Source of the DNA: an uncultured Verrucomicrobiota bacterium
GTDB taxonomy: Bacteria > Verrucomicrobiota > Verrucomicrobiia > Opitutales > Opitutaceae
DNA length: 40,828 nt
NCBI GenBank assembly: GCA_913058185.1
Contig: CAJXQX010000031.1
Location: forward strand, 1 to 40,828
Reading direction: 5' to 3'
The translations under genes and the position numbers were made by a program. Of this stretch, positions 1 to 40,828 are shown in pieces; positions within the stretch are counted from its first letter, which is position 1; each line of letters opens with the position of its first letter. The notes under the pieces were generated by a model. It worked only from the letters and a program-made list of their open reading frames with translations. It searched no databases and was not told the DNA's origin.

Positions 1-47
1 CGGTATCGTCGTTCGCGGCCGTTCACGGCGCGGTCCAGTTGAACAGT

Positions 48-2063
48 ATGACCTCGGTGTTCGAAATTGTCACCAAAATCGCTCACCTTCCGACTTCCTT
101 TATACCGGCGAAGCCGTTTGCGTCTCCTCCGTTGAAAACCTCCAGCATTTCTCTGCGCGTTGCGGATTTCCTCAAAGCGTTTCCTCCCTTCGAGTATTTA
201 CCCGAAGCAGAGCTATTGCTGATCGCGCAGGGCGGGCGGGTGAAATTCCACGAGACGGATGAGATTGTCTTCTCGATGGGCGATACGCGGGGGAAGTTCA
301 TTTGGGTGATTCAGCGAGGCACGATCAATCTCTTCCTCCCCGGAGAGCACGGTGAAGATCTGATCGATGTGCGCGCCGAGGGCGACCTAGTAGGCATCGA
401 TTGGAATGATCCCTCTTCCCCTTATCCCGCGACGGCGCGGGTCGCCCAGGAGAGTATCCTCTATGCCTTGCCGGCCGAGACCCTGCTGGCGGTCTGCGCC
501 AAATATCCGGCGGCGACTCAGTTTTTGGCCTCGTATTTTTCGATCGATGATGTGGCCGGACGACAAGCTTCGACCAGCGAGCCCTTGGAGCTCCCAGCCA
601 ACTCCGCCTATTGGCTGACCTATTCAGAGGAATTGGCCACCCGGGCGTCCAATCGACTTCTCACCGTCGGCCCGGATGAGATCATTGCTTCAGTTGCCAA
701 AAAGATTGCCCCCGGCTTGCAGGAAGCGGTGGTGGTGGTGAATGAGCCAGGGTGTCCGCTCGGCATCTTGACCGAGGCCAATTTCTCCAGCCGCGTGGCT
801 ACCGGGGAGGTGGGTTTTGATCAACCGGTGAGCGCGATCATGAGTGCGCCCGTCGTTACGATCCGCGAAGGCATGCCCGCCGGAGATATCATCATCATGA
901 TGATCCGTCATCGACGTCACCACTTAGTGGTGACGGACACCGGAGGCCCGGATGGTCGAGTGCTCGGAGTGGTGGGGGAGAAGACCATTCAGGCGATGCA
1001 CGGCAACGTGCCCGTCTTCCTCTCCAAGGAATTCCCGCTCGCCCTCGACATCAACGAACTCCGCCGTCTGCGCGACCGGGCCGACGAGCTGTTGCTCCGT
1101 TATGTTGAAGGTGAAGCGCCGATTCAGTGGCTGACCAATTTCATCGCGCAAGTTGATCGTATGCTAACAGAGCAGGCTATCGAACTGGCCAAGCAACGCC
1201 TCGCTGCCCAAGGGCTCATTGAACCGTCGCTGCCGTGGGCCTGGATCGCCTTTCACTCCGAGGGACGTAAGGAACGCCTCCTCCGCTCCAGCCAACGCAC
1301 GGGCATCGTCTACGCCGATCCTCCCCCGGGTTTCGATCTCGAGCCGATGCTGCAATGGTTCAGTGCCTTGGCGAATGAGATGGGCAGTGTGTTCTCCGTC
1401 TGTCGCTTTCCGCTGAATAGGTATAACCAGATGGCGAGCAATACCGACTGGTGCCAATCGGTGTCGGGTTGGGGCGAAACCTACCGTGAATGGATCCTTG
1501 AACCCGAAGCCAGCGGGATCATTGACCGCACCCCGTTCTTTGATCTCCGGGCGATTACGGGAGACCGTTCCTTGGTGACGCAGATCCGGGTTGGCATTCT
1601 TGAGAGCATAAAACTCAACCCGATTTTCATCCCAGTGTTGGCCAAGGCTGCGATGCACAATTTGCCTCCCGTTACCATTTTTAGCGGCGGGGTCATGAAC
1701 AAGTCGGGAGCCACGACGGAGGCGATTAACACCAAGTCCAATGCGCTCGGCCCGATCGTCGATATCGCACGGGTCTTCGCCCTGGGACTCGGCATGGCCG
1801 ATGCGACCTTCACCCCCGATCGACTGCGCAAGGCCGCTATCGCGCTCCCGCAATATGCCCGGGTGCTGAACGAGGCGGTGTTGGCCTTCGACTACGCCCT
1901 CCGTCTGCAAACCCGGGTTGGGCTGAGCCGAGGTGATGATGCCCGCCTCGTGCGTCCCAATGAACTCAGCCCGATTGAGATCCAACGCATCAAAACCATC
2001 TTCCGGACGGTTGGCCGCCTAATGGATGTTGCGGTAAATCACTTCCTTCTGCCCGACCAGTAA
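48..2063 (+). CDS. cNMP-binding / CBS-pair / DUF294 nucleotidyltransferase-like protein
   Basis: Cytoplasmic regulatory protein of the GlnD-like (DUF294) class. Order: cyclic-nucleotide-binding-like domain at about residues 40-150, a CBS pair at about 185-330 (including PVSAIMSAPVVTIREGM), a nucleotidyltransferase-like domain at about 370-500, and the DUF294 C-terminal helical domain to the end. The family motif is normally GSxGRxEQ followed by TDQDN. Here it reads HSEGRKERLLRSSQRTG, so both catalytic aspartates appear lost and the domain may be regulatory only. The stop overlaps the next start (TAATG), so the exonuclease is translationally coupled, a pairing known for this family. The start is uncertain: ATG 48 is preferred, TTG 39 is in frame, and the frame stays open to the window edge, so the N-terminus could lie off the contig. 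Confidence 0.85.
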   Translation: MTSVFEIVTKIAHLPTSFIPAKPFASPPLKTSSISLRVADFLKAFPPFEYLPEAELLLIAQGGRVKFHETDEIVFSMGDTRGKFIWVIQRGTINLFLPGEHGEDLIDVRAEGDLVGIDWNDPSSPYPATARVAQESILYALPAETLLAVCAKYPAATQFLASYFSIDDVAGRQASTSEPLELPANSAYWLTYSEELATRASNRLLTVGPDEIIASVAKKIAPGLQEAVVVVNEPGCPLGILTEANFSSRVATGEVGFDQPVSAIMSAPVVTIREGMPAGDIIIMMIRHRRHHLVVTDTGGPDGRVLGVVGEKTIQAMHGNVPVFLSKEFPLALDINELRRLRDRADELLLRYVEGEAPIQWLTNFIAQVDRMLTEQAIELAKQRLAAQGLIEPSLPWAWIAFHSEGRKERLLRSSQRTGIVYADPPPGFDLEPMLQWFSALANEMGSVFSVCRFPLNRYNQMASNTDWCQSVSGWGETYREWILEPEASGIIDRTPFFDLRAITGDRSLVTQIRVGILESIKLNPIFIPVLAKAAMHNLPPVTIFSGGVMNKSGATTEAINTKSNALGPIVDIARVFALGLGMADATFTPDRLRKAAIALPQYARVLNEAVLAFDYALRLQTRVGLSRGDDARLVRPNELSPIEIQRIKTIFRTVGRLMDVAVNHFLLPDQ

Positions 2064-2773
2064 TGTCCGACCACGAATCCAGCCTGCCCGCCGATGTGAC
2101 CCGTTACCTGGCTTTACGCGCCACCGCACCCGCGGACGATCACTCCGTCGATGAAGTGAGGTTCGTTTCCCTCGATTGCGAAACCACCGGCACCGACGCC
2201 AAGAAAGATCGGATCATCACCATGGGTGCGATCACGGTGAAGGCGGGCGAAATTCTCCTCGAGGATCAATTCGAGGCCATGCTGCACGTGAGTCACAACA
2301 CCTCCTCGGTGCTCGTGCACGGGATCACCGCGGAAGAAGCGGCCGAAGCCGGCGTGACCGAACCGGAAGCCCTGCGCGGATTTTTGGATTACCTCGGCAA
2401 TGCGGTCATCGTGGGGCACCACATTGGATTTGACGTCGAAGTCATCCAGCACGCTTGCCAACGTAGCTTCGGTATCGATTTTCCCAACCACTGGATCGAC
2501 ACCATGGAAGTCACCTTACACCTGGAAGACGCCGGCGTGTTTGAAGCGATCGCTACGGCAGCGGGAGTGACCCTGCCGCCGTTTCAAGATTTCTCCCTCG
2601 ACGGGCTGTGTCAGCAATTCCACATCGACCCGCATGACCGCCACACCGCATCCGGTGATGCCTTCATCACCGCCCAGATATTCCTGAAGCTCCTGCGGTT
2701 GGCGAAACACCAAGGCCGCATTACCTTGGGAGCCCTAGCCGAACGCTACATCGACCCAAGAGCCACGGAGTGA
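2063..2773 (+). CDS. DnaQ-like 3'-5' exonuclease (DEDDh family)
   Basis: Predicted 236-aa DEDDh exonuclease related to the DNA polymerase III epsilon subunit. All motifs are visible: Exo I with D38 and E40 (SLDCETTG), Exo II in VIVGHHIGFDVE, and Exo III HTASGD with the H-x4-D spacing. It should hydrolyse 3' ends of DNA or RNA using two metal ions. There is no polymerase-binding tail or second domain. It overlaps the upstream DUF294 gene by one base. The pairing of these two families is common in proteobacteria beside a sodium:solute symporter; here a symporter lies 2.8 kb away on the other strand, probably unrelated. The stop codon sits inside a small inverted repeat that may end the transcript. 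Confidence 0.9.
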   Translation: MSDHESSLPADVTRYLALRATAPADDHSVDEVRFVSLDCETTGTDAKKDRIITMGAITVKAGEILLEDQFEAMLHVSHNTSSVLVHGITAEEAAEAGVTEPEALRGFLDYLGNAVIVGHHIGFDVEVIQHACQRSFGIDFPNHWIDTMEVTLHLEDAGVFEAIATAAGVTLPPFQDFSLDGLCQQFHIDPHDRHTASGDAFITAQIFLKLLRLAKHQGRITLGALAERYIDPRATE

Positions 2774-2800
2774 AACGCGCGTAGTGCGCTGACTGTTTCA
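2771..2800 (+). terminator. candidate terminator hairpin after the exonuclease gene
   Basis: TGAAAC at 2771-2776 pairs with GTTTCA at 2795-2800, and GCGC at 2777-2780 pairs with GCGC at 2786-2789, followed by TATTTT. The first TGA is the stop codon of the exonuclease. The inner part resembles the GCGC hairpin plus CTGAC joint of the intergenic repeats elsewhere in the window, so it may be a repeat used as a terminator. The rest of the gap to 2950 shows nothing else. Confidence 0.4.
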
Positions 2801-2950
2801 TATTTTGTCAGGACATTCACTCCGTTCATAGACGTGGTAAACCCAATCCTTCCTCACCGGTTCCAATGCGTCACCTCTTAGACTGCTTTGGGAGTTTGGT
2901 GATCAAATTGCTGAAACCTTGATGTAAACAATCGGTCCCAACTAGATCCT

Positions 2951-3370
2951 ATGATGCGTTTTGGTCCGAAAATATTCTCTTTGATTCTATTGCTAGCCCT
3001 CACGGGCTGCCAGGGATTCCGTTACCTCTTGCCGGGGCATTCGGACCATGAGCGGACCGCTCCTGTGCATATGGAAATCGGGCAATCGTTAGTCGCCCTC
3101 AAGACCCCGATACGCATGCCGGTTCCGGGCGGCTTTTGGCTTGGCTTGGCCAGCGATAATCCCGACATCGTTCGGACTGAGGTTGAAGATGGTTTCGGCG
3201 GTAAAACTCGGGTGACGCTCCACGCGGTGGGAGCTGGCATGGCGACCGTGCACTATGTAAATCGACTTTCCGTCGTTGGCGACGCCCGGAACGAAGTAGA
3301 GCGGAAACGACTCCGCGAAATGTCCGGGAAGTCCTTTCAAGTAACAAGCGCGCCACGAGGCGCGAAGTAA
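2951..3370 (+). CDS. small lipoprotein of unknown function
   Basis: 139 aa. A hydrophobic leader ends in a lipobox (LALTGC), so the product is probably a lipid-anchored envelope protein. The middle (DNPDIVRTEV and following) looks beta-rich, with a compact domain of about 90 residues that I do not recognise. The last residues (about FQVTSAPRGAK) and the TAA stop are encoded by an intergenic repeat of the GCGCGAAGTAACAAG family. The original C-terminus may therefore have been replaced or extended by a repeat insertion. Function unknown; no operon partner is obvious, since the downstream GH9-like gene is 103 bp away beyond the repeat. Confidence 0.7.
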   Translation: MMRFGPKIFSLILLLALTGCQGFRYLLPGHSDHERTAPVHMEIGQSLVALKTPIRMPVPGGFWLGLASDNPDIVRTEVEDGFGGKTRVTLHAVGAGMATVHYVNRLSVVGDARNEVERKRLREMSGKSFQVTSAPRGAK

Positions 3371-3400
3371 CAAGGACCAAACGCGCAGCGCGCTGACGGC
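3336..3400 (+). repeat. composite repeat: GAAGTAACAAG module, GC hairpin, GCTGACGG joint
   Basis: Contains AGTAACAAG, the hairpin GCGCCACGAGGCGC, then GCGCGAAGTAACAAGGACC, a second GC hairpin (ACGCGCAGCGCG) and GCTGACGG at 3392-3399. Near-identical strings recur at about 5400, 7340, 14175 and 15211, and in inverse at 7509, 26247 and 31571. The first part is read as the C-terminus and stop of the upstream lipoprotein. Confidence 0.8.
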
Positions 3401-3473
3401 CACTCAATCACTCCGCTATCGATTAGATCAAGTTGTCCTCGTCACCAGCCGTAAAGTCACGACAGTAGGCAGG

Positions 3474-5411
3474 ATGAAAAAGAGGCGTAGACTGAGCACG
3501 GTTTGGTTCTTAGCCCTTCTTTGGATGGGGATAGCAGGGGTCGCTCGAGCTGACCAGGTGAGCGCGGCATCCGTCGCTGATATCCCGGCCGAAGCCCCAT
3601 TCATCTTCGTCAATCAAAGCGGTTACAATGCCGAGGCTCCGCACCGGTTCACCGCGGTGAACTTCCCGGACGGAGCGACCTTCACCGTGCAGACCCTTGA
3701 GTCGGCCGAAGTGCTATTCACCGGCACCCTGTCGCAGGGTATTGGAGATTTTTCTGCCCTGAAGACGCCCACCAGCGATGAGCTCGTGATTCGGATCGAC
3801 GCGATCACGTCTGACCCGTTTCGGGTGGGGCCATGGTGGCTGGAGCGGGTCACCTACGATCTGGCGATGGACTTCATGGTTCAGTCCCGCAACCACGTGG
3901 GTAACGTGGATACTCCGGCGGGCTATACCTACGCGTGGCGCGATGATCATCAATTCGCATTTCATCTTCGCACGCTGGTGAGTCAGTTCCTGGCTCATCC
4001 CGAGGCCACTCACCGACTCAAATCTCGCATCACCTATTCGGAACCGGTGGAGGGTGTATGGGGAGCCTTGGCGCCGTTTGATGAGACCGCCCCGGATATC
4101 GTGAAGCTCATTCATTGGGCCGCCGACAACACCGTCACCCAAGGTCTCACTCATGAGTTCTTTAAAGGGGATCTCGCGTTTTTCCTCTACGCTTGGTCGT
4201 GGTTGGAGCCGTGGTTGGATGCCGACGATTATACTAAGGTATTGGACTTCGCGCTCACCCATTGGGAGCAGACCACGATCAATCAGGAATATCCATACGA
4301 TGAAAGCGCGGCCGACGGCCACAACCTGTTCGCGATCAAGACGACCATTGGCACGGTCAAGGCAGCGTATCCGCCGGGGTTCTCCATCTTACCGAATGCG
4401 CTGATGGCCGCAGTGCTAGACCGCACCCAAGACCCCCGGGCCATCCCGTTCCGTGATGCCGCTCGCGCCCAGGTGGCATGGAGCACGGCGCATCTCGACG
4501 TGGAAGATCCGGCCCTCACCAAAGGGCAACGGATGAGCGCCGATCTACTCATGAGTAGTCTGGCCGGATTTGCGCGACTCGACCCCACCGGGGTGCCGGA
4601 TACTTTTAACGAATTCGTCGATCGATGGAGTCAGGTGGTGATTCGTCGCTCCGCTAATCTTTGGGATTTTTTCCAACTCACGGATGATGGGCATTGGGTG
4701 GCTTACGTCGATGGGCACGAGACGAAGTGGAACGATCCGGGTAGTGTGCTCGCGTTGCCCTCGGCTGCATTGTCGGCCGCCGGACTCGTTACGGATTCCC
4801 TTCAGCGGGATCGGTTGCGAGAGATCGCTTACGCCGCCATGGATCACGTGTTTGGCCGCAATCCGACAGGCCGCCATTTCAGCTATGATGCGCCGCGAGA
4901 GATCGAAGGCGTCGAGCGTGGTTGGTATAGTTATTATCTAGGAGGAGTAGGGGAATTGGAAAATGTCCCCTTCACGTTCGATGGTGCGCCGAAAGCACCG
5001 TCCTACCCGTATCACCCCGAAGTCGGTAACATCAGTTGGACGGAAGGGTGGGTGAACTTCAATACGGCCTTCAATCGCTCGCTCGCGGAGATGGCGTTTT
5101 TCGAGACCGAACTGGAGCTGAAACAGCAGGGAGATTCGTTTCACGTGCGGCTCCGAGCGCCCCTGAATTTTGATCCGACGGTGACGGAGCCCATCTCGCT
5201 CACCATCGTCACGTCCGGTGGTGATCAGGAGTCGGTGAAGCTGCAGGAAGTCGATCCCTTCTCAACCCATTCAACCGGCCGCGTGGCAGGAAAAGTAACT
5301 CGGAATCCCACGGCAGAAAACGGCATCCTCGAAGTGGTCCCCGGCGACACCGTAAGCGTGAGCTACGGCTACGGTTACTACGCCCACCAGAGCGCGCTCC
5401 GCGCGAAGTAA
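3474..5411 (+). CDS. GH9-like secreted glycoside hydrolase with CelD-type N-terminal Ig domain
   Basis: 645 aa with a Sec signal peptide (cleavage probably after GVARA, near residue 26). Residues about 42-125 look like the cellulase N-terminal Ig-like domain (FIFVNQSGYNAEAP). The rest resembles an (alpha/alpha)6 barrel of family GH9: an Asp pair at about 157-158 (YAWRDDHQF) in the place of the GH9 DAGD motif, a FGRNPTGRHFSY segment, and E524 in TEGWVNFN, spaced like the catalytic acid in GH9 NEVxINWN. Substrate is unknown; given the sulfatases nearby it need not be cellulose. The C-terminal residues SALRAK and the TAA stop come from the GCGCGAAGTAACAAG repeat. The fold assignment is moderate, and the degenerate Asp motif leaves room for a divergent relative. 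Confidence 0.65.
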   Translation: MKKRRRLSTVWFLALLWMGIAGVARADQVSAASVADIPAEAPFIFVNQSGYNAEAPHRFTAVNFPDGATFTVQTLESAEVLFTGTLSQGIGDFSALKTPTSDELVIRIDAITSDPFRVGPWWLERVTYDLAMDFMVQSRNHVGNVDTPAGYTYAWRDDHQFAFHLRTLVSQFLAHPEATHRLKSRITYSEPVEGVWGALAPFDETAPDIVKLIHWAADNTVTQGLTHEFFKGDLAFFLYAWSWLEPWLDADDYTKVLDFALTHWEQTTINQEYPYDESAADGHNLFAIKTTIGTVKAAYPPGFSILPNALMAAVLDRTQDPRAIPFRDAARAQVAWSTAHLDVEDPALTKGQRMSADLLMSSLAGFARLDPTGVPDTFNEFVDRWSQVVIRRSANLWDFFQLTDDGHWVAYVDGHETKWNDPGSVLALPSAALSAAGLVTDSLQRDRLREIAYAAMDHVFGRNPTGRHFSYDAPREIEGVERGWYSYYLGGVGELENVPFTFDGAPKAPSYPYHPEVGNISWTEGWVNFNTAFNRSLAEMAFFETELELKQQGDSFHVRLRAPLNFDPTVTEPISLTIVTSGGDQESVKLQEVDPFSTHSTGRVAGKVTRNPTAENGILEVVPGDTVSVSYGYGYYAHQSALRAK

Positions 5412-5440
5412 CAAGTTCCAAGTATCAAGTGACAAGGCAT
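5399..5440 (+). repeat. GAAGTAACAAG / AAGTTCCAAG repeat
   Basis: GCGCGAAGTAACAAGTTCC followed by AAGTATCAAGTGACAAGG. Copy of the module also seen at 3361, 7340, 14180 and 15220. It carries the stop codon of the GH9-like gene. Confidence 0.8.
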
Positions 5441-5446
5441 GACCAC

Positions 5447-5505
5447 GGAGTCGGGTCGTAGACGCATTGCGACAGCAATTTAGTCACGACCTGATCCCCC
5501 TCCAC
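5447..5505. repeat. palindromic element, inverted copy of the one at 31478-31535
   Basis: Long imperfect hairpin: GGGTCGT (5453-5459) pairs with ACGACC (5486-5491), and ATTGC (5466-5470) pairs with GCAAT (5475-5479) around a GACA loop. The reverse complement of 31478-31535 matches over about 50 nt, including the adjacent C-rich stretch (CCCCCTCCACG). It lies between the convergent GH9-like and symporter genes, where it could end both transcripts. Confidence 0.75.
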
Positions 5506-5551
5506 GAGTGCTCAAGCACGTCACGAGCCCCCAGCCCCCCTACACCCATCT

Positions 5552-7270
5552 TCACCCCTTCGGTTTCCACCTCAGCGCAGGTCGCGCCATCGCACCCAAT
5601 AGAGCCACACTGATCCAAAGTAGGCTTTGATCCCCCGGAAGAAAGAGCGCCAAACCCAGCATGCCCGCTGCGCAGGCGGCCAAACTCCAACCGATCACGC
5701 GGGCCGGTTGCACCAACTCTGTCATACTCAATTCGGGTTGTTTTTGCTCTGCCCGAGCGGCGAGCTTTTGCACGGCGGCGAATCCGGGGGCCGGCACCTT
5801 TCGCCTGCGTTCGGCGATCGCCATCAGCACCGCCGGCAAGACCACCCCCATGAGGACTTCCACGTTGCGCGGACTGGCTTCGACGAGGGCCACCAAGGCA
5901 TTAAAACCAGGTAGGGCAGAAAAGACCGAAGTGTCGCTCAGGCCGAACCGCACGATCAGACCAAGGATGAAACAGGTTCCCACGGTGATGATCACGTCCA
6001 CCGACGTGACCTTGCGGCTAAACAACGCCCAGATCATCGGCAACAGCAGCGGTCCCACGATCAGGCTGGTGATACTCAGGATGACTTTCTCTGCTCCGCC
6101 CAACAGAGGCACCATCAGCGCCACAGCTGTCATCACGATACCCAGCACCAGCGTCATCACGCGACCGATGCGAACTAGACTCTGTTCGGCGGGTCGAGTC
6201 TTCAGCATCGGCACAATAATATCCTGAGTGAGCACGCCGGCGAAGACGTTAAGCTGACTGCTCACCATGGAAGCCGTTGCGGAGAACATTGCCGCGACCA
6301 TCAGGCCTAACATGCCCGTGGGCAGCACCAACCAAGCGGCCAGGATGTAAGCCTCCTCCGGATTGGCGTTGGGATCGATGGTGCGAAAAATGATGGGCGG
6401 CAGCATCCAGAAAATAGGACTCACCAGATACAGCACCCCAAACAACCAAGCACTCTTGCGGGCATCTTGGGCGGTGCGCACACAAATGAATCGCTGCACA
6501 AACGCCCATTCCGCTCCGACCATAAAAAAGTGAATAGCGGTCCACCCCGCGAGGAATACCCACGTGAATTCGTTATTCGTCAGCTCGAGAAACCCCTCGG
6601 GCAGTTTGGCTATAAACGCATTCACGCCGCCGACCTCGCCGAGTAACAACGGCACCACAAACCCGATGGCCAGGTAGAGCACGATGAACTGCAGCACATC
6701 GGTCATCAGCACGGCCCACAGTCCACCCGCGACGGTGTAGACCAAGACGATGGCCCCGAACGCGATGATCGCCCACGTGAGCGACAGATTCCCCGTCGTC
6801 GCATCTCGGAAGAACCAGCCCTCCGGCACCGGAATCAACGCCGAGAGCAGCACCGCCAGCGCGTAGAGGGCCACGGCAGCTCCGATCGTGCGGTAACTCA
6901 TAACGGCCCACGTGTAGCCATGCACGGCCCGCGTCCCGAACCGAAGACGCACAAACTCCGCCGGAGTGGTGATCCCGCTCTTTTTCCAGCGTCCTGCCAC
7001 AAACCAACCCACCAGCAAAGCCGCGACGCCGTAGCACATGTTAATGCTCACGGCGACAAACCCATGTTTGTAGGCAATGCCACCCCAGACCACGAACGTG
7101 CCCGCGGAGAACATGGTCATAAATCCACTGAGACCCGAGACCCACCACGGCGAACGTCCACCGGCGGTGAACAAGTCAGTCGTGGTTTTGACCTTACCGC
7201 CATAGATCCCACCGACCACAAACAGCCCGACAATGTAAGCGAGAATAACTAAAACATCCGGGGTCTGCAT
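5552..7270 (-). CDS. sodium:solute symporter (SSS family)
   Basis: 572 aa, polytopic, with about 13 hydrophobic segments visible from residue 6 to the C-terminus. SSS-type features are the N-terminal GGRSPWWVSGLSGFMTMFSAGTF segment, TTPAEFVRLRFG after the second and third helices, and YTVAGGLWAVLMTDVLQF in the middle, which is the family signature area. It should couple sodium entry to uptake of a small solute. Family members carry sugars, sialic acid, carboxylates or proline, and the substrate cannot be read from this sequence. Its position among glycan-degradation genes suggests a sugar or uronate. It is transcribed alone, convergent with the GH9-like gene and separated from the next plus-strand gene by a 420-bp repeat field. 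Confidence 0.9.
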   Translation of the reverse strand: MQTPDVLVILAYIVGLFVVGGIYGGKVKTTTDLFTAGGRSPWWVSGLSGFMTMFSAGTFVVWGGIAYKHGFVAVSINMCYGVAALLVGWFVAGRWKKSGITTPAEFVRLRFGTRAVHGYTWAVMSYRTIGAAVALYALAVLLSALIPVPEGWFFRDATTGNLSLTWAIIAFGAIVLVYTVAGGLWAVLMTDVLQFIVLYLAIGFVVPLLLGEVGGVNAFIAKLPEGFLELTNNEFTWVFLAGWTAIHFFMVGAEWAFVQRFICVRTAQDARKSAWLFGVLYLVSPIFWMLPPIIFRTIDPNANPEEAYILAAWLVLPTGMLGLMVAAMFSATASMVSSQLNVFAGVLTQDIIVPMLKTRPAEQSLVRIGRVMTLVLGIVMTAVALMVPLLGGAEKVILSITSLIVGPLLLPMIWALFSRKVTSVDVIITVGTCFILGLIVRFGLSDTSVFSALPGFNALVALVEASPRNVEVLMGVVLPAVLMAIAERRRKVPAPGFAAVQKLAARAEQKQPELSMTELVQPARVIGWSLAACAAGMLGLALFLPGDQSLLWISVALLGAMARPALRWKPKG

Positions 7271-7327
7271 TCACGCAGGCTGGGAAATCCCATTGGATAG
7301 GTCCAGCTCAGGGTCACGGAGATAGCA

Positions 7328-7692
7328 CCGCGCGCGCAGCGCGCGAAGTTCCAAGTTCCAAGTAACAAGTCATAGGACAAAGGATCTCATGAGCTGACGG
7401 CTAAGATTCCTGAGTCCCTGACTTCCAAATCCGCTTCAGTGCTTCGCCCTTTGCGACTTAGCGTCTTTGCGTGAGAAAATAAACTACGTTGGAGTAGAGG
7501 TCGGCTCCTGTTACTTGTTACTTGGAAATTGTTACTTCGCGCGTAGCGCGCTGACGGGCTGCATCCTGCATCGAGAACGAGAACGAGAACGAGAAAGAGA
7601 AAGAGAATGAGTAAGAGAACGAGGAAGGGCCGGAACGCGCTCTGCTTCTTTCTACTCGCTACTCACTACCCGCTACTCGCTACTATCAACCC
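7328..7692. repeat. composite repeat cluster upstream of the cytochrome/DUF6797 gene
   Basis: No gene here. In order: GC hairpin plus GCGCGAAGTTCCAAG (7331-7371); GCTGACGG (7393-7400) leading into CCTGAGTCCCTGACTTCCA, shared with 15436; CTTTGCGACTTAGCGTC with TTTGCGTGAG (7448-7475), resembling repeats I recall from many environmental genomes; an inverse GTTACTTGTTACTTGG plus TTACTTCGCGCG block (7509-7550); GCTGACGG (7550-7557); a purine tract GCATCGAGAACGAGAACGAG (7568 on) running to 7627; and a TACTCGCTAC/CCCGCTACTCGCTACTA leader (7656-7685) directly before the ATG. Short ORFs predicted here are artefacts of the repeats. Confidence 0.8.
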
Positions 7693-10374
7693 ATGCTACC
7701 CCGCCGTTGGATTCACCTCCTACCGACACTCCTCCTCTTCGCCGGTTGCACGAAACCTCAACTGGAGCCGCGACCTGCGACCGTCGTCAGTCACCTGCTG
7801 TTATCCGCATCGGCGCTACCGGCCTACGAGAGCGATGTAGATCACGCCCGCCTCATCCGGCACGTCGACAAGACCGTCGTCGCGCAGGGCCGGGAGGTTT
7901 ACCAACAGGTGTGTCACAACTGTCATGGTGACGTGAACCTGCCGGGCTCGATTCCCAACTCGCTGCGTTTTGCCGAAGGCGAATTCCAGCATGGTAGCGA
8001 TCCCCATACCATGTATCAGACCATCACCCGAGGGTGGCGTTTGATGACCCCACAGGTGCAATTGGTGCCGCGGGAGAAGTATGCCGTGATTCATTACATT
8101 CGAGAACAGTTCCTCGCGAAGCATAACCCGTCACAGAATTTCCCCATCACCGACGAGTATATCGCCACGCTCCCGGTCGGTAGCGCAGTCGGACCCGATC
8201 CGGTGAAAACCGAACCGTGGCGCGAGATGGATTATGGACCGTTCCTCACCGGCACCTTCGAAATCGCGAACGCCGCCGACCGAGCAAACCCCTGGCCGAA
8301 AGACGCGAAGTCCGACTACGTGGCCCCGGACGCCAACATTCCTTACAAGGGCATCGCGATTCGACTCGATCCCGGGCCGGGTGGGGTGAGTCAGGGCAAA
8401 CAATGGGTCACATTTGAACACGACACGTTGCGCGTGGCGGGGATGTGGCAAGGGGAGGGGTTCATCGACTGGCATCGGATCAATTTTGATGGGCGCCACG
8501 TGCAGCGTCCGCGCACCGTGGGTGAACCGATTTTCGAAACATCGGACGGACCCGGCTGGGCGAACCCCGCCACCGGATCGTTTGAAGATGCGCGTTTCGT
8601 CGGCCTCGATGGCCGTCACTTTGGTCCGCTCCCCCGCGAGTGGATGCGTTTCAGCGGAACCTACAAACAAGGTGATGCGATCGTATTGAGTTACCGGGTC
8701 GGCGATGCCGCGATTCTGGAACATCATCAACTCACTCCCAGAGCGGGACTAGTGAGGCACCTGAACATAGGCCGATCGAGTAAAGACCTGCGGGTGCGAC
8801 TCGCCGATGACTTTACGGTCGTGTCGGTGGCGGGTTCACCGGATGTAGATATCCGCCAAGAAGACGGATTTATGGTGGCCACGATTCCAGCCGCCGCCAC
8901 GCCGGTGAAACTGGCGTTTAGCATCAGCACGCGCACCACCGCGGAACCGATGGATCTTAAGCCGCTGACTCGCGGCGGTGATGCCCAGTGGCCGACGGTG
9001 GTGGAGTCACCCACGATCCGTGGCACGCAAGCGGGTGCATTTCAGTGGGACAGTTTTGTGGTCCCGTTTGTGAATCCCTGGAACAGTCGACTCCGTGTGA
9101 CCGGCATCGATTTTACCGCCGATGGCTCGGCTGCAATTGTGGTGTGCTGGGATGGTGATGTCTGGCGGGTTGAGGGCATTGCCGACGAGGCCGCAGTCTC
9201 AACCCAATGGCGCCGTATCGCGTCAGGATTATATCAGCCATTGGGGGTGAAGTTGATCGACGACGAGATCTTCATCAGCTGCCGGGATCAGATCGTCCGA
9301 CTGCACGATCTCAACGACGATGGAGAGACCGATTTTTATGAGAACTTCAACAGCGACCACCAAGTCACGGAGCACTTTCATGAGTTCGCCATGGGACTGC
9401 AGGCCGACGACGAGGGGAATCTCTATTACGCGAAAAGTGGTCGGCATGCCCGCACCGCTCTGGTGGCACATCACGGGACCTTGTTGAAGGTCAGTGCCGA
9501 CGGATCCTCCACCGAGATTTTGGCCAAAGGATTCCGCGCCGCCAATGGGGTGTGCCGCAATCCCGATGGCACGTTCTTCGTGACCGATCAGGAAGGGCAT
9601 TGGAATCCCATGAACCGCATCAACCACGTCGTGCCGGGCGAAGGTTTTTACGGCAACATGTGGGGCTACGGTGCACCCGATGACACCTCGGATGGCGTGG
9701 TGGAGAAACCGCTAGCTTGGGTGGACAAAGGCTTTGACCGCTCACCCGCAGAACTACTTTGGATCGATAGTCCCAAGTGGGGCGCCCTCGACGGCCGGTT
9801 ACTCAACCTATCCTACGGTCACGGCCGCCTCGAACTCGTGCCCCACGAGTCAATCGATGGACAGTTACAAGGCGGCCTCGTGCGACTGCCCATTCCAGAT
9901 TTTCCCACCGGCACGATGCGCGGCCGATTCCATCCCCAGAATGGTAACCTCTATATCGGAGGTATGGCCGCCTGGGGCACTGCCCAGATGCAACTCGCCG
10001 GAGGCTTTTATCGCGTGCGCATGACCGACAAACCAGCTCATCTGCCGGTGGAGTTGAACGCCCACACCCAAGGTATGGATATCGTCTTCTCGGATCCCTT
10101 GGATCCCGATTCGATCACGGCAATCGCCGACCAATTCCAAGTGCGCACCTGGGCCCTCAAACGCTCCGCGGACTACGGCTCCAAACACTACGACGAACGC
10201 CCCCACGACGTGACCAGCGCCAAGCTCTCCGCCGACGGCAAAACGTTACACCTCGCCATCGCCGACATGGCCCCCGTCTGGCAAATGTCCATCACCTACC
10301 ACCTCAAAGGAAAAACCGGCACCCCGGTCACCGGAGAGATCCAAAACACAATTCACGCCCTGCGTGAAAAGTAG
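7693..10374 (+). CDS. lipoprotein: cytochrome c + DUF6797 + beta-propeller domains
   Basis: 893 aa. The leader ends in a lipobox (LLFAGC), suggesting membrane anchoring outside the cytoplasm. A single c-type haem site (C74-H-N-C-H78) lies in a small cytochrome domain (residues about 55-130). Next comes a DUF6797-type region (about 175-420, with MDYGPFLTGTFE and GKQWVTFEHDTLRVAGMW), then a propeller-like region resembling glucose/sorbosone dehydrogenase-type proteins (about 440-790, with FDRSPAELLWIDSPKWG) and a C-terminal beta domain. Large multidomain haem proteins of this type are typical of Planctomycetes and Verrucomicrobia and are thought to act in carbohydrate oxidation, although the reaction is unproven. 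A downstream sulfatase in the same orientation is separated by 156 bp of repeats. The ATG start follows a repeat leader without a clear Shine-Dalgarno. Confidence 0.85.
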   Translation: MLPRRWIHLLPTLLLFAGCTKPQLEPRPATVVSHLLLSASALPAYESDVDHARLIRHVDKTVVAQGREVYQQVCHNCHGDVNLPGSIPNSLRFAEGEFQHGSDPHTMYQTITRGWRLMTPQVQLVPREKYAVIHYIREQFLAKHNPSQNFPITDEYIATLPVGSAVGPDPVKTEPWREMDYGPFLTGTFEIANAADRANPWPKDAKSDYVAPDANIPYKGIAIRLDPGPGGVSQGKQWVTFEHDTLRVAGMWQGEGFIDWHRINFDGRHVQRPRTVGEPIFETSDGPGWANPATGSFEDARFVGLDGRHFGPLPREWMRFSGTYKQGDAIVLSYRVGDAAILEHHQLTPRAGLVRHLNIGRSSKDLRVRLADDFTVVSVAGSPDVDIRQEDGFMVATIPAAATPVKLAFSISTRTTAEPMDLKPLTRGGDAQWPTVVESPTIRGTQAGAFQWDSFVVPFVNPWNSRLRVTGIDFTADGSAAIVVCWDGDVWRVEGIADEAAVSTQWRRIASGLYQPLGVKLIDDEIFISCRDQIVRLHDLNDDGETDFYENFNSDHQVTEHFHEFAMGLQADDEGNLYYAKSGRHARTALVAHHGTLLKVSADGSSTEILAKGFRAANGVCRNPDGTFFVTDQEGHWNPMNRINHVVPGEGFYGNMWGYGAPDDTSDGVVEKPLAWVDKGFDRSPAELLWIDSPKWGALDGRLLNLSYGHGRLELVPHESIDGQLQGGLVRLPIPDFPTGTMRGRFHPQNGNLYIGGMAAWGTAQMQLAGGFYRVRMTDKPAHLPVELNAHTQGMDIVFSDPLDPDSITAIADQFQVRTWALKRSADYGSKHYDERPHDVTSAKLSADGKTLHLAIADMAPVWQMSITYHLKGKTGTPVTGEIQNTIHALREK

Positions 10375-10530
10375 TCACTCCTTCACAGCCTCGTTCTCGT
10401 TCTCGATGCAGGCTGACGGAAATCAGCCTCGTTCTCGTAATCGTTCTCGATGCATGCTGACGGACCGCCGCGCCACGCGGCGCTGATTTCTACTCGCTAC
10501 CCGCTACTCGCTCCTCGCTACTAGAGCCCC
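10375..10530. repeat. composite repeat cluster upstream of the first sulfatase
   Basis: CTCGTTCTCGTTCTCGATGC (10390-10409) is the inverse of the purine tract at 7568, followed by GCTGACGG (10412-10419). A second inverse tract (10427-10454) is followed by GCTGACGG (10456-10463), then a GC hairpin (CCGCCGCGCCACGCGGCG) and the TACTCGCTACCCGCTACTCG leader (10492-10522) just before the sulfatase ATG. That leader is the same as the one before the gene at 7693. Confidence 0.8.
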
Positions 10531-11895
10531 ATGCGACTCCTCCTCCTCAGTTTATCCCTCGCTGGATTCACCTTTGCCGCTCGCGACACCGATCGACCCA
10601 ACGTCGTCATTCTCTTCACCGATGATCAGGGCACACTGGATGTGAACAGTTACGGTTCGACCGACCTGCAGACTCCGAATTTAGACCAATTGGCGCGGAC
10701 TGGTATCCGCTTCACCCAGGCTTATGCGCATAAAGTGTGTTGCCCGGCGCGCGCTGCGCTTTTGACCGGTCGGCATCCGGAGCGGGGTGGGGTGACCAAT
10801 TGGACCCAAGGCGATCGCAACGGCAGCGATGCCCAGAAAACCAATATGGCGACTGAAGAAGTGACCCTCGCCGAAGTCCTGCAATCCGCGGGTTATCGCA
10901 CCGCTCTGTTTGGCAAGTGGCACCTCGGGGCGAAAGCCGGTCATGGTCCGTTGGATCAAGGGTTTGAGACCTACTTCGGACACCTCGGAGGATTCATTGA
11001 CAACTACCGGCATTACTTCATGCACGGCCAAGGGTTCCACGATCTCTATGATGGTGATGAAGAGATCTTTCGTCCGGAAGAGTATTTCCCCGAGATGATT
11101 CTCGAACGCGCGCTCGGTTACATCGAAGACCATCAGGACGAACCCTTTTTTCTGACCCTTGCGCTCAATCTTCCGCACTACCCGGAGCAACCGATTGAGA
11201 AATTCAAAGATGCTTACCCGGAATTGGAAATGCCGCGCCAGTCGTATGCTCGCATGATCTCATCAACCGACGATCACATCGGGCAAGTGCTAGCCAAGTT
11301 GGAAGCCACCGGGCTGCGCGAAAACACCATCGTCATCATGATGAGTGACAACGGCCACTCACCCGAAAATCACAGCGTCGTCACCCGGGAAGATCACGCC
11401 AGTGGTTACCCGGTGGGCCACTACTACAGCGCCCATGGCGGGGGAGGGAATACCGGCCCATGGATTGGTCATAAAGCTCAGTTCTTAGAAGGAGGCATCC
11501 GCGTGCCGGCGATGATCAGTTTTCCTGGAAAGCTTCCGGCGGGTGAAACCCGCGATCAAATCATCACGGTCATGGATTGGTTTCCCACCGTGCTCGAACT
11601 CTGCGGTATTTCACCCGAGCCCGATGCCCCGGAACTCGACGGTCACAGCATAATGCCGATTGTGGAAAATCGTAACAACGCGAGTGCACACGACGTGCTC
11701 CATTTCAGTTGGAGCAACGAATGGGCGGTGCGCGAAGGCGACTGGAAGCTCATCGCGACGACGAACCGAAGCAGCGGAATCACGACCATGTCCCTCCGCA
11801 ATCTAGGAGAAGAAAACCCCGAAGTAAAAGAACACGCCGAAACCCACCCCGAAATCGTAGCCTGGCTGACGGCGCTACACGAAGCGCGACTCTAG
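10531..11895 (+). CDS. sulfatase (S1 family, Cys-type), secreted
   Basis: 454 aa with a short Sec signal peptide (about 1-17). The fold shows the N-terminal metal-binding NVVILFTDDQG (D31, D32) and the formylglycine motif C70-C-P-A-R74 followed by LLTGR, so the first Cys is the residue to be converted. FGKWHLG at about 129 and the distal MMSDNGHS site complete the core. It should hydrolyse sulfate esters of a saccharide in the periplasm or outside the cell. The substrate is unknown. The CCPxR variant also occurs in N-acetylglucosamine-6-sulfatases, but that is not enough to assign it. It is preceded by repeats and has no close downstream partner. Confidence 0.92.
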   Translation: MRLLLLSLSLAGFTFAARDTDRPNVVILFTDDQGTLDVNSYGSTDLQTPNLDQLARTGIRFTQAYAHKVCCPARAALLTGRHPERGGVTNWTQGDRNGSDAQKTNMATEEVTLAEVLQSAGYRTALFGKWHLGAKAGHGPLDQGFETYFGHLGGFIDNYRHYFMHGQGFHDLYDGDEEIFRPEEYFPEMILERALGYIEDHQDEPFFLTLALNLPHYPEQPIEKFKDAYPELEMPRQSYARMISSTDDHIGQVLAKLEATGLRENTIVIMMSDNGHSPENHSVVTREDHASGYPVGHYYSAHGGGGNTGPWIGHKAQFLEGGIRVPAMISFPGKLPAGETRDQIITVMDWFPTVLELCGISPEPDAPELDGHSIMPIVENRNNASAHDVLHFSWSNEWAVREGDWKLIATTNRSSGITTMSLRNLGEENPEVKEHAETHPEIVAWLTALHEARL

Positions 11896-11929
11896 CGGGT
11901 TTCCAATCAAAGCGAATAGGTGGCCCACT

Positions 11930-12080
11930 AAATCACACCAAAATCCACGAAACGTTGAGGCAGAGCTTTCTGGTCACCGAGGACACAGAGTCTGAAAGAG
12001 ATTTAAGAGGAGTTACTTTATTCGGTTCAGCCTTTGTGTTCTCTGTGTCTCCTCTATGTCCTCTGTGACAAAATAACACT
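11930..12080. repeat. inverted GTCACCGAGGACACAGAG / CTCTGTGTCTCC repeat pair
   Basis: GTCACCGAGGACACAGAG at about 11973-11990 and, inverted, TTGTGTTCTCTGTGTCTCC then TCTATGTCCTCTGTGAC at 12034-12068. Similar strings recur in many environmental bacterial genomes (recollection, not searched). Together with AAAATCCACGAAACG at 11939 this fills the gap between the sulfatase and the antitoxin gene. Confidence 0.6.
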
Positions 12081-12148
12081 GCCTCCCAGCACCCAAATTG
12101 CTCAAATCCGAACTTCCCAATCGCGGAACAAAACCTACAGTGATTCCC

Positions 12149-12370
12149 ATGAAGCTCGCGGATATCCCCCAAGTAGAACAGTTGTCGGTTTCCGAAAAAG
12201 TGCTACTGGTTGAAGAGCTCTGGAATTCGATCGGCGATCAGGCGGACCGTTTAAACCCTCCTCGGTGGCATGATCACGTTCTAGCGGAAGACGCTACCGA
12301 ATATGGTAAGGATTCCGAAATTGGCTCGACGTGGACGGACGTAAAACGACGGATTACGGAAGAAAGCTAA
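12149..12370 (+). CDS. addiction-module antitoxin of the PF09720 (unstable antitoxin) type
   Basis: About 73 aa from ATG 12149 (an in-frame upstream start at 12098 would fall in a poorly conserved region). It has the typical arrangement: an N-terminal LSVSEKVLLVEELWNSI helix, then RWHDHVLAEDATEY, and a GSTWTDVKRRI C-terminus, matching small antitoxins normally paired with ParE/RelE-type toxins. No toxin follows. The next reading frame is a fragment of an unrelated oxidoreductase, so this is an orphan antitoxin, possibly a relic of a toxin-antitoxin pair or an anti-addiction copy. Confidence 0.75.
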   Translation: MKLADIPQVEQLSVSEKVLLVEELWNSIGDQADRLNPPRWHDHVLAEDATEYGKDSEIGSTWTDVKRRITEES

Positions 12371-12376
12371 ACGGCC

Positions 12377-12661
12377 GTGGCCAACACGTTTAATCCGCGC
12401 GAACCCAACTGGATGGGGGTGCCCAAACCGCTGCTGGTTGGCCGGACCGGGAGGGTATTTATAACCTCGGACACACCTAGTTGGTTCCTGCGATGGATTT
12501 ACCGCAATGCCATGATTCGGCAGATTCGGGATCAGATCCTGGGGTTTGTCGGGATCAAACCGGTACGAGTAACGCATTTTTCGGGCGCCAGTCATCCGGA
12601 AGCCGTTGCGGTAGCACGGTGGATCGAAACCGTAAAGGGCTACGGTGTATCAGCCACTTGA
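12377..12661 (+). pseudogene. C-terminal fragment of a flavodoxin-fold NAD(P)H quinone oxidoreductase
   Basis: The 94-residue reading frame matches only the last third of the NAD(P)H dehydrogenase (quinone)/Kef-ancillary-type family: GRVFITSDTPSWFLRWIY, a middle helix, then ILGFVGIKPVRVTHFSG and a final WIETVK helix. The N-terminal flavin-binding half (about 100 residues) is absent. There is no good start codon; GTG 12377 is the first candidate, and the frame continues directly from the antitoxin stop six bases earlier. It looks like a truncated gene left after a deletion or insertion that joined it to the antitoxin. It is unlikely to bind FMN. Confidence 0.7.
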
Positions 12662-12918
12662 TCGTGATTGCCAGGGGGCAATCCGGCGGGAGGGGCAGCC
12701 ATGGTCTTTCATGCGAGGGGGCGAAAAAGGGGCCGGCTTGTTATTCTCGCGATGCTCGTTGAGGTGTCGTCTCACGGCTCCTCGGTAGTAGTTCGTAGTA
12801 GATTAGCTGGGATTGCTTCGGTGGGTGGTTTGTTTGAAAACTTAAAAACTGAAATGCTTCCTACTTTGTTCCGCTTTGCTCAACTATGGCGGACATGGAA
12901 AACTGAAACACTGATTGC
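12662..12918. repeat. non-coding gap with a GGCGGACATGGAAAACTGAAA module
   Basis: No convincing gene. Its 3' end (about 12885-12912) carries CTATGGCGGACATGG then AAAACTGAAAC, a module seen again at 13398-13430 (CTTCGGCGGACATGGAAAGC), 15615 and, in part, 26033. An 84-codon open frame across this stretch has no recognisable features and reads through the repeat. Confidence 0.5.
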
Positions 12919-13389
12919 ATGATCTCTACTCGTCGTCGTCTTGAATACGCTTCCGGCTATATCGGCTTGGGGATGCACCAGGATGCAGCGGCCGAGTTGG
13001 GTTTGATCGAGAGGAACTCGTCGGAGGTCTTACGTCACTGGGTGATGCTCTATCACGAAACCAAAGAATGGGTGGCACTTATCAAGGTGGCGGAGGCATT
13101 GGCCGGAACGGATCCCGATGAGGAGCAGGGCTGGGTTTCCTGGGCTTATGCGCTGCGGGAATTGGATCGAGTGAAGGAGGCTCAGGAGGTGCTGCTCAAG
13201 GCGGAGGTCCTGCACGGGAAGTCCTGCGCCGTGCTGCACTACAATCTCGCGTGTTATGCCTGTTTGCTCGGCGACCAAATGGATGCAAAACGCCGACTGG
13301 CCACCGCGATCAAAATGGATGCCGAGTTTAAGAATAGCGCGTTGGAGGATCCGGATCTCGCGGTAATGCGAGGGGATGTGAAAAACTGA
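12919..13389 (+). CDS. tetratricopeptide-repeat protein
   Basis: 156 aa, no signal peptide, so probably cytoplasmic. Helical throughout, with TPR-like pairs: LEYASGYIGLGMHQDAAAEL, WVSWAYALRELDRVKEAQEV and LHYNLACYACLLGDQMDAKR, ending in an acidic ALEDPDLAVM segment typical of the last TPR in small bacterial proteins. Proteins of this type act as protein-protein interaction scaffolds; the partner is unknown. The gene stands alone between two repeat stretches. Confidence 0.75.
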   Translation: MISTRRRLEYASGYIGLGMHQDAAAELGLIERNSSEVLRHWVMLYHETKEWVALIKVAEALAGTDPDEEQGWVSWAYALRELDRVKEAQEVLLKAEVLHGKSCAVLHYNLACYACLLGDQMDAKRRLATAIKMDAEFKNSALEDPDLAVMRGDVKN

Positions 13390-13539
13390 TCCTCCTTCGC
13401 CAAGGCTTCGGCGGACATGGAAAGCTGAAATGCCGACTGCTGAGTCGAGAACGAGAACGAGAGGGGCTGATTTCTGACTTCTGATTCAACCATGTTTAGG
13501 CCTCGTTTGACCATGCGTTGAAATCGAGTAGGGTGATGG
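13390..13539. repeat. repeat modules between the TPR and CIA30 genes
   Basis: GCCAAGGCTTCGGCGGACAT at 13398 with GGAAAGCTGAAATGC following, then TCGAGAACGAGAACGAGAGG (13444-13463) and CTGATTTCTGACTTCTGATT. The purine tract is the one found at 7571, 14341 and 38722. Confidence 0.7.
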
Positions 13540-14130
13540 ATGTTGAAGCGCGCTATGTTAGGGTTGGCCGGAGTGATGATTATTCCACTCCAGGCTGAGG
13601 TGACCCTCGAGGATTTTACCGATGGGGATGTGTCGTTGGATTGGCAGATCGTGAATGACAGTGTGATGGGGGGGCGCTCCCGTAGTGGCCTGGAACGGGT
13701 GTCCGATGATGTCATGCGTTTTCGGGGGCAACTTTCGCTGGAGAACAATGGTGGATTTGCTTCCGTGCGGGCGTCTGGTCGCATGCCTGATCTCTCGGCT
13801 GCTCGGGCGGTTTCCATCCGAGTGAAGGGCGATGGTCGCACTTACCAGTTGCGGCTGCGCACTTCCGATGGCTGGCGGACTCCGGACTACAGTGCGGCGT
13901 TCACCACCACACCTGGTGAATGGCAGACGTTTGTTTTGCCCTTGAAGGACTTTGTGGCGGGTTGGCGGGGCCAAACCTTCCGCGATGCTCCGCCGATTGA
14001 TCCGACCGCAATTAATTCGGTCGGAATCTTGCTCGGCGATAAAAAGCCGGGTGGTTTTTCGATCGATATAGATTGGATCAAAGCCAATGCCGGTAACGAA
14101 CCCGTCGTGACGAAAAAAGAACAGATCTAG
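13540..14130 (+). CDS. CIA30-family protein
   Basis: 196 aa with a short hydrophobic N-terminus (about 1-18) that could be a signal peptide. The body matches the CIA30 (complex I intermediate-associated protein 30) jelly-roll: WQIVNDSVMGGRSRSG near residues 34-49, FRGQLSLENNGGFASVR, SIRVKGDGRTYQLRLR and the closing SVGILLGDKKPGGFSIDIDW. Bacterial members are often exported and resemble carbohydrate-binding modules; their role is not established. A purine-rich AGGGTGATGG sequence precedes the ATG. No operon partner. Confidence 0.85.
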   Translation: MLKRAMLGLAGVMIIPLQAEVTLEDFTDGDVSLDWQIVNDSVMGGRSRSGLERVSDDVMRFRGQLSLENNGGFASVRASGRMPDLSAARAVSIRVKGDGRTYQLRLRTSDGWRTPDYSAAFTTTPGEWQTFVLPLKDFVAGWRGQTFRDAPPIDPTAINSVGILLGDKKPGGFSIDIDWIKANAGNEPVVTKKEQI

Positions 14131-14171
14131 CGACCCCGGGCGAGGAGAGCTAAAAAGGGAACGGGGAGTAG

Positions 14172-14368
14172 GCCCGCTGCGCGCGAAGTTCCAAGTAACA
14201 GGTTTCAAGTATCAAGTAGACTAATCACTATTCCGCCGTGCTGAGCGCCACCTCAAAATCCGTTTCAGTGCGTAGTCGGTAGACGAAGCCTTTTCGTGTA
14301 TCTCGTTGGCAAAACTAGCAGGCCGACGGCTCATTCCGCATCGAGAACGAGAATGAGAAAGATCAAGA
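14172..14368. repeat. long composite repeat, copy 1 (left flank of the DoxX pair)
   Basis: GCGCGAAGTTCCAAGTAACA (14181 on), AAGTATCAAGTAGACTAATC, then CCACCTCAAAATCCGTTTCA and GTGCGTAGTCGGTAGACGA, AGCCTTTTCGTGTAT, GCCGACGG (14322-14329) and GCATCGAGAACGAGAATGAG (14338 on). Copy 2 at 15211-15436 repeats about 120 nt of this in the same orientation. Confidence 0.85.
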
Positions 14369-14459
14369 TTGAGGGAAGGAGCCGGGAGGCGGGGGGGGCT
14401 GAAGGATCGTTTAAAGACATGGTTGTGTGATCGGCATATGTTGGATTATGATCCTTCCC

Positions 14460-14822
14460 ATGGAATACGTCCGAATTGCTCTGCAAGTGATCGTGGCCTT
14501 TGGGCTGCTCAATGTCTGGCTGCTTCGCTCCAGTAAATCGACCCGCTATCGAGGGAAAGCCGCCGCTTCCATGCGTGAAGAGTTTGCGGCCTATGGTCTG
14601 CCGGTGGGAGTGATGCGGGTTGTGGGCATACTTAAAATCGCCGTGGCTCTCGCATTGCTTCTCGGTATCTGGATGCCGGGGTTGGTTTTTCCGGCCGCCA
14701 CTCTCTTCGTCTTTCTCATGACGGGCGCATTTCTGATGCACGTGAAGGTGAAGGATCCTTTTGAGCGTTCGATTCCGTCACTCTTGATGCTTGGAATGGG
14801 AATCGCGCTGGTCGTGCTTTGA
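14460..14822 (+). CDS. DoxX-like small membrane protein
   Basis: About 120 aa from ATG 14460 (a GTG at 14427 is an alternative). Four hydrophobic segments are visible (IALQVIVAFGLLNVWLL, VMRVVGILKIAVALALLL, GLVFPAATLFVFLMTGAFLM, LLMLGMGIALVVL) with REEFAAYGLP after the first, the DoxX/DoxD-like layout. The role is unknown; relatives are linked to redox or thiosulfate metabolism, but most are uncharacterised. It converges on a second DoxX-like gene with only 7 bp between the stops. Confidence 0.8.
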   Translation: MEYVRIALQVIVAFGLLNVWLLRSSKSTRYRGKAAASMREEFAAYGLPVGVMRVVGILKIAVALALLLGIWMPGLVFPAATLFVFLMTGAFLMHVKVKDPFERSIPSLLMLGMGIALVVL

Positions 14823-14829
14823 TCGGCGG

Positions 14830-15165
14830 CTAGTAGGCCGCCCAGCAGAGGTAGGTATTGAGCACCAGGTAGGCGAAGGCGGGCAGCGTCTGGAGTGGCG
14901 AGTCTTTGATCTTAATTCGCACGCCGACGGCCACCAACATGAGCACTGCGAGACCTCCAGCAGCGGCTTGACCCAACCACGGTAGTTTCAATCCAACGAG
15001 CAGTCCGGCCGCTCCTAGCAATTGCAACACTCCCACGAGGTTTCGGAACTGCGGCAGCTTATACCGCGCATACTCCTGCTGCATCGCGGACGACAGCAGG
15101 TAGCCCAATCCGAAAAGGAGAAATGAGATCGCTGATAACCAGATTAGAATAGGGTCGGTATTCAA
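14830..15165 (-). CDS. DoxX-like small membrane protein (convergent paralogue)
   Basis: 111 aa with four predicted membrane segments and QQEYARYKLPQFR in the place of REEFAAYGLP of the neighbouring plus-strand protein. Both end in a similar IKIKDS/VKVKDP plus final helix arrangement, so the two look like distant paralogues arranged tail to tail. Function unknown. The pair is bracketed by long direct repeats. Confidence 0.78.
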   Translation of the reverse strand: MNTDPILIWLSAISFLLFGLGYLLSSAMQQEYARYKLPQFRNLVGVLQLLGAAGLLVGLKLPWLGQAAAGGLAVLMLVAVGVRIKIKDSPLQTLPAFAYLVLNTYLCWAAY

Positions 15166-15204
15166 AAGAGTAGGGTGACACCGGTGATCGCCCGAAACAA
15201 GTCA

Positions 15205-15622
15205 GGAGCGCAACGCGCGCGAAGTAACAAGGACCAAGCGCGCCACGAAGCGCGAAGTAACAAGTATCAAATCCCAAGTAACAAGTAGACTACTCACTAT
15301 TCCACCGTGCTGACGGCCACCTCAAAATCCGTTTCAGTGCGTAGTCGGTAGACGACTTGTGCCGCCATAGCCTTGGCTGAGGAGTAAGCCTTTTCGTGTA
15401 TTCCGTGGGCAAAACTAATAGGCTGACGGCTCATTTTCCTGAGTCCCTGACTTCCAGATTCAAAACAGCGGATTAACGGATCTGCGCTAATTTGCGACAT
15501 CTGTGGTTCAAAACTAGCAGGCTGATAGGATTCAGCCTGTAGCGATCCACTTTCGTCCCGCAGGGCGGGACTTCAGCAGACAAGGAGCGATCCGCCGTCG
15601 TCCCTCGGAGCGGGACTATGGC
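15205..15622. repeat. long composite repeat, copy 2, with tandem GTCCCGC hairpins
   Basis: Starts with CGCGCGAAGTAACAAGGACC, hairpin GCGCCACGAAGCGC and a second GAAGTAACAAG, then the block shared with copy 1 (CCACCTCAAAATCCGTTTCA). It has a 31-nt insertion at about 15356-15386 relative to copy 1. GCTGACGG occurs at 15309-15316 and 15422-15429, and CCTGAGTCCCTGACTTCCA as at 7410. Two tandem units follow (15541-15572 and 15586-15617), each starting AGCGATCC and holding a hairpin: GTCCCGC-AGG-GCGGGAC at 15555-15571 and a similar one at 15600-15616. An ORF start at 15618 lies inside this repeat and is not the true start of the next gene. Confidence 0.82.
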
Positions 15623-15722
15623 GGACAGGGAAAGATTAGCAGAACGAGGGGAAGAGTCTGACTCCGCGCGATGGATTCTGTTGTCTTCATTCTACGAGAG
15701 AGCGTATTCTTTGCTCTACCCC

Positions 15723-16727
15723 ATGAATAAAATTCGATTAGCAATCTTGGGCACTGGCGGGATGGCCGCAGAGCATGTCGAGCGATTCATGAAGAATCCC
15801 GATGTCGCCATCGTTGCGTTGGGTGATGTTTCGACCACGGTGATGGAACGTTTTAAGACGGACACGGGGCTCGATGCTGTTGAGCCCGTTCCGGAAATGT
15901 TTACGGATGCGGCCACGATGTTTGCTGAGGCTGAGTTGGATGCGGTGATCATCATCACTCCGCACACGCTGCACTTCGATCATGCGATGCTCGCAGCCGA
16001 TGCAGGGCTACATGTGTTTATGGAGAAACCGATGGTGAATTCGTCGGATCAGGCGCATGCGCTCGCAAAACGATTCAGTGATCTCGATAAGGTATTCATC
16101 GTGGGCTACAATACGCCTTGCCGGCCGGAGTTTGATTTTCTGCGCACGACGATTCGCAATCAGTCGTTGGGAAAACTGGAGTTGATCAGTGGCTATCTCT
16201 CCCAGAATTGGATGAAGCTCACGGAAGGGACCTGGCGGCAGCAACCCGAGTTGTCCGGTGGGGGACAGGCCTACGACAGCGGTGCCCATTTGCTCAATTC
16301 GCTGTGTTGGAGCGTCGAGTCGGACATCGCGGAAGTGTTTACGTTTCTCGATAACCGAGGCACCCCGGTGGACATCAATTCTTCGATCAACTTACGATTC
16401 ACCAAGGGCGTGATGGCAAGTGTGGTGGTGAGTGGTAACTGCGCGACGGATGGGGCCGACTTGCACTTCATGTTTGAGCATGGGCGGATCGATATCGATG
16501 GCTGGGAAGGCAAATGGATCAAGGTGTGGCAGGCCGACGAGCGCGTGGAAAATCCGTCGCTCTCCGGTGAGCCCCAGACTCCGAATGATAACTTCATCGA
16601 TGCGATACTGGGCCGAGCCGAACCGCGCACTTCGATTCAAAACGGAATCGTGCAAAGCGAGTTGATGGACGCGATCTACGAATCGGCGAAGACGGGCCTT
16701 CCGGCTAAACCAACCGCGAAAGGCTGA
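15723..16727 (+). CDS. Gfo/Idh/MocA-family oxidoreductase (cytoplasmic)
   Basis: 334 aa from ATG 15723; the 35 codons upstream in frame are repeat sequence. Rossmann fold at the N-terminus (ILGTGGMAAEHVERF), the MEKPM catalytic-lysine motif at about residue 100, and a DSGAH motif at about 184 in GGGQAYDSGAHLLN. No signal peptide, so it should act in the cytoplasm as an NAD(P)-dependent sugar or polyol dehydrogenase. It leads a tight five-gene cluster (36 bp to the next sulfatase), which suggests it processes sugar released by the sulfatases. The substrate is not predictable. Confidence 0.9.
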   Translation: MNKIRLAILGTGGMAAEHVERFMKNPDVAIVALGDVSTTVMERFKTDTGLDAVEPVPEMFTDAATMFAEAELDAVIIITPHTLHFDHAMLAADAGLHVFMEKPMVNSSDQAHALAKRFSDLDKVFIVGYNTPCRPEFDFLRTTIRNQSLGKLELISGYLSQNWMKLTEGTWRQQPELSGGGQAYDSGAHLLNSLCWSVESDIAEVFTFLDNRGTPVDINSSINLRFTKGVMASVVVSGNCATDGADLHFMFEHGRIDIDGWEGKWIKVWQADERVENPSLSGEPQTPNDNFIDAILGRAEPRTSIQNGIVQSELMDAIYESAKTGLPAKPTAKG

Positions 16728-16762
16728 GCCCCATTTTCTGCTCCCAGCTAAACCCTTTCATT

Positions 16763-18316
16763 ATGAGATTTTTGCTTCCGTTTTATTCGTCGCTGGTGGT
16801 CCTGAGTGTCGTGTCACTCGGCGCCGCTCGGCCGTTGAATATCCTCTATATCATGTCGGACGATCATGCGGCGCATGCAATCAGTGCGTATGGGGGACGG
16901 CTGGCTGCGGTGGCTCCAACGCCCAATCTTGATCGACTCGCTCACGAAGGCATGCGTTTCACCAATGCGTTTGTGACCAACTCGATTTGCACGCCGAGTC
17001 GGGCGGTGATTATGACCGGCAAATACTCGCATCGTAACGGAGTCTACAAATTTACCGGCCTTGATCAGAGTCAACCTACGTTGCCCAAGTATATGCAGGC
17101 CCATGATTACCAGACCGGCTTTGTTGGTAAATACCACCTGCACACCAATCCGGTCGGTTTCGATCATTGGGCAATCTTGCCAGGGCAGGGGAAGTATCAT
17201 GACACCGCCTTCGTCGAGATGGGGGATGAGGATGAATCCGGTATCGTGGCGAAGGGCAAAAAGACCGCTTATCCCGGTTGGCACTCGACCGACATCATCA
17301 CCAAGAAGGCTCTCGACTGGTTTAAACAGGATCGTGACCCAGCCCAACCGTTTTTCTTCATGCTGCATTACAAGGCGCCACATGATCCTTGGCAAAATGC
17401 GTATCGCTACGACGACTACCTGGCCGAGGTGGAAATTCCCGAGCCGGATAATTTGATGGACAGCGGCTCCGGCCGATCTCCGGCCATTGAGCAATCCACG
17501 CAGGAGATCGCCGGAAGATCGCATCACACTCAATTTACCCCTGAGTTTAAGGCGATGCCGGCGAGCCCCGAAAAACGTCACCTTGTGTATCAGGATTACA
17601 TGAAACGCTACCTACGCTGCGTCAAAGGTATCGATGACAATTTGGGAAGAGTTTTTGACTACTTGGACGAGTCAGGCTTGGCGGAAAATACCATCGTGAT
17701 CTACACCGCGGACCAGGGATTCTTCCTCGGGGAACACGGGCTTTACGACAAACGATTCATGTATGAGGAAGCCCTGCGGGTGCCGTTAATGGTGAGATGG
17801 CCGGGACAGGTGGAACCGGGCAGTGTGTGTGACGAGTTGGTGCTCAATTTGGATTATCCCGAAACGATTCTCGACCTCGCCGGCCGAGACGTGCCGGTGG
17901 ATATGCAGGGGCGAAGTCTCGTGCCCTTGTTTAAACAGGAGCCGGTGAACGATTGGCGGGACGCCTTCTACTACCGTTACTATTTTTCCCATTTTGATAC
18001 CCCGGCCCATGTTGGAGTGCGCACAGCCACGGAAAAACTGATTCATTACGACGGAATGGATGAGTGGGAGTTCTACGATCTCACCGAAGACCCCACGGAG
18101 ATGAACAATCGAATAGGGGACCCTCGCTATCGCTCACGGGTCAGTGCCTTGAAAAAGCAACTCAGCGAGCTGCAGGAGGCAGTCGGAGACTCACCAGGAG
18201 ATATCGGAAACCAACCGTGGACTGGGAATAGCGAGCTCGATCAAAAGGCGGCCAGAGGAGAAAAAACCCAAGCGGAGCGGCTGAACGTTCTGCGGCAAGC
18301 GCGAGGGGGGAAATAG
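16763..18316 (+). CDS. sulfatase (S1 family, Cys-type), secreted
   Basis: 517 aa with a Sec signal peptide (about 1-22). Metal-binding MSDDHAAHAISAYGG, formylglycine motif C76-T-P-S-R80 followed by AVIMTGKYSHRNGVY, VGKYHLH, and the distal YTADQGFFLGEHGLYDKR region, which resembles sulfatases such as iduronate-2-sulfatase relatives. It should cleave a sulfate ester on an exported or extracellular glycan. Second gene of the operon; the next sulfatase starts 1 bp after its stop codon, so the two are very likely co-translated. Confidence 0.93.
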   Translation: MRFLLPFYSSLVVLSVVSLGAARPLNILYIMSDDHAAHAISAYGGRLAAVAPTPNLDRLAHEGMRFTNAFVTNSICTPSRAVIMTGKYSHRNGVYKFTGLDQSQPTLPKYMQAHDYQTGFVGKYHLHTNPVGFDHWAILPGQGKYHDTAFVEMGDEDESGIVAKGKKTAYPGWHSTDIITKKALDWFKQDRDPAQPFFFMLHYKAPHDPWQNAYRYDDYLAEVEIPEPDNLMDSGSGRSPAIEQSTQEIAGRSHHTQFTPEFKAMPASPEKRHLVYQDYMKRYLRCVKGIDDNLGRVFDYLDESGLAENTIVIYTADQGFFLGEHGLYDKRFMYEEALRVPLMVRWPGQVEPGSVCDELVLNLDYPETILDLAGRDVPVDMQGRSLVPLFKQEPVNDWRDAFYYRYYFSHFDTPAHVGVRTATEKLIHYDGMDEWEFYDLTEDPTEMNNRIGDPRYRSRVSALKKQLSELQEAVGDSPGDIGNQPWTGNSELDQKAARGEKTQAERLNVLRQARGGK

Positions 18317-18317
18317 G

Positions 18318-19817
18318 ATGAAGGAGGTGCGCCGTTTCTACGTCATCCTGGTCGGCCTGGTGCTCCTGCCCAATCTTATCTGGGCGGCCTTACCCAACAT
18401 CATTGTCATCATGGCCGATGACATGGGCTACGGTGATGTCGGTTCTTATAATGCGGATAGTCGAATAACCACACCCCACCTGGATCGATTGGCCGCACAA
18501 GGGATTCGATTTACCGATGCACACTCCGCGGATTCAGTTTGCACGCCTTCGCGTTACGGACTGTTGACGGGACGCTATTGTTGGCGAACCCCATTGAAAC
18601 GCTCGGTGTTGTTTAATTATGAACCACCTTTGATCGAGGCTGACCGCCTGACGATTGCCTCCCTGTTGAAGGCCAAGGGATATCGAACCGCAATGGCCGG
18701 AAAGTGGCACTTGGGTTTGGGGTTTACCGCGAAGCCATACCATACCGTGGATTTCGATGCCCCGTTGCCTTGGAAGGGCGGACCGCTGCCGGACCGGGCG
18801 GTGAGTGAAAGCATTGATTTTTCGGTTCCGGTCTTCGGCGGACCAGAAGAATTGGGTTTTGATGAAACGTATTACACGGCGGGGTGCTCGACCGATCAGG
18901 AACCATTTTGTTTTATCGAAAATGGACGTTTCCTCGAGATGGAAAAGGCGTCCTACCGGCATCCGGCGGGCAGTTGGCGCAGCGGGATGACGGCGACGGA
19001 TTGGGATAACAAAACCGTGGATGTGGCGTTCACAAATTAGTCCTTGGAATTCATCGAACGCACTCGCGAGGCTCAGCCCGAGCAGCCCTTTTTCCTCTAT
19101 CTCCCGTTATCGTCCCCGCACTCTCCCCATGTCACGTCAGATTTCGCCTTGGGTCAGTCTGAAGCCGGCGTTCGGGGCGACATGGTATGGCTGGTTGATT
19201 GGTGCGTGGGACAGATTACCGCAAAACTTGACGCTCTGGGAGTGGCCGAAAATACCTTAATTATTGTCACCAGTGATAACGGTCCTCTGCCCGGTTCGCT
19301 GGAACCCGGTGCGCCCGAAGGAACGGCCCGAATCACGAATGGCCACCGTGCGGCCGGTCCGTTGCGCGGCCAGAAAGCACGCGTTTGGGAAGGGGGGCAT
19401 CGCGTGCCGTTCTTGGCTCGTTGGCCCGGCCAAATCGCGGCGGGTGCCGTGAGTGATGATATGCTTTGTCTCACTGACTTGCTGGCCAGCTTCGCCGCGT
19501 TGGTCGGAGAGCGATTACCTCCAACTGCGGGTGAAGACAGTTTTAACCGGCTTCCGGTTTTAAAGGGTGAAACCATCGAGGCCCGGCCTGCCATGGTGCA
19601 CCATTCCAGCACCGCCTTCTCACTGCGCAGCGGGAAATGGAAAATCGTGTTTGGTCTGGGTAAGAATCGAATCACACCGGCCGAAGGAAAAGGTTATCTT
19701 TTTGATGTGGAAACGGATCCCTATGAGACCGATAATCTCTGGCAAGATCGACCGGAAATCGTGGCAGAACTGACGAAACGATTCGCCGAAATTCAATCAA
19801 GCGGAACGAGTCGATGA
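18318..19817 (+). pseudogene. sulfatase (S1 family) interrupted by an in-frame amber codon
   Basis: One sulfatase reading frame broken by TAG at 19038-19040; both halves are in the same frame. The N-terminal half (240 aa) has a signal peptide (about 1-24), IVIMADDMGYGDVGSY, the formylglycine motif C75-T-P-S-R79, and MAGKWHLGLGF. The second half continues with SLEFIERTREAQPEQPFFLY, VTSDNGPLPGS and the C-terminal FDVETDPYETDNLW. The codon would be Lys, Gln or Glu in an intact relative, so one substitution explains it. TAG ends other genes here, so recoding is unlikely. The options are a true nonsense mutation (both halves would lack part of the active site), a polymorphism, or an assembly error. 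Without the stop, the protein would be 499 aa, normal for the family. Confidence 0.85.
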
Positions 19818-19833
19818 TGAGCCTTAATTGTAT

Positions 19834-19884
19834 ATGAAATTCCTGAAACTCGCGTCTATTATTTGTGCTCTGGCAATATTATGA
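19834..19884 (+). CDS. 16-residue signal-peptide-like leader ORF overlapping the ThuA start
   Basis: ATG 19834 opens MKFLKLASIICALAIL, ending in TGA at 19882-19884. That stop overlaps the ATG of the next gene (ATGA), the usual sign of translational coupling. The peptide looks like a bare signal sequence. It could be a leader peptide, or the remains of an earlier signal sequence displaced by a frameshift. Too short to support a function. Confidence 0.3.
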   Translation: MKFLKLASIICALAIL

Positions 19885-20783
19885 AAATCTTCTGCTGCTT
19901 CTTTTTATTCACTGCCACGGTTGGCATTCTCTTGGCCGACCCGGTTCATGTGCTGGTGTGGGATGAGCGCCAACCACGTCAATCGGAAGCGTATGACAAC
20001 TTCCTCGGTAATGAAATTGCGCAACGGCTCGCAGCTAAGGGCTCGGAACTGGAACTGCGCTCCGTCGCACTCGATGACCCCGAGCAGGGATTGATCGAAG
20101 CCGATCTCAAATGGGCTGATGTGCTGATCTGGTGGGGGCATGCCCGGCACAGTGACCTGACCATTGAAAATAGCATGCGGGTGCTGGATCGGGTGCTCAC
20201 GGGGAAATTGGACCTCATCACTTTGCATTCCGCCCATTGGTCGCGCCCCTTCGTGGCGGCAATGAATTGGCGAACCGAGCAAGACGCACGAGAGCAATTT
20301 GCTCAGAGTCATCCCGATCAAACCGGGGTTTTCACTTTCATCGATCCGCCCAAGGAACGCACCGTGCCCTTGCACGGCAGTGTGATCACTCCGGCCTATT
20401 TTGCCTGGAAGAAAATTAAAAAGAATTACGACGTCGCCGTCCATCTGCCCTGGTGCTGCTTCCCCGACTATCGACCCGACGGGAAATCGGGCACCTTAAA
20501 ACTGATGTCAGCGGATCACCCCATCGCCGCGGGTTTACCTGCCACCCTGATTGTGCCGCAGACCGAAATGTATAACGAACCCTTTCACGTGCCCGCGCCC
20601 GACGAGGTTATCTTTGAGGAGACCTGGGAACTGGGTGAGCGTTTCCGCAGCGGTATGATTTGGGAAATTGGGCAGGGCAAGGTCTTCTACTTTCGTCCCG
20701 GCCACGAAACTTACCCGATCTTCAAGCAACCGGAGATTATCCAGATTCTAGCCAACGCCTCCCTTTGGTTGGGCCAAGATTAA
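19881..20783 (+). CDS. ThuA-like domain protein, exported
   Basis: 300 aa from ATG 19881; signal peptide to about residue 19 (LLADP). The body matches the ThuA (trehalose-utilisation) fold: VHVLVWDERQP, DVLIWWGHARHSDL, LDLITLHSAHWSRPF, MSADHPIAAGLP and GQGKVFYFRPGHETYP. ThuA-like proteins are glutamine-amidotransferase-like and associated with sugar metabolism in Planctomycetes and Verrucomicrobia; the reaction is not known. Fourth gene of the operon; the following sulfatase begins 3 bp later. Confidence 0.9.
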   Translation: MKIFCCFFLFTATVGILLADPVHVLVWDERQPRQSEAYDNFLGNEIAQRLAAKGSELELRSVALDDPEQGLIEADLKWADVLIWWGHARHSDLTIENSMRVLDRVLTGKLDLITLHSAHWSRPFVAAMNWRTEQDAREQFAQSHPDQTGVFTFIDPPKERTVPLHGSVITPAYFAWKKIKKNYDVAVHLPWCCFPDYRPDGKSGTLKLMSADHPIAAGLPATLIVPQTEMYNEPFHVPAPDEVIFEETWELGERFRSGMIWEIGQGKVFYFRPGHETYPIFKQPEIIQILANASLWLGQD

Positions 20784-20786
20784 GTG

Positions 20787-22421
20787 ATGAAAATTGCGAT
20801 TATCTTGTCCGGAGTGCTCCTCCCGATGCTGCCTGCAGCAGAACGTTCTCCCCCCGTTCAGGCCGCAACGAATCGGCCCAATATCGTCTTTATATTGGCC
20901 GATGATCTCGGGCTGGGAGACACGAATATTTACGGGGGAGATCGGTGTCAGATCGAAACGCCGAACATCGATGCGCTGGCCAGAGGAGGACTCCGATTCA
21001 CGGACGCGCATCCCAGTGCTTCGGTGTGTCGTCCCACGCGGCAAGCGATCATGACGGGGCGCTACAACTGGCGGTTCGGTTCTCCGGTGACCAACGGCCC
21101 GTGGGGGTTTTGCGGGCCTCGGCCCGGCAGTGAGAAGTCGACCTTGGCCAAGGTGCTACAGCGGTCGGGTTATCACACGGGTTACGTCGGTAAATGGCAT
21201 TTGGGGACGACCATGACGACGCTCGATGGGCAGACTCAGGGACCCACCAACGTCGATTATACGCAGCCCCTGATTTATGGTCCGCAACAGTTCGGCTTTG
21301 AAGAGAGTTTTATCCTGCCGGGGTCGCTCGACATGTTTCCTTACGTCTTTGCTCGGAATCACGAGTGGCAGGGCGAAGTGACCGCGCAGAAGGGATGGAG
21401 TGCGTTTAATCGCGTCGGCCCGGCGGCCAGTGATTTCGAAGATCTCGAGGTTTTGGAAACCTTCTACACCGAGGCGGAAGACTACCTCATGAAGCGGAGT
21501 GCGGAGCAGCCGTTCTTCCTCTTCCTCGCCCTGACCGCACCCCATACGCCGACCAGCCCTGGCATTAAATGGCGCGGCCAAAGTGAGCTGGGGGTTTATG
21601 GGGACTTTGTCATGGAGGTGGACCATGCCGTGGAGCGGGTAATGGACACCTTAAAACGGCAGGGGCTTGATCAAAATACCTTGGTGATTTTTTCGTCTGA
21701 TCATGGTGCGGCCCCCTATGCCGGGAACATTCTCAAAGCGACCCCTGGGCAGATCCACTTGCTGGAGGAAAAGGGACATTATGCCAGTGGCCCCCATCGG
21801 GGGTTTAAGTTCAGTGTTTATGAGGGAGGGCTGAGGGTGCCCTTGATCGCACACTGGCCTGCTGCCATCGAAGCAGGACGCACCAGCGACGCCTTGGTCG
21901 GACTCAACGACCTCATGGCCACCTTGGCCGAGATATCGGGAACAAGTCTGAGTGCGGAGGAAGGCCCCGACTCCGTCAGCTTCGCGAGTGTATTGCGCGA
22001 TGCGGATTCAGATTCGCCGCGTCGACACCTGCTCATGCAATCCGCTCAGGAGGTTTTTGTGGTCCGGGATGGCGATTGGAAACTCTGTCTGGGACCGGGA
22101 AGCGGGACCAAGGACTTGCACCTGATCGAGCCACTCTCGAGCGTGAGTTGGATCAACGCTTTGGCCGATTTTAAGCCCCCTCTGAATCGACAAAAATTAA
22201 CCAAACCCCCCTTCGTGCAGCTCTTTAACTTGGCTAGTGATCCTCACGAGGACCACAACCTGGCTGCCGAGCATCCCGCCCAAATCGCGGCCATGGTGAC
22301 GTTGTTGGAACAGAATATCACGGCGGGACGAAGTAACCCCGGGCCGGCGTTGACCAACGACCGTAGAGTTCTGATCCACCAACGTCTCCCCGACGTCGTC
22401 AAAGAACAACTACGTCCGTAG
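20787..22421 (+). CDS. sulfatase (S1 family, Cys-type), secreted
   Basis: 544 aa; the start is the ATG at 20787 (a GTG sits 3 bp earlier, right after the ThuA stop). Signal peptide about 1-18, then IVFILADDLGLGDTNIYGG, formylglycine motif C81-R-P-T-R85 followed by QAIMTGRYNWRFG, VGKWHLGT, and VIFSSDHGAAPYAG. Longer inserts than usual around residues 200-300. It should desulfate the same polysaccharide as its operon partners, perhaps at a different position. Last gene of the operon; the 209 bp to the next gene hold no recognisable element. Confidence 0.93.
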   Translation: MKIAIILSGVLLPMLPAAERSPPVQAATNRPNIVFILADDLGLGDTNIYGGDRCQIETPNIDALARGGLRFTDAHPSASVCRPTRQAIMTGRYNWRFGSPVTNGPWGFCGPRPGSEKSTLAKVLQRSGYHTGYVGKWHLGTTMTTLDGQTQGPTNVDYTQPLIYGPQQFGFEESFILPGSLDMFPYVFARNHEWQGEVTAQKGWSAFNRVGPAASDFEDLEVLETFYTEAEDYLMKRSAEQPFFLFLALTAPHTPTSPGIKWRGQSELGVYGDFVMEVDHAVERVMDTLKRQGLDQNTLVIFSSDHGAAPYAGNILKATPGQIHLLEEKGHYASGPHRGFKFSVYEGGLRVPLIAHWPAAIEAGRTSDALVGLNDLMATLAEISGTSLSAEEGPDSVSFASVLRDADSDSPRRHLLMQSAQEVFVVRDGDWKLCLGPGSGTKDLHLIEPLSSVSWINALADFKPPLNRQKLTKPPFVQLFNLASDPHEDHNLAAEHPAQIAAMVTLLEQNITAGRSNPGPALTNDRRVLIHQRLPDVVKEQLRP

Positions 22422-22630
22422 GAATGGTAAGGGGTAGTCAGAAGACGTCAGACTCGTGACTCTTAGCTGGAACAGTTGGGCCAAAGGTGGACGTCGATTT
22501 TGATCATCCTGAGGGTGGCGAAAGGGGACGGTGTTACTTCTCCGACGGCTTGTCCCGCTACGGGCTTGAGCTGATGTAGGCGGGGCCGTTATATCAGGCG
22601 ATCGCGAACGATTGCCGCAGCCCTCTTTTT

Positions 22631-24748
22631 TTGAATATCCAGTCTCGCTGGTTGGCGACGGTGGGGGCGTTTCGATTTTTTGTTGGCGGCGGTTTGTTGG
22701 CGTTGGGACCGGCTCTCGTGATTGAGGCGAGTCCGCAGCCCGGTGAAGTTTACCGCGAATACATTATTTCTAACGATGGTAACGATTGGCGGGTGACGAA
22801 TCCGACGGCGACTGATCCGGGAGCGCTCGCGTTTTTACCCAACCCGATTTTGCGGACCGACCCGATTTCGCTGGCGGGGGCCGTTCGGGCGGAAGCGGTG
22901 TTAGATGCCTGGGGCGGCCACGTTCGCACGATCGATCGACGCCTGCGTTTTAATGGCAACGATTGGCTAGATGTTCCTCGTCCGCTGGGGGCCGATGGCG
23001 CTGCCTTGTCCTCGTTTTACTACACCCAGCACAATCCGGAGATTCCGGTGCCGCTTGAGTATCTGCGGTCGGGGGAGAATACCGTGGAGGGAATTTGCGG
23101 GAGCGAGCGGCTTGGCGGTTGGGGGCAATGGGGGATGTATGCGGTCGTTTTGCGGGTTTATTATGACCCAGCGGTCGTGACTGCTCCCGTGGGGCACATT
23201 ATCAGTCCGGTCAGGGGAGGCATTCTCAGGGAGAACCCGACCGTGGCGCTCGCCGCCGCCAGCCCGCAGGGGATCAGCCGGGTGGATGTGTTCGCGTGGT
23301 ATGACGGCTACGATGAGAACGGCGACGGAGTCGGCCTAGATTGGCATAAGGCCTTGTTCGCCGGCTCGCTCGGTGCGGAGCCGGTGCCGAGCGGCCACGT
23401 GGGCACGGTGCGCGAGGCGCCTTACAATCTCGTTTGGGATACGAACTGGGTGCCCGACCAAGCGGAGGGTGGCGTCCGGTTGGTGGCGCGGATTCAAGAT
23501 CAATCGGGTCTTTGGATGGTCACGTCAATCGTCGATGAGCTTTCTCTGGTGCGAGAGGAGTTTTCCGTGCGGCTCTTCGGTGTCGAAGCGTTGCCTCCGG
23601 CCTTTGGAGTCCGGGCGGGCTCCTTGATTGCACGTCTGAGCAACATTCCGTTACCCGAGGCAGAGGAACTTGAGGGGGTGATCGAGGCGGGGCTTCACTA
23701 TCGCACGTGGAATGGCTGGGACGGCTTCCATGAACCGTTTCGGCTCAACAACCATCTGCACGACAACGAGGGGAGGAATCACTTTTACGACCACGACCTC
23801 ATTCCGATTCCGGTTGGTGAGCTGAATGCCGGTGACAATGCGTTTGGGATCCGCTCCGACTACACGGGACATGCCTTGGAGGTGCTCACTCCGGGGCCAG
23901 CTCTCGTGATTCGCTTTCGGAAAATAAGTTCAGCGACGCGACTCATCAACCTATCGGGACGCGCTCGGTTGACCGCGGGTGAAGGGAATTTGATCGTCGG
24001 AGTGGTCTTCGAGGGCGGGGGCACCCGCTCGGTGCTGGTGCGCGGGATCGGTCCCGGTCTGACGGAATTTGGGGTGGCTGGCGCTTTATCCGATCCGTCG
24101 CTGCATCTTCGGCAGGCCACCACCTCGATCGCGGACAACTTGAACTGGGAGGAATCAGGGGAGGTTGAAACGATCTCCTCTGCCACCAGCCGTCTCGGGG
24201 CATTTCCGCTGGTTACCCAGCCCAAGGATGCTGCGATCCACGTGCCATTGGCGGCCGGCGTATTCACGGCGCAAATCCAGTCGGCCGATGCGTCGGCGGG
24301 AATTGCCTTGGCCGAAATATATGACGCTGGGGCTGAGTCGGCCAGGGGGGAGGCGTTGCGCATGATCAATCTATCCATGCGTGCGCCCGTGGAAGGTGGC
24401 GACGGGACCTTGATTGCGGGGTTCGTCATTTCCGGCACCACTCCATTGCGCGTATTGCTGCGTGGGGTCGGACCGAGTCTGATTCCTTTCGGAGTGGTCA
24501 ACGCGGTGGGTGATCCGCGACTTGTTTTGTTTGGCCCGGATGGGGAGATAGCGACCAATGAGGATTGGGCAGGGGCTGCCGATGTGCGGGCGGCGTCCGA
24601 ACTCGTGGGCGCGTTCACGCTCACCAGTGATCGGGATGCGGCCATACTCGTGACGCTGCCGCCTGGCCCGTATTCGTTACACATTCAAGCCGAACCGGGA
24701 GACGAAGGCGTCGCTTTGGTGGAGATATACGAACTGCCGGGATCTTGA
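22631..24748 (+). CDS. secreted multidomain protein with two C-terminal verrucomicrobial repeat domains
   Basis: 705 aa with a signal-like hydrophobic N-terminus (about 8-33). No ATG is available: TTG 22631 is used, and the true start could be the GTG slightly downstream. The N-terminal half has beta-rich regions with FNGNDWLDVPRPLG, and an Ig-like linker (PVGHIISPVRGGILRENP). Residues about 440-575 and 582-703 are two copies of a domain with the pattern RLINLSxRxxxxxGxGxLIxGFVxxG, VLxRGxGPxLxxFGV and DPxLxLx, ending EIYD/EIYE. This domain is widespread at the C-terminus of exported Verrucomicrobia proteins. Role: probably cell-surface or extracellular carbohydrate binding or structure; inferred only. 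Confidence 0.75.
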   Translation: MNIQSRWLATVGAFRFFVGGGLLALGPALVIEASPQPGEVYREYIISNDGNDWRVTNPTATDPGALAFLPNPILRTDPISLAGAVRAEAVLDAWGGHVRTIDRRLRFNGNDWLDVPRPLGADGAALSSFYYTQHNPEIPVPLEYLRSGENTVEGICGSERLGGWGQWGMYAVVLRVYYDPAVVTAPVGHIISPVRGGILRENPTVALAAASPQGISRVDVFAWYDGYDENGDGVGLDWHKALFAGSLGAEPVPSGHVGTVREAPYNLVWDTNWVPDQAEGGVRLVARIQDQSGLWMVTSIVDELSLVREEFSVRLFGVEALPPAFGVRAGSLIARLSNIPLPEAEELEGVIEAGLHYRTWNGWDGFHEPFRLNNHLHDNEGRNHFYDHDLIPIPVGELNAGDNAFGIRSDYTGHALEVLTPGPALVIRFRKISSATRLINLSGRARLTAGEGNLIVGVVFEGGGTRSVLVRGIGPGLTEFGVAGALSDPSLHLRQATTSIADNLNWEESGEVETISSATSRLGAFPLVTQPKDAAIHVPLAAGVFTAQIQSADASAGIALAEIYDAGAESARGEALRMINLSMRAPVEGGDGTLIAGFVISGTTPLRVLLRGVGPSLIPFGVVNAVGDPRLVLFGPDGEIATNEDWAGAADVRAASELVGAFTLTSDRDAAILVTLPPGPYSLHIQAEPGDEGVALVEIYELPGS

Positions 24749-24798
24749 CGGTGGGCAGGGATCGTTGTGGCTGGGGAGCCGATAGATTCCGATCTGCG

Positions 24799-24860
24799 CG
24801 CCCCCCCCCAAAAAAAAAAGGGTCTGACGTGAAAGATAAAGATTCAGGTTCCACCCCGTG
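24799..24860. repeat. homopolymer block and GTCTGACGTGAAAG repeat
   Basis: Nine C (24801-24809) followed directly by ten A (24810-24819), then GGGTCTGACGTGAAAG and CAGGTTCCACCCC. The last part resembles intergenic GGGTCTGAC-type repeats. The C9A10 tract is prone to slippage and to sequencing error. Confidence 0.45.
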
Positions 24861-24909
24861 AAATCTGCTGACAGCGGTGGCTAGGTTCGCCCACTTTTAT
24901 TCACTTCAT

Positions 24910-26049
24910 ATGAAAGCTCTACCCTTTGTCCTTATTTTTCTTTCTCCAGTCTTCGCAGCAGCGCATTGGGAAAAACACGTCGTAATGGAATCGGGACGCA
25001 ACATGACCGCCGTCGCGGCCGATTTTGATCAAGATGGATCGATGGACGTGATCAGTAGTTACGGCGGCAAGGTGAGCCTATATTCGGGACCGGACTGGAA
25101 GGAAGTCGTCCTCTATGAATTGTCCGGTCCTCGCGCCGCGGCCATCCATAGCGAAATATTCGATATCGATGGGGACGGTGATCTGGACTGGGCCGGCGGC
25201 GAATCCAAAGGGCCCGCTGTCTGGTTGGAAAACCCGGGTCAGGCGACGGAGAGCTGGATCGCCCGAACGATCGATCCCGACCTGAGTGCCTATCACTGCC
25301 TCCTCAAAGCCGATGTGGACCGGGATGGTCAGATGGATCTCATCATTAACCACTTTCGTCCCGATGGGGTGTTGGCCGATACCGTCTCATGGTTCAGTAT
25401 CCCCGATGACGTGAAATCGGCGTCCCGCTGGGACCGCCATATCTTCGCCGATCGAGACGCCCGAGGCGGGAGTCACTACTTTGGATTTGGCGATCTTGAT
25501 GGAGATGGTTGGGGCGAAATCGCGGTTGGGGCTAAAGGTGCTCCGTTTGAAGACGGCAACTGGTTTGCTTACTGGAAAAACCCTGGAAAAACCGGCGTGA
25601 AAGGTCCGTGGAAGAAAACACTCCTCGTTGAAAATCAACCCGGTGCGACCAATATCTTGCCGGGCGATGTGAACGGAGATGGTCAGATGGACTTACTCGC
25701 CTCGCGCGGTCACGGCACCGGCGTATTTTGGTTCGAAGGACCCGATTGGACTCTTCGTGAAATCGATCCCGAGATCGAATCACCGCATTCTCTCGTCCTC
25801 GTCGATCTGGACGAAGACGGCGACCTCGATGCCGCGAGCTGCGGATTTGAAAGTAAACGCCTTTCGATCTACCTCAATGACGGCGAAGGGGTTTTTGAAA
25901 GACAGGACCTCGACCTCGCTCAAGAATCCTATGACCTGCGAGCGGTCGACATGGATGGCGACGGCGATCTGGATCTACTGAACGCGGGCAGAGCGACCGG
26001 CAACGTCGCGTGGTATGAGAACCCTTTGAGGGGAAAAGCTGAAAACTGA
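24910..26049 (+). CDS. FG-GAP/VCBS repeat beta-propeller protein, exported
   Basis: 379 aa from ATG 24910 (GTG 24877 is the first in-frame start, but the signal peptide begins at the ATG: MKALPFVLIFLSPVFAAAHW). Seven calcium-binding type repeats are visible, each DxDxDGxxD-like: DFDQDGSMD, DIDGDGDLD, DVDRDGQMD, DLDGDGWGE, DVNGDGQMD, DLDEDGDLD, DMDGDGDLD. This predicts a seven-bladed propeller outside the cytoplasm. Such proteins bind ligands or other proteins and accompany polysaccharide-utilisation genes; no catalytic role is evident. Confidence 0.88.
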   Translation: MKALPFVLIFLSPVFAAAHWEKHVVMESGRNMTAVAADFDQDGSMDVISSYGGKVSLYSGPDWKEVVLYELSGPRAAAIHSEIFDIDGDGDLDWAGGESKGPAVWLENPGQATESWIARTIDPDLSAYHCLLKADVDRDGQMDLIINHFRPDGVLADTVSWFSIPDDVKSASRWDRHIFADRDARGGSHYFGFGDLDGDGWGEIAVGAKGAPFEDGNWFAYWKNPGKTGVKGPWKKTLLVENQPGATNILPGDVNGDGQMDLLASRGHGTGVFWFEGPDWTLREIDPEIESPHSLVLVDLDEDGDLDAASCGFESKRLSIYLNDGEGVFERQDLDLAQESYDLRAVDMDGDGDLDLLNAGRATGNVAWYENPLRGKAEN

Positions 26050-26306
26050 AATGCTGAGACGCTGACAGGCTTACTCAATTCTTACTCGTTCTCGTTCTCT
26101 TTCTCGAAAAAGGAGAAGAGCCGCCGGCCTGCTGTTTTTATTAACCACGAAACACACGAAAATCACGAAACCGTCAGCGGGTCAGATGTTGTGCCCCTGT
26201 CTTGCTACTTGCCTGTCCGCCTTAGCTTTAGCGACGGCGGAATACCTGATACTTCGCGCCTCGTGGCGCGCTTGGAACTTGGCACTTCGCGGGCGTGAGC
26301 CCGCGT
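26050..26306. repeat. composite repeat field between FG-GAP and Gfo/Idh genes
   Basis: AAAACTGAAATGCTGAGACG (26042), GCTGACAG (26060-26067), ACTCGTTCTCGTTCTCTTTC (26084 on, inverse of the purine tract), AACCACGAAACACACGAAAA, CCGTCAGC (26171-26178, the joint motif inverted), then TGATACTTCGCGCCTCGTGG with CGCGCTTGGAACTTGG and ACTTCGCGGGCGTGAGCCCG (26248-26302, inverse of the GAAGTAACAAG module with a GC hairpin). No gene. Confidence 0.75.
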
Positions 26307-27632
26307 TTAGAGCCCGGCTACTTCCCAGCCTTTGCGGACTTTGCGACGGATGTGGCTGCTCGCCTGCTTGCTGTTGGTGAACTTCATTTTGTCGTGATTC
26401 CAATCCAGCTTCTCGTTAGGGAAGTGAGTGGAGATACAGCCGAGGAGGATGGCCTCGGTGAGCGGTCCGGCGAAATCGCCGAAGTTTGCCAACGGCGTGA
26501 CGTCCTCGCCCTTAACCGCGTTGATGAAGTCAGTATAGTGGTCCCTAGGCTCGAGGCGAGGGTAGCGATAGTCCGCGAAGTTCTCTCGAGGGTAGGGAAC
26601 GGGACGGGTTTGGTGTCCCTGCAGTAGGATGCCGTCGGTGCCGACAAAGATGCAGCCTTGTTCGGGCATTTTGTCGCCAAACATGTCGAGAAATTCTTGC
26701 GGCGGGCGCAGGTCGCCGTCGGTCCATTCGACCTCAATGGTGTCGCCGGCGGTGTATTGGGAGCCGGGAAACGTATAGACGACCTTTTCGTCGATCGCCC
26801 AGCTGGCATCGTTGGGTTGCCCGCCGACGGACTTGATCGAGATCGGGGCTCCGACGTGGAGGGCGCGATACATGGGACTGTAGATGTGGCAGCCCATGTC
26901 GCCGAGGGTGCCGGTGCCAAAGTCGAGCCGACGGCGCCACTGCTTGGGATGGTAGTATTTATCGATGTAGCGGCGTTCATCTGCGACGCCGCACCAAATG
27001 TCCCAATCGAATCCGTCGGGCACGGGATCGGTGCGGGCGGGCAGGGGATCGGGGTCGCCCCAGGCCTTGTGGCTAAAGACATAGGCTTTTTTGATTTTTC
27101 CGATGACGCCATCCTGCACCATTTGCACGGTCATGCGTTCATAAAACGAGGAAGTGAACTGCACGCCCATCTGGGTGACTACTCCGGTTTCGGCGGCGAC
27201 CTTGGTCATCTGGCGGGCCTCGTGCACGGTTTGACTGAGCGGCTTCTGGCCGTAGAGGTGGAGTCCGTGCCGCATGGCCTCGATCCCGATGGAGGCGTGC
27301 ATGTGGTCGGGCACGGACACGTTCACCGTATCCAGATTCTTATGCTCCTTGTCGAGCAGCTCGCGCCAGTCCGTGTAGGTGCGGAAATTTTGATCGGGGT
27401 GCCGCTCCTGCAAGGCGGCCAGATAGGAGGCGTCCACGTCGGCGACTGCGACGAGCTGCACGCCCTGACTCAGCATGTTGGAGATATCACGGCGGGCTTG
27501 GCCAGAGGCGCCGAAGCTAGCGTGACGGATCGCGTTATTGCCGGAGGTCTGCGCGCGGCCAATGTTAAAAAGGGGTAGGCTCGCTCCCGCGACGACCGCT
27601 GTTTTTACGAAGGTTCTTCGGCTTTGATTCAT
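26307..27632 (-). CDS. Tat-exported Gfo/Idh/MocA oxidoreductase
   Basis: 441 aa. The N-terminus carries a twin-arginine signal (SRRTFVK followed by a hydrophobic stretch to about residue 28), so the folded, cofactor-loaded protein is probably exported, as for glucose-fructose oxidoreductase. The Rossmann domain is atypical at its start; YGQKPLSQ replaces the usual EKP motif near residue 130, and GDMGCHIYSP marks the second conserved site. It is likely an NAD(P)-bound oxidoreductase acting on a sugar or amino sugar in the periplasm, or a glycosidase-like member of the family. Monocistronic as far as visible. Confidence 0.9.
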   Translation of the reverse strand: MNQSRRTFVKTAVVAGASLPLFNIGRAQTSGNNAIRHASFGASGQARRDISNMLSQGVQLVAVADVDASYLAALQERHPDQNFRTYTDWRELLDKEHKNLDTVNVSVPDHMHASIGIEAMRHGLHLYGQKPLSQTVHEARQMTKVAAETGVVTQMGVQFTSSFYERMTVQMVQDGVIGKIKKAYVFSHKAWGDPDPLPARTDPVPDGFDWDIWCGVADERRYIDKYYHPKQWRRRLDFGTGTLGDMGCHIYSPMYRALHVGAPISIKSVGGQPNDASWAIDEKVVYTFPGSQYTAGDTIEVEWTDGDLRPPQEFLDMFGDKMPEQGCIFVGTDGILLQGHQTRPVPYPRENFADYRYPRLEPRDHYTDFINAVKGEDVTPLANFGDFAGPLTEAILLGCISTHFPNEKLDWNHDKMKFTNSKQASSHIRRKVRKGWEVAGL

Positions 27633-27733
27633 AATGGTGTGCTAGGTCTGTTTTGGGATGGGGTTTTTGAAGGCTGTTAAAGTCGGTTTATCCTGGGGGC
27701 ACCCTGTTCGATGAGAGGGTTCTGGGGTAGTTT

Positions 27734-27835
27734 TAGCGCTTTTGATATTCGGTGTCGTCGTAGTTGGGATTTCTTTTAGGGATGCGGGCGCTAACTTGCT
27801 TAAAGAAGCGCATCATCCATTTGCTCCCGGCAATC
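27734..27835 (-). pseudogene. remnant of a sulfatase C-terminus
   Basis: The minus-strand reading from about 27835 to the stop at 27734-27736 gives GSKWMMRFFKQVSARI followed by [15 protein letters not shown]. The intact sulfatase at 28431-29987 has [16 protein letters not shown] then [15 protein letters not shown] at its C-terminus. Nucleotide identity is also clear (GTCGTAGTTGGGATT in both). Only about 30 codons remain; the body of this paralogue is gone. Confidence 0.75.
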
Positions 27836-27857
27836 CCTTTTCGGTCTCCGCTGATTA

Positions 27858-28306
27858 TCAGCCCGGATACTCGGATCCAATATAGCGCTCCATTTGATCA
27901 ATGGCGGCACTCTGAGCGGAGATGATCCAGTTGACCAGATTCCCAATCGATACCACGCCGACCACTTTGTCTTGGTCGAGAACGGGTAGATGCCGCATAC
28001 GTTTTTGAGTCATCAAACGCATACAATGCTCAACCGTGTCGAGCGGGCTGACCGTGGTAACGTCGACGCTCATGATATCCCCCACTTTGGTCGCTTTGGA
28101 CTGTTGCCCTTCAGGATAACCTTGCGGGTGTAATCACGTTCGGAGAGCAGACCGAGGAGGGATTGGTCCTCCATCACCAACACCGCACCAATATTGCGTT
28201 CAGCCATCATCGCGATCGCATTATAAACCGTGACGTCAGGGGTTACGCTCCAGATTTCAGATCCTTTCTGGGCGAGGACGGCTCGGACAGTATCAAGAAC
28301 TTCCAT
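27858..28306 (-). pseudogene. CBS-domain pair protein split by a frameshift
   Basis: Two overlapping frames together form one protein of about 148 aa. The first (start ATG 28306) holds CBS domain 1, with LAQKGSEIWSVTPDVTVYNA, MAERNIGAVLVM and GLLSERDYTRKVILKG. The second (GTG 28085 onward) holds CBS domain 2, with VGDIMSVDVTTVSPLDTV and MRHLPVLDQDKVVGVVSIG. The expected join, KGNSSKATKVGDIM, requires one extra base near 28100-28104, so a single-base deletion (or sequencing error) broke the gene. Intact relatives are small stand-alone CBS proteins that probably sense adenine nucleotides. Confidence 0.8.
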
Positions 28307-28430
28307 GGTGCCAACAAGCTGAATTGATTTTTGCTTCCGGTCAACGTTTGAGAGAGGGAGGGGAAAGAGTCTGGTTTAATCAGATGGTGTTGAGATTCCG
28401 CGCCCCGCTCGCGGCCCGGCGCCGACCGCT

Positions 28431-29987
28431 CTAGATTTCATCTTCTTCCAAGGGCCGGTCGCCTTCAAAGGGTCCCCACATCACGTGTTCGGGGTAGTCT
28501 TTGTGCTTCTGATACTCAGCCGGGTCGTAGTTGGGATTCCGTTTGGGTATACGGGCGCCCACTTGCTTGAAATAACGCATCATCTCTGCGTAGAGCCGCT
28601 CGTGGACCTGCGGGTGTTGGCGGGCGATATTACGCACTTCTCCGGGATCATCCGAGAGATCGAACAGCATCGGAATGTCCGGGCTGGCGTAAAAGTGCAT
28701 CACTTTCTTATCGCCGGAAACGATGGCGGAGTGCGGCACTTCCTGACGGTAGTGGGGCACGTGAAAATAGAGGTAGCGATTCAGGAAAGCGTCATCTGGT
28801 TTCACGCCGCTCATGTAAGTCGCGAGACTAACGCCGTCGATATTCTGCAGCGCGTCCGGATCACCGCCGGCCCAATCGACAAAGGTCGGCAAGAAGTCGT
28901 AGTTGACCACGTTTCCCTCAAAAACCGCCCCGGCCTTAATCCCGGGGCCCTTCACAATCATCGGCACGCGGATGCCGCCCTGCCACGACCACCACTTATG
29001 GCCGTGATGGGGTTGCGTCATCTCAGGAGTCACGTGCAGGGCGTGATGGCGATAGCCGTTGTCCGCGACCATCACGACGTAGGTGTTTTCGGCGATACCG
29101 AGGGATTCGATCTTATCGAGCACCGCTCCGATTCGTCCGTCCAAATTCTCCCCCATCCCCAACCAGACCGCAGGGTCTTGTTTACGCGCCACGGTATCGG
29201 ATGCCTTACCTTCCCGCTGGTAGTAAGCCTGCACGAGAGGATGTTTCGCATATTTCTCGCGAGTCTGCGGTAGGCATTCCGGCCCCTCGTGCATCGCGTA
29301 ATGGGAAATCTGTAGGTAGAACGGGGTGTCTTTCTCGACCTGCTGTTCCATGAACCCGATAGCCTTATCAGTCATGCTGAACATGAGCTTGGGGTCACCC
29401 ATGTCGTCCGGCATGCGTCGGTCCTTCCCGATCGTATTACCCGGGTTGTTGTTGGTGTCTCCGTCGTGCAGAACATAACCAGCGTCACCCGGGTCACTAT
29501 ACACATGCCATTTCCCGATGTGCGCACTGGCGTAGCCTAACGGTTTGAGCGCATCCGGAATCGTGACCGCATCCGCATCGAGGGAGGAGTCAGAAATGGT
29601 GGGCACCAGAGGGAAGTGTTGGTAGTCCGCCCGCTCGTCATAATAATCGCCCTTCGTCTTACCAAGCACGAGCGTGTAGCCGGATCGCGGGCCTGACTGA
29701 CCCGTCTGGACGCTCGCCCGCGCAGGAGCACACTGGTGAGCACCGTAAGCGTTGGTGAACTTGGTGCCTTGGCGGGCCAACTTCTCGACATTCGGCATCT
29801 CGAGAATCGGCATAAAGGAGTTTTTCATCGCGTCATCCATCGGCACCGGTGACCCATTCCAGGCCCAGTCGTCGATATAGATCATAACGATATTGGGCTT
29901 CGTTTCGGCGCGGAGACTGACCATGGCCAGCAATAGCAACAGTGACAGGGCAAGGGGGGATTTGAGAATTCCAGCTCGAAGGGGCAT
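28431..29987 (-). CDS. sulfatase (S1 family, Cys-type), secreted
   Basis: 518 aa from ATG 29987 (a longer frame to 30047 would precede the signal peptide and is unlikely). Signal peptide about 1-27 ([17 protein letters not shown]). Metal site [13 protein letters not shown], formylglycine motif C86-A-P-A-R90 followed by [14 protein letters not shown], then [10 protein letters not shown] and [10 protein letters not shown]. The [13 protein letters not shown] segment and a C-terminal [18 protein letters not shown] tail set it apart from the other sulfatases here. A remnant of a paralogue with the same tail lies just downstream. Isolated gene, minus strand. Confidence 0.92.
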
Positions 29988-30212
29988 AATGGGAGTATTT
30001 GGATCGCTGAGATTCAACGTGTCCGAACGTGAACTCCTAGACCGCACGTAGTCTTACGGCCAACTCGAATCGACCGGCCTATAACTTGAATTTTTACCAA
30101 CGAACGCGAGCGGCCGGAGATTCGGATGGGGGTAGGGCATGGTTTGAGCCGCTCCTCAACGTGCGGTGATCGCGATTGCGGCCCAGCATCAACTCAAACA
30201 AACGTCGGCGTC

Positions 30213-31319
30213 CTAGGGAAGTTGGATCGTTTTTCCGGTTCGGGCAGATTCGCGGGCAGCCTCCATGATTTCCGTCGCGATCAGATTGTTGGCCAAAGAA
30301 GAAAGATCGTCCTTCGGTTCAATTTCGCCGCGAATGACCGCGGTGAAATACTCGATGGTATTGCGGTAGGGCGCCGACAGGGGCGTGGCCACCTTTTCAG
30401 TGGGAAGCTGGCCACGTTCCAATCGAATATTATAGCGCGTTTTATCGATCGTTTTTATGATCCCCGAACGACCGTAAACGTGGACGTCTTTTCGTGGAAA
30501 GGGCCAATCCCAGGAAGCCTGAATAATCCCTTGAACGCCGGGATACTCGAGAATGATCGTAGCATTGTCATCCACCTCGCCAAAGACCTCCGGTCGATTG
30601 GTCTGGAAGACCGCCGTGACCGATATCGGACGACGATTCCCCAGCAGCCAGGTTATGATATTCTGGCCATAGCACCCGAAGTCGGCGGATGCCCCGCCCC
30701 CGTTCAGGATCGGATCTGTCAGCCACCTGAAAAACTCTGATTCAGGATTTAATCCAGCCGGACCGGAATGCCCGAAGTGACTGATGATCTTGGTGATTTT
30801 TCCAAGTTGGTTTTCCTCGACCGCGAGACGGTAGGTTTCGCCGAGACTCGAATACCAAGTCGTTTCGAGATTCGTCAGAACGTGAATCTCATGCGATCGA
30901 GCCAGAGCGGCCATGCGATCGGCGCTGGCTTTGTCCACCGCCAAGGGCTTTTCGACAATTACGTGGATGCCTCGCGGGGCGCAGGCTTCGACGACTTTCA
31001 AGTGATCATAGGTGTTGGTGAATACCCAGGCCGCTTCTGGTGCGCGCTCATCGAGCAAAGTCTCCAAATCGTCTGCGAACAAACGGGGGTCGATATCGTA
31101 GCGATCCTGATACTTTTTAACGACCTTCGGGTCGGACTCGAAGATCCCGACGATATCCAAAGTGTCCGCATAGTCGCTTCGGAGTAGACCGTTCGCGTGA
31201 CCGTGAACGAGACCGACTACGACCACTTTGATTCTCGACTTGCTGGCGGCCTCCGCGGGTGAACCAAGCGTGCCCATGAGAAGACTGCCGATTAGGAAAA
31301 ATCGTGTAAGTATACACAT
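30213..31319 (-). CDS. Gfo/Idh/MocA-family oxidoreductase with Sec-type signal peptide
   Basis: 368 aa. The leader MCILTRFFLIGSLLMG, followed by GSPAEA, looks like a Sec signal with no twin arginine. Rossmann start VVVVGLVHGHANGLL, catalytic-type VEKPLAV near residue 121, and ADFGCYGQNIITWLL in the second motif, where the usual His is Tyr. Sec export of an NAD(P)-binding protein would require loading of the cofactor outside the cytoplasm, so either the leader is retained, the enzyme no longer uses a dinucleotide, or it is a divergent exported member. The gap on its upstream side is repeat-rich. Confidence 0.85.
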   Translation of the reverse strand: MCILTRFFLIGSLLMGTLGSPAEAASKSRIKVVVVGLVHGHANGLLRSDYADTLDIVGIFESDPKVVKKYQDRYDIDPRLFADDLETLLDERAPEAAWVFTNTYDHLKVVEACAPRGIHVIVEKPLAVDKASADRMAALARSHEIHVLTNLETTWYSSLGETYRLAVEENQLGKITKIISHFGHSGPAGLNPESEFFRWLTDPILNGGGASADFGCYGQNIITWLLGNRRPISVTAVFQTNRPEVFGEVDDNATIILEYPGVQGIIQASWDWPFPRKDVHVYGRSGIIKTIDKTRYNIRLERGQLPTEKVATPLSAPYRNTIEYFTAVIRGEIEPKDDLSSLANNLIATEIMEAARESARTGKTIQLP

Positions 31320-31439
31320 AGCAATAAACAGATCACTGCCGGCTTAGCGGAGCTCTTTTGCTCTCTAGGGTAGTGCATCAGCCGGACCCAAGACCCATTC
31401 CCTGATTGGTTCGGTATGCAATGCGAAACCGCCGGGCAC

Positions 31440-31829
31440 TCCGGGGGAGGGCTGGTTCTTCGCGGGTGTGAGTACGCGTGGAAGGGGTCGGGTCGTGACT
31501 GAATTGCTGAAGCAATGCGTCTACGATCCGACCCCGTTGGCCCTGATCGGTAGTTACATGCTGACGGTTCTTGTTACATGGGACTTCGCGCGTGGCGCGC
31601 TTGTCACTTGTTACTTCGCGGGCGTGAGCACGTGTGGAAGGGGGTACGTCGCAAAAAACGTATTACACTCCGTGTCATGTCGTCTTTTTGCGGCATGACC
31701 CCGTTGGGCGATCGGATGTTACATGCTGAAGGTTCTTGATACTTGATACCTGGAACTTGTCACTTCGCGTGCGTCAGCACGCGCGTGGTGCCGCTTGACC
31801 CTTTGGCAAGAACCCCAGACTCTGACGGC
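31440..31829. repeat. two tandem composite repeat units with exchanged hairpin cores
   Basis: Unit A (31461-31573): CGCGGGTGTGAGTACGCGTG then GAAGGGGT, hairpin core TCGGGTCGTGACTGAATTGC with its complement to 31530, then ACCCCGTTGG, TTACATGCTGACGGTTCTTG. Unit B (31618-31738): CGCGGGCGTGAGCACGTGTG then GAAGGGGG, a different hairpin core (GTCGCAAAAA pairing with TTTTTGCGGC, with an inner ACAC-TCC-GTGT), then ACCCCGTTGGGC, TTACATGCTGAAGGTTCTTG. A GTTACTTGTTACTTCG-type block separates them, and TCTGACGG (31821-31828) lies just before the DUF2911 ATG. A short ORF at 31468-31698 is repeat only. Confidence 0.8.
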
Positions 31830-32381
31830 ATGTTGAAGAAAATCCTGATGGGAATCGGAGCACTGGTTTTGCTCTTCGTTTTGTTTGTGGTTTATTCGTT
31901 GTTTATCGCGACGCCCAAGAGTCCACCCAACACCGCGGGTTTTAACCAGGATGGCCTCGAGATTCAAATCGCCTACAGTCAGCCCCATAAGAATGGACGT
32001 CTCATTTTCGGAGAAGAGTCCGAAGGTGCGTTACAGCCTTTCGGTAAATACTGGCGATTAGGGGCCAATGCGGCCACCGAGATTACGGTCAACCAAGATG
32101 TGTTATTTGACGGTCAGCCCCTTAAAGCAGGCACCTATCGGATGTATGCCGTGCCTGGAGAAACGTCATTCAAAGTTACCTTGAACAGTGAAGCGGGAGT
32201 CTTTCTTGCCGTGCGGGATCCCGATCCGGCCCTGGATCTATTTTCAGTCGAAACCATCGTAATCATGCAGACCTCCGTAACGGAAATGTTTACCATTAAC
32301 ATTAGTGAAATGAAAGGTGGAGCACGAGTAGGTTTTGCTTGGGATACCACCCGCTTTTCCATCCCAATCACGGTTGAATAA
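31830..32381 (+). CDS. DUF2911 protein with N-terminal membrane anchor
   Basis: 183 aa from ATG 31830 (the longer frame from 31743 is repeat). One transmembrane or uncleaved signal segment (about 4-27). The rest is the DUF2911 domain: IAYSQPHKNGRLIFG, QPFGKYWRLGANAATEI, PLKAGTYRMYAVPGE and a C-terminal strand pair. DUF2911 proteins are exported and of unknown function. A palindromic site lies 42 bp after the stop codon. Confidence 0.85.
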   Translation: MLKKILMGIGALVLLFVLFVVYSLFIATPKSPPNTAGFNQDGLEIQIAYSQPHKNGRLIFGEESEGALQPFGKYWRLGANAATEITVNQDVLFDGQPLKAGTYRMYAVPGETSFKVTLNSEAGVFLAVRDPDPALDLFSVETIVIMQTSVTEMFTINISEMKGGARVGFAWDTTRFSIPITVE

Positions 32382-32422
32382 GTAAGGCCTGAAAGGGATT
32401 GATGTTCACCCTGCAGCCCAAT

Positions 32423-32449
32423 GCCAATGTTCGTAGTACGAACATTGGC
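32423..32449. promoter_or_regulatory. 27-nt perfect palindrome, GCCAATGTTCGTA half-site, copy 1
   Basis: Left arm GCCAATGTTCGTA (32423-32435), central G, right arm TACGAACATTGGC (32437-32449). Same palindrome as at 34804-34830, with partial copies at 34325-34341 and 34407-34431. It lies between the DUF2911 and M23 genes. It could be an operator for a dimeric protein or an RNA hairpin. Confidence 0.85.
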
Positions 32450-32556
32450 CGGGAGGCTGGTGATTCGAGAGAGCTAGGCTGCTAGTCGCTGATTCCGTGG
32501 CGGGTGATCCAGGTTGCTAGTCTGGATGGAGGCGAGTTGAATGCCGGCATGAAGAT

Positions 32557-33327
32557 TTGCCCCGCCTTTATTTTTTGTTGGGAACCATGTCCGGAGCCGC
32601 GGCTGCTGAGACCGCAGATGCAGCCCCCGCGCAGAAACCAGATATGCTGACACCGGCTTATTATGCACCCGGCTCCGAGAATGCGTTAAAGGCGGAGGTT
32701 GATCGGTTTGTTTCCCACTCCCGTAAAGATCTCTTTCACCATCCCTTGCAGAATGAATCGGGCGAGATGCCTGCCTACAAAGTACATGACTGGGGTTCGT
32801 TCGGGGCGGGCAAGCCGCCGTGGCGAGAGGTCCAGCACCATGCCACCGCTGATTTCAAAGTGAACGATGGAGAAACCGACGTCGCTCTTTTTGCAGCACA
32901 CGATGGCCTTATAACTACTTTCCGCGATGTGCCCAAATACCGACACTACCTCGCCATCACCAAGGAAGTGGTGGATGACGATGGGAAAAGTCTCGGGAAA
33001 CTGGTCACGCTTTATGGACACATTGACCTGGACCTGAATGAAGCCGACGGGTTGTCACTCGATGGAAAACAGATCAAGAAAGGAGAACTGGTGTCACGCC
33101 ATCTCTACTCCGAAACCAAGGGAGGACCACATCTGCATTTCGAAGTGCGTTACTACCGGCCCGGAGATAACGGAGATGAATCTTTTTACGGACTCGCCAG
33201 ACCGGAATCCGACGATGCGGGCTTCACCAAGCCCTCGGCCGGCACCTGGACTTTGGGACATTGGAATCCTGATATTGGATACGGATACGGCGATCCGCAT
33301 AACCACGGTATTGTGGACCAGGAATGA
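32557..33327 (+). CDS. M23-like (LytM) metallopeptidase, exported
   Basis: 256 aa from TTG 32557. The peptidase ligands are present: HxxxD in HHATADF (about residue 97) and HxH in GGPHLHFEVRYY (about 200-211), with TLYGHIDLDL before. It should cut peptidoglycan cross-links or another peptide in the envelope. The N-terminus is doubtful: ATG 32549 opens a good signal peptide (MKICPAFIF), but it is in another frame. Adding one T to the six-T run at 32571-32576 would join it to LLGTMSGAAAAE. So either TTG is the start, or there is a one-base error or deletion in the homopolymer. The palindrome copy 1 lies about 100 bp upstream. Confidence 0.75.
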   Translation: MPRLYFLLGTMSGAAAAETADAAPAQKPDMLTPAYYAPGSENALKAEVDRFVSHSRKDLFHHPLQNESGEMPAYKVHDWGSFGAGKPPWREVQHHATADFKVNDGETDVALFAAHDGLITTFRDVPKYRHYLAITKEVVDDDGKSLGKLVTLYGHIDLDLNEADGLSLDGKQIKKGELVSRHLYSETKGGPHLHFEVRYYRPGDNGDESFYGLARPESDDAGFTKPSAGTWTLGHWNPDIGYGYGDPHNHGIVDQE

Positions 33328-33393
33328 AGCGGCCGTGGGGGCATTGAGACATTCCTGAATTTTTTGAGTTGAGGCTCCCCGTGGGGCTTGGGA

Positions 33394-33972
33394 TCACTCG
33401 GCCAAAGCCCGCGACTGGCGAGTGAGATGGAGGCAATAGATTAGAGGGATCGATCCGAAGATACCGAAGGCGCTGTCGACCATCGACCAGTAAACCGGAA
33501 TGCCCCGGATGTGACCGGCAATAAAGGCGACCGGAATAACCGCTGCGCAGATGCAGAGTCCCGTTTTGAGCACCCAGTCACTGTCGAGTGGACTCCACAA
33601 CGGGCGGATGAAAAAAGCCGCGCTCGCGAGGTGCCCAAATGCTAGCCAATCCGTGCCGTAACCAATAAACGGAAATTTCTCGTAAGTCTGCTCCAATCCA
33701 AAATTCACGTAAGCAATCCAATGGGCTAATCCGGTGAGTTCCTGATAGTTTGCTGGATCGGTTATGCCCAACCAGCCAGAGAGAATTCGAATTTCGACCA
33801 AGAGAGGAAACGCGGTGAGACCGCTAAAGACCAAGCCCGCCAAGAATAAAGCCAACGACACACGGTAACGGAACAGCAGTGCAGGAGTCATGCGTTGGAT
33901 CGTGGCGGCAATTACAGTCATGGTAAAGCCGAGGTTTGGGAGGGGCAAAACGACTAGGCGGGTCTGCAGCAT
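33394..33972 (-). CDS. four-helix integral membrane protein, unknown
   Basis: 192 aa; at least four hydrophobic stretches (VSLALFLAGLVFSGLTAFPLL, LAFGHLASAAFFI, GLCICAAVIPVAFIAGHI, SAFGIFGSIPLIYCLHL). ATG 33921 or 33972 could be the start. It has polar segments with conserved-looking HWIAYVNFGLEQTYEKFPFI between helices 1 and 2. I do not recognise the family. It sits between the M23-like gene and the HTH/palindrome region, transcribed in the opposite direction. Confidence 0.65.
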   Translation of the reverse strand: MLQTRLVVLPLPNLGFTMTVIAATIQRMTPALLFRYRVSLALFLAGLVFSGLTAFPLLVEIRILSGWLGITDPANYQELTGLAHWIAYVNFGLEQTYEKFPFIGYGTDWLAFGHLASAAFFIRPLWSPLDSDWVLKTGLCICAAVIPVAFIAGHIRGIPVYWSMVDSAFGIFGSIPLIYCLHLTRQSRALAE

Positions 33973-34114
33973 TCTTGAATCCTGACGGAACGAGGATCAC
34001 AACCGGCCGGTCGGGAATTTCGAGGCGAAGTGTTCACCGGCATTGCGTTGCGGTGAGAGCCCCGGTAACGTGAGTAGGTTCCGTAATCAAGCGGAGCGAC
34101 AACCAAGATTATAT

Positions 34115-34222
34115 ATGGGCAAATCACTCGACGCAAAAAAACAGACCCGCAAGGCTCCTCAAAAGACCGCTAAAGAGAAGAAAGCCGCCAAGAAACTGAA
34201 GAAGTCCGGTTCAGGGTTTTAG
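34115..34222 (+). CDS. 35-residue lysine-rich small protein
   Basis: ATG 34115 to TAG 34220-34222. The sequence (MGKSLDAKKQTRKAPQ, then TAKEKKAAKKLKKSGSGF) is about one third lysine, with net charge near +12. Similar MGKSxDxKKxxKK small proteins are, as I recall, annotated as hypotheticals in many bacteria. It could bind nucleic acid or another polyanion. Coding status is supported by the ATG, the biased composition and a clean stop, but it is short and unproven. Confidence 0.5.
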   Translation: MGKSLDAKKQTRKAPQKTAKEKKAAKKLKKSGSGF

Positions 34223-34324
34223 GAAAACTGAGAGGCGAAGTGAGTTGACTTACGCTGCGGTTGCTTAAGGCCGCATATCTCATCCCGACGCCTCAATTAC
34301 CCCCCACTGTATACCCCAACCCAA

Positions 34325-34341
34325 TGTTCGTATTACGAACA
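34325..34341. promoter_or_regulatory. palindrome, copy 2 (17-nt core)
   Basis: TGTTCGTA-T-TACGAACA, preceded by CCAA of the full half-site but lacking TTGG on the right. Lies 100 bp downstream of the HTH gene's stop codon. Confidence 0.75.
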
Positions 34342-34406
34342 AGTCCCTCAGGCCGTTGTCCTACCAATACCCTCGGGAGTTACACCCTGACTAAGTTGTC
34401 TCCATC

Positions 34407-34431
34407 CCCATGTTCGTATTACGAATATTGG
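34407..34431. promoter_or_regulatory. palindrome, copy 3 (imperfect)
   Basis: CCCATGTTCGTA-T-TACGAATATTGG: one mismatch in each arm against the consensus. It sits 9 bp downstream of the HTH gene's stop codon. Confidence 0.75.
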
Positions 34432-34440
34432 AACAGAGCC

Positions 34441-34803
34441 TCAGTCTTTGGATGGCTCGCGTTGTTTTTGGGCCAGCCAGATTAGTGTTTGGAGAGTTCG
34501 TTCCGCGTCGGGCATTGCCGATTGTGCATCGAAGTATTCCCCAATTCTGGCCCGGTGGAGCCCGAGTTCTTTGGCCATGATAGCCCGATCACCTCGGCGA
34601 CTCAGATGTGGTTTAACCAAGGAAACCATCGTGTTCCAAAGCTGGGTTTCAGCGCCCGGGCGTAGCGTGCTTCCTCGTCCTGATCGCGGTTTTCTCCGGT
34701 CTCTTCGTTTGAGGGCTGCTTTGGTTAACTCCCGTGCCGCGATTTCAAGAAGCTCTGCTCCTGCGACCAATTCCTCCACTCCAGGATACCGATAAGAACT
34801 CAT
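34441..34803 (-). CDS. small HTH protein bracketed by palindromes
   Basis: 120 aa. The C-terminal half holds a helix-turn-helix-like segment: DRAIMAKELGLHRARIGEYF followed by MPDAERTLQTLIWL, resembling Cro/CI-type DNA binders. The N-terminal half has a helix (EELVAGAELLEIAARELTKA) and a basic linker (KRRDRRKPRSGRG). The palindrome at 34804-34830 abuts the start codon, leaving no room for a normal Shine-Dalgarno, and further copies lie at 34407-34431 and 34325-34341. Autorepression by binding the palindrome is a natural hypothesis; a mobile-element function is another. Not a recognised family to me. Confidence 0.7.
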   Translation of the reverse strand: MSSYRYPGVEELVAGAELLEIAARELTKAALKRRDRRKPRSGRGSTLRPGAETQLWNTMVSLVKPHLSRRGDRAIMAKELGLHRARIGEYFDAQSAMPDAERTLQTLIWLAQKQREPSKD

Positions 34804-34830
34804 GCCAATGTTCGTAATACGAACATTGGC
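34804..34830. promoter_or_regulatory. 27-nt perfect palindrome, copy 4, abutting the HTH gene start
   Basis: GCCAATGTTCGTA, central A, TACGAACATTGGC. The reverse-strand HTH gene begins immediately beside it (start codon 34801-34803). Position and perfection make it the best candidate for an operator or RNA hairpin controlling that gene. Confidence 0.88.
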
Positions 34831-34925
34831 AGCGAAGCAAGATCGGTGGGGAGGCTAAGACGGTCGGGCGAGTGATCTTCATAGTGGTTTGATTGTTTGA
34901 GTTATCGGTGCTTTGCTCCCGGTCT

Positions 34926-35801
34926 ATGGCGTCTTCTTCTCAGCAAAAACGTATCGCGGTAACGGGTGGTAGTGGCATGGCGGGGCATTGGGTGGTGAAA
35001 CACCTCGTGGAACAGGGTTACGATGTGGTGAACCTTGATTTTCAGCTTCCCGCTGAACCGCACTGTCGCACGATCAAGACGGACCTCACGCACGCGGGGC
35101 AGGTCATCACGGCGCTGTCTCCGTTTGGCACCGGCAATCGTGCTCCTTATGATGGGGTCATCCATTTCGGGGCGATTCCGAATGCGCATCGTTGGCCCAA
35201 TGATGAGATTTTCCGGGTTAATACCACGTCGACTTACAACGTGCTCGAGGCTTGTGCGATCCTCGGGATCCAAAAGGTGGTTTTGGCGTCCAGCGAGTCG
35301 TCTTACGGACTGTGTTTCGCTTCGGATTTTTTTGAACCCAAATACTTGCCGGTCGACGAAGCCCATCCTCAATTGCCCGAAGATTCCTATGGCCTGACGA
35401 AGGTGCTCAATGAGGTGACGGCGGAGTCATTTCACCGCCGCACGGGCATGCAGATTGTTTCGTTCCGGTTGGGTAATATTCTCTCCCCAGAAATGCACGG
35501 TCCGGTGAAGGCCGGGTTTGCGGATACGTCTGCTCGACTGCGCAATTTGTGGTCTTACATCGACGCGCGCGATGTGGCAGAGGCGTGTCGCTTGGCCATC
35601 GAGACCGATGGACTGGGTTGCCAGCCGATGATCCTATCGGCCGATGATACCTCCTCAGATCGGCCCTCGGCGGAATTGATCGCGAAGCACTTGCCCGGAG
35701 TGACGGATCTGCGCAGTGAGTTTAGCGGCCGCGAAGGATTGCTCTCAAATCAACGCGTCCGCGAGGCCCTCGGCTGGAAGCAGAAATACTTCCTCCAGTA
35801 A
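34926..35801 (+). CDS. NAD-dependent epimerase/dehydratase (extended SDR)
   Basis: 291 aa from ATG 34926 (an in-frame start at 34893 is less likely). Rossmann motif TGGSGMAGHWVVKHL, VIHFGAIPN, catalytic SSESSYG plus YGLTK (Tyr-x3-Lys) near residue 160, and FRLGNILSP. It is a cytoplasmic nucleotide-sugar or sugar-acid SDR; relatives include UDP-glucose 4-epimerase-like and uronate dehydrogenase-like enzymes, and the substrate is uncertain. It could feed sugars released by the sulfatase clusters into metabolism. Confidence 0.88.
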   Translation: MASSSQQKRIAVTGGSGMAGHWVVKHLVEQGYDVVNLDFQLPAEPHCRTIKTDLTHAGQVITALSPFGTGNRAPYDGVIHFGAIPNAHRWPNDEIFRVNTTSTYNVLEACAILGIQKVVLASSESSYGLCFASDFFEPKYLPVDEAHPQLPEDSYGLTKVLNEVTAESFHRRTGMQIVSFRLGNILSPEMHGPVKAGFADTSARLRNLWSYIDARDVAEACRLAIETDGLGCQPMILSADDTSSDRPSAELIAKHLPGVTDLRSEFSGREGLLSNQRVREALGWKQKYFLQ

Positions 35802-35851
35802 CCCTGCCGCTCGTCATAGTCCCGCCGAACTTCAGTCTTAAATCGATCGAT

Positions 35852-37012
35852 TTAGAAACCGGTTGCCCATGCGCGTGCAGACTCATTCACGGCTGCGATG
35901 GCGGCGGTGGAGGGGGCGAGTTGGTTCTGGTTATCTTTGAGGCCGTAGCGGCGCGTTTTATTGCGCAGGTAGGCGCCGCAGAGATGGTAACCGATACATT
36001 GCGGCATGGCTTGAAGCGTTTGCATGATCTCGGCGTAGGCGGCCGGATCGATGTGCCGGGTGTCCTTGGGCGGCCAGCCGCTATGTTCCGTGGGATGCCA
36101 CCTAGCGTTGTCCGCGAGTAGGATGGGTTTTTCGGGGAAGAGGTCGGCCCATTGGCCGAGTCGTTTCTGCACGCCTTTGGCGTCGGCAAAGCATTGGAAT
36201 GAGTAGACGTCCACATAGGGCTGAGCAGCCGCCAGAACTTCTTCCGCGATGGGGCGGTCGGCGTCATAGCGATCACCCAGAATGAGGTGGTTGGGATCAT
36301 ACCGTTTGATGGCTTCAGTTGTGATCCGATAGTAGGCTGTGGCCAGGTCCCGGAGTTCGCGTTTGCCTGCCGGAGTTTTGAGCATGTCTGGATCGAAGAG
36401 CGGTGCTTTCCATGCGGTGGCGTCACTTGAATGAATCCAGGTGGGGCAATCGGTGAAGAAGTATCCGATCAAATTGGGATCATGCTTCATGCGCGCGCAT
36501 TGATCCCGCGCTACGTAGTCGCACCAATCGGCGAAGCCCTTTGACCGCAAATCGGGCAGGCGGGTTTTGACCTCCCACTGATGGGATTCAATGAAGGGAA
36601 GGAGGTGGCAATGGGGCATTTCCAGCCATTGATATTCTTCGAAAGTGAAGCTGCGGGAGTGACTCCGGTTCTGATCGTTCCATATCACCGCTTCTTGATT
36701 CCACCCAAGGGAATTGAAACCCCATTCGGTCAGATCTTCGCGAACTGTTTTCAGCCAACGCTGCATGCTGTTGCCAAATTCTTCGTTCCACACGTCACCG
36801 CTGTCGATGTAGCGCAGGGTGGCGGGATCGACGTGGTTCATACCGATTGACCAAAACGGGTTACCCTGTGGATCCTGCAGCCAATGTCGGCCGCCTTTCT
36901 GGATCACCGAAAAGAAGTGTTGGGAAGACGGTGTTTCTTTCGCCCAAACTTGGTTCAAGCCAGCTCCCGCGGCTCCCATGAGTCCTAGCTCCACAAAACG
37001 TCGTCGATTCAT
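35852..37012 (-). CDS. Tat-exported agarase-like / GH-A-type TIM-barrel protein
   Basis: 386 aa from ATG 37012 (a TTG at 37021 is an alternative). The leader NRRRFVELGLMGAAGAG is a twin-arginine signal. The fold looks like a glycoside hydrolase clan GH-A barrel, as annotated for agarase-like proteins: GNPFWSIGMNHVD near the N-terminus, IGYFFTDCPTW at strand 4, ILGDRYDADRP and KPILLADNARWHP later. Strand 4 normally ends in Asn-Glu and strand 7 in Glu; here Asp-Cys and Asp-Asn occupy those places, so catalysis may be altered. Probably cotranscribed with the upstream sulfatase (77 bp gap). Confidence 0.6.
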   Translation of the reverse strand: MNRRRFVELGLMGAAGAGLNQVWAKETPSSQHFFSVIQKGGRHWLQDPQGNPFWSIGMNHVDPATLRYIDSGDVWNEEFGNSMQRWLKTVREDLTEWGFNSLGWNQEAVIWNDQNRSHSRSFTFEEYQWLEMPHCHLLPFIESHQWEVKTRLPDLRSKGFADWCDYVARDQCARMKHDPNLIGYFFTDCPTWIHSSDATAWKAPLFDPDMLKTPAGKRELRDLATAYYRITTEAIKRYDPNHLILGDRYDADRPIAEEVLAAAQPYVDVYSFQCFADAKGVQKRLGQWADLFPEKPILLADNARWHPTEHSGWPPKDTRHIDPAAYAEIMQTLQAMPQCIGYHLCGAYLRNKTRRYGLKDNQNQLAPSTAAIAAVNESARAWATGF

Positions 37013-37089
37013 GGGGCCCAACTCTGGGGGCGGATCAGGATACGGAAAGCCTGAATCGAGAAAGAGTATGGGGTTGGGAGAGGGGGGGA

Positions 37090-38664
37090 TTACTTTATCC
37101 CACGCATTCCTTTGCCGTTTTGGATTTCGGCGAGGAGGGATTTGAGTTCGGCGACTTTGCTGGGGTGCTTCTTAATCAGGTTGGATTGTTCGCTGGGATC
37201 GGACCGTAGATTAAACAGGGCTTCTTCGACGAGGGGGGCTTCGGCGGGCCAGGTGGCTTGGGACTCTTCGACGTATTTCCAGTCGCCTTGGCGAAGGGCG
37301 AGGTCGAAGGACTCCTCTAGCATGGTGTGCACGCCGGTTTGATCGTGGCCGAGGATCGCGTGGAGTGCATTGCGACTATCGATGGCTTCGTCGTCAGCGA
37401 GTTTGACGGCGATTATGTCGGCCAGCGTCGCGAGGAGATCAACTTGGTTGACCGTGGCGGCGGAGGTGGAGCCGGGTTTGATCTTCCCGGGCCAACGCAC
37501 GATGAAGGGCACGCGGGTGCCGCCTTCGTAGATCTGATACTTGCCACCGCGATAGATGCCGGAGGCGTCGTGGCCGCGATCGGATTCTTCGAGTGAGCAG
37601 TGGACGGTCGTGCCGTCTTCGTAGCCGTCGTCGTAGACCGGGCCGTTGTCGCTGGAAAAGATCACGATGGTGTTTTCGGTGAGTCCATGGGCCTCGAGCG
37701 CGGTCATGATTTCACCGGTGGCCCAGTCGAACTGCACCATGGCGTCGCCACGGTAGCCGAGTTCTGATTTGCCTTTGAAGCGGGGGTGCGGGGCGCGGGG
37801 CACGTGGATGTCTTGGGACGAGAAGTAGAGGAAGAACGGTTCCTCCTTTTGGGCTTTGGCGGCGATGTAAGTTTTGGCCTCTTCGACGAAGCGATCGGAC
37901 ATGGTTTCGTCATCCCACAGGGCGGAATTGCCGCCGGCCATGTAACCCATGCGGCCGATGCCGTTGATCACGCTGTTGTTGTGACCATGGGAGCTTTGGT
38001 AGTAGGTCATCGCGGCGCGGTTGACGAGGCCGTCGGGATAGGCGGTGCTGCCCGGCCGATTCACCGAAGCCGCGGTGGTGCCGACGAAGAGCGGATCATT
38101 GGGGTTGAGATTTACGACGTGGTGGTTGCGCAGGTAGACGGAGGGCACGCGGTCGTTGGTGGAGGGCAGCAGGAAAGAGTAGTCGAAACCGAGCTCGAGT
38201 GGTCCGGGTTTCACGACGCCGTTCCAGTTGGTCTTCACGTCGGTTTGACCAATGCCGAGATGCCACTTGCCGACGACGGCGGTGTCATAACCGGCACGTT
38301 TGAAGAGTTTGGGCAGCGTCAGGATGTCGGTGGGAATGATGAGTGGCGCATCGGGCGGCAGCACGCGGGCGGCGTAGCGAAACGCGTGGATACCGGTGAG
38401 GAGGGAAAAGCGGGACGGGGTGCAGGTCGATGCGGTGCAGTGGCCGTCGGTGAAGTTGATGCCCTGCGCGGCGAGTCGGTCGATGTTGGGGGTCGGGATC
38501 ATCGTCGATCCGTTTACACCGACATCACCGTAGCCGACATCGTCACCGTAGATGATGACCACGTTGGGAAGATCGGAAGCGGAGGACGCGACCGCGAGGC
38601 CGAGGGATAGGCTGGTGACGAGAGCGACTACGCGGCGGATGAGGTTGGGGCGGTGGGATGGCAT
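37090..38664 (-). CDS. sulfatase (S1 family, Cys-type), secreted
   Basis: 524 aa with signal peptide about 1-30. VVIIYGDDVGYGDVGVNG metal site, formylglycine motif C81-T-P-S-R85 followed by FSLLTGIHAFRY, VVGKWHLGIGQ, and IFSSDNGPVYDDGYEDG. The sequence resembles arylsulfatase A-like bacterial enzymes. It reads toward the agarase-like gene, consistent with joint action on a sulfated galactan or similar polymer, though this is only suggested by the neighbour. Confidence 0.93.
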   Translation of the reverse strand: MPSHRPNLIRRVVALVTSLSLGLAVASSASDLPNVVIIYGDDVGYGDVGVNGSTMIPTPNIDRLAAQGINFTDGHCTASTCTPSRFSLLTGIHAFRYAARVLPPDAPLIIPTDILTLPKLFKRAGYDTAVVGKWHLGIGQTDVKTNWNGVVKPGPLELGFDYSFLLPSTNDRVPSVYLRNHHVVNLNPNDPLFVGTTAASVNRPGSTAYPDGLVNRAAMTYYQSSHGHNNSVINGIGRMGYMAGGNSALWDDETMSDRFVEEAKTYIAAKAQKEEPFFLYFSSQDIHVPRAPHPRFKGKSELGYRGDAMVQFDWATGEIMTALEAHGLTENTIVIFSSDNGPVYDDGYEDGTTVHCSLEESDRGHDASGIYRGGKYQIYEGGTRVPFIVRWPGKIKPGSTSAATVNQVDLLATLADIIAVKLADDEAIDSRNALHAILGHDQTGVHTMLEESFDLALRQGDWKYVEESQATWPAEAPLVEEALFNLRSDPSEQSNLIKKHPSKVAELKSLLAEIQNGKGMRGIK

Positions 38665-38699
38665 GGAATTAGGGAGGATAAGGAAGGGGACGCGTTAAA

Positions 38700-38790
38700 A
38701 GGGATGACTGAATTGCGGAGAGTCGAGAACGAGAACCAGAAAGGGAAAGAGTAGGAGTCGGAGAACGATAAAGATAAAGAGGGCGAATGG
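38700..38790. repeat. purine-tract repeat between two sulfatases
   Basis: GATGACTGAATTGCGGAG then AGTCGAGAACGAGAACCAGA and AAGGGAAAGAGTAGG. Same module as at 7571, 13444 and 14341. No gene. Confidence 0.65.
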
Positions 38791-38799
38791 GGGGGCTTG

Positions 38800-40206
38800 C
38801 TAGCCTTGGGTTTCGGAGGGGATCGCGAAGGATTGGGCTTCGGTGTCGTGTGATTCGGTGATCCATTCTTGCAGGTAAGTGCGGTGTTGATTGAGCACGT
38901 TCTGGTGCGCAGAGGAATTGACGAGATTGATCAATTCGCCGGGGTCTTCCTGTAGGTCTACGAGGGATTCGCGGCGCGTGCCTTTGACGTAGACGCAGTA
39001 TTTGTAGCGAGATGATCGCAGCATGCGACCGCTCTGGTTCTCGGCTACGATGTAGGGACGTTTGGCTTTGGTGGTTTGGCCTTCAGCGAGAGGACGAAGA
39101 CTACGGCCCAGCCAAAAATCGGGAGCGGAGAGATTGGCGTAGTCGGCCAGAGTGGGGAGCACATCGAGACCATTGGAAACGAGGTCATGGTCGTTCACCA
39201 CGCCGGGGGGGATGACCCCCTTGTATTGCATGATGAAAGGGACGCCGGCGGAGTTTTGATAGAAGACGCCTTTGGAAGCGAGTTGGTGGCTGCCGTCCAT
39301 GTCGCCGTGATCGCTGGTGAAGATGACGAGGGTGTTCTCTGCGAGACCGTGGGTTTCGAGGGCATTCAGGAGTTGGCCGATCTGGGTATCGACGCGTTCG
39401 GTGAGGCGGCAATAGATCCAGCGATAGTTGCGCCAATCGCGTTCCGAGTAGTCATCACGCATCAGGATGGCTGGAGTGACGGAAGTCGTCTGCATGTCGG
39501 CCGAGACGCCTTCGGGTTCTAGGTTGGGAATCGCACTGTTGGCGGGGAGAGGGGGGAGTTGGTCTTCGGGTAGGGCTTCAGCTTGTCGGTAGAGTTCATT
39601 AACGAGAGCCTTGCTTTTGGGGGACTCTTCGCGAGCCGCATAGGCGTAGCAGATGTCGTGAGGGTTGATGAACGACGCCACGGCGAAGAAGGGTTTATCG
39701 CGATCACGCGTCATGAACTCGATGCAGGCGCCGGGCAGTTCTTCGCGTTGATCACGGAAGAACTCGTCGTAGCCCGCTTGGGACGGAGTCAACTCTGGGG
39801 CAAGGTGGGTTTTGCCGCCATAGAACGTGTCGTAGCCGCCGCGCTTGATCAGATTTCCCATCGAGTTTTCGATGACGTCGCTCGGAATGGTTGCTTTCAT
39901 TTGGTTCTGAAAAACCCCGAAACGACCGGGCATCATCCCGGTGGCCATTGAGATACGACTGGGGACGCAGACGGGATTGGTGACGTAGGCGTTGGTGAAG
40001 CGAATGCCGGCCTGGGCCATGCCATCGAGGGCGTGAGTCTTTAGGTAGGGATTCCCGGCGCTCGATAGCATGTTGGCATGATGCTGATCGGTGAGGATGA
40101 AGAGGATGTTCACCTCTTTGGCGGGTGCGAGTGACGCGGTGAGCATCGCGCCGATGAGGACAAAGAGACGAGAAAGTGCTAGGCGGGGTAAACGGGGCAC
40201 GGACAT
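38800..40206 (-). CDS. sulfatase (S1 family, Cys-type), secreted
   Basis: 468 aa with signal peptide about 1-29. Its metal site is NILFILTDQHHANML (TDQ type), and the formylglycine motif is C80-V-P-S-R84 followed by ISMATGMMPGRFG. Substrate-loop YGGKTHLAPEL and IFTSDHGDMDGSHQL complete the core. This TDQ subtype differs from the TDD type of the other sulfatases here, suggesting a different linkage. The upstream neighbour is divergent (sialidase-like, 40353). Confidence 0.93.
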   Translation of the reverse strand: MSVPRLPRLALSRLFVLIGAMLTASLAPAKEVNILFILTDQHHANMLSSAGNPYLKTHALDGMAQAGIRFTNAYVTNPVCVPSRISMATGMMPGRFGVFQNQMKATIPSDVIENSMGNLIKRGGYDTFYGGKTHLAPELTPSQAGYDEFFRDQREELPGACIEFMTRDRDKPFFAVASFINPHDICYAYAAREESPKSKALVNELYRQAEALPEDQLPPLPANSAIPNLEPEGVSADMQTTSVTPAILMRDDYSERDWRNYRWIYCRLTERVDTQIGQLLNALETHGLAENTLVIFTSDHGDMDGSHQLASKGVFYQNSAGVPFIMQYKGVIPPGVVNDHDLVSNGLDVLPTLADYANLSAPDFWLGRSLRPLAEGQTTKAKRPYIVAENQSGRMLRSSRYKYCVYVKGTRRESLVDLQEDPGELINLVNSSAHQNVLNQHRTYLQEWITESHDTEAQSFAIPSETQG

Positions 40207-40352
40207 ACGATCCAGTTGAGCGAACTCACGGGTGAACTCGAACTCAATCGAGTGGAAAATAAGGCGAGGGGTTCATGGGCGGTAGCGAAATTGCTAAACT
40301 TCGTCCGTGTTTTCTGGAGTTTGGGCTGGTTTAGGGGAACAGTCGGATTGGC

Positions 40353-40748
40353 ATGATAAAACACAAACTGGGTTTTGGGTGGAGGAGCGTTTGGGTTGGG
40401 CTGGCTGGCGTGGTCGGCTCGGGTGGGGCCGCGAGTTGGGAACCATTGGCGCAGGATCATGTAGTGATCTACGAATCGCCGGATCCGGACAATCTCTACG
40501 CCTACAGTCCGGGGCTTTGTTTGGCGCCGAATGGGGATTTGGTGGCGACGATTGATTTGGGCGGGCCGGCCGGGAAAGACTTAGCGGGACCGCTCTACAC
40601 TTACACGCGGACGGGGCGAACAGGCAGCTGGCAGGGCCGGGCCTATGTTTCGTCGGATGGAGGGGAGAGCTGGGACATGACGGGTCAATTTCCGTGGATG
40701 CATGAGCGTCCGTTCGTGGCGGGGGAATCGATCTATATATTGGGGTAG
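40353..40748 (+). CDS. sialidase-like (BNR repeat) protein, truncated by contig end
   Basis: 131 residues to a TAG at 40746-40748. An N-terminal signal-like segment is followed by SPGLCLAPNGDLVATID and an Asp-box (SSDGGESW), typical of exo-sialidase or related propellers. Reading through the TAG continues AGDLMIARSD, just what this family has next, up to the adapter at 40782. The TAG may be a base error for CAG at the low-coverage contig end, or a real stop. The rest of the gene lies beyond the contig. Confidence 0.65.
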   Translation: MIKHKLGFGWRSVWVGLAGVVGSGGAASWEPLAQDHVVIYESPDPDNLYAYSPGLCLAPNGDLVATIDLGGPAGKDLAGPLYTYTRTGRTGSWQGRAYVSSDGGESWDMTGQFPWMHERPFVAGESIYILG

Positions 40749-40781
40749 GCGGGGGATCTGATGATCGCGCGGTCTGACTAC

Positions 40782-40828
40782 CTGTCTCTTATACACATCT
40801 CCGAGCCCACGAGACCGAGGCTGATCTC
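40782..40828 (+). other. Illumina Nextera adapter sequence (contamination)
   Basis: CTGTCTCTTATACACATCT (transposon mosaic end, 40782-40800) is followed by CCGAGCCCACGAGAC (40801-40815), then CGAGGCTG, which matches an i7 index as I recall, and ATCTC, the start of the P7 end. This is a library adapter, not genomic DNA. It also explains the spurious minus-strand frame starting MYKRQ at 40796. Confidence 0.97.

Follow-up and report, generated by a model that had tools for sequence, protein, structure and literature searches.

The C proteins of restriction-modification systems, HipB and phage Cro/CI autoregulate, and the LexA box of Verrucomicrobia is TGTTC-N4-GAACA. For RAYT systems, the abstract of one paper describes a gene between two palindromes, coevolution of protein and palindrome, copies that track the cognate gene, and dispersed copies, doublets and arrays (PMC2817692). 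REP doublets are the theme of a second paper, judged from its accessible part (PMC3116915), and a third, in the part available, describes dispersed palindromic repeats, CGTC-tagged or untagged, that have no dedicated transposase (PMC3733652). In titles and abstract openings, a coverage outside which most subscription papers and bioRxiv fall, we found no description of a palindrome paired with a Cro-like binder.

We analyzed a window of 40,828 bp (the whole stretch of contig CAJXQX010000031.1 from an uncultured bacterium of the Opitutaceae), which contains a palindrome-gene-palindrome unit that is one case within a wider system. Its features are as follows.

34441-34803, minus strand: 120-aa HTH gene (from the ORF, family alignment A1 with 31 members, the AlphaFold model and fold matches).
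34804-34830, no strand: perfect 27-nt palindrome GCCAATGTTCGTAATACGAACATTGGC abutting the ATG of the HTH gene; proposed operator and core promoter (from sequence and the promoter-like layout of the family).
34814-34819, minus strand: TATTAC, centre of the 34804 palindrome; putative -10 element (from sequence and a family-wide pattern).
34835-34840, minus strand: TTGCTT, putative -35 element (from sequence and the TTG pattern of the family).
About 34406-34432, no strand: degenerate palindrome copy 8 bp beyond the HTH-gene stop, the downstream flank of the unit (from sequence).
34320-34346, inner core from 34325, no strand: another degenerate copy, further downstream, set 86 bp from the 34406 copy, with which it forms a doublet (from sequence).
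32423-32449, no strand: solo perfect 27-nt palindrome GCCAATGTTCGTAGTACGAACATTGGC between two co-oriented ORFs (from sequence).

The two perfect 27-nt palindromes reported by the first-pass annotation are thus exact, and both of its degenerate copies are present, the start that it gave for one (34325) being that of the inner core. One palindrome adjoins the start codon of the HTH gene as it had stated, and the downstream copy lies 8 bp past the stop. The spacer between the proposed -35 and -10 elements is short, at 15 nt, and the recognition helix of the HTH protein reads GLHRARIGEYF. The half-site alone was not significantly enriched within the window (14 occurrences at <=3 mismatches against 9.8 expected, with at least 14 in 13 of 100 shuffles), and the window had no match in Rfam.

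The palindrome AATGTTCGTANTACGAACATT was found at 11 sites with <=2 mismatches in the 4.09-Mb genome of the window, compared to 0 for the reversed control pattern, which exceeds chance for the palindrome as a whole, so a genome-wide count does not find it absent elsewhere. Across 57 genomes the window's palindrome was present in 7, and another core occurred at 23, 16, 15 and 9 sites in four related genomes; reversed controls gave zero for both, and dispersed copies number about 3-27 per genome and core. These copies follow the cognate gene: the TTGTCACCTA core occurred in 4 genomes, precisely those in which the examined unit carries it, and in 0 of the 53 others, and for three cores across the 57 genomes all 10 genome-core combinations in which a cognate unit was identified had copies, compared to 6 of the 161 in which none was. 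The expected link between palindrome and HTH homologues is upheld in this respect, but in G003, G004, G005 and G010, 4 of the 7 genomes with the window palindrome, no matching unit was detected among the units read (all but 10 of 42). Around the units, TANTA palindromes were concentrated, with 101 in 60.5 kb, compared to 6 over the remaining 425 kb of these loci. They flanked both sides in 54 of 99 units and at least one side in 72 of 99, counts from a unit table in which L052 and L073 are anchored on the wrong ORF stretch, as they are in an earlier unit table from which 11 duplicate rows had been dropped. In a separate table that used the best-scoring stretch, and from which duplicates and L312 (a distant, unrelated-looking match) were dropped, 118 distinct homologues were collected; 81 had a TANTA palindrome, and at the 37 where it was absent some had variant centres and for others none was found.

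The palindrome varies between units yet matches across one gene: of the 54 units with a palindrome on each side, 53 have an identical 7-nt half-site in the two (mean of 11.0 and maximum of 20 in 1000 shuffles). Recognition-helix residues covary with palindrome bases: in contrasts chosen post hoc, with the tables already inspected, R/K goes with G and P/A with T (counts 64/0/0/5), R with C/T and Q/T/A/S with A/G (61/0/0/8), and H with [TA]GT[TC]C (9/0/0/72). Mapped onto the tree, the first contrast is explained by a single change; the second takes four changes and has 2 independent pairs on branches with good support. Two exceptions lie outside the counted sets: L145 keeps G despite P, and L094, with an H-type helix, has the weak palindrome TTTACTTA, found only by a laxer scan. 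Together, the same core flanking each gene, the covariation of helix and half-site, and the copies that track the cognate gene provide strong comparative support, at the level of sequence, for recognition of the palindrome by the HTH protein, in agreement with the binding that the first-pass annotation had proposed.

From structure prediction, a Cro/lambda-repressor-like fold is probable for the window HTH protein. Its AlphaFold model has five helices, with pLDDT of 86-93 in the 10-residue blocks between residues 51 and 110, and its fold matches, moderate only, were to XRE, Cro, HipB and C proteins; Foldseek gave zero matches at E <=0.001, VIA Z was mostly 5-8, and the structure-match lists against the PDB say little on residues 1-43. 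The protein itself had no match in Pfam. Among the 31 members of A1, 26 matched YdaS and 13 matched HTH_3 (E <=0.1; best 2.7e-5 and 5.1e-5), and the Y1/HUH transposase (Y1_Tnp, PF01797) was missing from the 14 Pfam families that these members matched. Neither Pfam nor NCBIfam placed the window protein in a transposase family, and weak NCBIfam matches in one or two A1 members, to IS3 (0.059) and Mpi recombinase (0.0078), are consistent with a shared HTH. As far as found, strong homologues are confined to the window's own Opitutaceae-like family. No fusion partners were apparent in 22 further loci; long open frames that were fetched resemble stop-free upstream sequence, and domain fusions were rejected as a hint to function. 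The HTH protein is under purifying selection, with dN/dS of 0.06-0.19 in 6 of the 9 homologue pairs that yielded a ratio.

A TTG box 21-26 bp before the palindrome centre, an interval chosen post hoc with the tables already inspected, was found in 24 of 43 upstream palindromes near a start codon and in 1 of 34 not near one (25 of 77 overall), as well as in 6 of 67 downstream palindromes and 1 of 70 other copies. The upstream palindrome is thus often promoter-like where a start codon is close, which, with the covariation, makes it likely that the HTH gene autorepresses via this palindrome, and the self-repression suggested earlier gains support from the same layout. The palindromes were also considered as intrinsic terminators and rejected as such, TTTT following the arm in 3 of 140 cases versus 4 in a control stretch.

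With its gene between two palindromes and its dispersed copies, the arrangement is REP-like, as the first-pass annotation had suggested. Palindrome arms reach past the core and are self-complementary and variable; from one species to another, doublets and arrays grow or contract, and the breakpoints lie within the palindrome core (core junctions, L250 versus L263; arrays, L229, L258 and L240). The proposal of a small mobile element fared less evenly: related units are often located in differing surroundings, which suggests mobility of the whole unit, but no catalytic domain was recognized, and the indels read showed no clean empty site or target-site duplication and offered no clean single insertion. 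In a search for the empty site of the window unit, its 192-aa neighbour had homologues only in G014 and G008 among 37 other genomes, and the ~3.5-kb loci fetched from these two held no match to the window HTH protein or its other neighbours. The L236 solo copy lies in a ~140 bp block, with ~21 bp instead in G058, other sequence in G059 and no clean target duplication. An empty site of L228 in G059 was rejected, the counterpart there being a palindrome with a slightly altered centre.

On a conventional reading, the HTH protein would be an autoregulated repressor that controls a regulon, and other genes would have the solo palindromes as their operators. The probable Cro-like fold, the operator-like palindromes and the autorepressor layout are all in line with this, and at a few sites the genes on either side are orthologous between two species. 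However, flanking genes seldom recur between species, the arms exceed the core and arrays expand. Moreover, non-coding sites fell in tandem (21), divergent (12) and convergent (12) gaps in the random ratio, as scored with a rough ORF caller that placed 30 of 76 sites inside ORFs, some of these true coding sequence. This spread and the near absence of the TTG box from other copies argue against a promoter regulon, which we consider unlikely, and the earlier suggestion of repression of other genes, here via the solo copies, is not supported. That the protein is a decayed prophage repressor or antitoxin whose operators have stayed behind is scarcely credible: the weak YdaS and HTH_3 matches, weak PHROG matches to phage repressors, and HipB, HigA and phage repressors in the fold-match list would fit, whereas 2.9 million viral contigs, scanned by pattern, gave 57 pattern matches and 0 confirmed relatives, and in two-palindrome units the interval holds little besides the HTH gene.

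It also seems quite improbable that a Y1/IS200-like transposase encoded elsewhere in the genome mobilizes the palindromes in trans as REP-type repeats, with the HTH protein only regulating or protecting them. Six Y1_Tnp matches are present in the window's genome, and the self-complementary arms and REP-like doublets and arrays are as this would predict, yet 0 of these 6 loci show the palindromes in the 4-10 kb read and palindrome identity follows the HTH gene. Furthermore, the GTAG tag is absent, occurring among 59 window-core sites on 1 of 118 sides at 9-30 nt from the centre versus 1 at 31-52 nt (CGTC tag, 11 versus 13). A chromosome-organizing or partition-like system, in which the protein would link dispersed sites in the manner of a nucleoid protein with sequence specificity, would account for dispersed sites in any gene orientation and for purifying selection, but is very unlikely given that units were detected in only 21 of 57 genomes, a patchy presence, that a single genome can carry more than one kind of unit, and that arrays differ between close species.

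The reading that we favor, as reasonably probable, is a repeat system of Opitutaceae-like bacteria with two components, dispersed palindromes and a dedicated small Cro-like binder encoded between two copies, of which the block is a single unit. Judging from covariation, fold and symmetry, the HTH protein would bind its own palindrome as a dimer via the recognition helix. In many units the upstream palindrome would serve as promoter too, with the TANTA centre as -10 and the TTG box upstream; the message would begin at the ATG or immediately upstream of it, with no leader or almost none, and protein binding would shut off the gene. The remaining copies would be REP-like repeats in intergenic gaps and not promoters of the TTG type, forming doublets and arrays that gain or lose units at the palindrome core, where we observe the junctions and infer the agent. 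Protein and palindrome change jointly, an association that is observed, so several palindrome/protein pairs may exist in one genome; such pairing predicts that the window's 120-aa protein does not bind the GTCACGTA palindrome.

More tentatively, and as a speculative possibility, this may be a self-propagating palindrome family whose sole dedicated protein is a non-catalytic Cro-like binder that recruits or shelters host replication and repair and thereby gets palindromes copied, expanded and maintained, the promoter inside the palindrome limiting its own dose. If true, it would amount to a genetic parasite or symbiont of the REP type that operates with no transposase of its own. The family is a system for asking how palindromes multiply without one, and its 81 natural protein/palindrome units are material for decoding Cro-like specificity.

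Like REP/RAYT systems (REPtrons, REPINs, BIMEs), this system has an ORF between two palindrome copies that are dispersed elsewhere in the genome, coevolution of protein and palindrome, copies that correlate with the cognate gene, and doublets and arrays. It differs in having a 120-aa, probably Cro-like binder without a Y1/HUH match instead of a transposase, near-perfect odd-centred palindromes without a GTAG tag, about 3-27 copies per genome and core where REP exceeds 100, and an upstream palindrome that is often promoter-like. With the CGTC-tagged or untagged repeats, as the accessible part of their description presents them, it shares dispersed palindromes without a dedicated transposase, but here there is a candidate dedicated binder, and a protein variant goes with each core. 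An autonomous insertion sequence or transposon differs in its transposase catalytic domain, none being recognized here. Compared to the LexA/SOS operator, the spacing is TGTTC-N7-GAACA, and changes in the core accompany those in the HTH protein. Finally, the probable fold and a palindrome that would overlap the gene's own promoter are shared with XRE autoregulators such as C proteins, HipB and phage Cro/CI, whereas the second palindrome past the stop codon, the dispersed REP-like copies and the variable complementary arms set this system apart from them.

The two perfect 27-nt palindromes that the first-pass annotation had described at 32423 and 34804 of the window are exact and lie where claimed, and both degenerate copies are present as well, starting at 34320 and about 34406. 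Amid them lies the small helix-turn-helix (HTH) gene, whose start directly adjoins a perfect copy and whose stop falls 8 bp before a degenerate copy:

34441-34803, minus strand, 120-aa HTH open reading frame (ORF)

The half-site alone, with 3 mismatches allowed, occurs 14 times in the window against 9.8 expected, which is nothing unusual. The scattering of copies proposed earlier was borne out for the full palindrome, which is found at 11 places in the window's 4.09-Mb genome (G000; at most 2 mismatches), the reversed control giving 0. Reading by eye also gave a possible ORF of ~35 aa, very rich in lysine (MGKSLDAKKQTRKAPQKT...), at 34115-34222 on the plus strand, downstream of the unit with the HTH gene, and several sulfatase-like ORFs, their translations likewise judged by eye, lie within 28431-40206.

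The first homologues examined had long, odd-centred palindromes in their flanks that were the same on both sides of one gene and different among homologues. We refer to a gene with its flanking palindrome(s) as a unit. Among 99 distinct homologues (110 minus 11 duplicates), a palindrome with a TANTA centre was found upstream of 66 and downstream of 60, on both sides of 54 and on either side of 72. Left and right palindromes have a common 7-nt half-site in 53 of the 54 two-sided units, compared to a mean of 11.0 and a maximum of 20 in 1000 trials with shuffled partners. Furthermore, the distinct GTDB loci contain 101 TANTA palindromes in 60.5 kb around units versus 6 in 425 kb elsewhere. Variant-centre palindromes occur in L050, L058, L059, L060 and L067, all scored as palindrome-free units; at others, L111, L112, L128 and L309 among them, a flanking palindrome was looked for and none was found.

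The palindrome copies of a genome also follow the inner sequence, or core, of its unit. With at most 1 mismatch, TTGTCACCTANTAGGTGACAA was found at 27 places in G001, 11 in G003, 13 in G016 and 13 in G024, the four genomes whose examined unit has this core, and at 0 in the other 53 genomes. AGTAACCTANTAGGTTACT is present in G000, G007 and G028, each with a AGTAACCTANTAGGTTACT-type unit; G005 and G010 contain it too, with no such unit identified in either. Three genomes have both the window's core and a matching unit (G000, G001 and G002), and four others (G003, G004, G005 and G010) have the core with no matching unit identified. Even variants agree: the CTATTGGG/CCCAATAG variant seen in the G028 unit is present at all 5 G028 sites, and the variant of the G016 unit at 7 of 13 sites there. 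Counting the units' own palindromes as copies, and with 10 of the 42 units left unread, copies occur in 10 of 10 genome-core combinations having the unit versus 6 of 161 without an identified one. The single-contig genome G010 has 14 AGTAACCTA-type copies, several as doublets about 45 bp apart, an orphan family for which no unit of that core was identified. A GTCACGTA-type palindrome at 9770-9796 of locus L024 (G000:C48) is absent as a core from all four G000 units read.

The recognition helix tracks the half-site in the 81 units with a TANTA palindrome, out of 118 distinct homologues compared. Helices of the form xRQR or xKQR go with GTCAC- and GTAAC-type sites, xRQ[QTAS] with GTCAA/GTCAG/GTCTA, [PS]PQR or PAPR with TTCAC/TTCAT/TTTAC, and H[RKP][AGS]R with [TA]GT[TC]CGTA, the window's type. 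Three contrasts, picked post hoc with the table already in view, gave two-by-two counts of 64/0/0/5 and 61/0/0/8 (69 units) and 9/0/0/72 (all 81), with zero exceptions. Two exceptions lie outside the counted sets: the L145 helix has P, yet its site retains G, and L094 combines an H-type helix with a weak palindrome, TTTACTTA, detected only by a laxer scan. When the contrasts are placed on a tree that excludes the helix, a single change suffices for the first and four are required for the second, where the 2 independent pairs on well-supported branches both agree. The code is consistent, though its replication by descent is not heavy. Together, the matched flanks, the helix/half-site code and the occurrence of copies with the cognate gene lend strong comparative support to the earlier proposal that the HTH protein recognises its palindrome.

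The window's protein matched no Pfam family. Of 57 genomes searched as relatives, 21 have homologues; this count includes the window's own genome, which has 4. When A1, a model made from 31 homologues, was applied to 387 genomes of the phylum, 25 gave a match: the 18 with a strong best match (E 5e-29 or better) all belong to the window's own family, 19 other sampled genomes of which gave no match, and the remaining 7, all outside that family, match weakly (6.6e-9 or worse). A GTDB contig scan with a closer nine-sequence alignment yielded 78 loci, all with record titles naming Verrucomicrobia/Verrucomicrobiota, or Opitutaceae, Opitutae or their genera; among viral contigs, scanned by pattern, no relative was confirmed. 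The conserved sequence is approximately RRGxTLRPGxxTPLWN, then the helix-turn-helix, then MPDAERTLxLLxWL, and weak matches (E 0.1 or better) were obtained to YdaS in 26 and HTH_3 in 13 of the 31 A1 members. The AlphaFold model has five helices (mean pLDDT 76.5; 86-93 for residues 51-110) and resembles HipB, C proteins, lambda and P22 repressors and POU/HNF-1 domains. We regard a Cro-like fold as probable rather than certain, because the best Foldseek matches all fall short of E 0.001 and VIA Z is mostly 5-8, a range that, the tool cautions, may reflect a common arrangement. Of nine homologue pairs with a dN/dS ratio, six lie at 0.06-0.19 and three, from the L137 group, which lacks clear flanking palindromes, at 0.30-0.51. 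L137, L138, L140 and L141 form such a subfamily in one conserved locus, and L138/L141 have a repeated sequence about 280-700 bp upstream.

An in-frame ATG follows the upstream palindrome in 76 of the 77 units with a usable one, 32 of these ATGs lying 9-16 nt from the palindrome centre. TTG occurs at -26 to -21, an interval chosen from the same data, in 25 of the 77, compared to 1, 3 and 4 in three control intervals further up and 3 of 77 on the other strand. It is present in 24 of 43 upstream palindromes with a start codon at +5 to +22 versus 1 of 34 without; the downstream palindromes have it in 6 of 67 cases, against 3 for the other strand. Together with the central TATTAC/TAATAG, this layout resembles a -35/-10 promoter from which transcription would start at or just before the ATG. 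In the window, the candidate spacer is 15 nt, which is short:

34840-34835, minus strand, TTGCTT, candidate -35 of the promoter-like layout
34819-34814, minus strand, TATTAC, candidate -10 at the palindrome centre
from 34803, minus strand, ATG of the HTH gene

Because protein bound to the palindrome would cover the -10 box and shut off its own gene, the self-repression proposed earlier is likely.

Its proposed companion, repression of other genes, fared poorly. Of 76 window-core sites in seven genomes, 8 of them in three matching units, a rough ORF caller placed 30 inside ORFs, a mixture of spurious ORFs and true coding sequence; of the rest, 21 were assigned to tandem gaps, 12 to divergent ones, 12 to convergent ones and 1 to an edge. 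Intergenic copies therefore show no preference for promoters, and among 70 other copies of two cores 1 has TTG at -26 to -21, as does 1 for the other strand. A role as intrinsic terminators was ruled out. The arms reach past the core in sequence that is site-specific yet complementary: position 14 pairs at 32 of 59 sites against 15.5 expected, with all four pair types, and the excess fades past position 15. This could reflect selection for a hairpin or quasi-palindrome correction. At L183, L186 and L194 (G002, G005 and G004) the palindrome lies within apparently the same coding context, perhaps a coding coincidence; the genes flanking L183 and L186 are 67% identical.

The TTGTCACGTA core occurs at 23, 16, 15 and 9 places in four close genomes, and of 41 loci compared all except L236 and L237 have counterparts, mostly at 85-98% identity. 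The L250 pair of G058, two palindromes spaced 45 bp apart, is matched in G059 (L263) by a single hybrid palindrome whose junction falls within the core; the single palindrome L258 of G059 has arrays of 105-bp units as its counterparts in G060 (L240) and G057 (L229); and the G057 copy L236 sits in a ~140-bp block absent from G058 and G059. The arrays at L229, L240, L225 and L261 have 105-bp and 77-bp units and vary in size among close species. The earlier alternative of a small mobile element is suggested by the surroundings of units: among pairs of units flanked by 1.4 kb or more on each side, surroundings are common to 8 of 8 at ≥85% nucleotide identity, whereas 14 of 23 at 75-85%, and most below 75%, have none in common in the stretch read, although the pairs are non-independent and genome divergence alone could account for part of this loss. 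Within the window's genus, the closest units are those of G001 and G002, and four of the proteins that neighbour the window's unit are missing from the 20 kb around them. These two show synteny on one side only: the G001 unit comes after a gene whose G002 orthologue instead precedes a palindrome doublet, 6.6 kb from the G002 unit. L055 and L113 share a locus in which identity is 69% for the gene and 81-86% for the flanks; their cores differ.

Altogether, Opitutaceae-like bacteria have a genuine two-part system of palindrome and protein that recurs among them. We consider the overall account of recognition, autorepression and REP-like copies reasonably probable, a confidence tempered by the exceptions L094 and L145 and the post hoc contrasts. 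The likeness to REPs (dispersed palindromic repeats) and RAYTs (their Y1/HUH transposases) that the first-pass annotation had raised is well supported by the gene between two palindromes and the dispersed copies. PMC2817692 describes RAYTs as an ORF between two REPs, a gene that coevolves with REPs, changes fast relative to its neighbours and correlates with the repeats; all four traits are paralleled here, fast gene change in single loci only. GTAG (REP tag) repeats are reported in Opitutus terrae, according to PMC3733652, and tagged repeats and HTH-linked palindromes may therefore coexist in this bacterial family. G000 has six matches to the Y1 domain (Y1_Tnp; L016-L021), one with an in-frame TGA, and HTH-linked palindromes are absent from the stretches read there. 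In contrast to REP/RAYT systems, the palindrome/HTH system has neither a Y1 domain nor a tag; it acts like a REP system and like an autorepressor, and is not a member of the RAYT family.
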